Shown: positions 1 to 64,000 of the stretch, piece by piece | Position numbering within the stretch: position 1 is the stretch's first letter | Layout of the letters: each line of letters opens with the position of its first letter | The notes under the pieces: generated by a model | What the model was told of the DNA's origin: nothing | Database searches by the model: none | The model's input: only the letters and a program-made list of their open reading frames with translations | Made by a program: the position numbers and the translations under genes | Assembly: GCA_035623075.1 (NCBI GenBank) | Contig: DASPUC010000052.1 | Location: forward strand, 62,001-126,000 | Length of the DNA: 64,000 nt | Direction: 5' to 3' | Source: Nitrospiraceae bacterium | Lineage (GTDB): Bacteria > Nitrospirota > Nitrospiria > Nitrospirales > Nitrospiraceae

Positions 1-477
1 TTCCCTTTGGCGCCGTATACATCGCGCCTTCGAGCTCATAGCCGTCTGCCGTCTTCTTGTACAGCAGCGACGTTGTTCAGCCGGATTGAAACGGAAGGCA
101 GCTTTGAATCCTCTCCACTTACTGGTGAAATGGTAGTGGGGTTGTTTGACTTCCGGGTGAAATGGCTCGAACCCGTCCTCGATCGCAACGCGATAGTCCT
201 GATATTTGACGAGTGCCTCTCGGAGCGTCCGTACGATGCTCGCCGCACGGGCTTCGTCTCCGCCAGCCAGAGGGCGGCGAGTCGTCCACTTCATAGGAGG
301 CCCCATCCGCTGGTGTGTCTCGGTCATCGCCTCTGTCGCGCCCTGCTCGTGATGATGTTCTTCCGTCATTTCATGCTGATGAGGTCCCTGCATGTCCTCC
401 TCTGCTCCTGATATCTGTATCATGCTGGTGCCGTGCCACAACCAGACGACCGATGCTATGAGGAACCAATATGCCAT
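1..477 (-). CDS. His-rich exported protein, partial and frameshifted
   Basis: The frame opens with ATG at 477, right after the stop of the nitrilase-like gene, and runs off the left edge. Residues 2-20 are hydrophobic (signal peptide or anchor). A linker rich in His and Glu follows (HEMTEEHHHEQ), then a domain containing HPEVKQPHYHFTSKW. Near 74-79 the plausible continuation (TSLLYKK, then GYELEGAMYTAP) lies in another frame; one extra base, for example making CCA for Pro, would join the two halves. Either the gene is broken or the assembly lacks a base. I do not recognise the function. The His cluster suggests metal binding, which is inference. Confidence 0.6.
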   Translation of the reverse strand, partial: MAYWFLIASVVWLWHGTSMIQISGAEEDMQGPHQHEMTEEHHHEQGATEAMTETHQRMGPPMKWTTRRPLAGGDEARAASIVRTLREALVKYQDYRVAIEDGFEPFHPEVKQPHYHFTSKWRGFKAAFRFNPAEQRRCCTRRRQTAMSSKARCIRRQRE

Positions 478-478
478 C

Positions 479-1261
479 CTAGAGCTCAATTCGTTGATAC
501 GCAGGCGTGGCCAGATCCTGACTGTCGAGATTCCAATCGATCACCAAGACGGTCGACCGAGTGGACGGCACCGAAAGAAGTCGCCGTCCGTCTTTCACCA
601 CCACACTGACGGCTTGGGTAAAATTGAGCGTCGTGTCTCGTCCGGTTCCATTGCCGACAAAAAGAGGCAGGCCTGTCTTGCGAGTGCACCGTTCCCATTC
701 GCCGTTCGGACCATGGAGCCCCGGCGCCCAGGCGGAAGATGAGACGAGGATTCGTGCTCCCTGAGTTCGGAGACTCTCGGCGATCCCGATTAAGAAGGCA
801 TACGCGCAGATAAAGAGGCCGACACGATCGAATGGAACGATGGGAACCGGCGTCGCCTGTTTTCCCGGCGTTGACCATGACTCCGATCCGACTTGCAGCC
901 TGTTGATCTTCCGGCGCGTTCCGACGATCGCGCCGGCCGGTCCAATAACAAACAACGAGTTGTACAGGATGTTCATCCGTCGATCCCGCTCGGGACACGA
1001 CACGAACAGTGCAATCCGACATCGGGCGGCGAGGCGGCACACGCTCATCATCCATGCGTCCGGCTGGGGCACGATCCAGTCCGTACCGATCCGGTGGGCA
1101 AAAGTATAACCGCAAACAGCGTGTTCAGGCCTGATGATCCACGTAGCTCCTGCTCCCGCAGCTGTCGTGATGGCCGTTTCAATCAGCCGCCGGTTGTGCG
1201 TCAGATCACCCGGAAGGAGTGCGAGATGAAGCAAGGCCACTCGCAACATATGCGTCGACAT
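479..1261 (-). CDS. carbon-nitrogen hydrolase (nitrilase superfamily)
   Basis: This 260-residue protein has the nitrilase Glu-Lys-Cys triad: Glu46 in RPEHAVCGY, Lys118 in TRRKIN and Cys152 in FICAYAF. Such enzymes hydrolyse amides or nitriles through a Cys thioester. The residue two after the Cys is Tyr where many members have Asp or Glu, so the substrate cannot be assigned. A GGGAG sequence lies 11 bases before the ATG at 1261; a second ATG at 1249 is possible. It is followed at one base by the His-rich exported protein, so the two are probably cotranscribed. Confidence 0.8.
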   Translation of the reverse strand: MSTHMLRVALLHLALLPGDLTHNRRLIETAITTAAGAGATWIIRPEHAVCGYTFAHRIGTDWIVPQPDAWMMSVCRLAARCRIALFVSCPERDRRMNILYNSLFVIGPAGAIVGTRRKINRLQVGSESWSTPGKQATPVPIVPFDRVGLFICAYAFLIGIAESLRTQGARILVSSSAWAPGLHGPNGEWERCTRKTGLPLFVGNGTGRDTTLNFTQAVSVVVKDGRRLLSVPSTRSTVLVIDWNLDSQDLATPAYQRIEL

Positions 1262-1343
1262 CGCTCAGCATTCTCCCGTCTGGGTAGCTATCCTGGAAGG
1301 ATTATAGGAGGAATCGTCCCTGGGGACCGTACCGGTTGGCCCT

Positions 1344-1613
1344 TCATTTCTTATCCTTGGAGGGGCTTTCAATAGGCTGTTTGGACGGTGCTTTGCCTGT
1401 GACTTTCTTAAAGGTGTCCGCGATGGCAGGGCCGATTTTCGGAATTTCCTTCTCTACGTTCTGCTCCGCGCTCTTCAACCCGCGGCCGAGATCGTCAACA
1501 GTAATTCCTTTGCTTCCTTCGGTCTTCTGACTCTCGGCTGATGCGGTCCCAGATCCTACCAGGAAACACCAACACAACACTGCAAGACTGCCGACCATGT
1601 TTCTTCGACGCAT
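1344..1613 (-). CDS. small exported protein of unknown function
   Basis: About 89 residues. The start at 1613 is chosen because GGAGAGG lies just upstream and because it gives a typical signal peptide: basic MRRRN, a hydrophobic core, then a Sec-type cleavage site near TASA-ES. The mature part is short, charged and Lys-rich (KKVTGKAPSKQP and a Lys tail) with one likely amphipathic helix. I do not recognise a family; it is probably a small periplasmic protein. Confidence 0.6.
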   Translation of the reverse strand: MRRRNMVGSLAVLCWCFLVGSGTASAESQKTEGSKGITVDDLGRGLKSAEQNVEKEIPKIGPAIADTFKKVTGKAPSKQPIESPSKDKK

Positions 1614-1827
1614 AAGCCTCTCCGCAACTGTTTCCACTATATCATGGGAGTGACTCAGGACGAGGGCATGGTGTCGGAAACGGGTTGATGAAACGGATTC
1701 TTCGGATCGGCAACATTGGGGAGAAGCTCACACGAAACGCGGCAATCTATCTTGGACGATCCAAAGGAGTGTGCTATCGTGGCGTCTCACAACGTGGTCG
1801 AAGCTGTTTGGTGGAAGGTCGTGGTCC

Positions 1828-2208
1828 ATGTCCTATGATATGCGGGTAATTCCGATCAGCGAGTTTTTGCGCACGGATGTGTCCGGAGAGATTGATCTCC
1901 CGGCAACCCGCGCCGTCTTGAAAGAACTGCTGGACATCTGTGCTCGCAGTAACATCTACCACATCCTGATCGACGGCCGAGAAGCACGTTCGCGCTCCAG
2001 CACGGTCGATGTGTGGACGCTCGCCAACGATCTGGGCTCTCTCGGTATGAGCCCACAACATCGGATCGCGATACTCAATCGTCCCAAAGACGACTTTGAC
2101 CGCGGGGCTTTCCTCGAGATATGCGCCACCAACCGCGGGTATCAACTCCGTGCCTTCCGCGACTTCGAGAATGCATTCACCTGGTTGACTTCCGGAGAAC
2201 CGTCCTGA
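1828..2208 (+). CDS. STAS/SpoIIAA-like protein
   Basis: The start at 1828 (MSYDMRVIPIS) has GGAAGG about nine bases upstream; a longer upstream frame lacks support. The protein of about 126 residues reads as alternating strands and helices: an N-terminal strand, a helix with LKELLDICARSN, the strand YHILIDGREA, then RIAILNRP. This resembles the STAS / SpoIIAA-like fold seen in small regulatory or lipid-associated proteins. No phosphorylatable DSSG loop is obvious, so an anti-sigma antagonist role should not be assumed. Confidence 0.6.
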   Translation: MSYDMRVIPISEFLRTDVSGEIDLPATRAVLKELLDICARSNIYHILIDGREARSRSSTVDVWTLANDLGSLGMSPQHRIAILNRPKDDFDRGAFLEICATNRGYQLRAFRDFENAFTWLTSGEPS

Positions 2209-2382
2209 CGTGGTTCGCCACGAAGTCGATTTACCTGATGGTGCGCGTCGGTCCGATGCTCGACCATTTGCTTTCCCGGTACCGACATCTCCCACGCTCA
2301 TCTTCTAGAACATCTCCAACACAGCACCCACACCTCCGGTTCGCATCGCTATTGCCGTGCGAACGACGTGGCGCAGATCGCT

Positions 2383-2772
2383 TCAGCGGACATCCTCTGA
2401 GACGGAGGCTTCATCACCCGCACAGTCGATGATGTATTGCGGTCGGGCAGGTGGAACCTGATCCATCTGTCGCACGTGGCAAGGCGGGATGTCTTCGCTC
2501 AGTCGCTTCAGGAGCCTGAGGACCTTCATGGCCGGAGGAACGTCGCAGATCCACACGTGCATACCGGATTCTAGGTCGTCTCCATGTCGCTGTACGCGAA
2601 AACCGGGGTGTTCTATAAAATAAGCGGAAAGAAACCCTGTTATCGCCTGGACGACCCAGGGATGCGCCTGGACATAGCGATAGGTGGTCCGCAATTCAAC
2701 TACCTGCATACCCTGTTCAACATCCATGGCAATCCAGCTGCACTGCACGGTATGGCGGTCGCACTGTAACAA
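2383..2772 (-). CDS. hypothetical protein, two-domain alpha/beta
   Basis: The frame is open from a TTG at 2772; a GTG at 2748 is an alternative and no good Shine-Dalgarno decides between them. The translation looks protein-like: VQCSWIAMDVEQG, then ELRTTYRYVQAH, a helix, the strand HVWICDVPPAMK, and a basic helix VLRLLKRL. It ends with an acidic tail. I do not recognise it. It stands alone, convergent with the STAS-like gene and divergent from the aldo/keto reductase. Confidence 0.5.
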   Translation of the reverse strand: MLQCDRHTVQCSWIAMDVEQGMQVVELRTTYRYVQAHPWVVQAITGFLSAYFIEHPGFRVQRHGDDLESGMHVWICDVPPAMKVLRLLKRLSEDIPPCHVRQMDQVPPARPQYIIDCAGDEASVSEDVR

Positions 2773-2864
2773 GTCTCGGATCTATTTGAAACAGGCTCCT
2801 GGGCAGATGGCAGTCTCTAGACAAGCAGGCACCGCCTGAGTCAGGATGCGTAACAGAGACTCAC

Positions 2865-3704
2865 ATGGCGTTGACCACCTACAACAAGATTTCTCTTCCC
2901 TCTTTCATGTACGGCACGGCCTGGAAGAAGGAAGCCACGGCAAAGCTGGTCGTCCTCGCGGTCGAGACAGGCTTCACGGCCATTGACACGGCCAATCAGT
3001 TGATCCATTACCAAGAAGCCCTGGTCGGCGAGGCGCTCCAAACCCTTGCCGAACAGGGTATCTCGCGCGAGAAGCTGTTTCTGCAAACGAAATTCACACC
3101 GGCCAATGGGCAAGATCATCGTACCCCCTATGACGCCTCGGCTGATCTCACCACGCAAGTCCAGCAGTCTTTTCGGAGTTCATTGGACCATCTGCACACT
3201 GAGTATGTGGATTCGTATGTCTTGCACGGTCCGTATTCTCGTCGTGGGTTGGGCACAGAGGATTGGGAGGTCTGGAAAGCCATCGAAGCACTCTACGAAT
3301 CAGGAAAGACCAGGATCATCGGCATCAGCAATGTATCGGCCGAGCAACTCGGACAACTTTGCGTTCAAGCACGACATAAGCCCATGGTGGTGCAAAACCG
3401 GTGTTATGCCGCGTTCGGATGGGATAAAGACGTGCGTGAGATCTGTCGCGCCCATCACATCATCTATCAAGGATTTTCTCTGTTGACCGCCAACCGTGAG
3501 GTGTTTGTCGATCCAACTGTGCGAACGATTGCCGGACGGCACGGGACCGGTGTCGCTCAAGTCATTTTTCGATTTGCCATGCAGATCGGGATGCTGCCAT
3601 TGACCGGGACGACGAACGTGCATCATATGACAGAAGACCTTCAAGCTGCACAGCTCATGCTCACAGACGCCGAGGTTCAGCACATCGAAACGATCGGTCT
3701 GTAG
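2865..3704 (+). CDS. aldo/keto reductase
   Basis: A 279-residue protein of the NADPH-dependent aldo/keto reductase family. The catalytic tetrad is visible: Asp41 (AIDTAN), Tyr49 (IHYQE), Lys76 (LQTKF) and His121 (VLHGPY). The C-terminal half carries the barrel strands IIGISNVS and VVQNRCYA and a helix that would bind the cofactor. Length is typical. The exact substrate cannot be read from the sequence. It appears monocistronic, with a weak ribosome site before ATG 2865. Confidence 0.9.
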   Translation: MALTTYNKISLPSFMYGTAWKKEATAKLVVLAVETGFTAIDTANQLIHYQEALVGEALQTLAEQGISREKLFLQTKFTPANGQDHRTPYDASADLTTQVQQSFRSSLDHLHTEYVDSYVLHGPYSRRGLGTEDWEVWKAIEALYESGKTRIIGISNVSAEQLGQLCVQARHKPMVVQNRCYAAFGWDKDVREICRAHHIIYQGFSLLTANREVFVDPTVRTIAGRHGTGVAQVIFRFAMQIGMLPLTGTTNVHHMTEDLQAAQLMLTDAEVQHIETIGL

Positions 3705-3792
3705 TCACGCTTCCTCTACGTTCCAGCATCCGAAGACCGCCACCACGGGCAGACACCAGCCAGTCTATGGAGTAAAGAAAACGCTCGGCTCG

Positions 3793-3821
3793 TTGACAGG
3801 ATTCTCCAAACTCAGTAGCCT
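3793..3821 (+). promoter_or_regulatory. sigma70-like promoter upstream of doxX
   Basis: A perfect -35 TTGACA (3793-3798) is followed after 17 bases by TAGCCT (3816-3821), a weak -10. It lies 60 bases before the DoxX start and points at it. Confidence 0.4.
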
Positions 3822-3880
3822 GGCCCAGATTCCACACCTCGTTGTGCAGGTTCTACCACCGTTCGCAGGAGGAGGAAACT

Positions 3881-4270
3881 ATGCCATCGTTCATGCAGGC
3901 CCATGCGACAAAGACGTATGCGCTGATGCGCATTGTCACCGGGTTCTTGTTTCTTTGGCATGGCACACAAAAATTGTTGAGCGTGCCGATGCCCCCACCG
4001 CCCCAGATTCCGACGTTTGTCATTGCGATCGCCGGTCCGATTGAGTTGGTAGGTGGGACCCTCGTGATGATCGGGCTCTTTGCCGGCTGGGCAGCCTTTG
4101 TTTGCAGCGGGCTGATGGCCTCCGCCTACTGGATGGCTCATGGCACCCACGCTCTCCTGCCCATTCAAAATATGGGCGAACTGGCCGCTCTGTATTGCTT
4201 TGTCTTCTTGTATATTTCAGCGCACGGATCGGGGATTTGGAGTGTGGACGCGGTGAGAAAAGCCAATTAG
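3881..4270 (+). CDS. DoxX family membrane protein
   Basis: The start at 3881 follows AGGAGGAGG by five bases, an excellent ribosome site; an in-frame start 39 bases earlier is less likely. The 129-residue protein has four hydrophobic segments, with the DoxX-type opening LMRIVTGFLFLWHGTQKL and the second helix AGPIELVGGTLVMIGL. DoxX proteins are inner-membrane proteins often tied to redox or thiol stress; a specific role here is unknown. Confidence 0.85.
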   Translation: MPSFMQAHATKTYALMRIVTGFLFLWHGTQKLLSVPMPPPPQIPTFVIAIAGPIELVGGTLVMIGLFAGWAAFVCSGLMASAYWMAHGTHALLPIQNMGELAALYCFVFLYISAHGSGIWSVDAVRKAN

Positions 4271-4365
4271 ACCCGAGGCAACGAGTGGCACGCGGGGAGC
4301 CCGACCAGCGATTCCATCGGTGATGTTCCCATGAACGGACATGTGATTCCAAAGAGCGGCTTCGA

Positions 4366-4749
4366 CTAGTCGGCACGTTTGACGTACACGTCGACAAGCC
4401 CTCCCTTTACCGCCAGACCAAGGGACACTCCGCCCTCGAAGGCTTGATGGGTCCAGTTGATGCCGTTGAGGCTTGACCATTCCTGATAAATGTATAGGCT
4501 CTGGGTGAGCTGAACCTGGCCGGTCGCTTCTCCCGGTTTGAGAAACAGCGGCCCTTTGACCGTGAAATGAATCGGAATGGGTTTCCCTGCCGGGATATAG
4601 AGGACGTAGTTCTTATCCGCCGGCTCTGGTTTTCCAATCTCCACTAGCGGGATACGCTCGAGTAGACCGTCAGGCGGTCCTCCCCATGATGCACAGCCAG
4701 TGATGGCAAGTATGCACAATCCAAGTACGAAACGGGATGTGGCGGTCAT
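4366..4749 (-). CDS. lipoprotein of unknown function
   Basis: The start at 4749 follows AAAGGAGAGG closely. The first 19 residues form a lipoprotein signal with lipobox LAITGC, so Cys19 should be lipidated. The mature part of about 108 residues looks beta-rich (YVLYIPAGKPIPIHFTVKG; VSLGLAVKGGLVDVYVK). I do not know the family. It sits convergent with doxX, so it is a separate transcript. Confidence 0.7.
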   Translation of the reverse strand: MTATSRFVLGLCILAITGCASWGGPPDGLLERIPLVEIGKPEPADKNYVLYIPAGKPIPIHFTVKGPLFLKPGEATGQVQLTQSLYIYQEWSSLNGINWTHQAFEGGVSLGLAVKGGLVDVYVKRAD

Positions 4750-5024
4750 TCGTCCTCTCCTTTTCATTGATTCGTTATCCCACCTGCCGTTCACCGTCTG
4801 CGGGGATCGGGTGCCGATACTACAAATTCAGGGACACGGATGCAATCAAGGCTTCTGACAAGTAGATGAAATTACGAAGGTGATGTAGCGGGGGCGAATA
4901 CGTAGCGGTCTGACTGTGGCTCCGGGTACATGAGCCCGTGAACGGATCCCCTTACTTTGAGAGGAAGCCCATGTCCAAAAGATCTCTTGTCGGTACCGGA
5001 CAGGTTGGATCCGAAGTCCGCGCG

Positions 5025-5369
5025 CTAGAGACTGGGCGACGCAGTGTGGTGGGGAACAGGGCCGAGATGCTCGACGAAATGCTGCAGTATTTGGAGCGCG
5101 CTCGGGTTGACACGGATGAACTCCACTCCGAAGCTGTGGTCTTTGATCCATCGGACCGGGGCCAGTTCGACTTCAATGGCACGGGCACGAGGTTCAGTGG
5201 CCAGCAACATGGTGAGTTGCAGGTAGTCCCCCTTGGCGACCGACACGTCGCTCGTAATCGCAGCACCACCCAGCGACAGATTGTCGATACGGCCTTCTCC
5301 GCGCACCGAGTCGCCGGAGAACGTAACGTTTCCGCTGATAGAAAATCTCTCAAATTTCCGTTGCTCCAT
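5025..5369 (-). CDS. PilZ domain protein
   Basis: A single-domain protein of 114 residues. The PilZ signature is visible: an RxxxR motif at Arg4-Arg8 (RKFER), then NLSLGG for the (D/N)xSxxG motif, and FGVEFI near the end of the barrel. PilZ domains bind cyclic di-GMP and act as small receptors. It lies downstream of accA on the same strand with 134 bases between, so it may have its own promoter. A GGDEF protein lies at 59345-60646 but its activity is uncertain. Confidence 0.8.
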   Translation of the reverse strand: MEQRKFERFSISGNVTFSGDSVRGEGRIDNLSLGGAAITSDVSVAKGDYLQLTMLLATEPRARAIEVELAPVRWIKDHSFGVEFIRVNPSALQILQHFVEHLGPVPHHTASPSL

Positions 5370-5503
5370 ATCTGATCGTCAGCATACCAAGATCCTCAGA
5401 ATCAGCAAGCATATTGCACCTGCCGGTCCCATAAGGCGCCCTTCGTAGGGAGTCACCAACACTGCTTGCACGAAGAGATTCGGAGAGATCGAGAGTGAGA
5501 ATG

Positions 5504-6478
5504 CTACGAGGCAGAGGTTTCGATGCCGTTGATGGCACCGATGCGACGGTACTTGTTTTCGCGCTGAGCCAGAAGCTGATCCGTTGACAGTTCTGAGAGA
5601 GTGAAGAGGTGATTCGTCAGGGCTTTAGCCACACGTTCAGTCACAGCTTTAGGATCCCGATGGGCTCCGCCGAGGGGTTCGGGAATGAGGTCATCGGCGA
5701 TACGAAGATCCTTCAGATCTTGAGCAGTCATCTTCAGGGCAGAGGCGGCATCGGGTACCTTCGCCGGATCATCCCACAGAATGGCTGCACATCCCTCCGG
5801 TGAAATCACGGAATATACGGAATTTTCCAGCATCAACACCCGGTCCGACACACCTAAGGCCAGCGCCCCGCCGCTACCGCCTTCTCCGATCACCACCGAA
5901 ATGATCGGGACCGTCAACCGCGACATGACCAACAGATTACGCGCGATCGCTTCGGCTTGGCCTCGTTCTTCGGCGCCGATCCCGGGATAGGCACCGGGCG
6001 TATCAATAAACGTGATAATTGGGCGCCCAAACTTCTCGGCCATACGCATCAGCCGAAGCGCTTTTCTATAGCCTTCCGGATTCGGCATTCCGAAGTTTCG
6101 CTGCATCCGTTCCTTCAATGTCCGGCCTTTCTGGTGGCCGATGACCATCACGGATCGATCATTGAACCGTGCAAAGCCGCCGACAATGGCCCGGTCATCG
6201 CCGAATGAACGATCGCCATGGAACTCGAGAAAATCCCGACACAGATCGCTAATATAGTCCAAGGTGCTGGGCCGCTGGGGATGGCGCGCAAGCTGCGTGC
6301 GCTGCCAGGCGGTGAGACGGCCGTACAGTTCATGTTCGATCTGTGCGAGTTTGGTGCGTAGCTTACGGATTTCATCCTGGGGGGCCGGCTTGCCAGATGG
6401 AGCCGCTGCGAGCTTTTCGATCTTTTCTTCGATCTCGCGGATCGGCTTCTCGAATTCGAGATAATCGCGCATAGACAT
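5504..6478 (-). CDS. accA: acetyl-CoA carboxylase carboxyltransferase, alpha subunit
   Basis: This 324-residue protein matches AccA along its whole length (the family is about 320). Clear blocks are LEFEKPI near the start, the crotonase-like core FIDTPGAYPGIGAEERGQAEAIARNL, and the oxyanion region GEGGSGGALALG. It transfers CO2 from carboxybiotin to acetyl-CoA together with AccD, which is not in this window. AccB and AccC are encoded at 39663-40235 and 38289-39629. It lies 64 bases downstream of dnaE, a common pairing, and is probably cotranscribed with it. Confidence 0.97.
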   Translation of the reverse strand: MSMRDYLEFEKPIREIEEKIEKLAAAPSGKPAPQDEIRKLRTKLAQIEHELYGRLTAWQRTQLARHPQRPSTLDYISDLCRDFLEFHGDRSFGDDRAIVGGFARFNDRSVMVIGHQKGRTLKERMQRNFGMPNPEGYRKALRLMRMAEKFGRPIITFIDTPGAYPGIGAEERGQAEAIARNLLVMSRLTVPIISVVIGEGGSGGALALGVSDRVLMLENSVYSVISPEGCAAILWDDPAKVPDAASALKMTAQDLKDLRIADDLIPEPLGGAHRDPKAVTERVAKALTNHLFTLSELSTDQLLAQRENKYRRIGAINGIETSAS

Positions 6479-6542
6479 CAGTGGGAAATCTTCGGTTAGC
6501 TAGGGGACGGGGTGGTCGACATCACACCCCGGCCATAATCAT

Positions 6543-9500
6543 TTAGGATAGCAAAGAGAGGGCCCCTTTGCCTAGCACTTCTTCAACATCAGCCACGAAG
6601 TGTTCATTGGCGGTCACACTGACATTGGGAAGCGGGGCGGTGTCGGCCTCCATCGTCTGGTCCATGAGGACCGTCAATGCAACCGAGGTGGCGCCCGGGT
6701 GCCGGAGCAATACGTCCCGCAACCGCGGCAATTGATCCTTTGCCTCCGGTCGATCACTCAGACGGATCAGGACGCGTTTGATGGTCTGACTCTGCACATC
6801 GGTCAGCGGTTCAATTTTGCTGCCACGGAGTTTGGTGCCCTTGTCACCACGGTCGATCGTACCGGTCAGTCGGACAATCCGCTCCGGCGCAATCAATGCC
6901 CCCGCCGCCTTATAGAGGTCGGGAAATGCGATCACTTCAACCGTCCCCTGCAAGTCTTCGAGGGTTAAATAGGCCATCCGGTCGCCCTTCTTGGTGAGCA
7001 TCGCCCTGACGGTCGTAATGATGCCACAGAGTTTCACCTCCTTGCCATCGGACATCTCAGCCAACCCAACGGTTGATGAAGTCGAAAGCGCTCTAATCGT
7101 CGCTTCATACCGGGTAAGCGGATGGGCCGTGATGTAGAAGCCGGTCAATTCACGTTCGTATTTGAGCCGTTGACCTTGGTCCCACTCTGGAATCTCCGGA
7201 AGAGTGGGGAGGCCTGCATGAGATTCCCTCTCATGGCCCGGCAGGGCTGCTGCGAAGATGCTGGTTTGCCCGAGATCACGCTCGCGCTGCGCCGCTGCCC
7301 CGTCCTCGACCGCGTGGTCGAGGACCGCCATGAATTGAGAACGTTTGGCGCCAGTCGAATCGAAAGCACCGGCTTTGATCAAGCCTTCCAGCATCCGCTT
7401 GTTCACCTTTCGGAGATCCACTCGGCGGCAGAAATCGAAGAAGGAGGTGAAGGGCCCTCCCTCGTTTCGAATGGCGATGACGGACTCAACGGCGCCTTCA
7501 CCGACGTTCTTAATGGCTGCCAGTCCGAACCGGATTGTCCCATCGACGACGGCGAAATTCTTCTGGCTGTCGTTTACGTCGGGCCCCAGAACCTTGATGC
7601 CGAGTTCCCGACATTCCGTGAAGTACCCCATAATCTTGTCAGTGTTGCCCATGTCAGTGGTCATGAGCGACGCCATGAACTCGGTCGGATAGTGAGCCTT
7701 CAGGTAGGCAGTGTGATAACAGACGACTGCATAGGCGGCAGCATGTGATTTGTTGAAACCATATCCTGCGAACTTCTGGATGAGTTCGTAGAGTTTCTCG
7801 GCCTTTTTGTCGGGAATTTTGTTTTTCTTCGCACCCTCCAGAAATTTGACGCGCAGCTTTTCCATCTCCTCCGGCTTCTTTTTTCCCATCGCGCGACGAA
7901 GAATATCGGCTTGCCCCAACGAGAAGCCGGCAACCTTGTTCGCGATTGCCATGACCTGCTCCTGATAGACGATGACCCCATAGGTGTCCTTCAGGATCGG
8001 TGCAAGCTCCGGCGTTTCGTACACAATGGGAATCTTTCCCTGCTTCCGTTTGATGAAATCGGGGATCAAGTCCATCGGGCCCGGTCGATACAGGGCGATG
8101 ATTGCGATGATGTCTTCAAAGCGATCCGGCTTCAGGCCGGTGAGGAGATCCCGCATGCCCGAACTCTCGAGCTGGAACAATCCGGTCGTTTTGCCTGAGG
8201 CGAGGAGGGCGAACGTTTTGGGATCGTCGAAAGGAAGTCGGTCAACCACCAGCGGTGGTTCGCTCGGTCGGCTATCGTTGACCAGCATTTCGGCACGTCG
8301 GATCATCGTGAGCGTCTTGAGTCCCAGGAAATCGAACTTCACCAGGCCGATTTTTTCGACATCACCCATGGAGTACTGCGTCACGATTTCATCATTCGTC
8401 CCTTTGTAGAGCGGGACGTGATTGGTCAACGGCTCATCGGAGATGACGATGCCGGCTGCGTGAGTGGACGCATGACGAGCCAAGCCTTCCAGCGATTGTG
8501 CGACCGACATCAGCTCTTTGACTTTCGGGTCGGTTTCGACCAGATCGCGAAGTCGAGGCTCCGTGTCGAGGGCCTGCTGTAAGGTGACGTTCAACTGGCT
8601 CGGCACCAACTTAGCGACTTTGTCGGCTTCGGCATACGGCATTTCCAAGACGCGGCCCACATCACGGATCGCGGCCTTCGCGCCCAAGGTGCCGAAGGTA
8701 ATGATCTGTGCGACATGGTCCGACCCGTATTTTTCGACGACATAGTTGATCACTTCCCCGCGCCGGTCCATGCAGAAGTCCATGTCGATATCTGGGAGCG
8801 ACACGCGTTCCGGGTTCAGGAACCGCTCGAAGAGCAGACTATACACGAGGGGGTCCAGGTCCGTGATGTGCAGCGCGTAGGCGACCAAACTGCCTGCGGC
8901 AGAGCCCCGGCCAGGTCCAACGGGAATACCACGTGAGCGAGCGAACCGGATGATGTCCCATACGATGAGGAAATAACCAGCGAACCCCATTGAACAGATG
9001 ACCATCAGCTCCTCGCGCAAGCGAAGCTCGTAGGTCGTTGGGGGAATCGTGCTGGGACATTCCTTCAATCGCGCATTCAATCCGTCGACGGCGAGATGCT
9101 CAAGATAGGACTCGCGGTCTTTAAACCCTTCGGGAATCCTGTACTGAGGAAGGTAGGTTTTGTTCAGTGCCAGCGTGAGATCGCAATGGTTGGCGATTTT
9201 GCAGGTATTGGACACCGCGCCGGGAAATTCCTGAAATGCTGAGACGATCTCCTCGGTCGATTTCACATACAACTGATCAGTATCAAATTTCAGCCGATTC
9301 GGGTCGCTGATGGTCTTACCGGTTTGAAGGCACAACATCAGGTCGTGCGGGCGGGAGTCCTCCTTTTTAAGATAATGGCAGTCATTTGTGCCGGCCAAGG
9401 GGATGCCGAGTTTCTTGTGGAGTTCGATCAATCCGGCGTTGGCGACACGCTGATGTTCGAGGCCGTTGGCTTGGACCTCCAGATAAAAGTGGTCCTTTCC

Positions 9501-10007
9501 GAAAATCTCCCGAAACTCGCCCGCGACCGCTGTGGCCCCCTCCAGATCCTTCTGGCCGATCAGGTAGGGGATTTCACCGCTCAAACAGCCGGAGAGGGCG
9601 ATCAGTCCTTCACAGTGCTCCTTGAGAATTTCTTTATCCATCCGTGGTTTATAATAGAATCCCTCAAGGTATGCTTTGCTGACAAGCTTGATGAGATTTT
9701 GATAGCCGGTGAGGTTCCGCGCCAACAAAATCAAATGGTAGTAATCATTATGCGCGAGTTGAGTGCTGTCCTTCGTGAACCGGCTGCCGGGGGCCATATA
9801 GGCTTCGCAGCCGATGATCGGTTTCACCCCGGCGTCTTTGGCTTTGCGATAGAACTCGATCGCCCCGAACATATTACCGTGATCGGTAATGGCGACAGCT
9901 GGTTGGCCAAATGCCTTCACCTGTCGGATCAACGGATCGATCTGATTCGCGCCGTCGAGGAGGCTGAACTGGGTATGCAGGTGAAGATGGACGAATTGCG
10001 ATACCAC
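6543..10007 (-). CDS. dnaE: DNA polymerase III alpha subunit
   Basis: A full-length replicative polymerase of 1154 residues. The N-terminal PHP domain starts with HLHLHTQFSLLDG. The palm carries the catalytic Asp pair in PDIDMDF, near residue 400. Later blocks include GLFQLESSGM, YRPGPMD, the HhH region (FAGYGFNKSHAAAYA) and an OB fold near KLCGIITTVRAM. The start is GTG at 10007, with GAGG 11 bases upstream. It lies between the coiled-coil HhH gene and accA on the same strand. Confidence 0.98.
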   Translation of the reverse strand: MVSQFVHLHLHTQFSLLDGANQIDPLIRQVKAFGQPAVAITDHGNMFGAIEFYRKAKDAGVKPIIGCEAYMAPGSRFTKDSTQLAHNDYYHLILLARNLTGYQNLIKLVSKAYLEGFYYKPRMDKEILKEHCEGLIALSGCLSGEIPYLIGQKDLEGATAVAGEFREIFGKDHFYLEVQANGLEHQRVANAGLIELHKKLGIPLAGTNDCHYLKKEDSRPHDLMLCLQTGKTISDPNRLKFDTDQLYVKSTEEIVSAFQEFPGAVSNTCKIANHCDLTLALNKTYLPQYRIPEGFKDRESYLEHLAVDGLNARLKECPSTIPPTTYELRLREELMVICSMGFAGYFLIVWDIIRFARSRGIPVGPGRGSAAGSLVAYALHITDLDPLVYSLLFERFLNPERVSLPDIDMDFCMDRRGEVINYVVEKYGSDHVAQIITFGTLGAKAAIRDVGRVLEMPYAEADKVAKLVPSQLNVTLQQALDTEPRLRDLVETDPKVKELMSVAQSLEGLARHASTHAAGIVISDEPLTNHVPLYKGTNDEIVTQYSMGDVEKIGLVKFDFLGLKTLTMIRRAEMLVNDSRPSEPPLVVDRLPFDDPKTFALLASGKTTGLFQLESSGMRDLLTGLKPDRFEDIIAIIALYRPGPMDLIPDFIKRKQGKIPIVYETPELAPILKDTYGVIVYQEQVMAIANKVAGFSLGQADILRRAMGKKKPEEMEKLRVKFLEGAKKNKIPDKKAEKLYELIQKFAGYGFNKSHAAAYAVVCYHTAYLKAHYPTEFMASLMTTDMGNTDKIMGYFTECRELGIKVLGPDVNDSQKNFAVVDGTIRFGLAAIKNVGEGAVESVIAIRNEGGPFTSFFDFCRRVDLRKVNKRMLEGLIKAGAFDSTGAKRSQFMAVLDHAVEDGAAAQRERDLGQTSIFAAALPGHERESHAGLPTLPEIPEWDQGQRLKYERELTGFYITAHPLTRYEATIRALSTSSTVGLAEMSDGKEVKLCGIITTVRAMLTKKGDRMAYLTLEDLQGTVEVIAFPDLYKAAGALIAPERIVRLTGTIDRGDKGTKLRGSKIEPLTDVQSQTIKRVLIRLSDRPEAKDQLPRLRDVLLRHPGATSVALTVLMDQTMEADTAPLPNVSVTANEHFVADVEEVLGKGALSLLS

Positions 10008-10076
10008 CGGGAGATGAACCTCGTGCCGGATTCTAGTCAGTGACGAGCAATCAAGTCAATGTAACCGGAGGAAAAC

Positions 10077-11399
10077 CTATAACCGTTCGCCGTACTTGCG
10101 GTAGTGTTCTTTTTTGGCTTCCGTAATCCACTTATCCCGCTTAATCCGATCGGGAGCAGTCTCGAGTTTATCGGCGATCCGTTTCATGTCGGACGCGTCC
10201 CATGTTGCAATTTTCCGGAACGTGAAGATTCCCATTTTATTGAGCACACGTTCAAACGTCGGCCCGATTCCTCGGATCCTCTTCAAATCATCCTTTGTGG
10301 AGTCCTTTGCCGATTTCGTCTGCCCGATCTGCAACGTGAGTTGATGGCCGACCTGGCGGCTGGGACGGGGTGCCACGCCACCCTCGGTTCGAATCCGTAG
10401 TGCGGCGCGCACCTCAACCAGCCGTTTCCGGAGGCGGTTGATCTCTTCTTCTCTTTCCTCCACGGCCTTGGTGCGGCTCGTCAGTTCGGCTCGCAAGGTT
10501 TCCAGCTCGCGCAGTTGCTGTTTCAGGGCTCGAATCTGGCGATCTTTTCCGTCAAGAACCTCTTGTTGCTGTGCCAGATTTACCTCAAGGTTTCGGAACC
10601 TGGCGAGCTGCTCCTCATACCCCGCACACTCCTTCGCGTGTCGTTCAGCGGTCGTCGCATATCGTTGCCTCCATTCCTCCACTTCATCGGCTTGTGCCTG
10701 CAATCGCTGTTGCAGCGGCTCAAGACCGCGAATCGTCTCGTCGCGACGCGCAAGTTCCTGTTCGAGGGTTTGTAGTGCGGCCCGGTGGTGAGTGTCCTTT
10801 TCACTGAGTTGGACTTCAAGCCAATGTACTCGTCCCTGTGCCGGCTCGAGTTCTTGGATCCGCACGCGCAGAGGGTCTAACGCGGCAACCTCGGCTTCCA
10901 GCTCCGCGATCCGGTGCTGCTGTTGACCCAACTCCTGTGCCATGCGGGCCACCTCTTGCTGAGCTTCCTGATGCGCGACGGTGAGGTGTGTGACCTGATT
11001 TGACTGTTCTGTCGCTTCGGCTTCACTGCGGTTTGCCTGTTGGTGCCAGGCGGTCAACTCAGATTCCACGGCTGAGAGGCGTTGGGCTTTCGTGGCCAGT
11101 TCCTCTTGCAACGCACTGAGACGCTCATTTCGAATGGACAGGTCTTTTTGTGCAGTCCGGGCGACGGCTTCCGCGGCAGCCACCCTATTTTCTAATGTCT
11201 GGATTGCCGACGTTTTCACTTTCACTTCATACTGCAGGGCGTCGAAGGCCTGCTCCTTTTTGCGAAGCATGGTGCTGAGTTCGCCAAACTCCCGCTCGAG
11301 AGACAGAGTCGACAGATTGCGGACGAGCCATCCAATGATCCCTCCAATCGCCGCAGCAATGATCAGGCACCCCACCATCTGGCTGATAAGCGCGGTCAT
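10077..11399 (-). CDS. membrane-anchored coiled-coil protein with C-terminal helix-hairpin-helix domain
   Basis: The 440-residue protein starts with a hydrophobic segment (residues about 5-27). A long coiled coil follows (about 30-340, rich in Glu, Gln, Arg and Leu heptads). The C-terminal 70 residues contain DLKRIRGIGPTFERVLNKMG, a helix-hairpin-helix of the kind found at the end of many membrane coiled-coil proteins and in flap-nuclease-like folds. No nuclease catalytic residues are evident. Its ATG overlaps the stop of the OmpA-family gene (ATGA). A bridge between the envelope and nucleic acid or another protein is possible but unproven. Confidence 0.75.
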   Translation of the reverse strand: MTALISQMVGCLIIAAAIGGIIGWLVRNLSTLSLEREFGELSTMLRKKEQAFDALQYEVKVKTSAIQTLENRVAAAEAVARTAQKDLSIRNERLSALQEELATKAQRLSAVESELTAWHQQANRSEAEATEQSNQVTHLTVAHQEAQQEVARMAQELGQQQHRIAELEAEVAALDPLRVRIQELEPAQGRVHWLEVQLSEKDTHHRAALQTLEQELARRDETIRGLEPLQQRLQAQADEVEEWRQRYATTAERHAKECAGYEEQLARFRNLEVNLAQQQEVLDGKDRQIRALKQQLRELETLRAELTSRTKAVEEREEEINRLRKRLVEVRAALRIRTEGGVAPRPSRQVGHQLTLQIGQTKSAKDSTKDDLKRIRGIGPTFERVLNKMGIFTFRKIATWDASDMKRIADKLETAPDRIKRDKWITEAKKEHYRKYGERL

Positions 11400-12307
11400 A
11401 GGTCAGCCCCCCCTTTCACACGCAACTCGATCCGACGGTTATTATGGAGTCCCGCCTTGGTCTTCTCGGAGGACACGGGTTGGGTTGCGCCGTATCCTAC
11501 GGCGGTAAATCGGTTAGTCAACCCTCGGGTGATGAAATACTGTCGCACCGCTTCGGCTCGGCGACGGCTGAGCTGGATGTTATAGTCGACCGCCCCGTAG
11601 CCGTCGGTGTGCCCGGCGATTTCGATGACCGCTTTGGGTTCGCGACGGAGAAGCGGAATCAGCTTCTCTAACGTGGCACGGCCCCGTGGGTTAATTTTGG
11701 TGCTATTCGACTCGAAGGCAATGCCAGATTGTTTCAAGACGCGGTCCAACCTGGCCTGAAGCGACGGTGACGAGGACGCGATCGGTGCGACCAAGACATG
11801 ATTCTCAAGTTCCAAGCCCGACGCGGTGAGCGGGGCAGCCTCGCTCAACAGTGCCGATTTTGCGCGCTCAGTTTCGACCCTACCGCTCAAAACCAGCGAG
11901 TGGCCGTCGATAATGACGGAACCATGTTCGTTCATGTGGCCTAAGACAGGGAGAACGGCTGGCACCGCAGTCAACCAGGGTGCGGCACCGACATTAGGAT
12001 CGATGACCAGCTCGTCGACGATGCGAACATGCCGTTGACCATACAGCTCTTGCGCTCGCGTCAGGATCTGAGCTTTTGCTGCCTCAGTCGGTAGCGACCC
12101 ACGAAATGTCAACGTTCCTGCCTCCAAGCGGACATAGAGGGTCGCCGCTGCCAACGAACGGCTTGCTGCAGGGGGAGGCAAGTGACGAGGCAGACACACG
12201 AAGGCAAGGATCGTGAGCGCCAAGGCGCCTGCGGCAAGGATCGCTCCACGTGCCATTGTGCGACTCTCAGGCAGAACAAACCGGCGAGGACGTGAGGACC
12301 CTATCAT
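11396..12307 (-). CDS. OmpA-family protein with BON-like repeats
   Basis: About 303 residues from the ATG at 12307; upstream in-frame starts exist. One membrane segment (about residues 20-40, ILAAGALALTILAFVCL) is followed by two BON-like modules (YVRLEAGTLTFRGSLPTEAAK; IIDGHSLVLSGRVETERAK). A C-terminal OmpA/MotB domain follows, with IEIAGHTDGYG and NIQLSRRRAEAVRQYF and a terminal NNRRIELRV. This domain binds peptidoglycan. The single helix with no cleavage site suggests an inner-membrane anchor reaching the cell wall. It is translationally coupled to the HhH protein. Confidence 0.8.
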   Translation of the reverse strand: MIGSSRPRRFVLPESRTMARGAILAAGALALTILAFVCLPRHLPPPAASRSLAAATLYVRLEAGTLTFRGSLPTEAAKAQILTRAQELYGQRHVRIVDELVIDPNVGAAPWLTAVPAVLPVLGHMNEHGSVIIDGHSLVLSGRVETERAKSALLSEAAPLTASGLELENHVLVAPIASSSPSLQARLDRVLKQSGIAFESNSTKINPRGRATLEKLIPLLRREPKAVIEIAGHTDGYGAVDYNIQLSRRRAEAVRQYFITRGLTNRFTAVGYGATQPVSSEKTKAGLHNNRRIELRVKGGADL

Positions 12308-12466
12308 ATTCAGCAAAACCATGCCAGCCGGGATTTTCTGACCCGCCGGTTCTCTCTGACCTCGGTCCAGGAGTTGACGGCATCGAGAATTTTGCGTGGA
12401 GAGTTTTTTCTCCATCACCGCTCGGCGGGACCGTCGTAGCCGATTCGCTCTGCCCTATATCCTTAC

Positions 12467-12495
12467 TTGAAGTCCATCGTCTCCTTTGCTATTCT
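12467..12495 (+). promoter_or_regulatory. sigma70-like promoter of purH
   Basis: TTGAAG (12467-12472), a 17-base spacer, then TATTCT (12490-12495), pointing at purH 58 bases downstream. Just after it lie a GC-rich inverted repeat (GCGCT at 12496-12500 with AGCGC at 12511-12515) and a run of seven T, which resembles a terminator or attenuator. The predicted transcript start falls inside the first arm, so a full attenuator hairpin is doubtful. Confidence 0.45.
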
Positions 12496-12552
12496 GCGCT
12501 CGCTTCGCGCAGCGCTCGTTTTTTTCATTCACGCACCGATGAAGGAGTGCAC

Positions 12553-14106
12553 ATGGCCGCCATCCAGCGGGCCCTGATCAGCGTGTCAGATAAGACGGGA
12601 GTGGTGGACATGGCCAAAGGGCTGGAGGCCCTTGGAGCCGAGATTTTGTCTACGGGCGGAACGGCGAAAACGCTCCGTGAGGCGAGGATCAAGGTGACAG
12701 ACGTCGCTGCTTACACGGGATTCCCTGAGATGCTGGATGGCCGGGTGAAGACACTCCATCCCAAAATTCATGGAGGCCTCCTTGGCCGTCGGAGTCTACC
12801 TGCACATGTCGATCAGATGAAGCAACATGCCATCGGCCCGATCGACGTCGTGGTCGTCAATCTCTATCCTTTCGAAGCCACGATCGCAAAACCCCACTGT
12901 ACCTTCGATGAGGCGATTGAGAATATTGATATCGGTGGACCGTCGATGCTCCGATCCGCCGCCAAAAATCACGACGATGTGCTGGTTGTAGTCGATCCAG
13001 CGGATTATGCACGAGTGCTTCACGCCATCAAAACCGGGATCGCGACACGTGCGCTTCGTCGAGAACTCGCCATGAAAGTATTTCAACATACTGCTCGGTA
13101 TGACGGATTGATCGCGGGATATCTGGAAAAACAAGTACAGGGAGAAACGGTGAAATTTCCGAAGATCCTGTCCCTCCAGTACGAATTGGTCGAGCCGCTT
13201 CGGTACGGAGAGAATCCGCATCAGCAAGGAGCCTTCTATCGAGAGCTGTATTCAAATGAACCGTCTGTCTCGCGAGGAAAGATTCTACATGGCAAGGCGA
13301 TGTCTTATAATAATTTTCTCGACGCGAACTCCGCGCTCGAGCTGGCAAAGGAGTTCGACGAGACGGCGGTGGCCATCATCAAACACAACAATCCCTGCGG
13401 GGCGGCGCTGGGCGACACGTCCGTCGAGGCCTATGTCAAAGCGCGTGAAACCGATCCGGTGTCCGCCTTCGGCGGAGTCATTGCGTTCAATCGACCGGTC
13501 GATTTAGCTGCTGCCAAAGAAATCACCTCGACGTTTGTAGAAGTCGTGATCGCGCCCGGATTCACAGAAGAGGCTCTGGCGGAGCTCAAACGAAAAAAGG
13601 ATCTGCGATTGCTCGATATCGGCCCACTGACGAAAGGGAGGCAGGAAGGGTACGACCTCATGAAACTCGTGGGTGGCTTGATCGTGCAGGATCGCGACCT
13701 GGGAGGTCTGACGGATCTCCGTGCGCTTCATGTCCCGACTGTTCGCAAACCGACCGACGAAGAGTACGCTGCTTGTGCCTTCGCCTGGAAGGTCTGCAAG
13801 CATGTGAAGTCGAATGCCATCATCTATGCGAAGCCCGGACAGACCGTAGGGATCGGTGCCGGCCAAATGAGCCGGGTTGATTCCGTCAAGCTCGCGGCAA
13901 TGAAAGCGCACCTGCCGGTGAAGGGATGCGTGATGGCGTCGGATGCCTTCTTTCCGTTCCGCGACGGACTGGATGCCGCTGCGCAAGCCGGGATTACCGC
14001 GGTGATTCAGCCAGGGGGATCAATCCGCGACGCCGAAATCATCAAGGCGGCTGATGAACATGGCCTGGCCATGATCATGACAGGCATGAGACATTTTAGG
14101 CATTGA
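12553..14106 (+). CDS. purH: bifunctional AICAR transformylase / IMP cyclohydrolase
   Basis: The start at 12553 follows GAAGGAG by six bases; the longer open frame upstream is not used. The 517-residue protein begins with the MGS-like IMP cyclohydrolase domain (ALISVSDKTGVVDMAK; TGGTAKTLREA). It continues with the AICAR formyltransferase domain (YGENPHQQGAFYR; KHNNPCGAALGD; DAFFPFRDGLD; GGSIRDAEIIKAADEHG). It performs the last two steps of purine synthesis. purD follows after 61 bases, making a purine operon. Confidence 0.98.
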   Translation: MAAIQRALISVSDKTGVVDMAKGLEALGAEILSTGGTAKTLREARIKVTDVAAYTGFPEMLDGRVKTLHPKIHGGLLGRRSLPAHVDQMKQHAIGPIDVVVVNLYPFEATIAKPHCTFDEAIENIDIGGPSMLRSAAKNHDDVLVVVDPADYARVLHAIKTGIATRALRRELAMKVFQHTARYDGLIAGYLEKQVQGETVKFPKILSLQYELVEPLRYGENPHQQGAFYRELYSNEPSVSRGKILHGKAMSYNNFLDANSALELAKEFDETAVAIIKHNNPCGAALGDTSVEAYVKARETDPVSAFGGVIAFNRPVDLAAAKEITSTFVEVVIAPGFTEEALAELKRKKDLRLLDIGPLTKGRQEGYDLMKLVGGLIVQDRDLGGLTDLRALHVPTVRKPTDEEYAACAFAWKVCKHVKSNAIIYAKPGQTVGIGAGQMSRVDSVKLAAMKAHLPVKGCVMASDAFFPFRDGLDAAAQAGITAVIQPGGSIRDAEIIKAADEHGLAMIMTGMRHFRH

Positions 14107-14167
14107 TATTCGCTCCAGCTTTATAGTCGACCGTTCGGTATTCCCGCCTCATCGATAAGGTTCACAT

Positions 14168-15451
14168 GTGAAGATTCTTGTTATTGGTAGCGGCGGACGC
14201 GAGCATGCCATCGTGTGGAAACTTGCCCAAAGCCCACGAGCGCCCCAACTGTATTGCGCACCGGGCAACGCCGGGATCGAGACGCTGGCCACCTGCGTCC
14301 CTCTCAAAGCCGACGACATCGCCGGCCTCAAACGGTTCGTTCAAGAAGAGGGGATCGATCTGACCGTGGTCGGGCCGGAAATGCCGCTCGCACTCGGGAT
14401 TGCCGACGAATTCCGAAAGGCGAAGTTGAAGATCTTCGCGCCGACGCGCCATGCGGCCCGGATCGAAGCGAGCAAGAGCTTTTCCAAGGATGTCATGGTG
14501 ACCGCCAAGATTCCGACGGCACGCGCCAAGAGTTTCGACAAGATGGCGGATGCGCTGGCGTACCTGGATCTGCACGAGCTCCCGGTCGTGATCAAGGCTG
14601 ACGGGCTTGCGCAGGGCAAAGGGGTCATCATCGCGACGACGCGTGAAGAGGCCAAGCAGGCCGTCGCGGATTCGATGGAACGAGCGGTGTTCGGCCAGGC
14701 TGGACAACGTGTGTTGATTGAGCAGTTTCTTGATGGGGAAGAACTGACGATCATGGCTTTCACCGATGGCGAGACCGTCGTACCCATGTTGCCTGCACAG
14801 GATCACAAACGGGTCGGTGACAGGGACACTGGTTTGAACACTGGCGGCATGGGGTCTTACTGTCCAGCTCCGCTCGGCACTCGTGCCCTCTGCGAGATGG
14901 TTACGTGCGAGGTGTTGCGGCCCATCGTGGATGCACTCGCGCGACTGGGCTGTCCGTTTCAAGGTGTCCTGTATGCCGGGCTGATGATCGTGAAGGGCGT
15001 TCCCTACGTGTTGGAATTCAACGCGCGGATGGGCGACCCCGAAACGCAGGTCGTGCTGCCTTTATTGAAGACGGACTTGGTTGATGTGATCGAAGCCGTA
15101 GTCGATCATCGACTCGATCAACTCACGGTGGACTGGCAGGACGAGTCGGCTGTGTGTGTGGTCATGACATCGAAGGGCTACCCCGGACCCTATCAGCAGG
15201 GATTCGTGATTCATGGCTTGCCGAGTGCGGAAGGGGCGACAGGGATGGTGTTTCACGCCGGAACCGCGCGCCGGGGAACTGACATTGTTACAGCCGGCGG
15301 GCGGGTGTTGGGCGTAACCGGACGTGGCAAGACCATCGTTGCTGCACAGCAAGAAGCGTATCGCCTTGTGAAAAGCATCACGTTCGATGGCTGCCATTAC
15401 CGAACCGACATCGCGCATCGAGCCCTTCGCCCAAGAGACGATCGGTATTGA
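14168..15451 (+). CDS. purD: phosphoribosylamine-glycine ligase
   Basis: The 427-residue ATP-grasp enzyme starts with GTG at 14168 (MKILVIGSGGREHAIVWKL). It shows the GARS blocks PGNAGIE, DLTVVGPE, the ATP-grasp lysine segment VVIKADGLAQGKGV, and FNARMGDPETQVVLPLL. It joins glycine to phosphoribosylamine, the second step of purine synthesis. An out-of-frame ATG immediately precedes the GTG and is followed at once by a stop. It is probably cotranscribed with purH and the downstream TsaC-like gene. Confidence 0.97.
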   Translation: MKILVIGSGGREHAIVWKLAQSPRAPQLYCAPGNAGIETLATCVPLKADDIAGLKRFVQEEGIDLTVVGPEMPLALGIADEFRKAKLKIFAPTRHAARIEASKSFSKDVMVTAKIPTARAKSFDKMADALAYLDLHELPVVIKADGLAQGKGVIIATTREEAKQAVADSMERAVFGQAGQRVLIEQFLDGEELTIMAFTDGETVVPMLPAQDHKRVGDRDTGLNTGGMGSYCPAPLGTRALCEMVTCEVLRPIVDALARLGCPFQGVLYAGLMIVKGVPYVLEFNARMGDPETQVVLPLLKTDLVDVIEAVVDHRLDQLTVDWQDESAVCVVMTSKGYPGPYQQGFVIHGLPSAEGATGMVFHAGTARRGTDIVTAGGRVLGVTGRGKTIVAAQQEAYRLVKSITFDGCHYRTDIAHRALRPRDDRY

Positions 15452-15468
15452 CTGGCTTGCATCTCTCC

Positions 15469-16125
15469 ATGGCTGCAATCGTCCGTTATGATCCACCTGA
15501 ATTCACGGCTCTGTGCGCCCGCGTCCGAACTATCCTTCGACGAGGTGGGATCGTCGCAATCCCCACGGAAACTTCTTACGGGTTAGGTGTCGATCCCTTC
15601 GATTCCGCCGCACTCAGCCGCCTTACGAAAGTCAAAGGCCGTGCGGAGCACAAGCCGATCCTTCTCCTCATCGGTGCAGACGACCAACTGTATCCTCTTG
15701 TCGAATCAATTCCTCCGGCAGCGACCGCCCTGATGGAGGCATTCTGGCCAGGCCCTCTGACAATTGTATTCCCCGCACGGGCCGACCTGCATACACTTAT
15801 CACGGCGGGAACAGGGACGGTTGGAGTGCGCTGGACATCGTTGACTGCTCTCGCAGACATTCTTCGAGTGGTGGGGCCGGTTACAGGAACGAGTGCCAAC
15901 CGATCGGGGGAGAGCGCGGCTCGAACTGCTCAAGAGGTAGAGCAAACCTTTGGTGACGAGATCGATTTAATTATCGACGCCGGATTGACGCCGGGTGGCT
16001 TGCCATCGACCGTCATTCAGGTCGAGGGGCGGCCACAGATTGTGCGCGAAGGAACGATCTCGCGCGCCCGTATCCGAGAGGCGTTGTGCGAGAGAGGATT
16101 TTTCCTCAACGAAGGGCAGATGTGA
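15469..16125 (+). CDS. L-threonylcarbamoyladenylate synthase (TsaC/Sua5/YrdC family)
   Basis: From ATG 15469 the protein has 218 residues, the length of the YrdC domain alone without the Sua5 C-terminal domain. Visible blocks are the substrate loop IPTETSYGLGVDP, the basic motif KGRAEHKPILLL, FWPGPLTIVFPA and the nucleotide-site motif GTSANRSGE. The enzyme makes threonylcarbamoyl-AMP for tRNA t6A, the substrate used by TsaD, whose gene is at 47874-48932. It starts 18 bases after purD and is likely in the same transcript. Confidence 0.93.
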   Translation: MAAIVRYDPPEFTALCARVRTILRRGGIVAIPTETSYGLGVDPFDSAALSRLTKVKGRAEHKPILLLIGADDQLYPLVESIPPAATALMEAFWPGPLTIVFPARADLHTLITAGTGTVGVRWTSLTALADILRVVGPVTGTSANRSGESAARTAQEVEQTFGDEIDLIIDAGLTPGGLPSTVIQVEGRPQIVREGTISRARIREALCERGFFLNEGQM

Positions 16126-16177
16126 TATACAACATCGGTGGCGTGGTTTCCCGTATGGGGCGGAAAGGAGGAGAACT

Positions 16178-16594
16178 ATGGGAGATGGTCGGGGGTGGAA
16201 TAACTGGTTAAGGCTCTGTGCCGTGGCAGGACTAGGCTTGATCGTCGCAGGATGTGATTACTGGCCGCCGGCGTTGCAAGCGCAGATCGAGCAGCTACGG
16301 TCGGAGGTGCAAGCGGCGACGGCCGAACGCGCGCAGTTGCAAAATCAAGTGACAGCTTTGACGAAGGTGAAGGATGACCTGCAGGCGCAGGTCGATGATT
16401 TGAGTCGGGCAAATCGCGAGAAGACGTCCATGATCAACAGCCTGCAAAGTAGTCTCGCGGCGGCGCAGGAGCGCTTGGCCAAGCAGGCCAAGCCGGCACC
16501 GGCAAAAAGTTCGACCGCCAAGGCACAAACCAAATCATCGTCAAAGGTTGCCGCCAAGGCTCCGGCGAAGAAGAAGACAACAACGACACACTAG
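16178..16594 (+). CDS. coiled-coil lipoprotein with Lys/Ala-rich tail
   Basis: ATG 16178 has AAAGGAGGAG directly upstream. The 138-residue product has a lipoprotein signal ending in IVAGC (Cys26). A coiled coil of about 65 residues follows (IEQLRSEVQAATAERAQLQNQ and repeats), then a basic low-complexity tail (AKPAPAKSS, KAPAKKKTTT). The pattern resembles Lpp-like or spacer lipoproteins, but no family is certain. The Lys-rich end could touch peptidoglycan or acidic polymers; that is inference. Confidence 0.7.
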   Translation: MGDGRGWNNWLRLCAVAGLGLIVAGCDYWPPALQAQIEQLRSEVQAATAERAQLQNQVTALTKVKDDLQAQVDDLSRANREKTSMINSLQSSLAAAQERLAKQAKPAPAKSSTAKAQTKSSSKVAAKAPAKKKTTTTH

Positions 16595-16613
16595 CGACGA
16601 AGCCGGTCACCTC

Positions 16614-16994
16614 CTACTTCGCGGTAGTTGAGGTCGGGGTCGTGGGTTCTGAAGACGGGGAGGGAGAACTCGACGGACTGGTTGAGGATGATGAGGAGGG
16701 TGAAGAGGCCGGCGTTGTTGATGCCGATGAACCTGCTGGAGTCTCTTTCTTCTCAGCAGCTCCCTTTTCAGCTGTCGCCGCTGCCGCAGGCTCACTGCCG
16801 GCGGGAGGCTTGAGCTTGTCCGAGTAATCGGTCACATACCACCCGCTGCCTTTGAACATAATCGCCGGCGAAGAAATCAGTCGTGTGGCGGACTTCCCGC
16901 ACCGTTCACAGGTCGCAATTGGGTCGTCTTTGATACTCTGTTTCCGTTCGAACCGATAGCCACAGCCATCGCACACATATTCATAGATCGGCAC
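16614..16994 (-). CDS. FmdB-type zinc ribbon protein with long Ser/Thr/Pro tail
   Basis: A GTG at 16994 gives MPIYEYVCDGCGYRFE, the standard FmdB start, with GAGGAGG upstream. The zinc ribbon has CDGC and CERC pairs. The conserved part ends near residue 70 (SGWYVTDYSDK). A tail of roughly 50 residues almost only of Ser, Thr, Pro, Ala and Glu follows. FmdB proteins are small regulators or folding factors of unknown exact role. It is the last gene of the rsmD-coaD-aminotransferase series. Confidence 0.85.
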   Translation of the reverse strand: MPIYEYVCDGCGYRFERKQSIKDDPIATCERCGKSATRLISSPAIMFKGSGWYVTDYSDKLKPPAGSEPAAAATAEKGAAEKKETPAGSSASTTPASSPSSSSSTSPSSSPSPSSEPTTPTSTTAK

Positions 16995-17052
16995 GAAATA
17001 TTCCTCCTCGTGAGTCTGGTACGGAGACGCCCCCCCCGGCATTGACTGACCC

Positions 17053-18246
17053 TTACGTCAATTTGGCAAAGGCTGCCTCCAAACGATCCATCCCTCGACG
17101 GATAATGTCCATTCCCGTGGCATACGACATCCGAAGATGATGGGAGCTTCCAAAGGGCTCGCCTGGGACTACGGCAACCCTGGCGTCGTGAAGCAGGTAG
17201 TTGGCCAAATCCGTCGGGGTCTTGACTGTGCCGCCCGGTCCCTGTCGACCGAGTACTCCCTGCACGTTGGGAAATGCATAGAAGGCACCGGTCGGCATCG
17301 AGCACCGCACGCCGGGCATCGCATTGAGTCGTTCCACCATCACGCGCCGACGTTGATCGAATTCCGCCACCATCTTTTCCGTGAAAGATCCGCCGAGCCG
17401 CAGTGCCGCCACGGCAGCTTTCTGTGAAATCGAACAAGGGTTCGACGTACTCTGACTTTGGATGTTGGCCATAGCGGTGAGCAGGTGTTTAGGACCAGCG
17501 GCAAACCCGATGCGCCAGCCCGTCATCGCATAGGCCTTTGACACACCATTGATCACGACGGTGCGAGCGGCCACATCCGGCCCCAATGATGCGATACTCA
17601 CATGGCGTACCCCGTCGTACAACACCTTCTCATAGATCTCATCGGAAACGATCACAATGTCTCGTCTGATGGCGATGGCGGCAATCCGTTCCAACGTCGC
17701 CCGATCGTATGTGGCCCCTGTGGGGTTGCACGGACTATTTACAATGATCGCTTTGGTCCGCGGCGTGATGCAGCGCTCCAGTTCATCGGCATGGATCGTA
17801 TAGCCTTCTTCCTCTCGCGTCGATAATAGGACAGGGGTCGCGTCGTTCAGGAGCACCTGATCAGAATAGGATACCCAGTAGGGAACGGGGATAATCACTT
17901 CGTCGCCGGCTTCGAGCAATGCCTCGGCGAGATTGTAAAGAGAATGTTTCGCTCCGCACGAGACCAAAATCTGCGCTTTCTCGTAGCGTAGCCCTTGTTC
18001 AACGAGCAGTTTCTCGGCAATCGCCGCGCGCAACTCGTCGGTTCCGGACGACGGTGTGTATTTGGTGAATCCGGACCGAATGGCTGCCTCTGCAGCCGCT
18101 TTGACCGGTTCCGGCGTGTCGAAATCCGGCTCGCCCGAAGAAAAATCGATCACGTCGATGCCCTGGGCGGCCATAGCCTTGGCAGTCGCCGCCATCGCAA
18201 GGGTAGGGGAGGGGGCGATACGTCCGGCCCGAGCTGCCAGCTTCAT
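17053..18246 (-). CDS. class I aminotransferase, probably aspartate aminotransferase
   Basis: A 397-residue PLP enzyme of fold type I. It shows FSSGEPDFDTPEPV, YTPSSGTDELR, NSPCNPTGA, SDEIYEKVLY and the PLP lysine Lys237 in NGVSKAYAMTGWRIG. The family pattern fits the Thermus/Bacillus-type aspartate aminotransferase (AspC/AatA, subgroup Ib), with prephenate or another substrate also possible. Its ATG overlaps the coaD stop (ATGA). Confidence 0.92.
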   Translation of the reverse strand: MKLAARAGRIAPSPTLAMAATAKAMAAQGIDVIDFSSGEPDFDTPEPVKAAAEAAIRSGFTKYTPSSGTDELRAAIAEKLLVEQGLRYEKAQILVSCGAKHSLYNLAEALLEAGDEVIIPVPYWVSYSDQVLLNDATPVLLSTREEEGYTIHADELERCITPRTKAIIVNSPCNPTGATYDRATLERIAAIAIRRDIVIVSDEIYEKVLYDGVRHVSIASLGPDVAARTVVINGVSKAYAMTGWRIGFAAGPKHLLTAMANIQSQSTSNPCSISQKAAVAALRLGGSFTEKMVAEFDQRRRVMVERLNAMPGVRCSMPTGAFYAFPNVQGVLGRQGPGGTVKTPTDLANYLLHDARVAVVPGEPFGSSHHLRMSYATGMDIIRRGMDRLEAAFAKLT

Positions 18247-18731
18247 GGTTTGAGACTCCTGATCCGTTTTTGGAGTCGCCGTGCGACTTCTGGATGAAGA
18301 AATTCGGTCAGAGAGCCGCCGTGGTTAGCGACATCCTTAATGATAGTCGATGAGAGATAGGAATATTCCTCGCTCGGCATTAAGAAAACTGTTTCGACCT
18401 TCTTGGCCAACTTACGGTTAATGAGCGCCATTTGAAACTCGTGCTCGAAATCAGAGATTGCGCGAAGACCTCGAATGATGGCATGCGCGCCCGACCGTTC
18501 GACATAATCGACCAGGAGTCCTTCGAACGCCGTTACTTCGACTTGACCCAAGTCCTTCATCACCAGCTTCACCATCTCCAATCGCTCATCCAAGTCGAAG
18601 AGGGGATACTTGGACGGATTCGGCGCAACGGCGACCACCACTTTATCAAACACGCGCAGGCTGCGCGTAATGATATCGGTATGGCCGTGGGTGATCGGAT
18701 CAAAAGTGCCCGGGTAAATGCCGATTTTCAT
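18243..18731 (-). CDS. coaD: phosphopantetheine adenylyltransferase
   Basis: The 162-residue protein is the usual CoaD length. The nucleotidyltransferase motif lies at residues 8-17 (GTFDPITHGH), with further blocks AVAPNPSKYPLF, IIRGLRAISDFEHE and the adenylate loop PSEEYSYLSST. It makes dephospho-CoA from phosphopantetheine and ATP. It starts six bases after rsmD, a very common pairing in bacteria. CoaBC at 42256-43503 supplies earlier steps. Confidence 0.97.
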   Translation of the reverse strand: MKIGIYPGTFDPITHGHTDIITRSLRVFDKVVVAVAPNPSKYPLFDLDERLEMVKLVMKDLGQVEVTAFEGLLVDYVERSGAHAIIRGLRAISDFEHEFQMALINRKLAKKVETVFLMPSEEYSYLSSTIIKDVANHGGSLTEFLHPEVARRLQKRIRSLKP

Positions 18732-18737
18732 GATGAC

Positions 18738-19298
18738 TCACTGCTGGGTCTCATTCTGGTAGAGAGAGAGCACGGTATCGCCATAGTCATAGCGACGTGT
18801 CAGCCTCGCGGGCCCTATTCGTTCAGGAGATTCGTCTAGCGAAGCGTGCTCGACGACGATTACCGCGTCAGGGCTTAGCAGCCCTGCTCGTCCGAGGCCA
18901 GCAAGCACGTCGAGCTCCTTTCGCGCGGCATAAGGAGGATCCGCGAACACCACATTATACGGGCCGTCCCATCGATCACGTCGTTGGAGAAAGGCGTCGG
19001 CCAGCCCGACCCACACCCGCGCACGTTCCGCGAGATGGCACGCATGAAGATTTTTGCGAAGCAACGCCGCGGTGCTGGGGCTCGCCTCAACAAAGGTCAC
19101 CGACACCGCGCCCCGACTCAACGCTTCGATCCCGACCGCTCCAGTACCGGCATACAGGTCCAAGAAGCGCCCCCCCGTTACACGCGTCCCAAGTATCGAA
19201 AAAAGGGCTTCGCGAACCTTGTCTGAGGTGGGACGGAGAGAAGTCCCTCGCGGTCCACTCAAGCGCCGACCTCGATGGGACCCAGCAATGACTCGCAT
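18738..19298 (-). CDS. rsmD: 16S rRNA (guanine(966)-N2)-methyltransferase
   Basis: This 186-residue SAM enzyme has the RsmD N-terminus MRVIAGSHRGRRL and LRPTSDKVREALFSIL. It has the SAM motif FLDLYAGTGAVGIEALSRGA and the catalytic motif FADPPYA. It methylates one guanine of 16S rRNA in the assembled small subunit. It is the first gene of the rsmD-coaD-aminotransferase-fmdB operon. Confidence 0.95.
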   Translation of the reverse strand: MRVIAGSHRGRRLSGPRGTSLRPTSDKVREALFSILGTRVTGGRFLDLYAGTGAVGIEALSRGAVSVTFVEASPSTAALLRKNLHACHLAERARVWVGLADAFLQRRDRWDGPYNVVFADPPYAARKELDVLAGLGRAGLLSPDAVIVVEHASLDESPERIGPARLTRRYDYGDTVLSLYQNETQQ

Positions 19299-19331
19299 CG
19301 TTTCAGATGAGGGCTGACTCTAGAGCGATTG

Positions 19332-19361
19332 ACTGTAACACAGCGTTTTTGCAGGGGTCAA
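19332..19361 (-). promoter_or_regulatory. sigma70-like promoter of the rsmD operon
   Basis: Reading the minus strand, TTGACC (19361-19356) is followed after 18 bases by TACAGT (19337-19332). It lies about 35 bases before the rsmD start and is the best candidate for the rsmD-coaD-aminotransferase-fmdB transcript. Confidence 0.4.
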
Positions 19362-19457
19362 GCGAAGACACGCGGTTGCCGATCGAGTAAGGCTACACTA
19401 CGACCCGGTGATCTCTCCGCATGATTAGGGAAATACCAGGAAAGTCGCTTCGGTGCT

Positions 19458-19487
19458 TTGACGATATCGACGAAGGATGGCTATAAT
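19458..19487 (+). promoter_or_regulatory. near-consensus sigma70 promoter facing no gene
   Basis: TTGACG (19458-19463), 18-base spacer, then a perfect TATAAT (19482-19487). It is one of the best promoter matches I noticed in the window. The predicted start is near 19494. No convincing protein lies on the plus strand until radC at 19945, and a minus-strand zinc-ribbon gene lies between. Confidence 0.6.
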
Positions 19488-19493
19488 GCCGCG

Positions 19494-19604
19494 CCGGTGG
19501 GCTGTGTGGCTTCTGTCGCAGTTTTGGGATCAGAGCGATGCTCCGATGAGAACCACAGACTATCCCGAGGAGCGTCGCGGTGCGTGTTAGCGCGTTGCGA
19601 CCGG
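19494..19604 (+). ncRNA. candidate small structured RNA
   Basis: This stretch begins at the predicted start of the 19458-19487 promoter. CCGGT at 19494-19498 can close with ACCGG at 19600-19604. Inside, GGGAT can pair with ATCCC around a small AGC-GAT-GCT hairpin, and GTGGCTTC with GAACCAC; the last two pairings would cross as a pseudoknot, so they may be alternatives. A 5-bp GC stem (19619-19637) follows but has only a weak T-run. I do not recognise it as 6S, SRP, RNase P or tmRNA. Low certainty. Confidence 0.3.
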
Positions 19605-19760
19605 TTGAGGATCCCGTGCGGCGAGACTCTTCCGCCGGTTGTTGGAAATCGTACGGTCTATGATAGCGCCGCAGTTAATGCACTTCCACGCGTAGAAGAT
19701 GAGGAAGAAGTCGGAGAAGCGTTCCAGCATCATGAGGCCTTTGCACTTCGGGCATTCCAT
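19587..19760 (-). CDS. small zinc-ribbon protein
   Basis: A 57-residue protein starting at ATG 19760, with GGGAGGA a few bases upstream. It opens with MECPKCKGLMMLERF, and a second CxxC pair is in WKCINCGAIIDR, making a compact zinc ribbon. Between the pairs lies an aromatic, hydrophobic segment (FSDFFLIFYAW). The C-terminus is basic (NNRRKSLAARD). The role is unknown; such proteins bind nucleic acid or partner proteins. It lies antisense to any long transcript from the plus-strand promoter upstream. Confidence 0.75.
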   Translation of the reverse strand: MECPKCKGLMMLERFSDFFLIFYAWKCINCGAIIDRTISNNRRKSLAARDPQPVATR

Positions 19761-19909
19761 CGAATCCTCCCTGGTAGTTACGTGCACAGCTGTCGGCGGA
19801 ACCAAGCAAGACCTGCACCAAATTGTCGCAATACGTAATTTCAACATGTTAGGTGCTACGTATTTGTCAGAAGGCGGTTCCTAGGACTCTGGCCTCTAGT
19901 ACAAAAACG

Positions 19910-19923
19910 TTCGAACTGTCGAA
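19910..19923. promoter_or_regulatory. inverted repeat before radC
   Basis: TTCGA-ACTG-TCGAA is a perfect 5-bp inverted repeat with a 4-base spacer, 21 bases before the radC start. It could be an operator for a dimeric repressor. It resembles but does not match the Bacillus-type LexA box. Confidence 0.25.
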
Positions 19924-19944
19924 ATTTGTGCGCGAAAGGCCGTC

Positions 19945-20676
19945 ATGGGTAGCAGCAAACAACGAGTCGGGATTGCCCACTGGCCAGAAGCCGAACGTCC
20001 CCGAGAACGATTGCTCGCCCACGGGGCAAGTTCCCTCAGCGATGCTCAACTTCTAGCCATTCTCCTTCGTGTCGGCCGTCAGCGATCCTCGGCGTTGCAG
20101 ATCGGCCTCGAAGTGCTAGACCGTCTCAATGGGCTTTCAGGACTCGCACATTGCGGGATTGAGGAGCTCTGTGCCATTCCGGGAGTCGGCACAGCCAAAG
20201 CAGCGCAGCTGAAAGCGGCGATCGAACTCGGCAAGCGTGTGCTCGCTGCTCCGTTGGCCACGGGGACGAAGATTACGTCGAGTCGCGACCTGTTTCATCA
20301 CTACCATCCCAGCCTTCGAGATCTCCGTCATGAGATTTTTAAAGTGGTCCTCTTAGACGCCAAACACGCGATTCTCCGGGATGCGACGGTGTCGAAGGGC
20401 AGCCTTACGCTGAGCATTGTTCATCCACGGGAAGTGTTCAATCTTGCCGTACGAGAATCCGCTGCCGCCGTCATTTTTCTCCATAACCATCCCAGTGGTG
20501 ATCCGACGCCCAGCCCAGAAGATCGTACCTTGACGTCCCGGCTCGTGGCCGCAGGGGAAGTACTCGGAATTCGAGTCTTAGATCACCTCATTGTGGGCGA
20601 CGGCCGCTATGTGAGTTTTGCTGATCAGGGAAGGCTCACGTGTCCTACCACAGGTCCTGAAGTTCAGAAGGAGTGA
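19945..20676 (+). CDS. radC: RadC family JAB/MPN domain protein
   Basis: This 243-residue protein has the RadC layout: an N-terminal UPF0758 helical part (ERPRERLLAHGASSLSDAQLLAILL), an HhH motif (LCAIPGVGTAKAAQL), then the JAMM metalloprotease-like core HNHPSGDPTPSPED near the C-terminus. Zinc ligands (two His and the Asp) are intact. The historic link of RadC to DNA repair is disputed; the biochemical role is not settled. An inverted repeat lies just upstream. Confidence 0.95.
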   Translation: MGSSKQRVGIAHWPEAERPRERLLAHGASSLSDAQLLAILLRVGRQRSSALQIGLEVLDRLNGLSGLAHCGIEELCAIPGVGTAKAAQLKAAIELGKRVLAAPLATGTKITSSRDLFHHYHPSLRDLRHEIFKVVLLDAKHAILRDATVSKGSLTLSIVHPREVFNLAVRESAAAVIFLHNHPSGDPTPSPEDRTLTSRLVAAGEVLGIRVLDHLIVGDGRYVSFADQGRLTCPTTGPEVQKE

Positions 20677-20746
20677 TCTTGATGTAATCCATCTATGCAG
20701 TAACTGGACGAGTCTCTTGCCTTCCGGTTAGACGAAGGAGGATCTC

Positions 20747-22846
20747 ATGAATGAGCAACGTGCGGAGTCCCTCAGAAATGTGGCTGTGGTGGCGAGTGCC
20801 GGAGCTGGGAAAACCTCGCTTGTTGAAGCCATTCTCTTTACGACGGGGACCATTCCGGTTCTTGGAGCCGTGGCGCAAGGGAACACGGCCTCCGATTTTG
20901 AGCCGGAAGAGATTCATCGGCGGACTTCTATTAGTACAAGCCTGCTTCGCTGTTCTTGGCAACAGACCACTCTGAACCTGATCGATCCACCCGGCGCACT
21001 CAACCTCCTCGGCGAATCCCTTATGGCATTGCAGGCGGTTGATGCCGTGATCATCGTCGTCGGAACTTCCGGGGTTCGGAGCGAACTCGCGAAAGTGTGG
21101 GCTCGCGTCAAAGAATTGCGGCTGCCGTGTCTCATCTTTGCGAACGAGTTCGACAAGGAGAGTGTCTCGCTCGAGGACCTCATAGCCCTGTGCCGCCGTA
21201 GCTTCGATTCACCAGTGCTTCCTCTTACATTACCAATTGTCACGGGGGGTCAACTCGTAGGGGTGATTGATCTGCTAGCCCAGGTCCAGGTGCTCTCTCA
21301 AACAGAGTCTCCAAAAGCTCAACAGACTCCGATCCCAGAATCGTTGCAACAGGAAGTAGGAGAGACTCGTAAACGGCTCCAGGAAGCGGTCGCGGAAGCC
21401 GACGATCGGTTATTGGAACAGTATTGTTCGGCCGGAGAATTATCCCAGGAGGATCTGCTGAACGGGCTCCGGTCTGCGGTCCACGCTGGGCAGCTGCTTC
21501 CACTGTTCTGTGGGTCTGCACTCAGAAACATCGGCATTGTCCCGCTGCTCAACGCCGTCGCTGGTCTGTTGCCATCTCCGGTTGAACGGGCAACGCGCGC
21601 CCCCTTGGAAGCCGTCAATCCGGAGACTGGTGAAGTGGTACGGCGGCAGGCCGGTGCAGGGGATCCCTTGTCCGCTATCGTATTCAAGACGATTATTGAT
21701 CCCTTCATCGGGCGACTCTCTTACGTACGGGTCCTTTCAGGCACCTTGCAGGCCGACTCTATTGTATTTAACGCAACCCGTGCGATGAAGGAAAAAGGGG
21801 GGCACCTCTATACGCTCGTGGGCAAGAAACACACGGCCATCCCTTTTGCCAAGGCCGGAGAAATCATCGCACTCGGGAAACTGAAAGATACGCAAACCGG
21901 GGATACGCTGTGTGAAGAAACGGCTCCCATCTGCTATAGTAGCGTGGCTTTACCCAAGCCCGTCATGTCGTTTGCGATTGAACCAAAGGCCAAGGCGGAC
22001 GTTGACAAGGTCAGTTTGGGTCTCCACAAGCTGATTGAAGAAGATCCAACGCTTGAATTCCATCGCAATGCCGACACCAAGGAAATGGTCCTCAGTGGGT
22101 TAGGTCAACTCCATATCGACATCGCCCTCGAAAAGCTCCATCGCAAGTACGGGGCGGACGTCGTGCTGCACACACCCAAGATTCCCTATCGTGAAACGAT
22201 TCGGGGGACGGCTCAGGCTCAAGGGAAGTATAAAAAGCAGACGGGTGGCCATGGCCAATATGGCGATTGCTGGCTCGAACTTGCGCCGCTTCCACGCGGA
22301 GCTGGCTTTACATTTGCCAATAAAATCGTGGGTGGTGCGATCCCTCGTAACTTCATTCCCGCTGTGGAAAAGGGCGTGATCGAGGCAATGCAGCACGGCA
22401 CACTTGCAGGCTGTCCCGTCGTTGACCTATCGGTCACCGTCTATGATGGGTCGTACCATGTCGTGGATTCATCGGAGATGTCGTTTAAAATTGCCGCCTC
22501 GATGGGCTTTAAGAAAGCGATGGAATCCGCTCATCCGGTGCTGTTGGAACCATTGATGACGCTGGAAGTCGAAGCACCGGCAGATCATATCGGGGCCGTG
22601 ATCGGGGATTTGAATTCGCGGCGCGGGCGGATCCTCCACGTCGAAGCGAAGGACCATACGGAATTCATTACCGCCCTGGTGCCACTGGCCGAGGTATTGA
22701 CCTATGCCACCACCCTGAATTCATTGACTGGGGGACGTGGCAGCTATGGAATGGCGTTCACCCGCTATGAGGAAGTCCCCCGAGATCTCGCGACGCGGGT
22801 GATTGAGGAGCAGAAGGCCGAAAAACACACAGTCGTCGCACAATGA
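20747..22846 (+). CDS. EF-G-like translational GTPase with degenerate G domain
   Basis: The 699-residue protein has the domain order of EF-G: G domain (1-275), domain II (FKTIIDPFIGRLSYVRVLSG), domain III, domain IV (KKQTGGHGQYGDC) and domain V (EAPADHIGAVIGDLNSRRGRI). The P-loop is ASAGAGKTS. Switch II reads DPPGA instead of DTPGH, so the His that triggers GTP hydrolysis is missing, and the G4 motif is NEFDK instead of NKxD. It belongs to the EF-G-like/EF-G2 paralogues of uncertain role, not the main elongation factor. A good RBS (GAAGGAGG) precedes ATG 20747. Confidence 0.9.
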   Translation: MNEQRAESLRNVAVVASAGAGKTSLVEAILFTTGTIPVLGAVAQGNTASDFEPEEIHRRTSISTSLLRCSWQQTTLNLIDPPGALNLLGESLMALQAVDAVIIVVGTSGVRSELAKVWARVKELRLPCLIFANEFDKESVSLEDLIALCRRSFDSPVLPLTLPIVTGGQLVGVIDLLAQVQVLSQTESPKAQQTPIPESLQQEVGETRKRLQEAVAEADDRLLEQYCSAGELSQEDLLNGLRSAVHAGQLLPLFCGSALRNIGIVPLLNAVAGLLPSPVERATRAPLEAVNPETGEVVRRQAGAGDPLSAIVFKTIIDPFIGRLSYVRVLSGTLQADSIVFNATRAMKEKGGHLYTLVGKKHTAIPFAKAGEIIALGKLKDTQTGDTLCEETAPICYSSVALPKPVMSFAIEPKAKADVDKVSLGLHKLIEEDPTLEFHRNADTKEMVLSGLGQLHIDIALEKLHRKYGADVVLHTPKIPYRETIRGTAQAQGKYKKQTGGHGQYGDCWLELAPLPRGAGFTFANKIVGGAIPRNFIPAVEKGVIEAMQHGTLAGCPVVDLSVTVYDGSYHVVDSSEMSFKIAASMGFKKAMESAHPVLLEPLMTLEVEAPADHIGAVIGDLNSRRGRILHVEAKDHTEFITALVPLAEVLTYATTLNSLTGGRGSYGMAFTRYEEVPRDLATRVIEEQKAEKHTVVAQ

Positions 22847-22852
22847 GTGTCG

Positions 22853-24250
22853 TTACTCAGACGACTTGAGAACTACATAGAACGCCCGGTTTTCGCGAAG
22901 AACTCGGAGTAGGACGGTCTCTCCGCGTCGGATTTTTGAGATCGCTGTTGAGAATTCGCCAACTGTACCGACTTCCGCGCGGTTCACTTCTTTGATAAGG
23001 TCTCCCTCGCGCAACCCTTCCGATTGCGCCAGGCTTCCGGGGTCGACTTTGGTGATGAGCACACCTTTGCTTTCCCGAAGTTTAAACTTGTCGGCCAACC
23101 CGGCCGTTAAATCCTGCACATCAAGTCCCAGTTTCACTTCCGTTCGCGCTTGCGGGAGCGACGCCACCACCGCAGTATCGCGTCGTTCCGTCAACCCTAC
23201 CTCCAAAGTCAATCGCGTCTGATCCCGCACAACTTCGACTTTCGTTGTCGCTCCGGGAAGTAAGCCGGCCACGAGCCGGGAGAGACGATTAGGAGTATCG
23301 ACGGGATTGCCATCGATCTTGGTAATGATATCGCCGGGCTTGATGCCGGCTGACGCAGCGGGATCCTTCTCAAACACTTCGTTGACCAGCACTCCTTCCC
23401 CTTCGCGGACACCGAACTTACGTGCCAGCTCCGGCGTGAGCGGCTGAATGCCGACCCCCAGCCATCCACGAACCACGCGTCCCTTCGCCAATAATTGCTG
23501 GATCACCTGTTTGGCCATATTGGAGGGGATGGCGAACCCGATGCCTTGCGCAAAGTTGATGATGGCTGTATTGATCCCGATCACCTCGCCGTGGAGGTTA
23601 AACAATGGTCCTCCCGAGTTACCCGGATTGATCGAGGCATCGGTTTGAATGAAATTTTCATAGCGTGAAAGATTAATGTTTTCTCGTCCGATTCCGCTGA
23701 CCACCCCCAAGGTGACTGTCCGGTCCAGGCCGAAGGGGTTGCCCACCGCCAAAACCCATTGGCCGACACGAACTGAACTCGAATCCCCAAACTTGGCATA
23801 GACGAGCGGGTGCTCAGGGGTAACCTTGATGACCGCCAAATCGGTATCCGGGTCCTTCCCGATTACTTGTCCGATCAGGGTCGATTTGTCAGACAAGCGC
23901 ACCTCAATTTCTGTGGCGTCTCCAATCACGTGATTGTTTGTGACGATGTGGCCGTCGGCATCCACAATCAGACCTGACCCGGATCCCGGAGAGTTGGGGA
24001 TTCGGTCCTGAGGCAATTCTCGAGCGCGTCCAGGACCGCTGAGGGGAAAGAGATTGACGACGGACGGCTTTGCAGACTCAGCGAGCTCGGTGATGACAGT
24101 CTGAATTTCCTCCAACATTTGAAGGCCGTTAGGCGAGCGTGTGGGAGCTGATCTGTCCGGCTCAGTGCCAGCCTGACCCACATCCAGCTGCAGGATGAGC
24201 ACGATAGCAGATAACAGGGAAAGGATATGACGCGCATTGGTCATATACAT
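22853..24250 (-). CDS. Do/DegP-like periplasmic serine protease with two PDZ domains
   Basis: The 465-residue protein has a signal peptide (residues 1-27). A trypsin-like domain follows, with the triad His (TNNHVIGDA), Asp (DTDLAVIKV) and Ser (GNSGGPLF), and then two PDZ domains (about 260-360 and 370-460). This is the HtrA/DegP/DegQ layout for periplasmic protein quality control. Starts at 24250 and 24244 are both possible; neither has a Shine-Dalgarno, but an extended -10 sits just upstream. It is convergent with the EF-G-like gene, with six bases between stops. Confidence 0.93.
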   Translation of the reverse strand: MYMTNARHILSLLSAIVLILQLDVGQAGTEPDRSAPTRSPNGLQMLEEIQTVITELAESAKPSVVNLFPLSGPGRARELPQDRIPNSPGSGSGLIVDADGHIVTNNHVIGDATEIEVRLSDKSTLIGQVIGKDPDTDLAVIKVTPEHPLVYAKFGDSSSVRVGQWVLAVGNPFGLDRTVTLGVVSGIGRENINLSRYENFIQTDASINPGNSGGPLFNLHGEVIGINTAIINFAQGIGFAIPSNMAKQVIQQLLAKGRVVRGWLGVGIQPLTPELARKFGVREGEGVLVNEVFEKDPAASAGIKPGDIITKIDGNPVDTPNRLSRLVAGLLPGATTKVEVVRDQTRLTLEVGLTERRDTAVVASLPQARTEVKLGLDVQDLTAGLADKFKLRESKGVLITKVDPGSLAQSEGLREGDLIKEVNRAEVGTVGEFSTAISKIRRGETVLLRVLRENRAFYVVLKSSE

Positions 24251-24258
24251 CTATTTAT

Positions 24259-24267
24259 TTTATACCA
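24259..24267 (-). promoter_or_regulatory. extended -10 promoter placed for a leaderless degP mRNA
   Basis: The minus strand reads TGG-TATAAA (24267-24259), an extended -10 (TGnTATAAT type). The expected start lies at 24252-24253, two or three bases before ATG 24250. No convincing -35 is seen. Confidence 0.4.
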
Positions 24268-24297
24268 CGCCCATTCTCGATGTCTGCTGTTGCTAGG

Positions 24298-24921
24298 TTA
24301 GGCGGACCTCACACGGCCAGCAACCTGTGAAGCCGCCTTGGCAAGATCAGCTTGCAGTCCGACCACGATCAAAATGTCATCAGTGCGCAGCACCAGGTCC
24401 TCAGATGGATTGATGAAAAAAGGGCCTCGAAAGATCGTCACGATGCGCACTGACTCCGGAAGGTGCAGCTCAACGATTTTTTGTCCGATCGCAGGAGCGC
24501 CGGCGGACAAGACAATACGTTCAAGGGCAGCGGATCGGCGGCTGAGGTCTCGCTGAAGCGTGAGTAAATCTTCCTGTATCGTCTCGAGTTTCAGCGCCCG
24601 TACCTGGCTATCAACTGTGAGGAGCGCCTGTTTGAGCTGGTGGACGCGGGCACTGGTTTGGGTCAGGAGTCGGTTCAATTCAGTCGCAACGGCCGCTTCA
24701 TGATCAGGTAGAAATTTCCGAGGCCAGAGGGCGGCGATCTGGCGGCCAAGATCGGCATGCGCCATATCAACCTGGGTGATGGCTGCAGAGGCTTGGCCAT
24801 GGAGACGAAGGACTTCGACTTTCCGGTTTACGCGTTCGGCAATGGCGAGAATCGTCTCATAGATGGCCTGGCCAGTAATCGAGAGTTCTTTTTGAAGGCG
24901 ACCAAGAAATTCAAGCAGCAT
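24298..24921 (-). CDS. helical protein with C-terminal RCK_C (TrkA-C) domain
   Basis: The 207-residue protein has a long helical region (1-130, heptad-like LTQTSARVHQLKQALL) and then a TrkA C-terminal fold (about 135-205): IGQKIVELHLPESVRIVTIFRG and LRTDDILIVVGLQADL. RCK_C domains bind ligands such as cyclic di-AMP or regulate ion transporters. No membrane or RCK_N part is attached, so it may serve another channel or be an independent sensor. The family is not recognised. It is 47 bases upstream of degP on the same strand. Confidence 0.7.
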   Translation of the reverse strand: MLLEFLGRLQKELSITGQAIYETILAIAERVNRKVEVLRLHGQASAAITQVDMAHADLGRQIAALWPRKFLPDHEAAVATELNRLLTQTSARVHQLKQALLTVDSQVRALKLETIQEDLLTLQRDLSRRSAALERIVLSAGAPAIGQKIVELHLPESVRIVTIFRGPFFINPSEDLVLRTDDILIVVGLQADLAKAASQVAGRVRSA

Positions 24922-24996
24922 GAGGACCCGCGATTACAATGTCCGATAAGATCTATTATGTAAACCTATTAATCTCTTCTGTGATGTCCTGATCCT

Positions 24997-25428
24997 TTAC
25001 TCTCCTCCCGTTGTTAGGTCAATACAGATAATCTCTCTCACGACCGAGCATGTGATAGCACCAAGGCTAGCCGAGTGCGTCCAGCACCACCGACACTCCA
25101 TTTCGGAAAAGTGCTCCCATGGTAAGAGTCGCTCATGGACGGTCCACTGCTGGACATTCACACTATCCCCATTCACGTGTGCCACGGCGCGCCCCCATCG
25201 GTAGGATAAGGACTTCGCCCCTGACGGAATTCTGATCGCCACCCAACGGTGGTCGGACCAAAACACGAGATATCCTCCGTCCTGTTGAGATTGCACCGCG
25301 CAGCCGTCTTCCCTCACGAACGTTCTACCCTGTGGAAGCCCGTGGAACGATCCTTGAAGCAGACAGTCGGATCCATCTGAGAATGCCAGAACCAGCCACG
25401 CAAGTGTCTCAACCCCCTTCATCTCCAT
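24997..25428 (-). CDS. hypothetical, possibly exported protein
   Basis: About 143 residues from the ATG at 25428 (or 25422), preceded by GTGAGG. A short hydrophobic stretch near the start (TLAWLVLAFSDG) could be a signal peptide. The rest is Trp- and Cys-containing and beta-like (GGYLVFWSDHRWVAIRIP; CRWCWTHSASLG). Cysteines at several points could form disulfides if exported. I do not recognise it. It lies downstream of lipA on the same strand with a 117-base gap. Confidence 0.5.
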   Translation of the reverse strand: MEMKGVETLAWLVLAFSDGSDCLLQGSFHGLPQGRTFVREDGCAVQSQQDGGYLVFWSDHRWVAIRIPSGAKSLSYRWGRAVAHVNGDSVNVQQWTVHERLLPWEHFSEMECRWCWTHSASLGAITCSVVREIICIDLTTGGE

Positions 25429-25545
25429 ACCTCACACGAGACGGAGTATGCCCTCAGAGGCTCCGCCTCGAGCACCGGCGAGCGTACCTGTTTGAAGCCA
25501 AGCACTCAGCCAAAGAATGTAAAGAAATACGAGAAGAACGCCGAC

Positions 25546-26496
25546 TTAACGAGGGTCAGGAAAGTCTCCGTTTTGGTCGGAGACGACGTGCTGCGCAGCA
25601 TGATAGGAACTACGGACCAATGGACCTGATTCGACGTGCATGAAACCGAGAGCTAGCCCCTCCTCTTTTAACATGGCAAATTCGGAGGGATCATAGAAGC
25701 GTACGACGGGCAGGTGGTCTTTGGTCGGCTGGAGGTATTGTCCAATGGTCATGATATCGCAGTCGATGGAACGCAGATCGTGCATAACTTCGCGGGCCTC
25801 ATCCACTGTTTCGCCCATCCCCAGAATCAGCCCCGATTTCGTCGTCATCCCCAGCTCCTTCGCGTGCCGCAACAGCTCAATAGAACGCCGATACTTTCCT
25901 TGAGGGCGAAGTGTCGAAAACAGCCGCGGGACAGTTTCGATGTTATGGTTCAGGATATCTGGCTTCTCGGCGCATACGGATGCGAGCGCCGTGGTGTTCC
26001 CTTCAAAATCCGGGATAAGCACTTCGATCGTGCAGGTCGGAATCAACCGTCTGATGTGGGTTATCGTTCCGGCAAAGATGGCGGCCCCGCCATCCGCCAA
26101 TTCATCCCGGTTCACGGAGGTGATAACCGCATGGCGTAAACCCAATGCCCGAACGGCTTCGGCGACACGGAGCGGTTCTTCATGATCCACAGCCAGCGGA
26201 CGGCCTGTGGTGACCGAGCAATAGTGACATCGCCTCGTGCAGATGTTCCCAAGAATCAGAAAGGTCGCGGTGCGGGCGTTCCAACATTCCCAGACGTTGG
26301 GGCAACGAGCTTCCTCGCAGATGGTATGGAGTTTGAGCTGTTCCATCGTGTGCTTAATGTCGAGATAGTCAGGGCCGGTTTTTGCATGAACTTTGAACCA
26401 GGGCGGTAATCGTGGCCGGCCAATGGCTGAATGTCCACGGCTATTCGCGGATTCAGATGGCAAGGAACGAACCCGGTCGATCGGTATGAAGTTCAT
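25546..26496 (-). CDS. lipA: lipoyl synthase
   Basis: Starting at ATG 26496 (MNFIPIDRV), which overlaps the E2 stop as ATGA, the protein has 316 residues. It has both LipA clusters: CEEARCPNVWEC (C-x4-C-x5-C) for the auxiliary [4Fe-4S] and CTRRCHYC (C-x3-C-x2-C) for the radical-SAM cluster. It has the downstream TSVNRDELADGGA and GMGETVDEA motifs. It inserts sulfur into octanoyl groups to make lipoyl-E2, so its place next to the E2 gene is functional coupling. No lipB was seen in the window. Confidence 0.97.
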   Translation of the reverse strand: MNFIPIDRVRSLPSESANSRGHSAIGRPRLPPWFKVHAKTGPDYLDIKHTMEQLKLHTICEEARCPNVWECWNARTATFLILGNICTRRCHYCSVTTGRPLAVDHEEPLRVAEAVRALGLRHAVITSVNRDELADGGAAIFAGTITHIRRLIPTCTIEVLIPDFEGNTTALASVCAEKPDILNHNIETVPRLFSTLRPQGKYRRSIELLRHAKELGMTTKSGLILGMGETVDEAREVMHDLRSIDCDIMTIGQYLQPTKDHLPVVRFYDPSEFAMLKEEGLALGFMHVESGPLVRSSYHAAQHVVSDQNGDFPDPR

Positions 26497-27692
26497 GGAG
26501 TCGTTCCTCGTTGAATAAGCTCTTGAGGGTGCTCCAGACACCACTTGAAGGTCTTCAAGAATTCCGCGCCTTGTAATCCATCTAAGGCTCGGTGATCGCA
26601 TGACAACGTGACCTTCATGCGTCGGCCAGGTACTATGGTGCCTTTCCGTACGACTGGCACATCTTGGATGGCGCCCACAGCGATTGAGGCTGCCTGGGGC
26701 GGAATAAGCACAGCGATAAAGTTTTCCACATCGAACATTCCAAGGTTGGAGATGGAAAATGTGGCGCCAGTGTACTCATCGGGGCGCAACCGTTTCTGTT
26801 TGGCCCGTTCGATTAGTGTTCGGGATTCAGTCGAGATGTCGTGGAGTGACTTACAGCCGCAGTCGCGAATAACCGGCGTGATGAGGCCATCTTCCATGCC
26901 AACCGCCACACCGATATCGATGCTTGCATGCCGCCTAATCGCGTCACCGGTGTAAGACACGTTGATCTCAGGATGGCGACTGAGGGCCAGAGCCGCAGTT
27001 TTGATCAACAGATCGGTAACGGATGGATGGTTCTGACGGCTCTGTTTGCTCTGATCGCGGAATCGCTCAGCCGGATTCATATCGATGTCGATGGTGAGGT
27101 AGAAGTGCGGTACCGGTGCCTTGCTTTGACTGGTGGCCCGGGCAATGGCTTTTCGCATCTGGCTCAACGGGTGGTCTGTTCCCGGAGGCATGACCTGCGT
27201 CACAGGTACCGCCTTCACGACATCGTCTTCGACAATCCGCCCGCCAGGGCCAGTGCCTGCGATGGTGGAAAGGTCGATCCCTCGTTCGGCGGCAAGAGCC
27301 TTCGCACGAGGCGAGGCGATGGGATGAACACCCTCTGCACGGGTCGGCGGAGCCACCACCGGGCCCGCACCGGGCGCCGTGCTTGCTTTTGTGCTGCTTC
27401 CTGCGGCCGGCGTAGCGGCGATGGTGTCGGTCAATGCCGCGGTGATGTCTTCATCTGGCTCGCCGATGACGCCGATCAGCGTTCCCGAGGGGACGGTTTC
27501 CCCGTTCTGCACCAGGATCTTGCGCAGGACGCCGGATGCGAACGCCTCGAGGTCCATGACGGCTTTGTCGGTTTCGATTTCAGCGAGGACCTCCCCTGCC
27601 TGAACCTGGTCGCCTTCGCGTTTCTTCCAGGCCAGCAGGACACCTTCTTCCATCGTATCGCTGAGTTTGGGCATGACGACGCGGCTAGCCAT
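26493..27692 (-). CDS. pdhC: pyruvate dehydrogenase E2, dihydrolipoamide acetyltransferase
   Basis: About 399 residues from ATG 27692, with GAGGAAA upstream; an ATG at 27704 is possible. The order is: a single lipoyl domain with lipoyl Lys in ETDKAVMDLEA, a peripheral-subunit-binding domain (IASPRAKALAAERGIDLSTIAGTG, residues about 120-155), and a catalytic domain ending in the active site DHRALDGLQGAEF. It transfers acetyl groups to CoA. It overlaps the preceding unknown gene by eight bases. Confidence 0.93.
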   Translation of the reverse strand: MASRVVMPKLSDTMEEGVLLAWKKREGDQVQAGEVLAEIETDKAVMDLEAFASGVLRKILVQNGETVPSGTLIGVIGEPDEDITAALTDTIAATPAAGSSTKASTAPGAGPVVAPPTRAEGVHPIASPRAKALAAERGIDLSTIAGTGPGGRIVEDDVVKAVPVTQVMPPGTDHPLSQMRKAIARATSQSKAPVPHFYLTIDIDMNPAERFRDQSKQSRQNHPSVTDLLIKTAALALSRHPEINVSYTGDAIRRHASIDIGVAVGMEDGLITPVIRDCGCKSLHDISTESRTLIERAKQKRLRPDEYTGATFSISNLGMFDVENFIAVLIPPQAASIAVGAIQDVPVVRKGTIVPGRRMKVTLSCDHRALDGLQGAEFLKTFKWCLEHPQELIQRGTTP

Positions 27693-28059
27693 GCGTTTCC
27701 TCATGTCGCCGCTGGAAACAGCGGCGCAATTTGTCGAACCACCCACCCGATTGCTCGGCTTTCCGTTCCGGATCCAGATATTCGATCCATGGTTCCTGGG
27801 AGCCCAGGTACAGACCGTTTCGTACGCTCAGTTGACTGCGCAGTTGCGAGTAGCCCTGTTCGTGAAGGGTATGGATCAATTCTTCCAATGCGGTCCCCTG
27901 CGTATCCCGTACGGCTGTCACGACACGCGTTGTCTCATATCGTAGGATGGCTCGAATACCGCCTTCGGCCAGTTCAAACTCGACTGGTCGGCTGAACCCA
28001 CGCTCAAGTGCATCGAGGCCGGCGAGTCGGTGCTGGTCCATGTGTTCACTTGGTTTCAC
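27685..28059 (-). CDS. unknown protein in the PDH operon (downstream member)
   Basis: A 124-residue soluble protein. Its ATG overlaps the stop of the neighbour (ATGA) and its end overlaps the E2 start, so it is embedded in the operon. It looks alpha/beta: VEFELAEGGIRAILRYETTR, then VTAVRDTQGTALEELIHTLHEQGY, and SQLSVRNGLYLGSQEPWIEYLDP. No signal, no Cys cluster. I do not recognise the family. Its position suggests a role with the PDH complex or with lipoylation, but nothing in the sequence proves it. Confidence 0.75.
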   Translation of the reverse strand: MKPSEHMDQHRLAGLDALERGFSRPVEFELAEGGIRAILRYETTRVVTAVRDTQGTALEELIHTLHEQGYSQLRSQLSVRNGLYLGSQEPWIEYLDPERKAEQSGGWFDKLRRCFQRRHEETHG

Positions 28060-28424
28060 AGAGCTCGAAAAACAGCCAACAGGTCGCTCAAGGCGATCGT
28101 CTTGGTCTTCAGGATGGCGCGCTGTGCCTGCATCGGCTCCATTGTCGTCGCTCGCTCATGGCCGCCTTTCAAGATCGCGGCTCCGAGGGCGAGCACGTCT
28201 TTGCATTCGTTCTCGACTTTACCCTTGACCACCGGATTGACTGCAAGGATGTCCGCCATCGCGGCGCGCGTCTTGGCAAGATGGGCATGCAGTTCTTCAT
28301 CCGGGAACGCCTTCCGAGATGCTTCATCGAGACATCGATCGAGGTATTGCGCGAGGAAGACATACAGTCGAACCAGTGTGGCTGTGATGTCGATATGGTT
28401 GGGAGTCTGAGTGTGCGATGACAT
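28056..28424 (-). CDS. unknown helical protein in the PDH operon (upstream member)
   Basis: A 122-residue protein, almost all helical: ATLVRLYVFLAQYLDRCLDEA, ELHAHLAKTRAAMADIL, VENECKDVLALGAAIL, and a final helix TIALSDLLAVFRAL. It follows pdhB by 20 bases and overlaps the next gene as ATGA. It could be a four-helix-bundle partner of the complex, but I do not recognise it and the function is unknown. Confidence 0.75.
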   Translation of the reverse strand: MSSHTQTPNHIDITATLVRLYVFLAQYLDRCLDEASRKAFPDEELHAHLAKTRAAMADILAVNPVVKGKVENECKDVLALGAAILKGGHERATTMEPMQAQRAILKTKTIALSDLLAVFRAL

Positions 28425-28444
28425 GGCTGATCGTGCCTCTCTGG

Positions 28445-29422
28445 TTACCGCTTACCGCAGACTGATTTTACAGCTGCGACGACGCGCACTTGATCCGGAA
28501 TGGCCGCATCCTCCAGCGGACGGCAGTAGGGCATCGGCACGTCTTCCCCGGTGACGCGCAGGATGGGCGCATCGAGATAGTCAAACGCCGCCGCGTATAC
28601 ACTCTCGGCAATCTGCGCGCCGAGGCCACAGAACGGCCAGCCTTCTTCGACGATCACCAGGCGCCCAGTTTTCTTCACTGAGGCGGCGATCGTCTGGATA
28701 TCCAGCGGTCTGAGAGTCCGTGGATCGACGACCTCCGCCTCGATACCCTCGCGACTCAGTTGGTCGGCCGCGTCCAACGCGAGCAAGAGCATCTTCGAGT
28801 AGGCAACGATCGTGACGTCGTCCCCTGCGCGTTTCACCTCGGCGACCCCGACGGGAATCGTGTACTCCCCTTCGGCAACCTCGCCCTTCGTTGCATAGAG
28901 TAACTGGGCCTCGATGAAGATGACGGGGTTCTCGTCCCGGATCGCGCTCTTAAGCAAGCCTTTGGCATCGTGGGGGGTCGCCGGCGCCATTACTTTCAAC
29001 CCCGGGACGTGGCAGAACCACGCCTCCAGGCTCTGCGAATGCTGGGCGCCCAATTGGTGAGCAGCACTGCCTGGACCACGGATCACGAGGGGAGCCGTGA
29101 GCTGCCCGCCTGACATATAGTGCAGCTTAGCAGCGTTGTTGACGATCTGATCCAGCGCGAGAATGCCAAAATTGAACGTCATGAGTTCGACAATGGGATG
29201 TAATCCTGCCATGGCAGCGCCGATGGCCAGGCCCGTGAAGCCAGCTTCCGTGATCGGCGTGTCAATCACCCGCTGCGGGCCGAACTCTTCCATGAAACCC
29301 TTGCTCACCTTAAAGGCGCCCTGGTAGTACGCAACCTCTTCGCCAATCAGAAAAATGCGCGAGTCTCGACGCATTTCTTCCCGCATCGCTTGATTGAGCG
29401 CGTCCCGGTACGACAGCACCAT
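28445..29422 (-). CDS. pdhB: pyruvate dehydrogenase E1 component, beta subunit
   Basis: The 325-residue protein shows the E1-beta transketolase-like Pyr domain (LSYRDALNQAMREEMRRDSRIFLIGEEVAYYQGAF; TPITEAGFTGLAIGAA; Glu of the TPP-activating site in ITEAG) and the C-terminal domain (EVVDPRTLRPLDIQTI; VEEGWPFCGLG). It pairs with PdhA to decarboxylate pyruvate and load lipoyl-E2. It starts seven bases after pdhA. A branched-chain or acetoin substrate cannot be excluded from sequence alone. Confidence 0.93.
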   Translation of the reverse strand: MVLSYRDALNQAMREEMRRDSRIFLIGEEVAYYQGAFKVSKGFMEEFGPQRVIDTPITEAGFTGLAIGAAMAGLHPIVELMTFNFGILALDQIVNNAAKLHYMSGGQLTAPLVIRGPGSAAHQLGAQHSQSLEAWFCHVPGLKVMAPATPHDAKGLLKSAIRDENPVIFIEAQLLYATKGEVAEGEYTIPVGVAEVKRAGDDVTIVAYSKMLLLALDAADQLSREGIEAEVVDPRTLRPLDIQTIAASVKKTGRLVIVEEGWPFCGLGAQIAESVYAAAFDYLDAPILRVTGEDVPMPYCRPLEDAAIPDQVRVVAAVKSVCGKR

Positions 29423-29429
29423 GGATCAC

Positions 29430-30398
29430 CTATTCCTTCACCAGCACATCGTTGTGCAAGTCCGACGGCGCCGGGAAGGGACTTTCCTCTGCAAACTTGA
29501 CGGCGGCCATCACCACCTCACTGATATCTCGTTCGAGCTGTTTGAAGTCGGCCTCCGTGCCCAGATTGTGGCGCAGGATTGTCTCCTTCAGCGACAGGAG
29601 CGGGTCATGCTTGCGATGCTCTTCCACTTCCTCTTTGGTTCGGTAATGTCCATGCGCCGGGTCGGCCATCGAATGGCCCATGAATCGGTAGGTCATCGCT
29701 TCGAGGAAAAATGGTCCTTGTCCCGCGCGAACCTGATCCACCACCTTCCGCATCAGTGAACGGACCGCCAGGACATCCATCCCATCGACACGCTCTGCCG
29801 CAATGCCATGGGAACGGGCCATCCCTGCCACATCAGTATAGAGCGCGATTGCCCGTTCAGCCGGCGTGCCCATGCCATAGCGATTGTTCTCGCAGATGAA
29901 GATCACGGGAAGTTTCCACAGGGCGGCCAGATTGAGCGCTTCGTGTGCCTGCCCACTCGGCACCGCCCCTTCACCGAAGAAACAGACCGTGACGAGATCG
30001 AGCTTTTGATACTTGGTCGCAAAGGCCAGACCCACTCCAAGCGGGATGTGGCCACCCACGATGGCGTAACCGCCCATGAACCGGCGTGGGACGTCTATGA
30101 GGTGCATGGAGCCGCCCTTCCCTTTGCATAGGCCGGTCGCCTTGCCGAAGAGTTCGGCCATGACTCGTCCCGGGTCGGAGCCGCGGGCCAGACAGTGTCC
30201 GTGGTCGCGGTAGCTGCTGATCACGTAGTCATCCGGCCGGAGCGCGGTAATGGCGCCGACAGCGATCGCCTCTTCTCCAATATAGAGATGCAAGAAGCCG
30301 GCAATCTTGGCGAGGGCATACATCTCCGCCGATTTTTCTTCAAACCGGCGGATCAGCAGCATGTCCCGATAGAGCGAGAGCAGGTCGGCTCGGTCCAT
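29430..30398 (-). CDS. pdhA: pyruvate dehydrogenase E1 component, alpha subunit
   Basis: The 322-residue protein carries the TPP motif: GEGA (FFGEGAVPSG) and, about 30 residues later, ENNRYGMGT. It also has SSYRDHGHCLARG and the regulatory-like loop AMTYRFMGHSMADPAHGHYR. These mark an E1-alpha of the two-subunit type. It is the first gene of the PDH operon and lies 63 bases after the Rieske gene on the same strand. No E3 (lpd) gene is in the window. Confidence 0.94.
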   Translation of the reverse strand: MDRADLLSLYRDMLLIRRFEEKSAEMYALAKIAGFLHLYIGEEAIAVGAITALRPDDYVISSYRDHGHCLARGSDPGRVMAELFGKATGLCKGKGGSMHLIDVPRRFMGGYAIVGGHIPLGVGLAFATKYQKLDLVTVCFFGEGAVPSGQAHEALNLAALWKLPVIFICENNRYGMGTPAERAIALYTDVAGMARSHGIAAERVDGMDVLAVRSLMRKVVDQVRAGQGPFFLEAMTYRFMGHSMADPAHGHYRTKEEVEEHRKHDPLLSLKETILRHNLGTEADFKQLERDISEVVMAAVKFAEESPFPAPSDLHNDVLVKE

Positions 30399-30461
30399 AC
30401 ATGCATTATGCAGAGGCTTGAGAGCCGACTCAACCCCGATGTTGTCGGATCAATCGTGGGG

Positions 30462-30767
30462 CTAGAGAAGAACTTTGACGTCGGAGCCCTCGACCTTCAC
30501 TTCGTACCGTTCCACTTTTGCCGCAGGATTATTCACACATCCGCCGGTGGTCACATCATATTCCCATCCATGCCAGGGACAGGTGACCACGTTCCCTGTG
30601 AGGTCGCCTTCACCAAGAGGCCCGCCGCGGTGCACGCAGGTATTGTCAATGACGTGGAACGTACCGTCCACATTGAAGACCGCGAGAGTCTTGCCGCTGG
30701 CTTCTGCGACAATGCCGTGACCCGGTTTGACATCTGCCGTGCCGGCCACTCGAACAAACTCCCCCAT
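30462..30767 (-). CDS. Rieske [2Fe-2S] ferredoxin
   Basis: A single Rieske domain of 101 residues. The cluster ligands are Cys44-x-His46 (CVHRGG) and Cys63-x2-His66 (CPWHGW), spaced normally. The soluble form resembles the NirD-type or dioxygenase ferredoxins, so it is an electron carrier, not a bc1-type membrane protein. It lies between mrp and pdhA on the same strand, 25 bases after mrp. The partner redox enzyme is not evident from the neighbours. Confidence 0.92.
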   Translation of the reverse strand: MGEFVRVAGTADVKPGHGIVAEASGKTLAVFNVDGTFHVIDNTCVHRGGPLGEGDLTGNVVTCPWHGWEYDVTTGGCVNNPAAKVERYEVKVEGSDVKVLL

Positions 30768-30792
30768 GGTTCCCCCTCCTTTCGATTATCCG

Positions 30793-31668
30793 TTAGTTGT
30801 TTGTGAAGGGTTTTTTGATCTTCTTGAGCAGGCTCTCGATCGGCGTACTCCCCTGCCCTGCACCACCCACCTCGGCGATGATCTTCTGCGCAATATCACG
30901 GAACGCGGCGGCCTGCGGGGAGGCCGGATCGGCCACGACAATAGGATGTCCGGTGTCGCCTCCGTCACGAATTGCCGGATCGATGGGGATCCGTCCGAGG
31001 AAGGGCACGGCAAGCTTCTCCGCCGCTCGCTCACCGCCTCCATACGAGAAGATCTCGGTCCGTTCCCCGCAATGGCTGCAGACGAAATAACTCATGTTTT
31101 CGATGATGCCGAGGAGCGGGACATTCACCTTTTGAAACATGGCCATGCCCTTCCGGACGTCGTAGAGCGCGACTTCTTGTGGCGTGGTCACCGTGATGGC
31201 ACCGGCCAGCGGCACCATTTGCGACAAAGAAAGTTGGACGTCTCCGGTGCCAGGTGGTAGATCGATGAGCAGGTAGTCCAGTTCGCCCCACAGGACGTCG
31301 CGCAAGAACGCTTGCAGGTATTGATGGACCATCGGTCCACGCCACACGAGCGGAGATTCTTCCGGAACGAGGAAAGCCATGGAGATAAGTTTCACACCAT
31401 AGTTTTCAACTGGTAGAATCTTGCCGTCTTTCTGCTCGGGACCTTTGGTACTTCCCATCATCATCGGGATGTTCGGGCCGTAGAGATCTGCATCCAACAG
31501 TCCGACTTTGACGCCGGCCAGCGCGAGTGCGCAAGCGAGGTTTGCTGCTACAGTCGATTTTCCCACCCCACCTTTGCCGCTGCTTATCGCGATAGCGTGT
31601 TTCACGCCGGGAATCAGGTTGTCTTTTCCCTCAGCTGGTTGTGTGCCATGCGCATGTTCGTCGGCCAT
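30793..31668 (-). CDS. Mrp/NBP35-type iron-sulfur carrier ATPase
   Basis: The start at 31668 (MADEHAHG) has GAGGGAGGATCCC upstream; an earlier start has no signal. The 291-residue protein has the deviant Walker A GKGGVGKST (residues 31-39), the switch DADLYGPNIPMMMG and the CxxC pair in YFVCSHCG that binds a bridging [4Fe-4S] in this family. The N-terminal DUF59 domain of some Mrp proteins is absent. It could supply clusters to LipA or to the Rieske protein next door. Confidence 0.93.
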   Translation of the reverse strand: MADEHAHGTQPAEGKDNLIPGVKHAIAISSGKGGVGKSTVAANLACALALAGVKVGLLDADLYGPNIPMMMGSTKGPEQKDGKILPVENYGVKLISMAFLVPEESPLVWRGPMVHQYLQAFLRDVLWGELDYLLIDLPPGTGDVQLSLSQMVPLAGAITVTTPQEVALYDVRKGMAMFQKVNVPLLGIIENMSYFVCSHCGERTEIFSYGGGERAAEKLAVPFLGRIPIDPAIRDGGDTGHPIVVADPASPQAAAFRDIAQKIIAEVGGAGQGSTPIESLLKKIKKPFTNN

Positions 31669-32196
31669 GGGATCCTCCCTCGTCTCGCATACGGTCCGTA
31701 CAAGCACGATAAGCGAATTCAAGAAGTATTTCTTTCATCATAAGCGATTGAGGCAGCGAAAGAAAATGGGCCGGTTGGACCAAGGTACCATAGCCCAACT
31801 GGGCCAACGGGGCAGCGCCACTCCGATAAAACAAGGCGATCGAGCCGTCGCAGATTCGTGGCGAGGCCAACCGGGGAAAGGGTCAAGATGATCCACTCAG
31901 ATAAATCGGACTTGTCTCACGTGGGGCCCGTTCAGGACAACACAGGCGTGCTGTGATGATGAGTATGGCACCCCCTCGCCACAGGTACCGATGGAGGCGG
32001 GCCGACTCTCCCAGCGCAGACCGGTGTTCAAGCGCGACCTGACTATCCTTCTTTCTGCTGAGCAGCGGGAATCGCTTAATCGGAACATCACAGGGGGAAA
32101 TGGAAGCACTGTCTGACGCAAACGGAGGAGAGGAATTTTTTAGCAGCAGCATCGCAGTGTATACTAAAAGAAGGTTCGCCATCGCCCTGTCTGAGG
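31669..32196. other. 528-base intergenic region
   Basis: I see no credible protein, tRNA or repeat here on either strand. It separates mrp (minus) from putA (plus), so it should hold promoters for both. The only sites I can point to are a TATACT (32160-32165), 32 bases before the putA start, and GC-rich inverted repeats around 31767-31815. Short open frames have no ribosome site and look random. Confidence 0.5.
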
Positions 32197-35166
32197 ATGC
32201 CCATGCACCCAGGTGGTCCTTCCCTGGAACCAGAAATCCGTCGCATTGGTGAGCAACTTGCCCGTCTTTCAGCCGGTCAGGCACCGAGCATGTTCAACCT
32301 CCGCTGGTGGTCGCAAGCGGCCATCAACTTGGCTATGCATGACAGCGCCTTCAAGACACAGCTGTTTCGCTTCATCGACGTATTACCTTCGGTCGTCGAC
32401 GATGCGCGAGTCGTGACCCTCGCGCAAGAGTATTTGGGAAATGTGAGTGCGCAAATCTTCGGGGCGCAATGGGGGCTCCATGCGATGGCGGCGACGCAGC
32501 TTGGCGCTCGGCTCACCGGAAAAGCGATCAGGACCCAAGTTGAACAGATGGCCAGGAGTTTTATTGCCGGCGGCACAGTCGCTGAAGCGGAACCGGTGTT
32601 GGCTGAGCTGTGGACGCAGGGACGGTCCTGGTCCGTCGATCTCCTGGGAGAAGCCACCATCAGTGACCGCGAAGGCGACCGGTATCGGGATCGATGCCTG
32701 AAGGCCTTGCACGAACTGACCCAGATTGCCACGGAATGGCCGTCCGTCCCGTTGCTGGAACGGGATCATCTTGGTCTTATCCCGCGCGTTCAGCTTTCGC
32801 TCAAGATTTCGGCGCTGTCGCCACATCTGGACCCGATCGACCCCGAGGGCAGCTATCGGTCCGTCGTAGCACGGTTACATCCCATCCTCGACCTGGCGAT
32901 GAAGCTCCCGGCTTCCCTGATCTTCGACATGGAACAGGCTGAGACGAAGGATCTGCTGATAGAAATTTTTACCAGGCTGTTTTCAGAACCGGCCTATCGG
33001 ACATGTCCGCACGTGGGGCTTGCGCTTCAGGCGTACCATCGAGAGACACAGCGGGACGTCGATCATCTCCTTACGTGGGTCCGTCATCGGTCGGCTCCGA
33101 TCACCATGCGCTTGGTGAAAGGCGCTTACTGGGATTCGGATATCATTCGCTACCGGCAACGAGGATGGTCGATTCCCCTCTTCGAGCAAAAAGTCGAGAC
33201 GGATACCAACTATGAAACGCTCACCCAGACCCTGCTAACCCACACGACGATTATCCGACCCGCTTTCGGTACGCATAACCTCCGGACGCTGGCCCACATC
33301 GAGGCTACGGCCAGATCACTCAAGCTGTCTCCGGAAACCTGGGAGTATCAGATGATCTTTGGAATGGCCGAGCCCTTTCAGCAGGCCATCACTCAACTGG
33401 GACGCCGCTTGCGACTCTATGCCCCGATCGGAGAACTTCTCCCCGGAATGGCCTACCTCGTCCGACGCTTGCTTGAAAACACGTCGAATGAATCGTTTCT
33501 CCGCAAGGAGTATGTGGAATCAGAATCTTTGACGACGTTGCTCGCTCCTCCTTCATCAGGAAGCGCCGCGCCAGCTAAAACAGCCTCCTCACGAGGCGCC
33601 GAGAATGTCGGATTTTACAATGAGCCGACCAGCAACTTTGCAGAGGCCGGCCGCCGGGTTGCAATGCAGACCGCCCTCGCGACAGTCCGAGCGCACCTGG
33701 GCAAGAAGTGGGCATCTTCAATCGGAAGCGGCCAGCCATCCGGTCCGGTCATCGAGTCTCGCAACCCGAACCGGCCGGATGAGGCAATCGGGCACGTGAC
33801 AACTGCGCGGCCCGATGAGATCGACCAAGCTGTACGAAGTGCGGTCACAGGCTGGCAGCGTTGGCGCGAGACAGCTGCGGAGGATCGTGTCAACATTCTG
33901 CGCGGAGCCGCTTCGCTCATGCGACAGCGCCGCGACGAGCTGGCCGCCTGGGAGATTTTAGAATGCGGTAAACCCTGGCGGGAAGCGGACGCTGATCTGG
34001 CAGAGGCCATCGATTTTCTGGAGTTCTATGCCGCGGAATGGCAACGACTCGCCATCCCGGCACGGTTGGGATCCGAGCCGGGGGAACTCAATCACCGTTC
34101 GTATCACCCGCGAGGGGTGACGGCGGTCATCGCCCCGTGGAATTTTCCACTGGCCATTCCGACCGGCATGGTCTCGGCAGCTCTCGTGACGGGTAATCCC
34201 GTCGTCTTTAAACCCTCTGAGCGGTCCTCCGTCTTGGGGCAGATCCTGACGGACATCCTTCGCCAGGCCGGGGTACCGGATGAAGCGTTGTGCTGTGTGG
34301 CCGGTGGGCCGGAGATCGGGCGGCTATTGGTGCAGCACTCTGACGTGGCCACGATCGCATTTACCGGCTCGAAGGACGTGGGCCTGAACATCATGAGAGA
34401 TGCAAGTGCCGTTGCGCCAGGACAGATTATGATCAAGCGTGTCATAGCCGAAATGGGAGGCAAGAACGCAATCATCGTCGATGAGACGGCAGATCTCGAC
34501 GAAGCCATCACCGGTATCGTCACCTCCTTTACTGGCTATGCCGGCCAAAAGTGTTCCGCCTGTTCTCGGGCGATTGTGCATGCCTCAATCTATGACCTAT
34601 TTCTTGATCGGCTGAAAGAAGCAGTCCTGAGCCTCATCATCGGGAACCCCGAAGAACCGGGCACGCAGGTCGGACCGGTGATCGACAGCCGCGCCCAGAC
34701 GAAAATCACCGAACACATCGCGATGGGAAAACAGGATGCCCGCTTGGTCGTCGAACGGGCTGTACCTGGTCCCGGATGGTATGTGGGGCCGACAGTATTT
34801 GCCGATGTCAAGCCGACGCATCGGCTCGCGCAGGAAGAAATCTTCGGACCTGTGCTCGCAGTGATGAAAGCCGAATCGTTTCAGGAGGCCTTGACGCTGG
34901 CCAACGCAACGTCCTATGCGCTCACCGGCGGCGTCTATTCACGAAGCCCAGAGAATTTAGCCCTCGCACAGCAGCAGTTCGATGTGGGAAATCTGTATCT
35001 CAACCGGCCGATAACCGGTGCACTCGTCGGTCGACAGCCTTTTGGTGGACATCGCTTTTCCGGAGTCGGATCAAAGGCGGGGGGACAGGACTATCTGATG
35101 CAATTCACGGTCAGTCGAATCATTAGCGAAAATACGCTGCGCAGGGGCTTCGCGCCAATCGAATGA
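32197..35166 (+). CDS. putA: bifunctional proline dehydrogenase / pyrroline-5-carboxylate dehydrogenase
   Basis: The 989-residue protein joins a PRODH barrel (about 70-440; LSLKISALSPHLDP; MRLVKGAYWDSDI; YAPIGELLPGMAYLVRRLLENTSNESF) to an aldehyde dehydrogenase domain (about 500-985) with PWNFPLAIPTGM, Glu in AEMGGKNAI and catalytic Cys in GQKCSACS. There is no N-terminal ribbon-helix-helix, so it does not repress its own gene; this is the short PutA type. It oxidises proline to glutamate through the quinone pool. ATG at 32197 or 32203. The 3' end overlaps the convergent gene by 96 bases. Confidence 0.95.
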   Translation: MPMHPGGPSLEPEIRRIGEQLARLSAGQAPSMFNLRWWSQAAINLAMHDSAFKTQLFRFIDVLPSVVDDARVVTLAQEYLGNVSAQIFGAQWGLHAMAATQLGARLTGKAIRTQVEQMARSFIAGGTVAEAEPVLAELWTQGRSWSVDLLGEATISDREGDRYRDRCLKALHELTQIATEWPSVPLLERDHLGLIPRVQLSLKISALSPHLDPIDPEGSYRSVVARLHPILDLAMKLPASLIFDMEQAETKDLLIEIFTRLFSEPAYRTCPHVGLALQAYHRETQRDVDHLLTWVRHRSAPITMRLVKGAYWDSDIIRYRQRGWSIPLFEQKVETDTNYETLTQTLLTHTTIIRPAFGTHNLRTLAHIEATARSLKLSPETWEYQMIFGMAEPFQQAITQLGRRLRLYAPIGELLPGMAYLVRRLLENTSNESFLRKEYVESESLTTLLAPPSSGSAAPAKTASSRGAENVGFYNEPTSNFAEAGRRVAMQTALATVRAHLGKKWASSIGSGQPSGPVIESRNPNRPDEAIGHVTTARPDEIDQAVRSAVTGWQRWRETAAEDRVNILRGAASLMRQRRDELAAWEILECGKPWREADADLAEAIDFLEFYAAEWQRLAIPARLGSEPGELNHRSYHPRGVTAVIAPWNFPLAIPTGMVSAALVTGNPVVFKPSERSSVLGQILTDILRQAGVPDEALCCVAGGPEIGRLLVQHSDVATIAFTGSKDVGLNIMRDASAVAPGQIMIKRVIAEMGGKNAIIVDETADLDEAITGIVTSFTGYAGQKCSACSRAIVHASIYDLFLDRLKEAVLSLIIGNPEEPGTQVGPVIDSRAQTKITEHIAMGKQDARLVVERAVPGPGWYVGPTVFADVKPTHRLAQEEIFGPVLAVMKAESFQEALTLANATSYALTGGVYSRSPENLALAQQQFDVGNLYLNRPITGALVGRQPFGGHRFSGVGSKAGGQDYLMQFTVSRIISENTLRRGFAPIE

Positions 35167-35961
35167 TGTCTCCGCCGGCTTCACCTCGTACGATTCCAAC
35201 TCTTCCGTAATTTCCGTCACCACTCCACGGTCCTGGACTAAGGAAATCTCCTGACGCTCCGTATATTTGATCAGTCCCACCCCTTTCGCAAACCAGGCTG
35301 TCATGACGTCGGTTCCCGTCGCGGTCTTGTCAGCTCCAGACAGATGAATCCGCATCGTCATCTGGGCTTCAACCTTGACCGCCTCCTTGAACGTTCCGGC
35401 CGGAACGGTGACGGACTCCACCCCCGCGATCGTCGCATGGCCTCGGGCATCAGCTTTCTCGTTCGTACCGTCCCGATCCATGTCGGTGCCGAAATCTAAC
35501 CCTGAACGGTCGAACTGTTGGAAGGATGTCCCGACCTTCATCGGAAACCGGATAATTTGATAGGGAATCAGCTGCTTCTCGAGGGGAGTTCCCGGCTCAG
35601 ACCCGTAATAAACAATTCCCACAATGTCGCGCCGATAGAAGCTATCTGATGGTCCGTGATTCCCAGGGTTGGAATCATGGAAGACTGTAACTTTTAAGCC
35701 CTTGATCGATTTTGTTCCAGTCACAGAAGACACGTTACTGAATACCTTCAAGTCGATTGTTTGGAGAGGACCCTCAGAGATTTGGCCACGATATGTCCAC
35801 CGATTGCCCACTTCGTCGGGAAAATATTCTTCCGAATGGGCGATGATCCCCGTCTCTTCGGCATGGAGTACGGAAAGCGGTGCGACGCCCCCGAAACCAA
35901 GCAGGAATCCGGCCATGACGATACAGCGGACGGCAACCGAGTTTACGGGCATACACATCAT
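35071..35961 (-). CDS. exported protein of unknown function, overlaps putA 3' end
   Basis: The 296-residue protein has a signal peptide (MAGFLLGFGGVAPLSVLHAEE). A beta-rich body follows (YFPDEVGNRWTYRG; VSSVTGTKSIKGLKVTVFHD; VTVPAGTFKEAVKVEA; WFAKGVGLIKYTER). The pattern YFP-x-x-GN-W-Y and a later 'AGTFKEAVKVE' resembles other exported bacterial domains that describe a stored or secreted product, but I cannot name it. The last 30 residues or so after SYEV lie antisense to putA and look like read-through. Confidence 0.8.
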   Translation of the reverse strand: MMCMPVNSVAVRCIVMAGFLLGFGGVAPLSVLHAEETGIIAHSEEYFPDEVGNRWTYRGQISEGPLQTIDLKVFSNVSSVTGTKSIKGLKVTVFHDSNPGNHGPSDSFYRRDIVGIVYYGSEPGTPLEKQLIPYQIIRFPMKVGTSFQQFDRSGLDFGTDMDRDGTNEKADARGHATIAGVESVTVPAGTFKEAVKVEAQMTMRIHLSGADKTATGTDVMTAWFAKGVGLIKYTERQEISLVQDRGVVTEITEELESYEVKPAETSFDWREAPAQRIFANDSTDRELHQIVLSPRL

Positions 35962-36134
35962 CCAAAGAGTGGGCTGACGGTATCACAGGCGTCGCTAGGG
36001 CGGCAAGTAACGCTCTGAGGATCACCCCACACTCGAAGAGCGTGAGACTTGCCTTGGGAGAACGTCCTGACCATAATGGCAACCCTATGCCCTCACAACG
36101 GCAATCAGTTCGGCCTTCAAGCCGACGGGCACCC

Positions 36135-36863
36135 ATGCATCAGCGCGCGTCGGCGGTCCTTGTGACCGGTGCATCTGGAGGAATCGGGCGAGCTATCAGC
36201 GTGGCGTTCGCGTCGAGAGGTTGGTATGTCGGCGTACATTATTTTCAGAGCAAGGCGGCGGCCGAAAGCACACGACAGGCCGTCCTGAGAGCGGGAGGGA
36301 CGGGCGATCTTTACCAAGCCGACATTCGACAGAAAAACGATGTTCAACTGATGATGGATGTATATCGCCGAACTGCAAGGAAACACAATGTATTTGTGTG
36401 CAATGCTGGTGTTGGGTCAGGCGAGCTTCTCATCCGCCAAAAGGAAGAAGACTGGACCCAGGTCATGGCAACGAATCTCACCGGGACATTTCATTGCCTC
36501 TGCGCCATGGCCGAAGTACTCATCGAGCAAGGCGGGGGAGCCATCATTGTCATCGGTTCATATGCGGGCCTGCATGGGAGCCCCGGCCAAGCTGCCTATG
36601 CTACATCGAAGGCGGGGCTCATCGGCTTGATAAAAACCGCTGCTCATGAATGGGGACCCTATAACGTGCGAGTAAATCTTGTGCTACCTGGGTGGCAAAA
36701 CACGAGCCTCGCTGGAGAGGCCATGCCTGGGCCTGATGGATTGACCGATCACCTACTGGGACGATCCCCTGCCCTTTCGGAAGTGGCCAAGACGGTCGTT
36801 CATCTGGCGGAACTGTCTGATGTGTCGGGACAGATCTGGAATTGTGATAGCCGAGAATTGTGA
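36135..36863 (+). CDS. short-chain dehydrogenase/reductase
   Basis: A classical SDR of about 242 residues from ATG 36135; in-frame ATG 36087 and GTG 36042 would lengthen it, and no ribosome site decides. The NAD(P) motif is VTGASGGIGRAI, the strand-4 motif NAGVGS, and the catalytic Ser-Tyr-Lys are in VIGSYAGLHGSPGQAAYATSKAG. It resembles FabG-type 3-oxoacyl-ACP reductases. Its stop TGA shares one base with the bioD ATG, so the two are translationally coupled, which may point to a role in making the biotin precursor. Confidence 0.9.
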   Translation: MHQRASAVLVTGASGGIGRAISVAFASRGWYVGVHYFQSKAAAESTRQAVLRAGGTGDLYQADIRQKNDVQLMMDVYRRTARKHNVFVCNAGVGSGELLIRQKEEDWTQVMATNLTGTFHCLCAMAEVLIEQGGGAIIVIGSYAGLHGSPGQAAYATSKAGLIGLIKTAAHEWGPYNVRVNLVLPGWQNTSLAGEAMPGPDGLTDHLLGRSPALSEVAKTVVHLAELSDVSGQIWNCDSREL

Positions 36864-37612
36864 TGCGCCGAACTGGTCAATCCACACACACGGGAGTGTT
36901 CATTACTGGAACAGACACGGCCGTTGGAAAAACTCTCGTCTCGGCCGTCCTTGCCCTTCAGATGAAGCAGCAAGGCTATACGGTAGGCGTCATGAAGCCG
37001 ATTGAGACCGGTGTCTCGAAAGCCAGGCTGGCTCAGTCTGATGGAGCACGGTTGCAAGGCATCGTCGAATCCGATGAAGCCCTGGGAGCCATCAGCCCCT
37101 TTCGATTCGAGTTGCCGCTCACGCCGCTGGCGGCAGCACAAGCCGAAGGGCGGCAGATCGACCCGGCAGTGATCTACAAAGTCTATCGACTTCTTTCCGA
37201 TCGGTATGAATGCCTTGTGATGGAAGGAGTCGGCGGGGTGCATGTGCCACTCGCTCCCAAATTCGCGGTAATTGATCTTGTCGCTCACTTGAAGCTTCCG
37301 GCGGTGGTTGTGGGTCGATCCCGACTAGGCGGGATCAATCACGCCTTGCTGACCGTCGAAGCCCTTCAGCGCCGGAAAATACCCATCGTGGCACTAGTTC
37401 TGAATCAAACCGAGCCGGTGCGATCGAAGATCGATCGTTTGCAGGAACGAACCACAGTCGAGATTCTGCGGAAGAAGGCGGGCGTGCCGGTGATCGGCCC
37501 ACTCCCTTATCGATCGGAACTGTCACGCCAATTTCGACGGTCGGCTACGCGGCTGGCCCATTCGGCAGCAATAAAGAAACTGGCCAAGGTCGTTAGGAGA
37601 GCAATGAAATGA
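36863..37612 (+). CDS. bioD: dethiobiotin synthetase
   Basis: The 249-residue protein has the P-loop FITGTDTAVGKT near residue 12, GVMKPIETG, the carbamate-site EGVGGVHVPL and the DxxG-like RSRLGGINHALLTVEAL. These are BioD hallmarks. It closes the ureido ring of biotin from DAPA, CO2 and ATP. A GTG at 36860 is an alternative start. No bioA, bioB or bioF lies in the window. The end overlaps thiE by 20 bases on the opposite strand. Biotin is needed by AccB, encoded near by. Confidence 0.95.
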   Translation: MRRTGQSTHTGVFITGTDTAVGKTLVSAVLALQMKQQGYTVGVMKPIETGVSKARLAQSDGARLQGIVESDEALGAISPFRFELPLTPLAAAQAEGRQIDPAVIYKVYRLLSDRYECLVMEGVGGVHVPLAPKFAVIDLVAHLKLPAVVVGRSRLGGINHALLTVEALQRRKIPIVALVLNQTEPVRSKIDRLQERTTVEILRKKAGVPVIGPLPYRSELSRQFRRSATRLAHSAAIKKLAKVVRRAMK

Positions 37613-38231
37613 GTTGCGCGACGGCCTTTTTTACATCCGGTGCGGTCAGCACTGCCGAGATAACAGCGATGCCATTGGCGCCCGCCTGCAGGGTGGTCTT
37701 AACTTGGTCCGCTTGGATCCCGCCGATGGCAAAGATGGGAAGTGCCGTGAGGGGTCGGATCTGCTGCAACCCTTCCAACCCGACGACCGGATCGTGGTCG
37801 TGTTTCGAAGCAGGCTTAAAGATCGGCCCGAACCCGATGTAGTCGGGATTTAGCTTGTCCGCTTGTCGCACCTGCTCGGCATTGTGAGTTGACAAGCCGA
37901 TGATTTTGGCCGACCCCAACAGCATCCTTGCCTCGATGTAGGGCAGGTCACCCTGGCCTAGATGCACCCCGTCAGCCTCCACCGCCTGTGCCAGATCGCA
38001 GCGATCATTGACGATGAACAGTGCCCCCTCTTCCGCCGCGATCTTCCGCAGAATCAAGGCTTCAGCATAGGCTTCCTTCATCGAAGCCATCTTGTTGCGA
38101 TATTGAAAGATCTTTGCACCAGCCGCTGCCGATTGTGTCAGCACATCGCGCAGGGATCGTCCTGGGCAAACTGAGGGATCAAGAATGATGTACAGTCCCT
38201 GGAGTGAGCGTCGATGGTTGTTGGCTGTCAT
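37593..38231 (-). CDS. thiE: thiamine-phosphate synthase family protein
   Basis: A 212-residue TIM barrel with the ThiE blocks FQYRNKMASMKE, LFIVNDRCDLAQAVEADGVHLGQGDLP, IIGLSTHNAEQ, YIGFGPIF and FAIGGIQADQV. It couples the thiazole and pyrimidine phosphates of thiamine. The stretch after GPIF (KPASKHDHDP) differs from the usual PTxTK, so a TenI-like relative is possible. It closes the long minus-strand series and overlaps bioD convergently by 20 bases. I find no TPP riboswitch consensus upstream. Confidence 0.9.
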   Translation of the reverse strand: MTANNHRRSLQGLYIILDPSVCPGRSLRDVLTQSAAAGAKIFQYRNKMASMKEAYAEALILRKIAAEEGALFIVNDRCDLAQAVEADGVHLGQGDLPYIEARMLLGSAKIIGLSTHNAEQVRQADKLNPDYIGFGPIFKPASKHDHDPVVGLEGLQQIRPLTALPIFAIGGIQADQVKTTLQAGANGIAVISAVLTAPDVKKAVAQLISLLS

Positions 38232-38288
38232 GACCGTGAACCGTCGAGAGAGAGGCGAGCTCTAGGGTCAACTTCGGTGAGAGGCCGA

Positions 38289-39629
38289 TCATCCAGCCAG
38301 GAACCGGTCGAGGAATGTCGTTGAGACATGGCCCTTTTGGAAATCAGGATCGTTGAGGATGCGCTTGTGAAGCGGGATCGTCGTCTTAATGCCTTCGATG
38401 ACGAATTCGTCGAGGGCGCGGCGCATGCGGGCGATCGCTTCCTGCCGGTCGCGGCCGTGAGTGATGACCTTTGCGATCATGGAATCATAGTGCGGGACGA
38501 CCATCGCATTGGATTCCATCGCGGAATCGACACGGACACCGAACCCGCCCGGAGCATTGTATTTTGTGATCAACCCCGGCGAAGGCGTAAATTTTTCCGG
38601 GTCTTCCGCGTTGATGCGGCATTCCAGGCTATGGCCGTTTAAACGGATGTCTTGTTGTTTGATGGAGAGCACCTGTCCATTGGCGAGCTTGATCTGCTCT
38701 TTGATGAGGTCGACACCGGTGACCATTTCCGTGATCGGATGTTCCACTTGAATGCGGGTGTTTACCTCCATAAAGAAAAAATTATGGTCTTTGTCGAGCA
38801 GAAACTCCACGGTTCCGACGTTCCGGTAATGCACAGCCTTGACTGCTTCGACAGCTACACGGCCGATTTCCTTGCGCAGCTTCTCATCCACGGCAGGAGA
38901 AGGTGTTTCTTCGACAAGTTTCTGGTGACGCCGCTGAATGGAGCAGTCCCGCTCACCCAAGTGAATGACATGGCCGCGATGGTCGGCGATAATCTGCACT
39001 TCAATATGCCGAGGTTCTAGAAAATACCGCTCAAGGTAGACCCCGTCATGGCCGAACGTCGATTTGGCCTCTGCCTGTGCGGCTTGGAATGCGCGTGCCA
39101 AGTCATCAGCTTTGTTGACGACCCGCATCCCGCGTCCTCCTCCGCCAGCAGAGGCCTTAATGATGACGGGGTATCCGATCTTGGTCGCAGCATCCAATGC
39201 TTCCTGTTCGCTTTTGAGCTCACCTGGGCTTCCTGGTGTGACAGGCAGCCCTTTCCTCGCGACAATTTCCCTCGCCTTGGCTTTATCACCCATCAGGGCG
39301 ATGTTCTCGGACGTGGGACCGATGAACTTGATCCCGATGGATTCGCACACTTCAGCGAAGTGAGCGTTCTCGGAGAGAAATCCATAGCCCGGATGGATGG
39401 CATCGGCTCCCGTGATTTCTGCGGCGCTCAGCACGTTCGGAATGTTACGGTAACTTAGGGCAGCCTCCGGCGGTCCGATGCAGATGCGTTCGTCCGCCGC
39501 TTTGACGTGGAAGGAGCCGGCATCGGCTTCAGAGTGGACTGCCACGGTCTTGATGCCGAGTTCTTTGCAGGCTCGAATGACCCGCAGTGCGATTTCTCCG
39601 CGATTAGCGATTAACACTTTCTTGAACAC
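38289..39629 (-). CDS. accC: acetyl-CoA carboxylase, biotin carboxylase subunit
   Basis: The 446-residue protein matches AccC over its length: N-terminal [25 protein letters not shown]-grasp [14 protein letters not shown], active site [22 protein letters not shown], and the C-terminal subdomain. It carboxylates the biotin of AccB. It follows accB by 33 bases. AccA is encoded far away at 5504-6478 and AccD is not in the window. Confidence 0.98.
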
Positions 39630-39662
39630 GCCGTGGCTCCGAAATAGCTTATAGGTGGCGGA

Positions 39663-40235
39663 CTATGGTGTGGCTTTCGGATCAATAAGGAAGAGTGCTT
39701 GGCCGTATTCGACCGGCTTTGTGCTTTCAGCCAGAATTTTTGTCACTCGCCCATCTACCTCCGATTCAATTTCGTTCATCAGCTTCATGGCTTCTACGAT
39801 ACATAGCACCTGTCCTTTTTTCACGTAATCCCCTTCTTCTACATAAGGGTCGGCATCCGGTGAGGGGGATCGATAGAACGTCCCGACAATGGGTGATGCT
39901 ATTGTCACCATGCCGGAGGTGTCTTCGACCGGCGTACTCCCTGCGGGGATTGCCTGAGACGCTGACGTGACGGTCCCGGGGCCCACGTCGGCGACAGTGG
40001 TCGTCACTGTTTTTATTCCTTGTTCATACCGGACACGAATCCTGACTCCTTCTCGCTCGAGTTCCAACTCGGTCAAATTGTTACGCTTCAAAATGTCGAT
40101 AAGCTCTTGGACATGCTTGGATTGGTTCCCCAGCAGGGAAGGCGATCCTTTTCCTCCCGCGGTATCAGCAAAACCTTGCGGCAGAATGATCGGCGGCTTG
40201 TTTGTCCGCTGTTTGCGAGACTTACCCTTGCTCAC
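39663..40235 (-). CDS. accB: biotin carboxyl carrier protein of acetyl-CoA carboxylase
   Basis: The 190-residue protein has an N-terminal helix region ([23 protein letters not shown]), a flexible Pro/Ala/Ser linker, and the biotinyl domain with EAMKLMNE, the biotinylated Lys being Lys151. Its ATG overlaps the efp stop (ATGA). The first 35 residues are an extra basic stretch ([14 protein letters not shown]) not typical of AccB; an internal start is possible but the ATGA overlap supports this one. Confidence 0.97.
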
Positions 40236-40792
40236 CGAACGCGCTCCACGTAGGCTCTCGTGCGGGTATCGATCTTAATCACCGTGCCAACTTCGAGATA
40301 CAGTGGAACCTTAATTGTAGCGCCAGTCTCCACCACCGCCGGCTTGGTTCCACCCGAGGCCGTGTCACCACGGACACCTGGCTCGGCGTCCACGACTTTG
40401 AGTTCGATAAAGATCGGGAGCTCGACTGCGATGGGGCGATGCTCATAAATCAGGATCCTAACGTTCATGTTTTCTTTTAAGAGATCCGCATTCTCTCCCA
40501 GCTGGCTTTTCTCGAAGGTGAGCTGTTCGTAGGTCTCCGTATCCATAAACGTATACGAGTTCCCTGTCGCATAGAGGAACTGCATCTCTCGTTCCTCAAG
40601 ATCCGGCTCGTCGAATCGCTCGCCCGACCGGAACGTACGGTCGAGCACGTTGCCGGAAAGGTAGCTCTTGAGTTTAGTTCGCACGAAGGCTCCACCCTTG
40701 CCGGGTTTTACATGTTGAAATTCAACGATATAAAACGGTTCACCGTCGACCATCAGCCGGACACCTCCTCGAAAATCCGTCGTAGAAATCAC
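40232..40792 (-). CDS. efp: elongation factor P
   Basis: The 186-residue protein has three beta domains. The tip loop PGKGGAF carries Lys32, the residue that EF-P modification systems act on in other bacteria; no epmA/epmB is near. Further blocks are [34 protein letters not shown] and [20 protein letters not shown] relieves ribosome stalling at proline runs. The start is GTG at 40792, with GGGAG seven bases upstream. Confidence 0.97.
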
Positions 40793-40839
40793 TCCGTACT
40801 CCCTTCTTTCGTGAATAAATCAGCGTGCACCAAATGAGA

Positions 40840-41340
40840 TTATCGTGTGTTGCGTGTGACGCGTCGTGCGGTTGACGTTGCCGCAATCTTTTTTTGCTTG
40901 CGCGGCGTGGTGAGGAGGTCATGCAATCCGCGAAGCGCGAGCAAATAGCTAGTCGGTCCCAGTCCTGAAATCTGCCCCATAGCTACGCCTGCGATGTAAG
41001 ACCGATGGCGGAACTCTTCGCGTTGATGGATGTTTGACAGATGAACCTCGATCGTGGGCAAGTCAACGGCGGCCAAGGCATCTCGAATGGCGATGCTGCT
41101 ATGGGTATAGCCCGCTGGGTTAATCACGATTCCCTGGTACCCACTCCGGGCCTCCTGAATCCACGAGACGAGTTCTCCTTCACTGTTCGACTGACGAATA
41201 TCGACTTCAATGGCTAATTCCTCGGCAAGTTTCGAGATCGCGGTATCCACTCCGTCGAGCGAGGTGGCTCCATAGATCGACTGTTCCCGCATCCCAAGGA
41301 GGTTCAAGTTAGGCCCGTGCAAAACCAGAATCCGTATCAT
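40840..41340 (-). CDS. aroQ: 3-dehydroquinate dehydratase, type II
   Basis: The protein has 166 residues, with [18 protein letters not shown] (catalytic Tyr in the lid), [37 protein letters not shown] and [17 protein letters not shown]. These define the dodecameric type II enzyme of the shikimate pathway. A basic C-terminal tail ([14 protein letters not shown]) is longer than usual. It lies 47 bases before efp on the same strand. Confidence 0.96.
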
Positions 41341-41459
41341 ATCCGCATCACTTCATGCCGATAGTCATTGATAGAGCGATTTCCCACGGTTGTGCGGGAA
41401 CGACCAGCGGAGGGGCATTGTAACAGCCTACTCCAGGCTGGTCAAACTATTGGAATGTC

Positions 41460-42239
41460 TTATGAACTCGGTGAACGCACGTGATCGGTTTGGTCGTGGT
41501 CGCGCCGCCGTGACTGGATAGAGCGGAGCCAAGTTTCGAGTTGCGATACGATACGTGACGATCCAGGTGTCGAGCATGCGGGCGTCCCAGAAAGAGGACT
41601 GCTCGCCTCTTCACTCGACTCTCCGCTGGGACGATGCATTCGCTCGAGAGTCGTCTCCATCAAGGTAGTTGCAGCTGCTAAGGGATCCACGGCTTCCGCT
41701 TCGGTTGGCGTTGACTCAATCGATGCAGAAGCAGGAGGTGCGGGAGCCTCGCGCGCTGGTTTCACCGCTGTTAGAGGAACAGTCGGGTGCTTCGCCATCG
41801 ATTTCTGTGGGACGGGACTTCCTCCAAGTTGTGCCTGGATCGACAAGGCTTCTTCATCCTGAGGATTCACCGTTAGAATGACAGTGCAACATCGCAAGGC
41901 AGCGTCAGCAAGTCCCTGCGCAACATAAATCTTGACCAGTGTTCGGTGCGCCCGCAAGTTCTCTGGACTGAGCTTGATGGCTTCTTCAAGGATGGCTTTC
42001 GCCTTGGTTGGCTGACCCATTTGGTCATAGGCGCGGCCCAGGGTCACCATCGCCGTAATAAACCCTGGATAATTTTTCAGGCCGTCTTCCAGAACGGCTG
42101 CCGCCTCTTGCCACATACCAGCCTTCACATATTCTTCGGCCAGCGGCATGAACACTTTTGACTGGGGATCTTTCACTAATTGGAGAGCCAAGCGATCTAT
42201 TTCTTGGGTATTTACGGAAGATTGCTTGTTTGGCGCCAT
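41460..42239 (-). CDS. tetratricopeptide repeat protein
   Basis: The 259-residue protein has TPR-type helices over residues 15-145: PLAEEYVKAGMWQEAAAVLEDGLKNYP, ITAMVTLGRAYDQMGQPTKAKAILEEAIKLSP, AHRTLVKIYVAQGLADAALRCCTVILTVNP. The remainder is low complexity and Ala/Pro/Ser-rich. There is no signal peptide, so it is probably cytosolic. Such proteins are common in this location; a specific partner cannot be named. It follows coaBC by 16 bases. Confidence 0.85.
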   Translation of the reverse strand: MAPNKQSSVNTQEIDRLALQLVKDPQSKVFMPLAEEYVKAGMWQEAAAVLEDGLKNYPGFITAMVTLGRAYDQMGQPTKAKAILEEAIKLSPENLRAHRTLVKIYVAQGLADAALRCCTVILTVNPQDEEALSIQAQLGGSPVPQKSMAKHPTVPLTAVKPAREAPAPPASASIESTPTEAEAVDPLAAATTLMETTLERMHRPSGESSEEASSPLSGTPACSTPGSSRIVSQLETWLRSIQSRRRDHDQTDHVRSPSS

Positions 42240-42255
42240 CGTCGGCCAGCCTTTC

Positions 42256-43503
42256 TTACTCGGTCCGAGCTCCGGATTGAGAACCGCGAGGTACGATCAG
42301 CGTGCGAGCGAGGGTGAGAATATGGTCGGCAAGCTGGCGTTTAGCCATCAAGGGAAACTCGGTTGTCCGTCCGTGGCGATCGATTACGGTCACGGCGTTC
42401 TGATCGCTTCCAAAGCCTGCTCCTTCTCTTGTGACGTCATTGGCCACAATCATATCCAAGCCTTTTGCGGAGAGTTTTTGCGTCGCGTGGGCGATCAGAT
42501 CCTGCGTCTCAGCAGCAAATCCGATCAACAACTGATTCGCCCGCTGACTCGATAACATGGCAAGAATGTCTCTTGTCGGCTCCAGACGCAGTACCTGATC
42601 TCCCTGTCCCTGCTTTTTAAGTTTGTGCACGGAGGCCTCTGCAGGACGATAGTCGGCCACGGCAGCCGCCATGACGACAACAGTCGACCAGGGTAGTCTG
42701 TTGCACATCGCTTTTGTCATCTCTTCAGCAGTACGTACCTCCACGATTTCAACACCCGCTGGGACTGGAAGGGCCGTAGGACCTGACACGAGAGTCACCT
42801 GGGCTCCTCGGATCCGAGCGGCTTCCGCTAAGGCATAGCCCATTTTCCCGGAGGAACGATTCGAGATAAACCGTACTGGATCGATCGGCTCTTGCGTCGG
42901 GCCAGCTGAGACAAGGATCCGATGTCCTTGCCAATCACGTTGCGGAGCAAGTGCAGATTGAATAGCTTCCAGAATGCGCACTTCGTCGGCCAATCGACCC
43001 TGACCGAATCGGCCAGAAGCCAAAGGGCCCTCTTCTGGGTCCAAGACAATTACTCCTCGAGTCCGCAGCGTCTCAACGTTCTGTGCCACGGCGCTATGAT
43101 TCCACATTCCCCCATCCATTGCCGGTGCGATCAGAAGCGGGCATTGCGCGGTCAGCAGCATCGTGGAAAGCAGATCGTCCGCCAACCCTGTCGCCGCCTT
43201 GGCCAGGAAATTCGCGGTCGCTGGCGCCACGACAACGAGATCGGCTTCTTCGGGCATCGATAAATGCTTCATCTCGTGTTGGGCTTCAAACAGATCAATT
43301 GATGCCGGCTTCCCTGAGAGCACTTCCAAGGTGAGCGGGGCGACGAATTTTGTAGCAGCATGGGTCATCACCACCCGGACATCGGCCCCTTCTTTCACGA
43401 GTGCACGCAGCAGCCCAACAGCCTTGTACGCCGCGATGCTGCCGGTGACCCCGAGAATGATCCGTGCGCCGACTAACGTCGGTTGTCCCTGGCCCTCGTC
43501 CAC
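42256..43503 (-). CDS. coaBC: bifunctional phosphopantothenoylcysteine decarboxylase / phosphopantothenate-cysteine ligase
   Basis: The 415-residue protein begins with the flavoprotein decarboxylase (GVTGSIAAYKAVGLLRALVKEGADVRVVMTHAA; VAPATANFLAKAATG; PAMDGGMWNH) and continues with the ligase (SAGPTQEPIDPVRFISNRSSGKMGYALAEAA; AAAVADYRP). It makes phosphopantetheine from phosphopantothenate and cysteine. CoaD, which uses this product, is at 18243-18731. It starts three bases after rpoZ. Confidence 0.97.
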   Translation of the reverse strand: MDEGQGQPTLVGARIILGVTGSIAAYKAVGLLRALVKEGADVRVVMTHAATKFVAPLTLEVLSGKPASIDLFEAQHEMKHLSMPEEADLVVVAPATANFLAKAATGLADDLLSTMLLTAQCPLLIAPAMDGGMWNHSAVAQNVETLRTRGVIVLDPEEGPLASGRFGQGRLADEVRILEAIQSALAPQRDWQGHRILVSAGPTQEPIDPVRFISNRSSGKMGYALAEAARIRGAQVTLVSGPTALPVPAGVEIVEVRTAEEMTKAMCNRLPWSTVVVMAAAVADYRPAEASVHKLKKQGQGDQVLRLEPTRDILAMLSSQRANQLLIGFAAETQDLIAHATQKLSAKGLDMIVANDVTREGAGFGSDQNAVTVIDRHGRTTEFPLMAKRQLADHILTLARTLIVPRGSQSGARTE

Positions 43504-43506
43504 CTC

Positions 43507-43866
43507 TTACTCCTCACTTTCGACTCCGGTCGGTTTCGCCGTGTCGTCGACATAATTACTGAGTTCCTTCTTGATTTCGCGAGCGTCATCGCCGCTCATC
43601 ATCGCGATCCGTTCCGTTTCCCCTTCTTTGCCGCGCTTGGCCTCCTTCATGGCTTCACGTGCTTCTTTCCCTACGAGATATTTGGTTTCGCCTCGCAGAA
43701 CCTCGTCGAGGCCGATCGTGGTTTCCTTCGTGAAGCGGGAAGTCCCGTGAGACCGTGATCCCTGCAGGAGATGCTTAGCACGTTGGGCTGCCACCAGCAC
43801 CAGCCGGTGACGCGAATCGAACTGATCCGTCGTATACTGCGGGAGAAGACTTAACATATCGGCCAT
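43507..43866 (-). CDS. rpoZ: RNA polymerase omega subunit
   Basis: This protein of 119 residues has the omega core FDSRHRLVLVAAQRAKHLLQG, followed by TTIGLDEVLRGETKYLV. Omega binds beta-prime and helps RNA polymerase assembly and ppGpp response. The C-terminal 45 residues are a charged extension rich in Lys, Glu and Arg, longer than the E. coli protein. The order gmk-rpoZ-coaBC is a very common bacterial arrangement. Confidence 0.93.
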   Translation of the reverse strand: MADMLSLLPQYTTDQFDSRHRLVLVAAQRAKHLLQGSRSHGTSRFTKETTIGLDEVLRGETKYLVGKEAREAMKEAKRGKEGETERIAMMSGDDAREIKKELSNYVDDTAKPTGVESEE

Positions 43867-43889
43867 GGGTAACTTACTCCTTTATACGG

Positions 43890-44600
43890 TTAAGGGAGAT
43901 CTTTACGATCCCCCGGTTTGGGTTCATCTTCCAGAATAAAATTCTTTTCAAGCCAGGCCATGTTCAGCTGCTTGGTTTTCAACCGTTCAGCGAGAAACAC
44001 GCTTTCGAGCTCCCGCAAGGATTGGGAAAGATCCTCATTTCGAACCACGTACGCATATTCGCGATAGCTCCAGACCTCTTCCTTCACCTTCTGAAGGCGC
44101 CGCAGAATTTCCTCGGGGCTATCGGATGCTCTGTTCTGCAAGCGAGACCGAAGTACCTGCATCGACGGCGGAAGAATAAAAATTGACACGGCATCTTCGA
44201 ACTTCTTCTTCACTTGGATTGCGCCTTGCACGTCGATTTCCAACAGCACATCGATTCCCTGCTCGAGTCGATCGGTCAAGGTCTTGCGAGGCGTGCCGTA
44301 CAGATTGCCGTATACCCTGGCCCATTCGACGAATTCATTTCGATCGACCATCTGCTGGAACTCATTTTCTCCGATGAAAAAGTACTCACGGCCGTGTTCT
44401 TCTCCCGGACGAGGTTTCCTCGTGGTATAGGAAATCGAATGCCAGAGTCCCGGGACGGTCGACGTCAACTGCTTGCAGAGTGTGGTTTTTCCTGTCCCAG
44501 AGGGGGCCGAAATAATAAAGAGAATCCCCCGCCGATCAGCGGAATGCCGCGACGTCTCAGGCGCTGACGGGGAAGACTGTGTAGTCATAGCCGGTGTCAT
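43890..44600 (-). CDS. gmk: guanylate kinase
   Basis: The 236-residue protein has the P-loop ISAPSGTGKTTLCKQL, SYTTRKPRPGEEHGREYFFI for GMP binding, and LLEIDVQGAIQVKKKF. It converts GMP to GDP. The first 25 residues and the last 15 are longer than the usual 205-residue enzyme and look unstructured. Its ATG overlaps the yicC stop (ATGA), and rpoZ follows at 23 bases. Confidence 0.97.
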   Translation of the reverse strand: MTPAMTTQSSPSAPETSRHSADRRGILFIISAPSGTGKTTLCKQLTSTVPGLWHSISYTTRKPRPGEEHGREYFFIGENEFQQMVDRNEFVEWARVYGNLYGTPRKTLTDRLEQGIDVLLEIDVQGAIQVKKKFEDAVSIFILPPSMQVLRSRLQNRASDSPEEILRRLQKVKEEVWSYREYAYVVRNEDLSQSLRELESVFLAERLKTKQLNMAWLEKNFILEDEPKPGDRKDLP

Positions 44601-45475
44601 TCAATGTTTTGGACTTGTTCGCGAATACGCTCGAGCTCGGTCTTCATCTGGATGACATGGGCGGCGATTTCCGTGTCGTTCGCTTTTGAGCCGATGGTGT
44701 TGACTTCCCGACCAATCTCCTGGAGCAAGAAATCGAGTGTTTTCCCAACGGGTTCCGAACGTTCCAGCGTTTGCTGAAACTGTACCATATGTGAGTCTAA
44801 TCTGACCAATTCTTCCGTAATGTCGGTCCGGTCAGCGAAGATTGCCAATTCCTGGTTGAGCCGAGAAAGATCGGGCACAGTCTCACCCATAAGTTTCTCC
44901 ACTCGGCTTCTCATTCGATCGAACGCCTCCTGCGCCAGCAATGGAGCTCTCGCCGAGACGCGTAGCTGATGATCCCCAATGACCCGCAGTCTTGCGAGCA
45001 TGTCTTTAGCCAGAGCCTCCCCTTCCCGCGATCGCATTGCTGTCAGGTCGTCCAACGATTCTCCTACCAAGCGCACAACCAGCTTCCCCAATTTCGGATC
45101 CTCTGGTGGCTGATCGGATACGGAGACAACATCACGGAGCCCGGCGATGAGGGCAAGATCGATGGAGCCGCTCAGCTTCAAGGATTTCTTGAGGATGCGG
45201 AGGGTATGATGGTACTGCTTTGCCAGCGGTTGGTCAAGACTGACGGTCACGGCTCTCCCCTTCCCTCCTTGCAGAGAAACGGTAAGATCGATTCGACCGC
45301 GAGTACACCGTTGTTGCACCGCTTTCTTGAAGGTCTCTTCCAGGTGATTCAATGAGCGGGGCAGCCGACAGGCTATTTCAAGAAAACGGTGGTTGACGGC
45401 CCGCATTTCCACCGCCACAGACCCATCCTGCCACGCAGTCTGTCGACGACCAAATCCGGTCATGCTGCGGATCAT
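44597..45475 (-). CDS. YicC family endoribonuclease-like protein
   Basis: About 292 residues from ATG 45475, which overlaps the nth stop (ATGA). It has the N-terminal YicC-like domain (MIRSMTGFGRRQ; EMRAVNHRFLEIACRLPRSL) and the C-terminal DUF1732 domain (GKTLDFLLQEIGREVNTIGSKANDTEIAAHVIQMKTELERIREQVQNIE). The E. coli homologue was described as an endoribonuclease. Placement before gmk is typical of the family. Confidence 0.93.
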   Translation of the reverse strand: MIRSMTGFGRRQTAWQDGSVAVEMRAVNHRFLEIACRLPRSLNHLEETFKKAVQQRCTRGRIDLTVSLQGGKGRAVTVSLDQPLAKQYHHTLRILKKSLKLSGSIDLALIAGLRDVVSVSDQPPEDPKLGKLVVRLVGESLDDLTAMRSREGEALAKDMLARLRVIGDHQLRVSARAPLLAQEAFDRMRSRVEKLMGETVPDLSRLNQELAIFADRTDITEELVRLDSHMVQFQQTLERSEPVGKTLDFLLQEIGREVNTIGSKANDTEIAAHVIQMKTELERIREQVQNIE

Positions 45476-46134
45476 GGAACTTGCTTCCCCTTCCAATGGC
45501 AGAAGGAGGCAATGGAGCATTGACTACAATGAGGTTTGCGCGCCACGCAGACATACCGACCGTGCAGGAGCAGACGTTGCGATGTAGCAGTCCATTCGGA
45601 TTGCGGAATGAGTTGCTGCAGATCGTGCTCAATATTCACGGGATCATCGGAACTGGTTAAACCAAGCCGATTCGAAACTCGCTTTACATGGGTATCGACA
45701 ACAATTCCCGGCTTCCCGAAGGCGTTGCCCAGGATGACATTGGCGGTTTTCCTTCCGACGCCCGGCAAGGAGGTGAGGTCTTCCATCGTTGCAGGAACTT
45801 GTCCGTGAAATCGTTCGACAACCGCCTGACCACAAGCCACGAGGTGCTTGGCTTTACTTTTGAAAAACCCGGTCGATCGGATCAATGCTTCAAGGTCCGC
45901 AAGACGTGCCTGCGCATAGTCAGAAGGCCGGCGATAACGGCGGAAGAGATTCGGCGTCACCTGGTTGACGCGTTGATCCGTGCATTGGGCAGAAAGGATC
46001 GTCGCAACCAACAACTCCCACGGCGTGCGATGGTCGAGTTCGACCTTTACCGTCGGGAGGGACCGCCGGAGTGCTTCGAGAATCCGGCCTATGCGAGACT
46101 GAATACGAACGGCGGATGCCCTCATCGAGATCAC
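45472..46134 (-). CDS. nth: endonuclease III
   Basis: This 220-residue base-excision DNA glycosylase/lyase has the HhH with Lys129 (SLPGVGRKTANV) as nucleophile and Asp147 (VVDTHVKR). A C-terminal [4Fe-4S] loop uses Cys196, Cys203, Cys206 and Cys212 (C-x6-C-x2-C-x5-C). Length and motifs are complete. It removes oxidised pyrimidines. It follows hflX by 24 bases and overlaps yicC as ATGA. Confidence 0.97.
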   Translation of the reverse strand: MISMRASAVRIQSRIGRILEALRRSLPTVKVELDHRTPWELLVATILSAQCTDQRVNQVTPNLFRRYRRPSDYAQARLADLEALIRSTGFFKSKAKHLVACGQAVVERFHGQVPATMEDLTSLPGVGRKTANVILGNAFGKPGIVVDTHVKRVSNRLGLTSSDDPVNIEHDLQQLIPQSEWTATSQRLLLHGRYVCVARKPHCSQCSIASFCHWKGKQVP

Positions 46135-46158
46135 CGGTGGAGCTGGAATGTGCAGCAG

Positions 46159-47850
46159 TTAGGCGTGAGAAGCAATGGCGCTACCCTCTTCGGACTGCTG
46201 GGCAGAGACTGGGGAGATGTTCGACCCCAATCTCTCCAGCGCTTGTTCCAGATAGTGGATGAGCGGGTGAAGGGTCTCCGGTTGAAGGGCTGAGATTCCA
46301 ATCGCACGATACCGACGGCAGAGAAACTGCGCATGATCGCCCGGGATGCGGTCGCATTTGTTGAAGGCTAGCACCTGAGGAACTTGCTCGAGGTTCAAAT
46401 CCTGCAGAACCGCTTCGACGGCGACGATTTGGCTCTCGAGGTCGGCAGCGCTGGCGTCGACGACATGGAGGAGTATATCGGCCTCTCGCAACTCTTCCAA
46501 TGTCGTCCGAAAGGCACCGAGCAGGTCTTTGGGAAGGTCGCGGATAAATCCGACCGTGTCGGTGATGATCACCTCCTGATCATGCGGGAATCGTAAGCGT
46601 CGGCTCGTCGTATCCAACGTTTCAAAGACCCGGTCATCTGCCGCGACCTGGCTCTTCGTCAACGCGTTCAGTAAGGTTGACTTGCCAGCGTTCGTGTATC
46701 CGACAATCGAAACGACCGGCATCCCGTGCCGAGCACGACGCGCACGCCGCTGGTTCTGATGGCGAGCAAACATCGTCAGGTCGCGCTCAAGGTGGCTGAT
46801 GCGCTCTCTGATTCGGCGGCGATCAGTTTCTAGCTTTGTCTCTCCCGGACCTCTCGTGCCGATACCGCCTCCAAGTCGAGACAGACTCGATCCATGCCCG
46901 GAAAGACGTGGTAGCAAATAGCGAAGTTGGGCGAGTTCCACTTGGACCTTCCCTTCGCGACTGTGTGCGCGCCTTGCGAAAATATCGAGAATCAATTGAG
47001 TACGGTCTATGACTTTGACGTCGGTGAATTCTGCAATTGCCCTTGCCTGGGCCGGAGCGAGGTCTTGATCGAAAATCAACAGATCGGCCCCCTTCTGCAG
47101 CGCTAGCATGAGAACATCTTTGAGTTTTCCGCTGCCAACGAGAAAGCGCTGATGACCGGCTTGGGTTCGCTGAACAATTCGATCGACTACCGAAATGTCT
47201 GCGGACGTTGCCAACTCAGCGAGTTCAGTCAGTCGATCATCTTGAGTCGATCGGCTGTGGGGAGAAGCGCTGATGAGAATGGCGGTTTCCTGGTGACCTG
47301 ACACATCATGTTGTGTGCTCTGCCGCTGAAACTCCGATTCAAGCTCCAGCATGAAGGATTGGAACTCAATCGGACAATGATGAACCAGCATGGGGCTCAA
47401 CACCTTGAGGAGTTGCCCCTGGGGGTTGGGAGGCAGTAAATGGGCGAGAGAGAGCGATCCCGGCTCGCCCTCTGGAGTGACCGCCAAGGCACCGATCACG
47501 TCAAATCGGAGTAAGGCCAGCATCGTGATGTCTTCTTGGCTCAGGGGTTGGCCGTGGAGCTGAGTTCGAATGAGTCGGAGCCCTCGCAAAGAGCGGGAGC
47601 TCGCTCGATATTTGGCCAAAGTCGCAGGGCTAGGACCTGCGTCGGCTCCTACCAACACATCCTGGATGGTTCCGCGACGGGCGATCACCAATCCGATCGG
47701 TCGACGCAGATCATGACTCAGCTGAGCGAGAAGTTTGGCAATTTCCGGCGAGAGAACTTGGTCAACGGGGACACGCCGTCGATAGAGGCGATCCAGTGCG
47801 GTGAGCTGGGCGCTTCGGAGGCCTGCGACGTGTCCATGAACTTGTGGAAT
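46159..47850 (-). CDS. hflX: GTPase HflX, apparent ATT start
   Basis: HflX is a ribosome-binding GTPase that splits stalled or heat-damaged ribosomes. The protein has the HflX N-domain, the glycine-rich linker GGGIGTRGPGETKLE and the G domain (VGYTNAGKST, DTVGFIRDLP, NKCD). The first canonical starts in frame (TTG 47691, GTG 47688) would remove about 53 residues that match family sequence: QVHGHVAGL, LYRRRVP, VLSPEIAKLLAQLSHDLRR. The frame opens after TGA at 47856-47854. The only early candidate is ATT at 47850, with AAGGGG eight bases upstream. From there it has 563 residues. A base error at the start is the main alternative. Confidence 0.88.
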   Translation of the reverse strand: MPQVHGHVAGLRSAQLTALDRLYRRRVPVDQVLSPEIAKLLAQLSHDLRRPIGLVIARRGTIQDVLVGADAGPSPATLAKYRASSRSLRGLRLIRTQLHGQPLSQEDITMLALLRFDVIGALAVTPEGEPGSLSLAHLLPPNPQGQLLKVLSPMLVHHCPIEFQSFMLELESEFQRQSTQHDVSGHQETAILISASPHSRSTQDDRLTELAELATSADISVVDRIVQRTQAGHQRFLVGSGKLKDVLMLALQKGADLLIFDQDLAPAQARAIAEFTDVKVIDRTQLILDIFARRAHSREGKVQVELAQLRYLLPRLSGHGSSLSRLGGGIGTRGPGETKLETDRRRIRERISHLERDLTMFARHQNQRRARRARHGMPVVSIVGYTNAGKSTLLNALTKSQVAADDRVFETLDTTSRRLRFPHDQEVIITDTVGFIRDLPKDLLGAFRTTLEELREADILLHVVDASAADLESQIVAVEAVLQDLNLEQVPQVLAFNKCDRIPGDHAQFLCRRYRAIGISALQPETLHPLIHYLEQALERLGSNISPVSAQQSEEGSAIASHA

Positions 47851-47873
47851 CGGTCAATCCCCTTATTTACTAC

Positions 47874-48932
47874 CTAAGTGGTTAAAGCGTGCACCGCCAG
47901 GCATGCGTTGGCTTCCATGTCGAGTGCAGCACGTTTCCCCCTGAGTAAGGCCTGCCGACCTGCGGCAGCAATCATGGCGGCGTTATCCGTACAATAGGAC
48001 AACGGGGGCAGGCTCAGACGGATGCCACTTGTGCTGGCCCGACGCTGGAGGAGCGAGCGCAACCTCGTATTGGCAGAGACGCCTCCGACAACCGCGAGAG
48101 CCGCTACCCCGTATGCCTTGACCGCAGCAAACGCCTTGTCGACGAGCACAGTGACAATAGCCTCCTGGTAACCGGCCGCTAGGTCGGGAGCTTGAGCATC
48201 GCGCTGGCTCTGGTCCATCTGTTGAAGTTTATAGAGAAGCGCCGTTTTGAGACCACTGAAACTAAAATCCAAACTCTCCTTCCTCAAATACGAGCGGGGA
48301 AACAGAATTGCCGTAGCACTGCCGCTTTGTGCAAGGCGATCAATTGCCGGCCCCCCGGGGTATTCGAGTCCGAGCATTTGAGCGCCCTTGTCGAACGCTT
48401 CCCCGGCCGCATCGTCTCTGGTACATCCCAAGAGCGGGCAACCGCCATCAAGCTGCATCAGATACAGGTGTGAATGGCCTCCGGATACGACCAACACCAC
48501 GCACGGGACCGGAAATGTTGGTTCTTGCAGCCAGGCAGAGGAAATATGCCCTTCCAAGTGACTGACTCCGACCATCGGAACGTTCAAGGCATACGAGAGT
48601 GCTTTGGCATAGTTTACTCCGACGATGAGGGATCCCGCGAGTCCCGGTCCTTGAGTCACGGCTAGCCCCGTTAAGTCCGACCATTGGACCCCCGCTTCCC
48701 GCATCGCTTGACTGGCGACACCCTCGATGGTCTCGATGTGGGTCCGAGACGAGAGCTCAGGGACTACGCCGCCGAACGGTTGGTGAACGGCGTGTTGGGA
48801 ACTGATGACATTGGAAACAACCGCTCCATCGGCGTTCAGGACCGCGGCGGATGTTTCGTCACACGACGTCTCCAGCCCAAGTAGCGGCCCCGGTGTCCAT
48901 ACCGCCGTTGGCTCTGAGTTTGATCCAATCAT
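47874..48932 (-). CDS. tsaD: tRNA N6-adenosine threonylcarbamoyltransferase
   Basis: About 352 residues from ATG 48932; longer frames would start inside the clpC terminator. The ASKHA fold is clear: LGLETSCDETSAAVL, FGGVVPELSSRTHIE, the metal-binding HxxxH in VSHLEGH, VLVVSGGHSHLYL, and VVGGVSANTRLR. It transfers the threonylcarbamoyl group made by TsaC (15469-16125) to tRNA A37. TsaB and TsaE were not seen. The hflX frame follows within about 24 bases. Confidence 0.96.
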   Translation of the reverse strand: MIGSNSEPTAVWTPGPLLGLETSCDETSAAVLNADGAVVSNVISSQHAVHQPFGGVVPELSSRTHIETIEGVASQAMREAGVQWSDLTGLAVTQGPGLAGSLIVGVNYAKALSYALNVPMVGVSHLEGHISSAWLQEPTFPVPCVVLVVSGGHSHLYLMQLDGGCPLLGCTRDDAAGEAFDKGAQMLGLEYPGGPAIDRLAQSGSATAILFPRSYLRKESLDFSFSGLKTALLYKLQQMDQSQRDAQAPDLAAGYQEAIVTVLVDKAFAAVKAYGVAALAVVGGVSANTRLRSLLQRRASTSGIRLSLPPLSYCTDNAAMIAAAGRQALLRGKRAALDMEANACLAVHALTT

Positions 48933-48987
48933 AAACTTGTATGATGTCTCTAAGGAACGCCTCACGCCAATCGGCATCTCATGGGGC

Positions 48988-49027
48988 AAAAACAGTACGA
49001 CCCCTGCGGTCCTGACCACAGGGGTCG
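48988..49027 (-). terminator. intrinsic terminator of clpC
   Basis: A perfect 9-bp inverted repeat, CGACCCCTG (48998-49006) and CAGGGGTCG (49019-49027), forms a hairpin. On the minus strand it is followed by five T (48992-48988). It sits 49 bases after the clpC stop. Confidence 0.8.
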
Positions 49028-49075
49028 CATCAAGTATCGATGCCGCGCTGGCGAGAATGATTCACAGGCAGTTAT

Positions 49076-51502
49076 TTACACACCTGCCAGCGTTTCCTGC
49101 TCAATGAACGTCGGAGCACCATCGCGCAGGACCACCTTTATTTTCCGGCTGTCCTTGAACCGGCCTTTGATTAGCTCTTCCGACAAAGGATCTCCGATCG
49201 CGCGTTGAATAGTTCTGCGCATCGGGCGAGCTCCGTACAGCGGTTCATAGCCTTCTTTAATGAGCCACTGTTTCACTTCGTCGTCGATTTCGATCTCGAC
49301 ACCCTTTTCCAACAGTCGGAGATTCAGCTCTCTGAGCAGGATATCGAGAATGCTGTTAAGGTGTTCCTTGTCAAGCTGGTGGAACACCACAATTTCGTCG
49401 ATCCGGTTCAAGAACTCCGGGCTGAACGAGCGGCGTAATTCGCCCAAGACCTCTTCCTTCTTGCGGCGATCCTGTTCGATCTCCGTACTCTGGAACCCGA
49501 GGGACACGCCCTTCTGGATCAACTTTGTTCCGATGTTTGAGGTCATGATGACTACGGTGTTCTTGAAGTCGACCTTCCGTCCCAAGCTGTCCGTTAGAAC
49601 CCCGTCATCTAGGACCTGCAACAGAATGTTGAACACATCCGGATGGGCCTTTTCAATTTCGTCAAAGAGGACGACCGAATACGGGCGACGGCGCACCCGT
49701 TCCGTCAACTGGCCGCCTTCCTCATACCCGACATAGCCAGGAGGGGCTCCGAAGAGCCGTGAACTGGTGAACTTCTCCTGGTATTCGGACATATCGATCC
49801 GAATCAGGGCATCCTCGCTGTTAAAAAGGAATTCGGCCAATGTTCTCGCAAGCTCGGTCTTTCCCACACCGGTCGGGCCAAGGAAAATAAACGAGCCAAT
49901 CGGCTTTCGTGCCTCCTTCAAACCGGCTCGCGACCGCCGAATGGCACGCGCCACTGCAGAGATGGCTTCGTTTTGGCCGACTACTCGTTTGTGGAGAAAT
50001 TCCTCCATGCGGAGCAGCTTGTTCGATTCCTCTTCCTCCAGCTTGAAGAGCGGGATGCCGGTCATCTTGGAGACGACATAGGCTACGTCTTCCTTGCCGA
50101 TCGTCGGCTTCTGCTTCTCCTGATTTTTCTTCCATTCACGTTTGGATTCGTCTAGAAGCTTGCGCAACCGCTCTTCTTCTTCCCTGTGGCGCACGGCTTC
50201 CTCGAAATTCTGCATCGAGATCGCCATTTCCTTGTCACGCGAGACTTTCTTCAGTTCCTGTTCCATTGCCTTGAGCTCAGACGGCAGCGCGTAAGTTTGA
50301 AGCTTGGCTCGTGACCCCGTCTCGTCGATCAGGTCAATGGCCTTGTCCGGCAAGAACCGATCGGTGATATATCGATCGGATAGTTTGACCGCTTCGACGA
50401 TGGCGTCCTCCGTAATTTCGACACCATGGTGCTCTTCATACCGATCCCGCAGACCTTGGATGATCCGCACCGTTTCATCGATGCTCGGCGGCTGTACATA
50501 AATCGGTTGGAACCGGCGCTTGAGCGCACCGTCCTTCTCGATGTGTTTCCGATACTCATCAAGCGTCGTGGCCCCGATGCATTGGATTTCGCCGCGGGAC
50601 AACGCCGGCTTGAGCATGTTCGAGGCGTCGATCGACCCCTCCGCTGCCCCGGCACCCACAAGGGTATGAAGTTCGTCGATAAAGATGATGATATTGCCGG
50701 CCTGCACAATCTCCTTCATCACGACCTTCAGACGTTCTTCGAATTGCCCTCGATACTTCGTCCCGGCTACTAACGAGCCGAGATCGAGCGCGATCACCCG
50801 ACGCGACAAGAGATTGTCCGGAACTTCAGACATGACAATCCGCTGGGCCAGTCCTTCCACGATGGCGGTCTTTCCGACACCCGATTCGCCGATCAGCACC
50901 GGATTGTTCTTGGAACGACGGCTGAGAATCTGCAGGACGCGTTCGATTTCATCCGCTCGGCCGATGACCGGATCTAATTGGCCTTCCTGGGCGAGCTGAG
51001 TCAGATCCCGGCCGAATTCGTCGAGCGCCGGAGTATTGCTTTTCCGGTCCCGTTCCCGGGGAGCCGACTTGCGGAGGAACGTGACCGTTAGCTGGCGCGC
51101 CGTTAAAAGATTGGCACCCAAGCTTCTGAGAATCTTGCCGCCGATTCCTTCTTCTTCCCGCAGAAGCCCGAGCAGCAGATGTTCACTCCCGATGTGGTTA
51201 TGGCCCAACAGGCGTGCTTCTTCAACTCCGTATTCGATGACTTTCTTGACACGGGGGCTGAACGGAATCTCTCCGAACGTCATAGTCGTCCCCCCGCCCG
51301 GAAGGTTCCGTTCGATTTCGAGTCTGATCTGCTCGGTCGATAACCCCATCTTCTTCAGAATCATCAGAGCGATTCCGTCGGATTCACGCAAAATGGCCAA
51401 GACAAGATGCTCGGTCCCCAGATAGTCATTCTGGTGACGCTCGGCCTCTTCCCGTGCGAGGATGATGATCTTCCGGCCCTTGTCCGTGAATCGTTCGAAC
51501 AT
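49076..51502 (-). CDS. clpC: ATP-dependent Clp protease ATPase subunit ClpC
   Basis: An 808-residue Hsp100 chaperone. It has two N-terminal Clp repeats (1-145), AAA1 with Walker [10 protein letters not shown] and Walker [11 protein letters not shown], a UVR-type middle segment ([19 protein letters not shown]), AAA2 with GPTGVGKTE and [11 protein letters not shown], and a C-terminal D2-small domain. It unfolds proteins for ClpP. No ctsR, mcsA or mcsB lies near by. AAGGAGG precedes ATG 51502, and a strong promoter lies upstream. Confidence 0.98.
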
Positions 51503-51569
51503 CCTGCCTCCTTTTGATGGGGTCTACGAGCGGAATTACGAGAGCAAACCCTTCGAAAAACTTAGCCTA

Positions 51570-51598
51570 ATTCTAACTAGGCCGCATCCCGGTGTCAA
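51570..51598 (-). promoter_or_regulatory. strong promoter of clpC with palindrome over the -10
   Basis: The minus strand reads a perfect TTGACA (51598-51593), 17 bases, then TAGAAT (51575-51570). An imperfect inverted repeat, GCCTA (51565-51569) with TAGGC (51578-51582), straddles the -10 and could be an operator. It is not CIRCE or a CtsR box. Confidence 0.6.
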
Positions 51599-51678
51599 GG
51601 ATACCGCCGAAATGGACTCCATGGAAAAGTTTCGTATGACGCTGTAGACGTTCGATAAAGCAACACCCGTTCACTTCA

Positions 51679-51708
51679 TTGACTTCAAAAGAAGGCTCCC
51701 GATAGAAT
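51679..51708 (+). promoter_or_regulatory. sigma70-like promoter of nadK
   Basis: TTGACT (51679-51684), 18 bases, then TAGAAT (51703-51708), 51 bases before the nadK start. It is divergent from the clpC promoter, so both genes are fired from this 256-base gap. Confidence 0.5.
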
Positions 51709-51758
51709 CTCGCACCTCTCATCCCACAATCCATTTTGATTACGACCAGGCCTCTGCG

Positions 51759-52619
51759 ATGAAAAGCAAGAGCATTGGAATTTTGACTAAGCCCAAATTT
51801 CCACAGGTCAAGACCACCCTCCATGCGGTCGTCACATGGCTTCGAGCTCGGAACATCGACGTCATCTTGGATACAACGTCGGCAAGCCTTCTGGGCGAGT
51901 CCGGGGGCATTCAGAAAACCCAACTGGCTGGGAAGGCCGGTGTCATTCTTGTCCTAGGCGGTGATGGGACAATGCTCAACGCGGCCAGACTGGCGGCGGA
52001 GCAAGGGATTCCGATCCTTGGTGTCAATATGGGTGGGCTCGGGTTCTTAACTGAGGTCCAGTTAGAGCATTTGTATCCCTCGCTGGAGCGAGTCTTCGCC
52101 AATGAATACGTCTTGGATGAGCGGCTCATGCTGAGGACGCATGTGCATCGGCATGGAGAAACCGTCGCCCAAGGAGTGGTGCTGAATGATGTGGTGATCA
52201 GTAAGGGTACGCTAGCCCGCATGATCGAGTTGAAGGTGGCCATCCAAGGGCAGTTCGTCACGAGTCTTCGCGGGGACGGATTGATCGTGAGCACACCCAC
52301 CGGATCGACGGCTTATTCTCTGTCCGCGGGGGGACCTATTATTGATCCTGCAGTGCAGTCTTTGATTCTCACACCGATATGTCCGCACACCCTCACCCAT
52401 CGTCCCTTGATCGTACCCAGCAGCATCGAGATCGATGTCACACTGACCAGCAAAGACGACGGTGCGATGGCGACGCTCGACGGTCAAGTGGGGGTGGCGA
52501 TCGCAGAAGGGGACACGGTCGCGATTCAAGCATCGGAGCATCGAACAAGGCTGATCCGGTTTCCGGAGACTCACTACTATGAGGTGCTGCGAGAGAAGCT
52601 CAACTGGGGAGATCGGTAG
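51759..52619 (+). CDS. nadK: NAD kinase
   Basis: A 286-residue protein with the NAD kinase motif LVLGGDGTMLNAA (GGDG at 67-70), VNMGGLGFLTE, LNDVVISKG and the diagnostic TPTGSTAYSLSAGGPI. It makes NADP from NAD. Start ATG 51759 lacks a strong ribosome site. It ends 20 bases before the convergent oxidoreductase. Confidence 0.97.
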   Translation: MKSKSIGILTKPKFPQVKTTLHAVVTWLRARNIDVILDTTSASLLGESGGIQKTQLAGKAGVILVLGGDGTMLNAARLAAEQGIPILGVNMGGLGFLTEVQLEHLYPSLERVFANEYVLDERLMLRTHVHRHGETVAQGVVLNDVVISKGTLARMIELKVAIQGQFVTSLRGDGLIVSTPTGSTAYSLSAGGPIIDPAVQSLILTPICPHTLTHRPLIVPSSIEIDVTLTSKDDGAMATLDGQVGVAIAEGDTVAIQASEHRTRLIRFPETHYYEVLREKLNWGDR

Positions 52620-52639
52620 GGAGCTGGCTGTCCGTCGTC

Positions 52640-54010
52640 CTACGACAGGGCTTTCTCGATCAGCCCTAACATTTCTCGATTGCTCACGTGCTTGAAAGCT
52701 CCGATGCAATCCGTCGGGCCTTTGTGAGCCTGCTCGGCTGCTTCGAGTACACGCAGGCCTTTGACATTCACCGGGTGGCTGTTTCGATTCTTGAGGATGG
52801 TCTGCAGTTTACTGAGTATCCCTTCCGCGCTCGCCCTGCTCAACGGAGCCTTCGTTTTGAGATAACGCGACACGACTTCGGCACACCACTCCCCGTCCCG
52901 TTTGGCCACCCCTACGAGTCCTTCGCTTGCCTTGCGAGCCCAGCCGGCGAGGAATATGCCATCAAACACTTTCCCTGAGGTCTCGTCAAACGCTTGAAAG
53001 AGTGCATCGTCCGGGTCGTTGGTTGTCTTATGGGGATTGGTTACGAACACGCCGCTCTTATACGGTAGACCGACGGTTTCATCGACCTTGTCGCCCACGG
53101 CGAAGACCACGGAGTCGCACGGGAACTCGTAATACTGTTTGAGTCCCACTGCAGCCGTATCTTCCCCTTTAGGCTCAAGTTTGTTCTCTTCCATTTCGAG
53201 ACCCCGGACACGGTTGTTCCCATCAACGAGAATCCGTTTCGGAGATGCCAAGAACCTGAAATCCATTTTGGTTTCGCTGATTTTCGGTTCGCACTTGGTA
53301 AATTCGTCTACAAGGCCTTTGAGAACTTCTTCCGCGTTTTGACCTACTGCGGCCAGACGATCCTTAATGCGAGCGAACTCCTTTGTGATCCCGTCCACGT
53401 CCATATTCGCGCATACTGCCCGGATTTCTTTGGGGTTGTACTTGCGCTCGGCAGGTCCACGCCGGACCACGGCCGTGACTCGATCGACCTTCTTATAGCG
53501 AATCAACCAGTGGGCAATATCAACCATCACATCGCCTGCTCCAATGACGGCCACTTGCTTGCCCATATCAAACGGTCGATCCCCGAATCCGGGTAAGCGA
53601 TTGAAGTGATAGACCACATCTTTCGCGTGGAAGACCCCCCGCGCGCTATCTCCTTCGACGCCAATGGTCTTCGTTCCTTGCGCTCCGGTTGAAAAGACCA
53701 CCGCACTGGCGCCAAGTTCCCTGAGGTCTTCAACCGTAAGGTCCTTGCTTTTTCCGACTGACACATTTCCGAAATAATGAACGTTGGGTGCTTCCAAAAT
53801 ACCCCAATAGGTTTTTTTAAGCCCCCCGCGCAGTTTCAACTTGCTCGGAAAGATTCCGTATTCCGCAAGCCCTCCGAACTTGATATCGCGGTTGAGGACA
53901 ATCACTTCGTTGCCTGCCTCCGCCATCTTGTTGGCGACAGCCATTCCCGCAGGGCCGGCTCCTACCACGATTACGACGTGCGTTTCTCCCTTCAAACCTG
54001 TCACGCTCAT
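52640..54010 (-). CDS. FAD/NADPH oxidoreductase, ferredoxin-NADP reductase-like
   Basis: The 456-residue protein has a FAD-binding Rossmann motif VVGAGPAGMAVANK (residues 15-28) and FGGLAEYGIFPSK. A second nucleotide-binding motif VAVIGAGDVMVDIAHWL follows, and the C-terminal DGIFLAGWARKASEG typical of flavin reductases of the adrenodoxin-reductase / glutamate-synthase-small-subunit type. It lacks the N-terminal iron-sulfur domain of GltD. The partner ferredoxin is not known. It lies upstream of nothing obvious and is convergent with nadK. Confidence 0.88.
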   Translation of the reverse strand: MSVTGLKGETHVVIVVGAGPAGMAVANKMAEAGNEVIVLNRDIKFGGLAEYGIFPSKLKLRGGLKKTYWGILEAPNVHYFGNVSVGKSKDLTVEDLRELGASAVVFSTGAQGTKTIGVEGDSARGVFHAKDVVYHFNRLPGFGDRPFDMGKQVAVIGAGDVMVDIAHWLIRYKKVDRVTAVVRRGPAERKYNPKEIRAVCANMDVDGITKEFARIKDRLAAVGQNAEEVLKGLVDEFTKCEPKISETKMDFRFLASPKRILVDGNNRVRGLEMEENKLEPKGEDTAAVGLKQYYEFPCDSVVFAVGDKVDETVGLPYKSGVFVTNPHKTTNDPDDALFQAFDETSGKVFDGIFLAGWARKASEGLVGVAKRDGEWCAEVVSRYLKTKAPLSRASAEGILSKLQTILKNRNSHPVNVKGLRVLEAAEQAHKGPTDCIGAFKHVSNREMLGLIEKALS

Positions 54011-54145
54011 CGATAGCTCTTATATTGGTACAAAATCAGACGACAAAACGGCAGAACCATCAAAATTTTCGCGCACTTTAGCATAGGGATTTGGAAGCTG
54101 TCAAAAACTCTCCTTGCACGAATCTCGAGTATATTGATGGTGACG

Positions 54146-55615
54146 TTATCCCCCCGCACTGCCAATTGGACCTCCCGGCTCAGTCATACGCCAGGGGTCC
54201 AGCAACTCGTTCAGCCGTTTTTCGGACAGGACCTTCTGTTCTTTTGCCACCGCTCGTACCGTCTTCCCCGATTTGTACGCATCCTTCGCGAGCTTCGCCG
54301 CAGCTTCGTATCCAATCTCCGGAGCCAACGCCGTACACATCGCTAAGCTCTCTTCGATTAAACTCCGGCAACGTTCCTCGTTGGCCTTAATACCCTCGAT
54401 ACAGCGAGTTGCAAAGTTATGCGACGCCGTCGCTAATAACTCGATGGATTGTAGAAGGTTGTATGCCATGACAGGCAACATGACGATCAGTTCGAAGTTG
54501 GCTGCCTGTCCTGCAACGGTGACGGTCACATCGTTTCCGATCACCTGGGCACAGACCATCGTCATCGATTCCGCAATGACAGGGTTCACTTTGCCCGGCA
54601 TAATCGACGAACCCGGTTGGGTTTCTGGCAAATTGATCTCCCCAAGCCCACAGCGGGGTCCGGAACCCAGCCAACGGATGTCATTGGCTATTTTCATCAG
54701 GCTTACGGCAATCGTTCGTAATTCTCCGCTCGCTTCCACGAGCGAGTCTTGAGTCGACTGGGCCTCAAAATGATTGGACGCCTCCCTAAACGAACAACCG
54801 GTTTCCTTTGTGATAATCGCCAGTGCCTTACGTGCGAAGTCCGGATGACAATTGAGGCCGGTGCCAACCGCCGTACCACCGAGCGCGACTTCGCCGAGCG
54901 ATTCTTGTGCTCGCTTCACCCGCTGGATACCGAGCTCGATTTGACGCGCATAGCCACCGAATTCCTGTCCCAGTCTCACCGGCGTCGCGTCCTGTAAGTG
55001 GGTACGACCGATCTTCACGATCTTGTCAAATTCCCTCGCCTTTCGATCGAGGGCCTTCTGTAAGCGGATGAGTGCCGGAAGAAGTTGGCGCTCCATCATT
55101 TCTACCGCCGCGATGTGAATGGCCGTTGGAATAACGTCGTTGCTCGATTGGCCGAGATTGACGTGGTCGTTTGGATGCACCAGTTTGCTGCCACGCGCTC
55201 CGCCAAGCAATTCGGTCGCGCGGTTTGAGATCACCTCGTTGGTATTCATGTTGGTCGAGGTACCGGATCCGGTTTGGAAAATATCCACGGGAAATTCCGC
55301 GTCGAGTTTTCCCTCCACCACTTCTGATGCAGCTTGCCGCATCACATCAGTTTGTTTCTTGTCCAGGAGGCCATGCGATTCATTGACCGTCGCTGCGGCT
55401 CGTTTGATCAGTCCCATCGCTCGAATCATGGCACGAGGAAACCGGAGTGAGCTAATTGGAAAGTTTTCGATCGCCCTGGCTGTCTGCACCCCGTAATATG
55501 CGTCCTCTGGCACAGCCAATTCGCCCATAGTATCCCGCTCCATGCGGGTCTTTCCTGAATTCAAGGGAGGCTTGGACGCGTGGGGCTGTGCCTGTGACCC
55601 TAAGGGCTTCTTCAT
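54146..55615 (-). CDS. fumC: fumarate hydratase, class II
   Basis: The 489-residue protein has the family blocks VQTARAIENFPIS, TSTNMNTNEVISNRA, HVNLGQSSNDVIPTAIHIA, the active-site GRTHLQDATPVRLGQEF and the signature GSSIMPGKVNPV. It interconverts fumarate and malate. The start is at 55615 with AGGAGG upstream; the N-terminus is about 25 residues longer than usual and low in complexity. Citrate synthase and malic enzyme lie in the same few kilobases. Confidence 0.97.
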   Translation of the reverse strand: MKKPLGSQAQPHASKPPLNSGKTRMERDTMGELAVPEDAYYGVQTARAIENFPISSLRFPRAMIRAMGLIKRAAATVNESHGLLDKKQTDVMRQAASEVVEGKLDAEFPVDIFQTGSGTSTNMNTNEVISNRATELLGGARGSKLVHPNDHVNLGQSSNDVIPTAIHIAAVEMMERQLLPALIRLQKALDRKAREFDKIVKIGRTHLQDATPVRLGQEFGGYARQIELGIQRVKRAQESLGEVALGGTAVGTGLNCHPDFARKALAIITKETGCSFREASNHFEAQSTQDSLVEASGELRTIAVSLMKIANDIRWLGSGPRCGLGEINLPETQPGSSIMPGKVNPVIAESMTMVCAQVIGNDVTVTVAGQAANFELIVMLPVMAYNLLQSIELLATASHNFATRCIEGIKANEERCRSLIEESLAMCTALAPEIGYEAAAKLAKDAYKSGKTVRAVAKEQKVLSEKRLNELLDPWRMTEPGGPIGSAGG

Positions 55616-55757
55616 GATTGCGGCTCCTCCTGAACTGGCTGTAATAAAAGGAACAGCATCTTAAACGGTTGCTGCCCAGAAGCTCAAGAGTGAGGGCGGA
55701 GGAGGATTGATCCGGCCGTCGAGAATCCGTTAGGAGTTACCGAGGGGGAATTCCGCT

Positions 55758-55994
55758 ATGACCGAGACCGCCTTTCGTGTCGATGCCTACGCGGGGTATA
55801 AGGGAGAAGAAACTCCTCGGTCCTTTACGATCGAGGGAGTCAGTCACAGCGTGGCCGAAATCGTCGTTCGATGGTATAGCGAAACTCATTCCTATTTCAA
55901 AGTGAGAACGACTCGCGGACACCGCTTTGTTCTTCGTTTTGACCTGGACCAGAGTGTGTGGGAACTCGTGATGCGGGAGCGTGATCTCGGATGA
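55758..55994 (+). CDS. small unknown protein
   Basis: A 78-residue protein from ATG 55758, preceded by the purine-rich GAGGGGGAA. The pattern TETAFRVDAYAGYKGEETPRSF, IVVRWYSETHSYFKVRTTRGHRFVLRFD suggests a compact beta-sheet, as in small nucleic-acid or ligand-binding proteins. Not recognised. A strong bidirectional terminator follows at once, so it is a full single-gene transcript. Confidence 0.7.
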   Translation: MTETAFRVDAYAGYKGEETPRSFTIEGVSHSVAEIVVRWYSETHSYFKVRTTRGHRFVLRFDLDQSVWELVMRERDLG

Positions 55995-56005
55995 AGATGA
56001 AAAGG

Positions 56006-56029
56006 AAAGGCCCGCATGCGCGGGCCTTT
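56006..56029. terminator. bidirectional intrinsic terminator
   Basis: AAAGGCCCGC (56006-56015), a four-base loop ATGC, and GCGGGCCTTT (56020-56029). The A-run and T-run on both sides let it end the small plus-strand gene at 55994 and the Hsp20 gene whose stop is at 56054. Confidence 0.9.
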
Positions 56030-56053
56030 CTTCAGGAACCTCTGCAGGCAGAC

Positions 56054-56503
56054 TTAGCCGACTTTCACCTCAATCGCCTTCGGCTTGGCCTTCTCTGATT
56101 TCGGCAGATGGAGATTCAACAGTCCGTCCCTAAACTCTGCCTTGACCTTCTCTTCATCGATCACATCAGGCAAGCTAAAGCTTCGAACGAAGCTCCCGTA
56201 GGACCGCTCGACCCGATGATACTTCTTGCCCTTCTCTTCTCGTTCCTGTTTGCGTTCTCCCTGAATCGTGAGGACGCCGTCTTCCAGCATGACCTTCACA
56301 TCCTCTCTCTTGACATCAGGAAGCTCCGCCTTGATCAGGTATTCCCCGTCGGTTTCACTGATATCAACGGAAGGAGTCCAATCCGCAACGATCATCGTTT
56401 CTTTTCCATTGGTTCGTGTAGCAGGCCGTGCAAACATGCGATTGAGCCGATCGGACATGTCTTCCAACTCACGAAATGGATCCCAGCGCATAACAGCCGT
56501 CAT
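56054..56503 (-). CDS. Hsp20 small heat shock protein
   Basis: The 149-residue protein has the N-terminal WDPFRELEDMSDRLNRMF and the alpha-crystallin domain (about 45-135) with VDISETDGEYLIKAELPDVKREDVKV, GVLTIQGERK and VKAEFRDGLLNLHLPKSE. It has a C-terminal tail with AIEVKVG. It holds unfolding proteins in soluble form. AAGGAGG precedes ATG 56503. Confidence 0.95.
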   Translation of the reverse strand: MTAVMRWDPFRELEDMSDRLNRMFARPATRTNGKETMIVADWTPSVDISETDGEYLIKAELPDVKREDVKVMLEDGVLTIQGERKQEREEKGKKYHRVERSYGSFVRSFSLPDVIDEEKVKAEFRDGLLNLHLPKSEKAKPKAIEVKVG

Positions 56504-56590
56504 GGCATACCTCCTTAAAGTTTCTTAACGGTGCAGGATACATTATTGGTATTTCACAGTGGCGCTGCGCCTATTGTGCCATCTGCGCTC

Positions 56591-56618
56591 TAGATAATTG
56601 CGGTTAAACGAGAGTCAA
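56591..56618 (-). promoter_or_regulatory. candidate hsp20 promoter
   Basis: The minus strand reads TTGACT (56618-56613), 16 bases, then TATCTA (56596-56591). It would give an RNA leader of about 80 bases before ATG 56503, long enough for a structure. I see no CIRCE, ROSE or sigma32 consensus. Confidence 0.3.
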
Positions 56619-56639
56619 GGGGGGGAGCTACGGAATTGG

Positions 56640-57773
56640 CTAGCGTTTGTCGAGTGGCACGTATGGGCGATTGTGCTCACCGGAGTAGATCTGCTCCGGT
56701 CTGAAAAGCTTGTTCTCATTGAGCTGTTCCAACCAGTGTGCCAGCCACCCGGAAACACGCGACATAGCAAAGAGCGGGGTAAAAAGATCCACGCTGATGC
56801 CCATTTTGTCGTACAGGACGCCAGAATAAAAATCGACATTGGGATAGATGCCTTTCCCCTGCAGCAGGTCTCGGGCTGTTTCCTCAACTTCTAAGGCAAT
56901 TTCGTACAGGGGCGATGGGGCGGATTCCTTGAACAGTCGTTCGCAGAGGCCTTGCAGGACAGTTGCTCGCGGATCCTTGACCTTGTACACGCGGTGGCCG
57001 AATCCCATCAGCTTGTGTTTTCCCCGAATCTTGTCTTCAACGTATCGCCGTGCTCGTTCCGGCGAACCGATCTCTTTCAACATCTGGACGACTTCTTCAT
57101 TCGCCCCCCCGTGCAAGGGACCTTTCAGTGCGCCAATCGATGATGCAACGACGGTGTATGGATCCGCTAGGGTTGATGCCGTGACGAGGCCGGTAAACGT
57201 CGACGCATTCATCGTGTGCTCGGCGTGCAAGATGAAACAATCGTCTAAAATCTCGCTCCATAGCGGAGGCGGTGTCTGTTCGGTCAACATGTACAGAAAG
57301 TTTTCGGAAAATCCGAGTTCGTCGCGGGGAGGGATCGGGGCATCGCCGTGGCGGAGCCTGGCCCAGGCTGCCACAATCGTGGGGAGTTTGGCCACTAACC
57401 GCACGACTGACCAATAATTATTCTCAACATCTTTTACGTTCCGCCCCGGATAGAACATACCGAGAGCAGCTACCGCCGCCTGTAAGGCATCCATGGGGTG
57501 GCCCTGCTCCGGCAAGCACTTCATCAGATCAATGATCTTGAATTTGATTCGGCGATGATGGGTGATGTCCGTGGTCCACCGAGTCATTTCTGGTTCTGTC
57601 GGGAGATGCCCAAAGAGGAGGAGAAATGCAGTCTCGAGATAGGAGGATTTCATGCAGAGGTCTTCGACACGGATACCGCGGTATTCGAGTACACCGCGCT
57701 GTCCATCTACGTCACTGACCGCTGATTTAGCGGCTGGCACTCCGGCAAGACCCGGCATGAAATCATGTGGCAT
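56640..57773 (-). CDS. gltA: citrate synthase
   Basis: The 377-residue protein has the citrate synthase blocks: LLFGHLPTE, LHAEHTMNASTFTG with an active-site His, LKGPLHGGANEEV, GFGHRVYKVKDPRA with the second His, and NVDFYSG with the catalytic Asp. It condenses acetyl-CoA with oxaloacetate. It is the short type of about 375 residues. In Nitrospirota-like autotrophs it can act with the reductive TCA cycle; that link is background knowledge, not seen here. Confidence 0.97.
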   Translation of the reverse strand: MPHDFMPGLAGVPAAKSAVSDVDGQRGVLEYRGIRVEDLCMKSSYLETAFLLLFGHLPTEPEMTRWTTDITHHRRIKFKIIDLMKCLPEQGHPMDALQAAVAALGMFYPGRNVKDVENNYWSVVRLVAKLPTIVAAWARLRHGDAPIPPRDELGFSENFLYMLTEQTPPPLWSEILDDCFILHAEHTMNASTFTGLVTASTLADPYTVVASSIGALKGPLHGGANEEVVQMLKEIGSPERARRYVEDKIRGKHKLMGFGHRVYKVKDPRATVLQGLCERLFKESAPSPLYEIALEVEETARDLLQGKGIYPNVDFYSGVLYDKMGISVDLFTPLFAMSRVSGWLAHWLEQLNENKLFRPEQIYSGEHNRPYVPLDKR

Positions 57774-57788
57774 CGTCGTACTCCCCGA

Positions 57789-57810
57789 ATGATTTATACT
57801 AGCTTATCAT
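57789..57810. promoter_or_regulatory. overlapping divergent -10 boxes framed by an inverted repeat
   Basis: ATGAT (57789-57793) and ATCAT (57806-57810) form an inverted repeat. Between and across it lie TATACT on plus (57795-57800) and TATAAA on minus (57798-57793), facing the exported-protein pair and citrate synthase respectively. The -35 elements are weak. A regulator bound here could switch both genes. Confidence 0.35.
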
Positions 57811-57833
57811 GTTTGAAACAGGATCATCTTGAA

Positions 57834-58109
57834 ATGAAATATTTCGATTGGCATACTGATTCCCAAAAAAGAGTCGGACTGCTGATGTTCATCAGGGTCA
57901 TGATCATAGTTGGATTGGCCACCCTGGCCCTCGCCTTCTTCATGGTCACCCGCGGTTCTCATGGTGTTAAGTCCGCACCATCTGCGAAACCGGTGGGGAC
58001 GAGCACCCTCAGTCACGGAGGACAACCTGCCACTTCACCATCAAACGGGTTGCCCTACCGATCAGATGAAAGCGCGAATGATCAGGACCGTGCAGGCAAG
58101 ACAAAGTAG
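57834..58109 (+). CDS. small single-pass membrane protein
   Basis: A 91-residue protein from ATG 57834 (MKYFDWHTD). One membrane helix spans about residues 14-38 (VGLLMFIRVMIIVGLATLALAFFMV). A polar, Ser/Pro/Gly-rich tail follows on the likely periplasmic side. No catalytic motif. It sits three bases before the next gene, so the two form a unit. The ribosome site is weak and the function unknown. Confidence 0.55.
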   Translation: MKYFDWHTDSQKRVGLLMFIRVMIIVGLATLALAFFMVTRGSHGVKSAPSAKPVGTSTLSHGGQPATSPSNGLPYRSDESANDQDRAGKTK

Positions 58110-58112
58110 ATC

Positions 58113-58499
58113 ATGGTAAATGTGCGGCTCATCAGTCTCGGTTTCATAGCCGTTCTTCTTGCCGTCGGTCTTTCGGTACAAGCTGAAGATGAGCAGCTCA
58201 TTTTTGCGGTGGTGAGCGAAGTACCCAAAGACCGGTCCCGGGTTGCTGCCAAGATATCAAGCAACGATGTGGTGAGCGATGCGAAACTCTTGGCATCGGA
58301 CACGATCCAGAATAATCTCATCTGGAAAAAACTAGAAATTTGCCATGCTATGCGCATAGAAGGGTTCAAATCGCCTGAAGGGGTTAAGATAGCGTCAGTG
58401 CGCATCATCGACGCCGCCATGCTGCCGATGTCACTGCAAACGTTCGCCGGAGATTGCCTCATCAAGAAGGCCATTGAGGTGGCCCCGCTTGCTGATTAA
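58113..58499 (+). CDS. exported protein of unknown function
   Basis: A 128-residue protein with a signal peptide (MVNVRLISLGFIAVLLAVGLSVQAED). The mature part has two Cys (LEICHAM and AGDCLIK) that could form a disulfide. It starts right after the membrane protein gene. It resembles small periplasmic proteins of unknown role and I cannot name a family. Confidence 0.65.
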   Translation: MVNVRLISLGFIAVLLAVGLSVQAEDEQLIFAVVSEVPKDRSRVAAKISSNDVVSDAKLLASDTIQNNLIWKKLEICHAMRIEGFKSPEGVKIASVRIIDAAMLPMSLQTFAGDCLIKKAIEVAPLAD

Positions 58500-58518
58500 A
58501 GCAGTCGGGGGTGCGACC

Positions 58519-58887
58519 CTAGGCTCGGCACACCGGGCACAGCGTCGGTTCTACGTCGGATTCACATTCAGCAACCGTCAAGGAGAACAACTGCTCACAT
58601 TGCCGGCAGAGGCAGATTTCAAAGTATGGGATTCCGGCATCGTCGATTTCAGTCGGGAGAAGGAGCTCCCCCGGATCGAATCCGAGAATGGCCCCATCCG
58701 GAAATTTGACCAGTGCGAGTCGATCATTGAACACTTCAAACGTCGCTTCCTGAGATTTGCGCTCCAGAAGGTGTCCGACCACCAACACCGGTTGCCCTTT
58801 GCGTTTGGTACGAAGGTCTCGCAGCGTATGTTGTGAATTTGACGCACAAGCGTACTGTCCACTGGAGCTCGTTCCAACCGCGGGCAT
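58519..58887 (-). CDS. protein with C-terminal zinc ribbon
   Basis: About 122 residues from ATG 58887 (an ATG at 58920 is in frame). The middle has GQPVLVVGHLLERKSQEATFEVFNDRLALVKFPDGAIL, a beta-rich segment. The last 35 residues contain CLCRQC and CPVC, spaced as a zinc ribbon. The role is unknown, perhaps nucleic acid or protein binding. It is convergent with the exported gene, 20 bases between ends. Confidence 0.6.
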   Translation of the reverse strand: MPAVGTSSSGQYACASNSQHTLRDLRTKRKGQPVLVVGHLLERKSQEATFEVFNDRLALVKFPDGAILGFDPGELLLPTEIDDAGIPYFEICLCRQCEQLFSLTVAECESDVEPTLCPVCRA

Positions 58888-58978
58888 AGAAGCACCTCTC
58901 CAGATCACTACCCGAAGCATCTAGCACAGGGGAAAATTTGACGTCAAGATAGCCAAACGAGACAAAGGAGTAATGGTC

Positions 58979-59329
58979 ATGGCCGATGTAACGATCTATC
59001 AAAAACCGACCTGTACCACCTGTCGCCAAGCGATTCAGGTCTTAAAAGATAGTGGCACACCCTTCAAGAGCGTCAATTATTATGAGCAGCCCTTTACGAA
59101 AGCGCGCCTCAAAAGTGTTTTGAAGAAAGCCAGACTCTCCCCGCGCGACGTTTTGAGGACAAAAGAGGAGACGTATAAGGAACTCGGACTTGCCAAGAGG
59201 CAGCTCTCGGATGATGAATTGGTCGATCTCATGGTTACCCACCCGGATTTGATTCAACGACCGATTGTTGAGAAGGGCGACAGGGCGATTCTGGCACGAC
59301 CGGCAGAAACGGTGAGGCAATTATTGTAG
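58979..59329 (+). CDS. ArsC/Spx-family protein
   Basis: A 116-residue thioredoxin-fold protein from ATG 58979, with AAAGGAG about eight bases upstream. It starts MADVTIYQKPTCTTCRQ, with the redox pair Cys12-x2-Cys15 followed by Arg, then RDVLRTKEETYKELGL and a C-terminal PIVEKGDRAILARPAE. This is the ArsC/Spx/YffB family. The CxxC fits Spx-like or glutaredoxin-type arsenate reductases; arsenate or another role cannot be decided. Confidence 0.9.
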   Translation: MADVTIYQKPTCTTCRQAIQVLKDSGTPFKSVNYYEQPFTKARLKSVLKKARLSPRDVLRTKEETYKELGLAKRQLSDDELVDLMVTHPDLIQRPIVEKGDRAILARPAETVRQLL

Positions 59330-59344
59330 CTGTAATAGCGAGGT

Positions 59345-60646
59345 TCAGAATTCTTCGCTCACGACCATTCTCCCCGAAGGGGCAAAGGATCGTCGGGACG
59401 GTTCTGTGAGCACAAATCCCCGCTTGATGACATTCCCTCCTGATCCCTTCGCCTCGTACAGTGCTCGATAGGCCGACTTTGTCACAAGACTCAAGGAAGA
59501 GTTGTCACCGATACGCTCCGCCACACCGATGCTGAGTGTAACAGGTAGTTCGCGATCACTTGCTCCCTTCTTATGAGTACCTCTTGTATCTTCCCAAACT
59601 CGATCGCGCTTGCCTAAGTAGAGCATGGTCGTGTCGACGACCTTCCTTATCTTTTCGAGTCGGCTTACTGCTTCTATGGCTGAAATGCCGGGAAACAGCA
59701 AGGTGAGTTCTTCTCCGCTGATACGAAACACCTGCCCGCCAGCGCATGCCGACTGAATTTTAGGTGCGAGGACTTTGAGGATTTGTTCGCCGACTGATTT
59801 GCCATGGTTATTGAAATGTTGTTTGAGCTGATCGATTCCAATGATTGCAACAGAGTAGTTGGTTCGGAGGCGCCTGCTGGCTTCTTCATAGGCAAGCCGG
59901 CCTAGCATTCCGGTGAGTTCGTCGCGGTACGTACGCTGGTAACAGGCTTGAATAAGTGTGACGAAGAGAATAAGCCCTGCGGTTGCAAAGAAGTTTGTTG
60001 GTTGCCATCCATATTGGCTCCCGTGATAAGCAAAAAAGACGGCAATGAGGGCCCAAATTGATCCTCCCTCCAATGGATCGCGATGGAGAACAAAACGGAC
60101 AAACTGGAGAACGAGTGCGACGGCGAATGCCACGAGGGCTGGTTGCGGAAGAATAGTCCAACTCGTGATGGCAGGGGGAACGAAGGGTTCCGTAAAGGCA
60201 CCTGACAACTCCTGTTGTTCAGACATACAGAGCCAAAGGACGAGGAATGGCTGAGTAAGAACCAGCATCAATCGTACAATTCCACGCACCGTAGAGATGG
60301 CATCTTCCTTCACGATCGAGAAAGCCAACAGGTTGATCGGCAGGAGAAATGCTGTGATCGCAAAAACGCTGTGGCTCGTAAACGCCGGATTGGCGTCTAC
60401 GGCGGGCAACAATACGTTGGCGCGGTCGGCGAGGGCCAGAACAAGCAACGAAAGCATCATCCGGCTGCTGGCAAAATACCAGCCGAATACAAGACCGAAC
60501 ACCAGCACGATATACGGCAACGCTGCGATCGGCTGCTGGAACCACGCCGGAAGTCCATGGGGGCGGAGAAACCCGATCGCTACAAGAAAGATCGGTCCGC
60601 CGGGTATCAAGAAAGCCTGCGTTGTTGTCCAGATCGTCTGCCTCAT
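59345..60646 (-). CDS. membrane GGDEF-domain protein with divergent active-site motif
   Basis: ATG 60646 (MRQTIWTTTQ) has AGGGG upstream; the longer frame is unlikely. The 433-residue protein has seven or eight membrane helices (1-235) and a C-terminal GGDEF fold with IIGIDQLKQHFNNHG for the metal site. The signature loop reads SGEEL instead of GGDEF, and the later LSIGVAERIGD is normal. An active diguanylate cyclase is possible (SGDEF variants are known to work), as is an inactive receptor. Confidence 0.8.
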   Translation of the reverse strand: MRQTIWTTTQAFLIPGGPIFLVAIGFLRPHGLPAWFQQPIAALPYIVLVFGLVFGWYFASSRMMLSLLVLALADRANVLLPAVDANPAFTSHSVFAITAFLLPINLLAFSIVKEDAISTVRGIVRLMLVLTQPFLVLWLCMSEQQELSGAFTEPFVPPAITSWTILPQPALVAFAVALVLQFVRFVLHRDPLEGGSIWALIAVFFAYHGSQYGWQPTNFFATAGLILFVTLIQACYQRTYRDELTGMLGRLAYEEASRRLRTNYSVAIIGIDQLKQHFNNHGKSVGEQILKVLAPKIQSACAGGQVFRISGEELTLLFPGISAIEAVSRLEKIRKVVDTTMLYLGKRDRVWEDTRGTHKKGASDRELPVTLSIGVAERIGDNSSLSLVTKSAYRALYEAKGSGGNVIKRGFVLTEPSRRSFAPSGRMVVSEEF

Positions 60647-60888
60647 GCGGAGTCGCCCCTGAAAAGGATTAATATTGGGTTGATCATGTGTGCCAGAACC
60701 GTACCAATCATCCCGTAGATTCTTCCATCCCTCCCCTCCCGCCAGGGCCTCCAAATGGCTGAAATGTAGCAATTTTCTCTTCCCGGCATGTCTACGGCAT
60801 GGACTCGCCGCATGACAACGCCCAGCACCTGGGCCGTTTTTGAACAGTTGATCAGGTTAGTCGGCCAGCCTTTGAGGCAGGAGGTAGA

Positions 60889-62103
60889 TCAGCTGGCGGA
60901 ATGCAATTGGGTCCGCGTTTCGATCTGTAGCGCTCCGGTTTTCGCGTCTACAGAAACCTGCACAGTTCCCTCAAGGACTTGAAGAAGAAGTCCACCGACC
61001 AGCTGACGACGCCATCCGCGTAGGACCGGAAGATCCTCGGCAATCGATTGCCGCTTGGACTCGACCAGCGTTTGAATATCTGCTGCTGTAGCGAGCAAAG
61101 ACGGTGCGATGCCCTGGGCAGCTGCGCGGGCCTTCAGCACCGCCTGGAGAAGCTCGACTAATCCAGTAGATTCAGGATCTGGTTTTCGGTCACGAGGCAT
61201 GGTGGGCCACGCAGAAGGTGGAAGAGCGAGCGCTGAGTGGATCGTCGTCATCACCTGCTCACCGTTTCGTTCGGCCTCTGAGGAATGAATGCCGCGGACG
61301 GAGCGCAATTCGTCCACGGTCTGAGGCGGATGCCGTGCAAGTTGAAGGAGCACCTCATCACGCAGAATCCGACCACGGGGAACATTTCTTCGACGAGCCT
61401 CAGTTTCACGCCAGGCGGCGAGTTCACGGAGCACACCCGCAGCCTTTGGTTTCAGGCTATCCCACCCACGGATGCGTTGGTAGCGTTCCTGGGGTTCTCG
61501 GCTCTTTTCGCCAACCATGTTCTCTAAGCGAGCAAATTCTTCGTGCGCCCATGGCAGACGACCTAACTCTGTAAGACGTCCATGCAGGTGTCGGTGGATA
61601 GACAAGAGATATTGTACATCCTCCAGCGCATACGTGAGTTGAGCACGTGAGAGCGGTCGGGCACTCCAATTCGTAAACGTATGAGCTTTATCCAGCTTGG
61701 CTCCGTGCAGGCGATGGACAAGGTTGGCGTAGGCGACTTGTGCGCCATAGCCCACCATTGCAGCTGCGATCTGCGTATCGAAAAACGGTTTCGGAATCTG
61801 ACCGGCATGAGTCGCAAAAAGATCGAGGTCTTGGCGTCCCGCATGAAAGATCTTCTCGACATCGGATCGACAGACAAGCTGCCAGAAGGCATCGAGCGAG
61901 CCATCGGCTTGCACGGTTGGGAAGTCAATAATAGCGGCAGTGTCTTCCGTTGCAACCTGGATTAATTCGAGACGGGGGACAAAGGTCTCTTCGCCAACAA
62001 ATTCTGTGTCGAGCGCGAGCCGCGGACTCCGCTCGAGCGTCCTACACAGTGACTCAAGCCCTTTACGGTCTGTGATGTACCGAATCGGAGCAGAAGTGGA
62101 CAT
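60889..62103 (-). CDS. rnd: ribonuclease D
   Basis: The 404-residue protein has the DEDDy exonuclease: LDTEF (Asp32, Glu34), GRQDLDL, and YALEDVQYL with Tyr and Asp. Two HRDC-like helical domains follow (LRELAAWRETEARRRNVPRGRILRDEVLLQLA). It trims 3' ends of tRNA and other small RNAs. The J-domain protein stop lies four bases upstream of its start, so the two are cotranscribed. Confidence 0.95.
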   Translation of the reverse strand: MSTSAPIRYITDRKGLESLCRTLERSPRLALDTEFVGEETFVPRLELIQVATEDTAAIIDFPTVQADGSLDAFWQLVCRSDVEKIFHAGRQDLDLFATHAGQIPKPFFDTQIAAAMVGYGAQVAYANLVHRLHGAKLDKAHTFTNWSARPLSRAQLTYALEDVQYLLSIHRHLHGRLTELGRLPWAHEEFARLENMVGEKSREPQERYQRIRGWDSLKPKAAGVLRELAAWRETEARRRNVPRGRILRDEVLLQLARHPPQTVDELRSVRGIHSSEAERNGEQVMTTIHSALALPPSAWPTMPRDRKPDPESTGLVELLQAVLKARAAAQGIAPSLLATAADIQTLVESKRQSIAEDLPVLRGWRRQLVGGLLLQVLEGTVQVSVDAKTGALQIETRTQLHSAS

Positions 62104-62107
62104 GCGG

Positions 62108-62743
62108 TTACTCGGTCGGGTTGTATGCAGTGCCAGGCGATTGAGAAGGAGGTTCGACGTTACTGAGGCTCAGATACTCCTTGAGAAACTGGTATGCCTC
62201 CAGCATCCGCCGCAACTCCGGTTCGGAGCTGCGGTCTCCGTTGTTCGCATCCGGATGAAGTTGTTTCGCTTTCTGCCGAAAGGCCGTGGTGATGTCGGCC
62301 AGCGAGCTCCCGAATTCAACGCCCATGATCGCGTACGCATCCACCGCATTGTTGACCGACCCGGATCCCTGTGAGAGATCTCCACTTCCTCCGCTCGCGG
62401 CTTTCAACATGTCAGCCAAATTGATTTTACGGCGCCGCTGCCGAGGCCGCTCCCGGATTTCACTGTCGAAATCGTCCCAGCGTTCCTCAACGAACTCCAG
62501 ACGGGACTCCAACCTCATGGCACCGGAAAGATCCCGAATCTGTTCCAGTTCTTCCTCGATCAGCAACAGAGATTTGACGATTTCTTCCAGCCCTTGCTCG
62601 ACCCGGAAGAAACTGTCGACGCGATCTTCCATCATTGTGTCGACGGCCACTTCAAGACTGTCATCCGTCTTGGCGCGAAGGGAAGCAATCCTCCGCTGCA
62701 TGCCGTTTCGAAATCTCATGAACTTGCTCGTGGAGAAAGGCAT
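62108..62743 (-). CDS. protein with C-terminal J domain
   Basis: A 211-residue protein. Residues 1-110 are charged and helical (VEQGLEEIVKSLLLIEEELEQIRDL; FVEERWDDFDSEI). After a Ser/Gly-rich linker (SGGSGDLSQGSGS) comes a J domain with AYAIMGVEFGSSLADITTAFRQKAKQLHPDAN; the HPD motif is intact, so it should stimulate a DnaK. The usual order is reversed (J at the C-terminus) and there is no zinc or client-binding region. It is just upstream of rnd. Confidence 0.85.
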   Translation of the reverse strand: MPFSTSKFMRFRNGMQRRIASLRAKTDDSLEVAVDTMMEDRVDSFFRVEQGLEEIVKSLLLIEEELEQIRDLSGAMRLESRLEFVEERWDDFDSEIRERPRQRRRKINLADMLKAASGGSGDLSQGSGSVNNAVDAYAIMGVEFGSSLADITTAFRQKAKQLHPDANNGDRSSEPELRRMLEAYQFLKEYLSLSNVEPPSQSPGTAYNPTE

Positions 62744-62816
62744 GGTGACCGGTCCCTTAAGAACGTGCGCATTCTAGCACAGCGTGGCCGCGTGGCAGAA
62801 GGAGGAACGGAGAGGG

Positions 62817-64000
62817 TTAGCTCGTGGCAAAGTCGTCGCTGAGCTTGGTTCGACGTCGGGCTACGCCGGTCTCCCGTGCGGCCGTGGCGACAGCCTTTGC
62901 GACCCGCGGAACAACTTCCTTGTCGAACACACTGGGAATAATGTAATCCTCGCTCAGGGCCGAGGGAGGAACGGATTCAGCGAGGGCGCTGGCCGCAGCC
63001 AGTTTCATCGCTTCATTAATTTCCCGGGCTTGAACGTCCAAGGCTCCGCGAAAGAGGCCTGGAAAGACGAGGGCATTATTGATCTGATTGGGATAATCCG
63101 AACGCCCGGTCGCAAAGATTCGACAATGAGAGCTGCCGAGCTGTGGAGGGACTTCAGGATCCGGGTTCGCCATGGCAAAGACAATTCGATCGCTGGCCAT
63201 CAGATCCAGATCGTCGCCGGAGAGAATATTTCCGACAGAAAGTCCGACAAAAACATCGGCTCCTTTCAGAGCGTCTTGAAGAGAGCCGTGCGGTTGATCA
63301 CGAGTGATGCAACTCGACAGATTTGTCCGGCAAGCCCGCAATTGGTCTGGTTCACCGTGCAAAACAATTCCTTGGGGCTCACACCCCCACAAATGCGACA
63401 CGCCCGCGGCGAGAAGCATTCTGCAACAGGCGGTTCCTGCGGCTCCCAGACCGTTCACGACCACTCGGATCTCTTCCATCTTCTTTCCTGCGAGTTTCAA
63501 CGCATTCGAGAGCGCAGCAAGAATGGCCACTGCCGTGCCGTGTTGATCGTCGTGCATCACCGGGATATCCAGGGCAGCGCGTAACCGACGCTCGATTTCG
63601 AAACAGCGCGGGGCGCTGATATCTTCAAGGTTAATCGCGCCAAACCCGGGGGCGATCGTGAGAATGGTTTGCACGATCTGATCAGGATCCTGCGTGTTGA
63701 GGCAAATGGGCCAGGCATCGATACCCGCGAGTTCCTTGAAGAGCATTGCCTTGCCTTCCATCACGGGAAGTGCAGCCTCCGGACCAAGATTACCGAGCCC
63801 CAATACAGCGGATCCATCGGTAATCACGGCGACGCTATTACATTTGCTGGTGAAGACGTACGCCTTCGAAGGGTCTTTGGCGATGGCTTGAGACACCCGG
63901 CCCACGCCAGGGGTGTACACCATCGACAGAATATTTCTGGTCGAAATCGGTAGCTTGCTTTGAACGTGAATCTTTCCGCCCAAATGTAGGAGGAAAATTC
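62817..64000 (-). CDS. NAD(P)-dependent malic enzyme, 5' end beyond window
   Basis: The frame stays open to the right edge; HLGGKI just inside the edge matches the start of the catalytic part in this family, so the N-terminus (often an ACT domain) is missing. A TTG at 63983 is therefore not the true start. The core shows YTPGVGRVSQAI, NSVAVITDGSAVLGLGNLGPEAALPVMEGK, HDDQHGTA, and the NAD(P) motif VVNGLGAAGTA. It turns malate into pyruvate and CO2. It ends 73 bases before the J-domain gene. Confidence 0.92.
   Translation of the reverse strand, partial: IFLLHLGGKIHVQSKLPISTRNILSMVYTPGVGRVSQAIAKDPSKAYVFTSKCNSVAVITDGSAVLGLGNLGPEAALPVMEGKAMLFKELAGIDAWPICLNTQDPDQIVQTILTIAPGFGAINLEDISAPRCFEIERRLRAALDIPVMHDDQHGTAVAILAALSNALKLAGKKMEEIRVVVNGLGAAGTACCRMLLAAGVSHLWGCEPQGIVLHGEPDQLRACRTNLSSCITRDQPHGSLQDALKGADVFVGLSVGNILSGDDLDLMASDRIVFAMANPDPEVPPQLGSSHCRIFATGRSDYPNQINNALVFPGLFRGALDVQAREINEAMKLAAASALAESVPPSALSEDYIIPSVFDKEVVPRVAKAVATAARETGVARRRTKLSDDFATS

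Follow-up and report, generated by a model that had tools for sequence, protein, structure and literature searches.

The hflX gene of a Nitrospiraceae bacterium probably starts at an AUU codon that is kept as a weak start across its phylum

To our knowledge, well-documented non-canonical start codons are very few in bacteria, and that of infC is the main one. Where the start codon differs from ATG, GTG and TTG, initiation complexes are destabilised by the initiation factor IF3, which also regulates the AUU-type start of its own gene and represses Streptomyces sigR, whose start is GTC (PMC5472188). In S. aureus, cvfC1 starts with AUU, and both ccpN and infC with AUA, in combination with extended Shine-Dalgarno (SD) sequences (PMC13009471). 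An AUU start was also proposed for the lepA genes of B. burgdorferi and B. licheniformis (PMC1780047). The GTPase HflX splits 70S ribosomes (PMC4770234) and rescues stalled ribosomes in heat shock, in which the E. coli hflX transcript goes up about fivefold; the freed 30S subunits are bound by IF3, which blocks their reassociation (PMC9067457).

Here we analysed hflX in a stretch of 64,000 nucleotides from a Nitrospiraceae bacterium (contig DASPUC010000052.1, positions 62,001 to 126,000; hereafter the window). Our joint reading, to which we assign a probability of about 0.86, is that this hflX starts with AUU, and that the weak codon has been selected phylum-wide, most likely for a low output tuned by IF3. 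The gene resembles infC in its codon class, strong SD, wide conservation and role as a translation-factor gene. However, HflX does not belong to the initiation factors, and no discrimination of start codons is known for it; IF3 would here control a gene other than its own, instead of acting by autocontrol. Similar to hflX, sigR of Streptomyces has a conserved non-canonical start, which keeps a stress factor low under the control of IF3 (PMC5472188), but it differs in codon, gene and phylum, and was established by experiment, whereas the hflX start rests on sequence comparison. The genes cvfC1 (AUU) and ccpN (AUA) of S. aureus share the conserved weak codons and strong SDs, with a lower output there (PMC13009471); they are conserved in staphylococci or, for ccpN, from S. 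aureus to B. subtilis, compared to hflX through a phylum. The AUU start of E. coli pcnB, a different gene, limits its expression (cited in PMC1780047). The lepA proposal likewise concerns AUU in the gene of a translational GTPase and was based on sequence only, but at the level of single species, and the passage on it reports no conserved pattern. In the literature searched, which left most subscription journals outside, neither a non-canonical hflX start nor such starts in Nitrospira were reported. Weak start codons that limit expression or tune it through IF3 are thus already known, and what is new here is the gene, hflX, and the unusually broad conservation.

The hflX coding region lies on the minus strand (46159-47850) and consists of 563 codons followed by a stop at 46161-46159. 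Its product scores 443 bits with TIGR03156 (cutoff, 217), which identifies it as HflX, and contains PF13167, PF16360 and PF01926, representing the GTPase and the HflX N-terminal and middle domains. The 5' codons read TGA CCG ATT CCA CAA GTT CAT GGA, where the putative AUU start (47850-47848), at which an initiator Met is expected, follows two codons after an in-frame TGA (47856-47854) that rules out any start further upstream in this frame. From this TGA down to TTG 47691-47689 there is no ATG, GTG or TTG in frame, which the initial annotation had pointed out and our re-reading of the frame bore out. The TTG is separated from the ATT by 53 open codons (IPQVHGHVAGLRSAQLTALDRLYRRRVPVDQVLSPEIAKLL...), and the next in-frame canonical codon is GTG 47688-47686. 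Several other long open reading frames of the window, some of which are possibly not genes, have their first canonical start at codon 32-58; in those at 25549-26775, 15283-16122, 35919-36860 and 32080-35163, it lies 39-58 codons past the upstream stop. A run of 53 codons devoid of a canonical start is by itself not rare, and it is conservation that lifts the hflX case above chance.

To follow this codon among relatives, we searched 175 genomes of the window's family and 396 of the phylum, in addition to selected further families. The hflX 5' end was then compared across 181 loci, which represent 37 GTDB families of a single phylum, with three additional loci from the outgroup family f14. The window's genome is the sole representative of its genus in this comparison, and the control genomes of the family search gave zero loci. 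The codon homologous to the window's ATT is ATT in 115 loci, ATC in 42, ATA in 11, ATG in one and another codon in 12. The comparison suggested in the initial annotation, ATG or ATT in relatives, thus revealed ATT, ATC or ATA (collectively AUH) nearly everywhere (168/181). Within the window's family, counted together with a “Nitrospirota bacterium” relative of 62% identity (L005), from which the phylum was taken to be Nitrospirota, all 115 loci have either ATT (86) or ATC (29), and the ATA cases all lie outside it. In an assembly of 58 contigs, a single wrong base from sequencing or assembly would suffice to remove an ATG, but this explanation is scarcely credible given that the same codon type is found in 167 other loci, some of them in one-contig genomes. 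A tblastn search of plasmids with the N-terminal extension gave no match. Among 24 HflX loci on viral contigs, the single long form with a 5' end (L234) has an ATG that precedes the aligned position by one codon.

The remaining loci are informative. In families f7, f10 and f12, which belong to the same class, the aligned position holds neither an AUH nor a canonical codon, and the apparent start is an ACG one codon later in five of five loci (L140, L206, L207, L212 and L224), where the SD pairing, of -8.5 to -11.6 kcal/mol, ends 7 nt before the ACG. The weak codon is therefore kept among the relatives, either as AUH or, in these three families, as ACG. In L225 an ATC is found one codon later, with an SD of -12.5 kcal/mol. 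Canonical codons occupy the aligned position in L136 (ATG) and L155 (TTG). An ATG two codons past this position is probably the start in L226, and may be so in L157, which was counted as ATC. Three ambiguous loci (L204, L221 and L229) were left out of the start counts. In the outgroup family f14, all four loci carry a canonical codon exactly at the aligned position (ATG, ATG, ATG and GTG), which independently indicates that the aligned codon is the start.

The putative AUU start is preceded by the SD sequence UAAGGGG (47865-47859, minus strand). As noted initially and confirmed here, the stretch TAAGGGGAT (47865-47857) agrees with TAAGGAGGT at seven of nine positions, leaving 8 nt between the last G of AAGGGG and ATT 47850. 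Because the 3' end of the 16S rRNA was searched for in the window's assembly and not found, the anti-SD was assumed to be the usual CCTCC for all pairing energies. The predicted pairing amounts to -7.3 kcal/mol for ATT 47850, compared to -2.6 for TTG 47691 and -3.3 for GTG 47688, so that hflX combines the lack of a usable canonical start with an SD well spaced to a weak codon. The median energy is -7.7 kcal/mol for the stretches preceding the 168 AUH codons versus -3.1 for those preceding 671 in-frame Ile codons inside the gene, although related sequences, which are not independent, inflate all counts, and the p-values of this comparison and of the third-base comparison below are not exact. 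Within positions -24 to -1 of the 168 loci, conservation resides mainly at -8 to -12, corresponding to the SD, in addition to a lesser signal at -1/-2.

The segment downstream of the putative start is under protein-level selection, and the upstream DNA is not: the median pN/pS is 0.31 over codons 2-53 (1215 close pairs), compared to 0.99 at positions -60 to -16. These codons (47692-47847) would be lost if translation began at TTG 47691 or at GTG 47688, leaving the 53 codons untranslated or a relic. The two downstream codons are the first picks of a standard gene finder, and the catalytic core of HflX does not begin until about residue 190; nevertheless, a start there is very improbable, since codons 2-53 are selected, neither codon has a good SD in front of it, and the first downstream canonical codon of the relatives is scattered from residue 3 to residue 113. 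Residue 2 of the 168 AUH loci is Pro in 126, Ala in 18, Ser in 15, Thr and Val in one each, and another residue in seven; it permits removal of the initiator Met in 161 of them, against a background of 39% at residues 3-40.

The Ile codon might instead be internal, with ribosomes entering upstream through a frameshift or read-through from tsaD, which is just 23 nt away, or at an in-frame start, such as the canonical codons present between the upstream stop and the aligned codon in 55 of 151 loci. We consider this highly improbable, because the other 96 loci, including the window, have no such codon, and stops occur one or two codons before the start in several genomes. Moreover, the upstream sequence is unconserved except for the SD and the weaker -1/-2 signal and lacks protein-level selection, and AUH is kept in families with no detected upstream tsaD. 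Altogether, conservation, SD placement, selection on the N-terminus, the nature of residue 2 and the ATG/GTG codons of the outgroup support the AUU initiation proposed in the initial annotation, and make a sequencing error, a downstream start or read-in from tsaD unlikely. The start codon of hflX is almost certainly the AUU at 47850.

The weakness of the start seems to be selected as well. On a quick FastTree tree built from the 190 residues after the start, with the start codon itself excluded, the third base of AUH changed at least 17 times, and changes from AUH to a canonical codon numbered at least three. Only one of 169 starts has G as its third base and thus reads AUG, whereas the fourfold site of the Pro codon that follows carries G in 18 of 126 cases. 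If position 1 is read by the initiator, there is no coding reason against AUG, and the shortage of G suggests selection for a weak hflX start. The ACG group, which changed the codon but not its class, suggests the same direction. The phylum-wide weakness of the start, together with its replacement by ACG in one group, speaks for selection on a low or IF3-tuned level of HflX.

Two genes served as controls. The parallel with the non-AUG start of infC, drawn at the outset, holds in this phylum, as infC (loci L175-L203 and L267-L292) starts mostly with AUC or AUA: in most relatives examined we found ATC after AGAGGTG, with ATA in AT-rich families, and in family f2 and part of f7 there are ATG candidates, indicating an apparent switch to ATG. 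By comparison, of 27 loci of era, which also encodes a ribosomal GTPase, 19 have ATG and one has GTG at the aligned start, and in the remaining seven an ATG or GTG lies a few codons upstream. Judged by this one control gene, non-canonical starts are not general in these genomes. Co-variation of the infC and hflX start types, which would support control by IF3, was not found across the lineages: f2 combines ATG-type candidates for infC with an hflX start that is mostly AUU, and f14 has AUC in infC and ATG or GTG in hflX.

We propose that AUU 47850 would be positioned by UAAGGGG and read by the initiator tRNA, such that the protein begins with Met-Pro. The weak codon would be ancient and maintained by selection throughout the phylum, as AUU, AUC or AUA and as ACG in one group, and the strong SD would keep initiation possible in spite of it. 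IF3 would reject the weak codon and hold the HflX level low; a shortage of free IF3 relative to 30S subunits would raise HflX output, and the amount of a ribosome-splitting GTPase would thereby be tied to initiation capacity. Feedback of HflX-freed 30S subunits on HflX synthesis is a conjecture. The comparison itself establishes the position and identity of the codon, its conservation and the SD. Actual initiation, low output and control by IF3 are steps that we infer beyond it, with moderate confidence, and a response of hflX output to IF3 is reasonably probable.

A purpose-built IF3-HflX loop is a more tentative proposal, because the two start types do not co-vary and plain low expression also fits. 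The same reserve applies to a phylum-wide circuit of IF3 and HflX, in which both mRNAs would carry IF3-rejected starts behind strong SDs; this arrangement is possible but doubtful. If it were true, a loss of free IF3 would raise IF3 and HflX together and reset the pool of free subunits. It is also conceivable, though not the reading we favour, that the AUU/AUH start only keeps HflX scarce and provides no specific IF3 feedback, in the manner of E. coli pcnB. This would agree with the expression-limiting AUU of that gene, with S. aureus reporters in which AUU or AUA yields ~10% of the AUG output in poor medium (PMC13009471), and with the lack of co-variation. However, IF3 generally represses such codons (PMC5472188), and some response to IF3 would therefore be expected even where no dedicated loop exists.

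The gene upstream of hflX is tsaD (47874-49019, minus strand; TIGR03723, 407 bits), which ends 23 nt before the AUU, and the two genes are likely in one operon. In the loci of the window's order, which make up 133 of the 181, it precedes hflX, usually at a distance of no more than ~100 nt. The tsaD-hflX pair (window 46159-49019) was not detected in the remaining loci studied from this phylum. There is no support for coupling to tsaD being responsible for the weak start, as AUH is also present where tsaD was not found upstream.

The HflX core of the window's protein spans residues 190-537 and is preceded by an N-terminal extension of ~187 residues, located ahead of the known HflX domains. In these relatives, gene prediction limited to ATG, GTG and TTG must misplace most hflX starts, and the misplaced starts would cut or lengthen this extension differently in each genome. 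The extension (window 47290-47850) has no Pfam match, yet it is kept across the phylum with a GLK/GLR...LYRRRVP motif.
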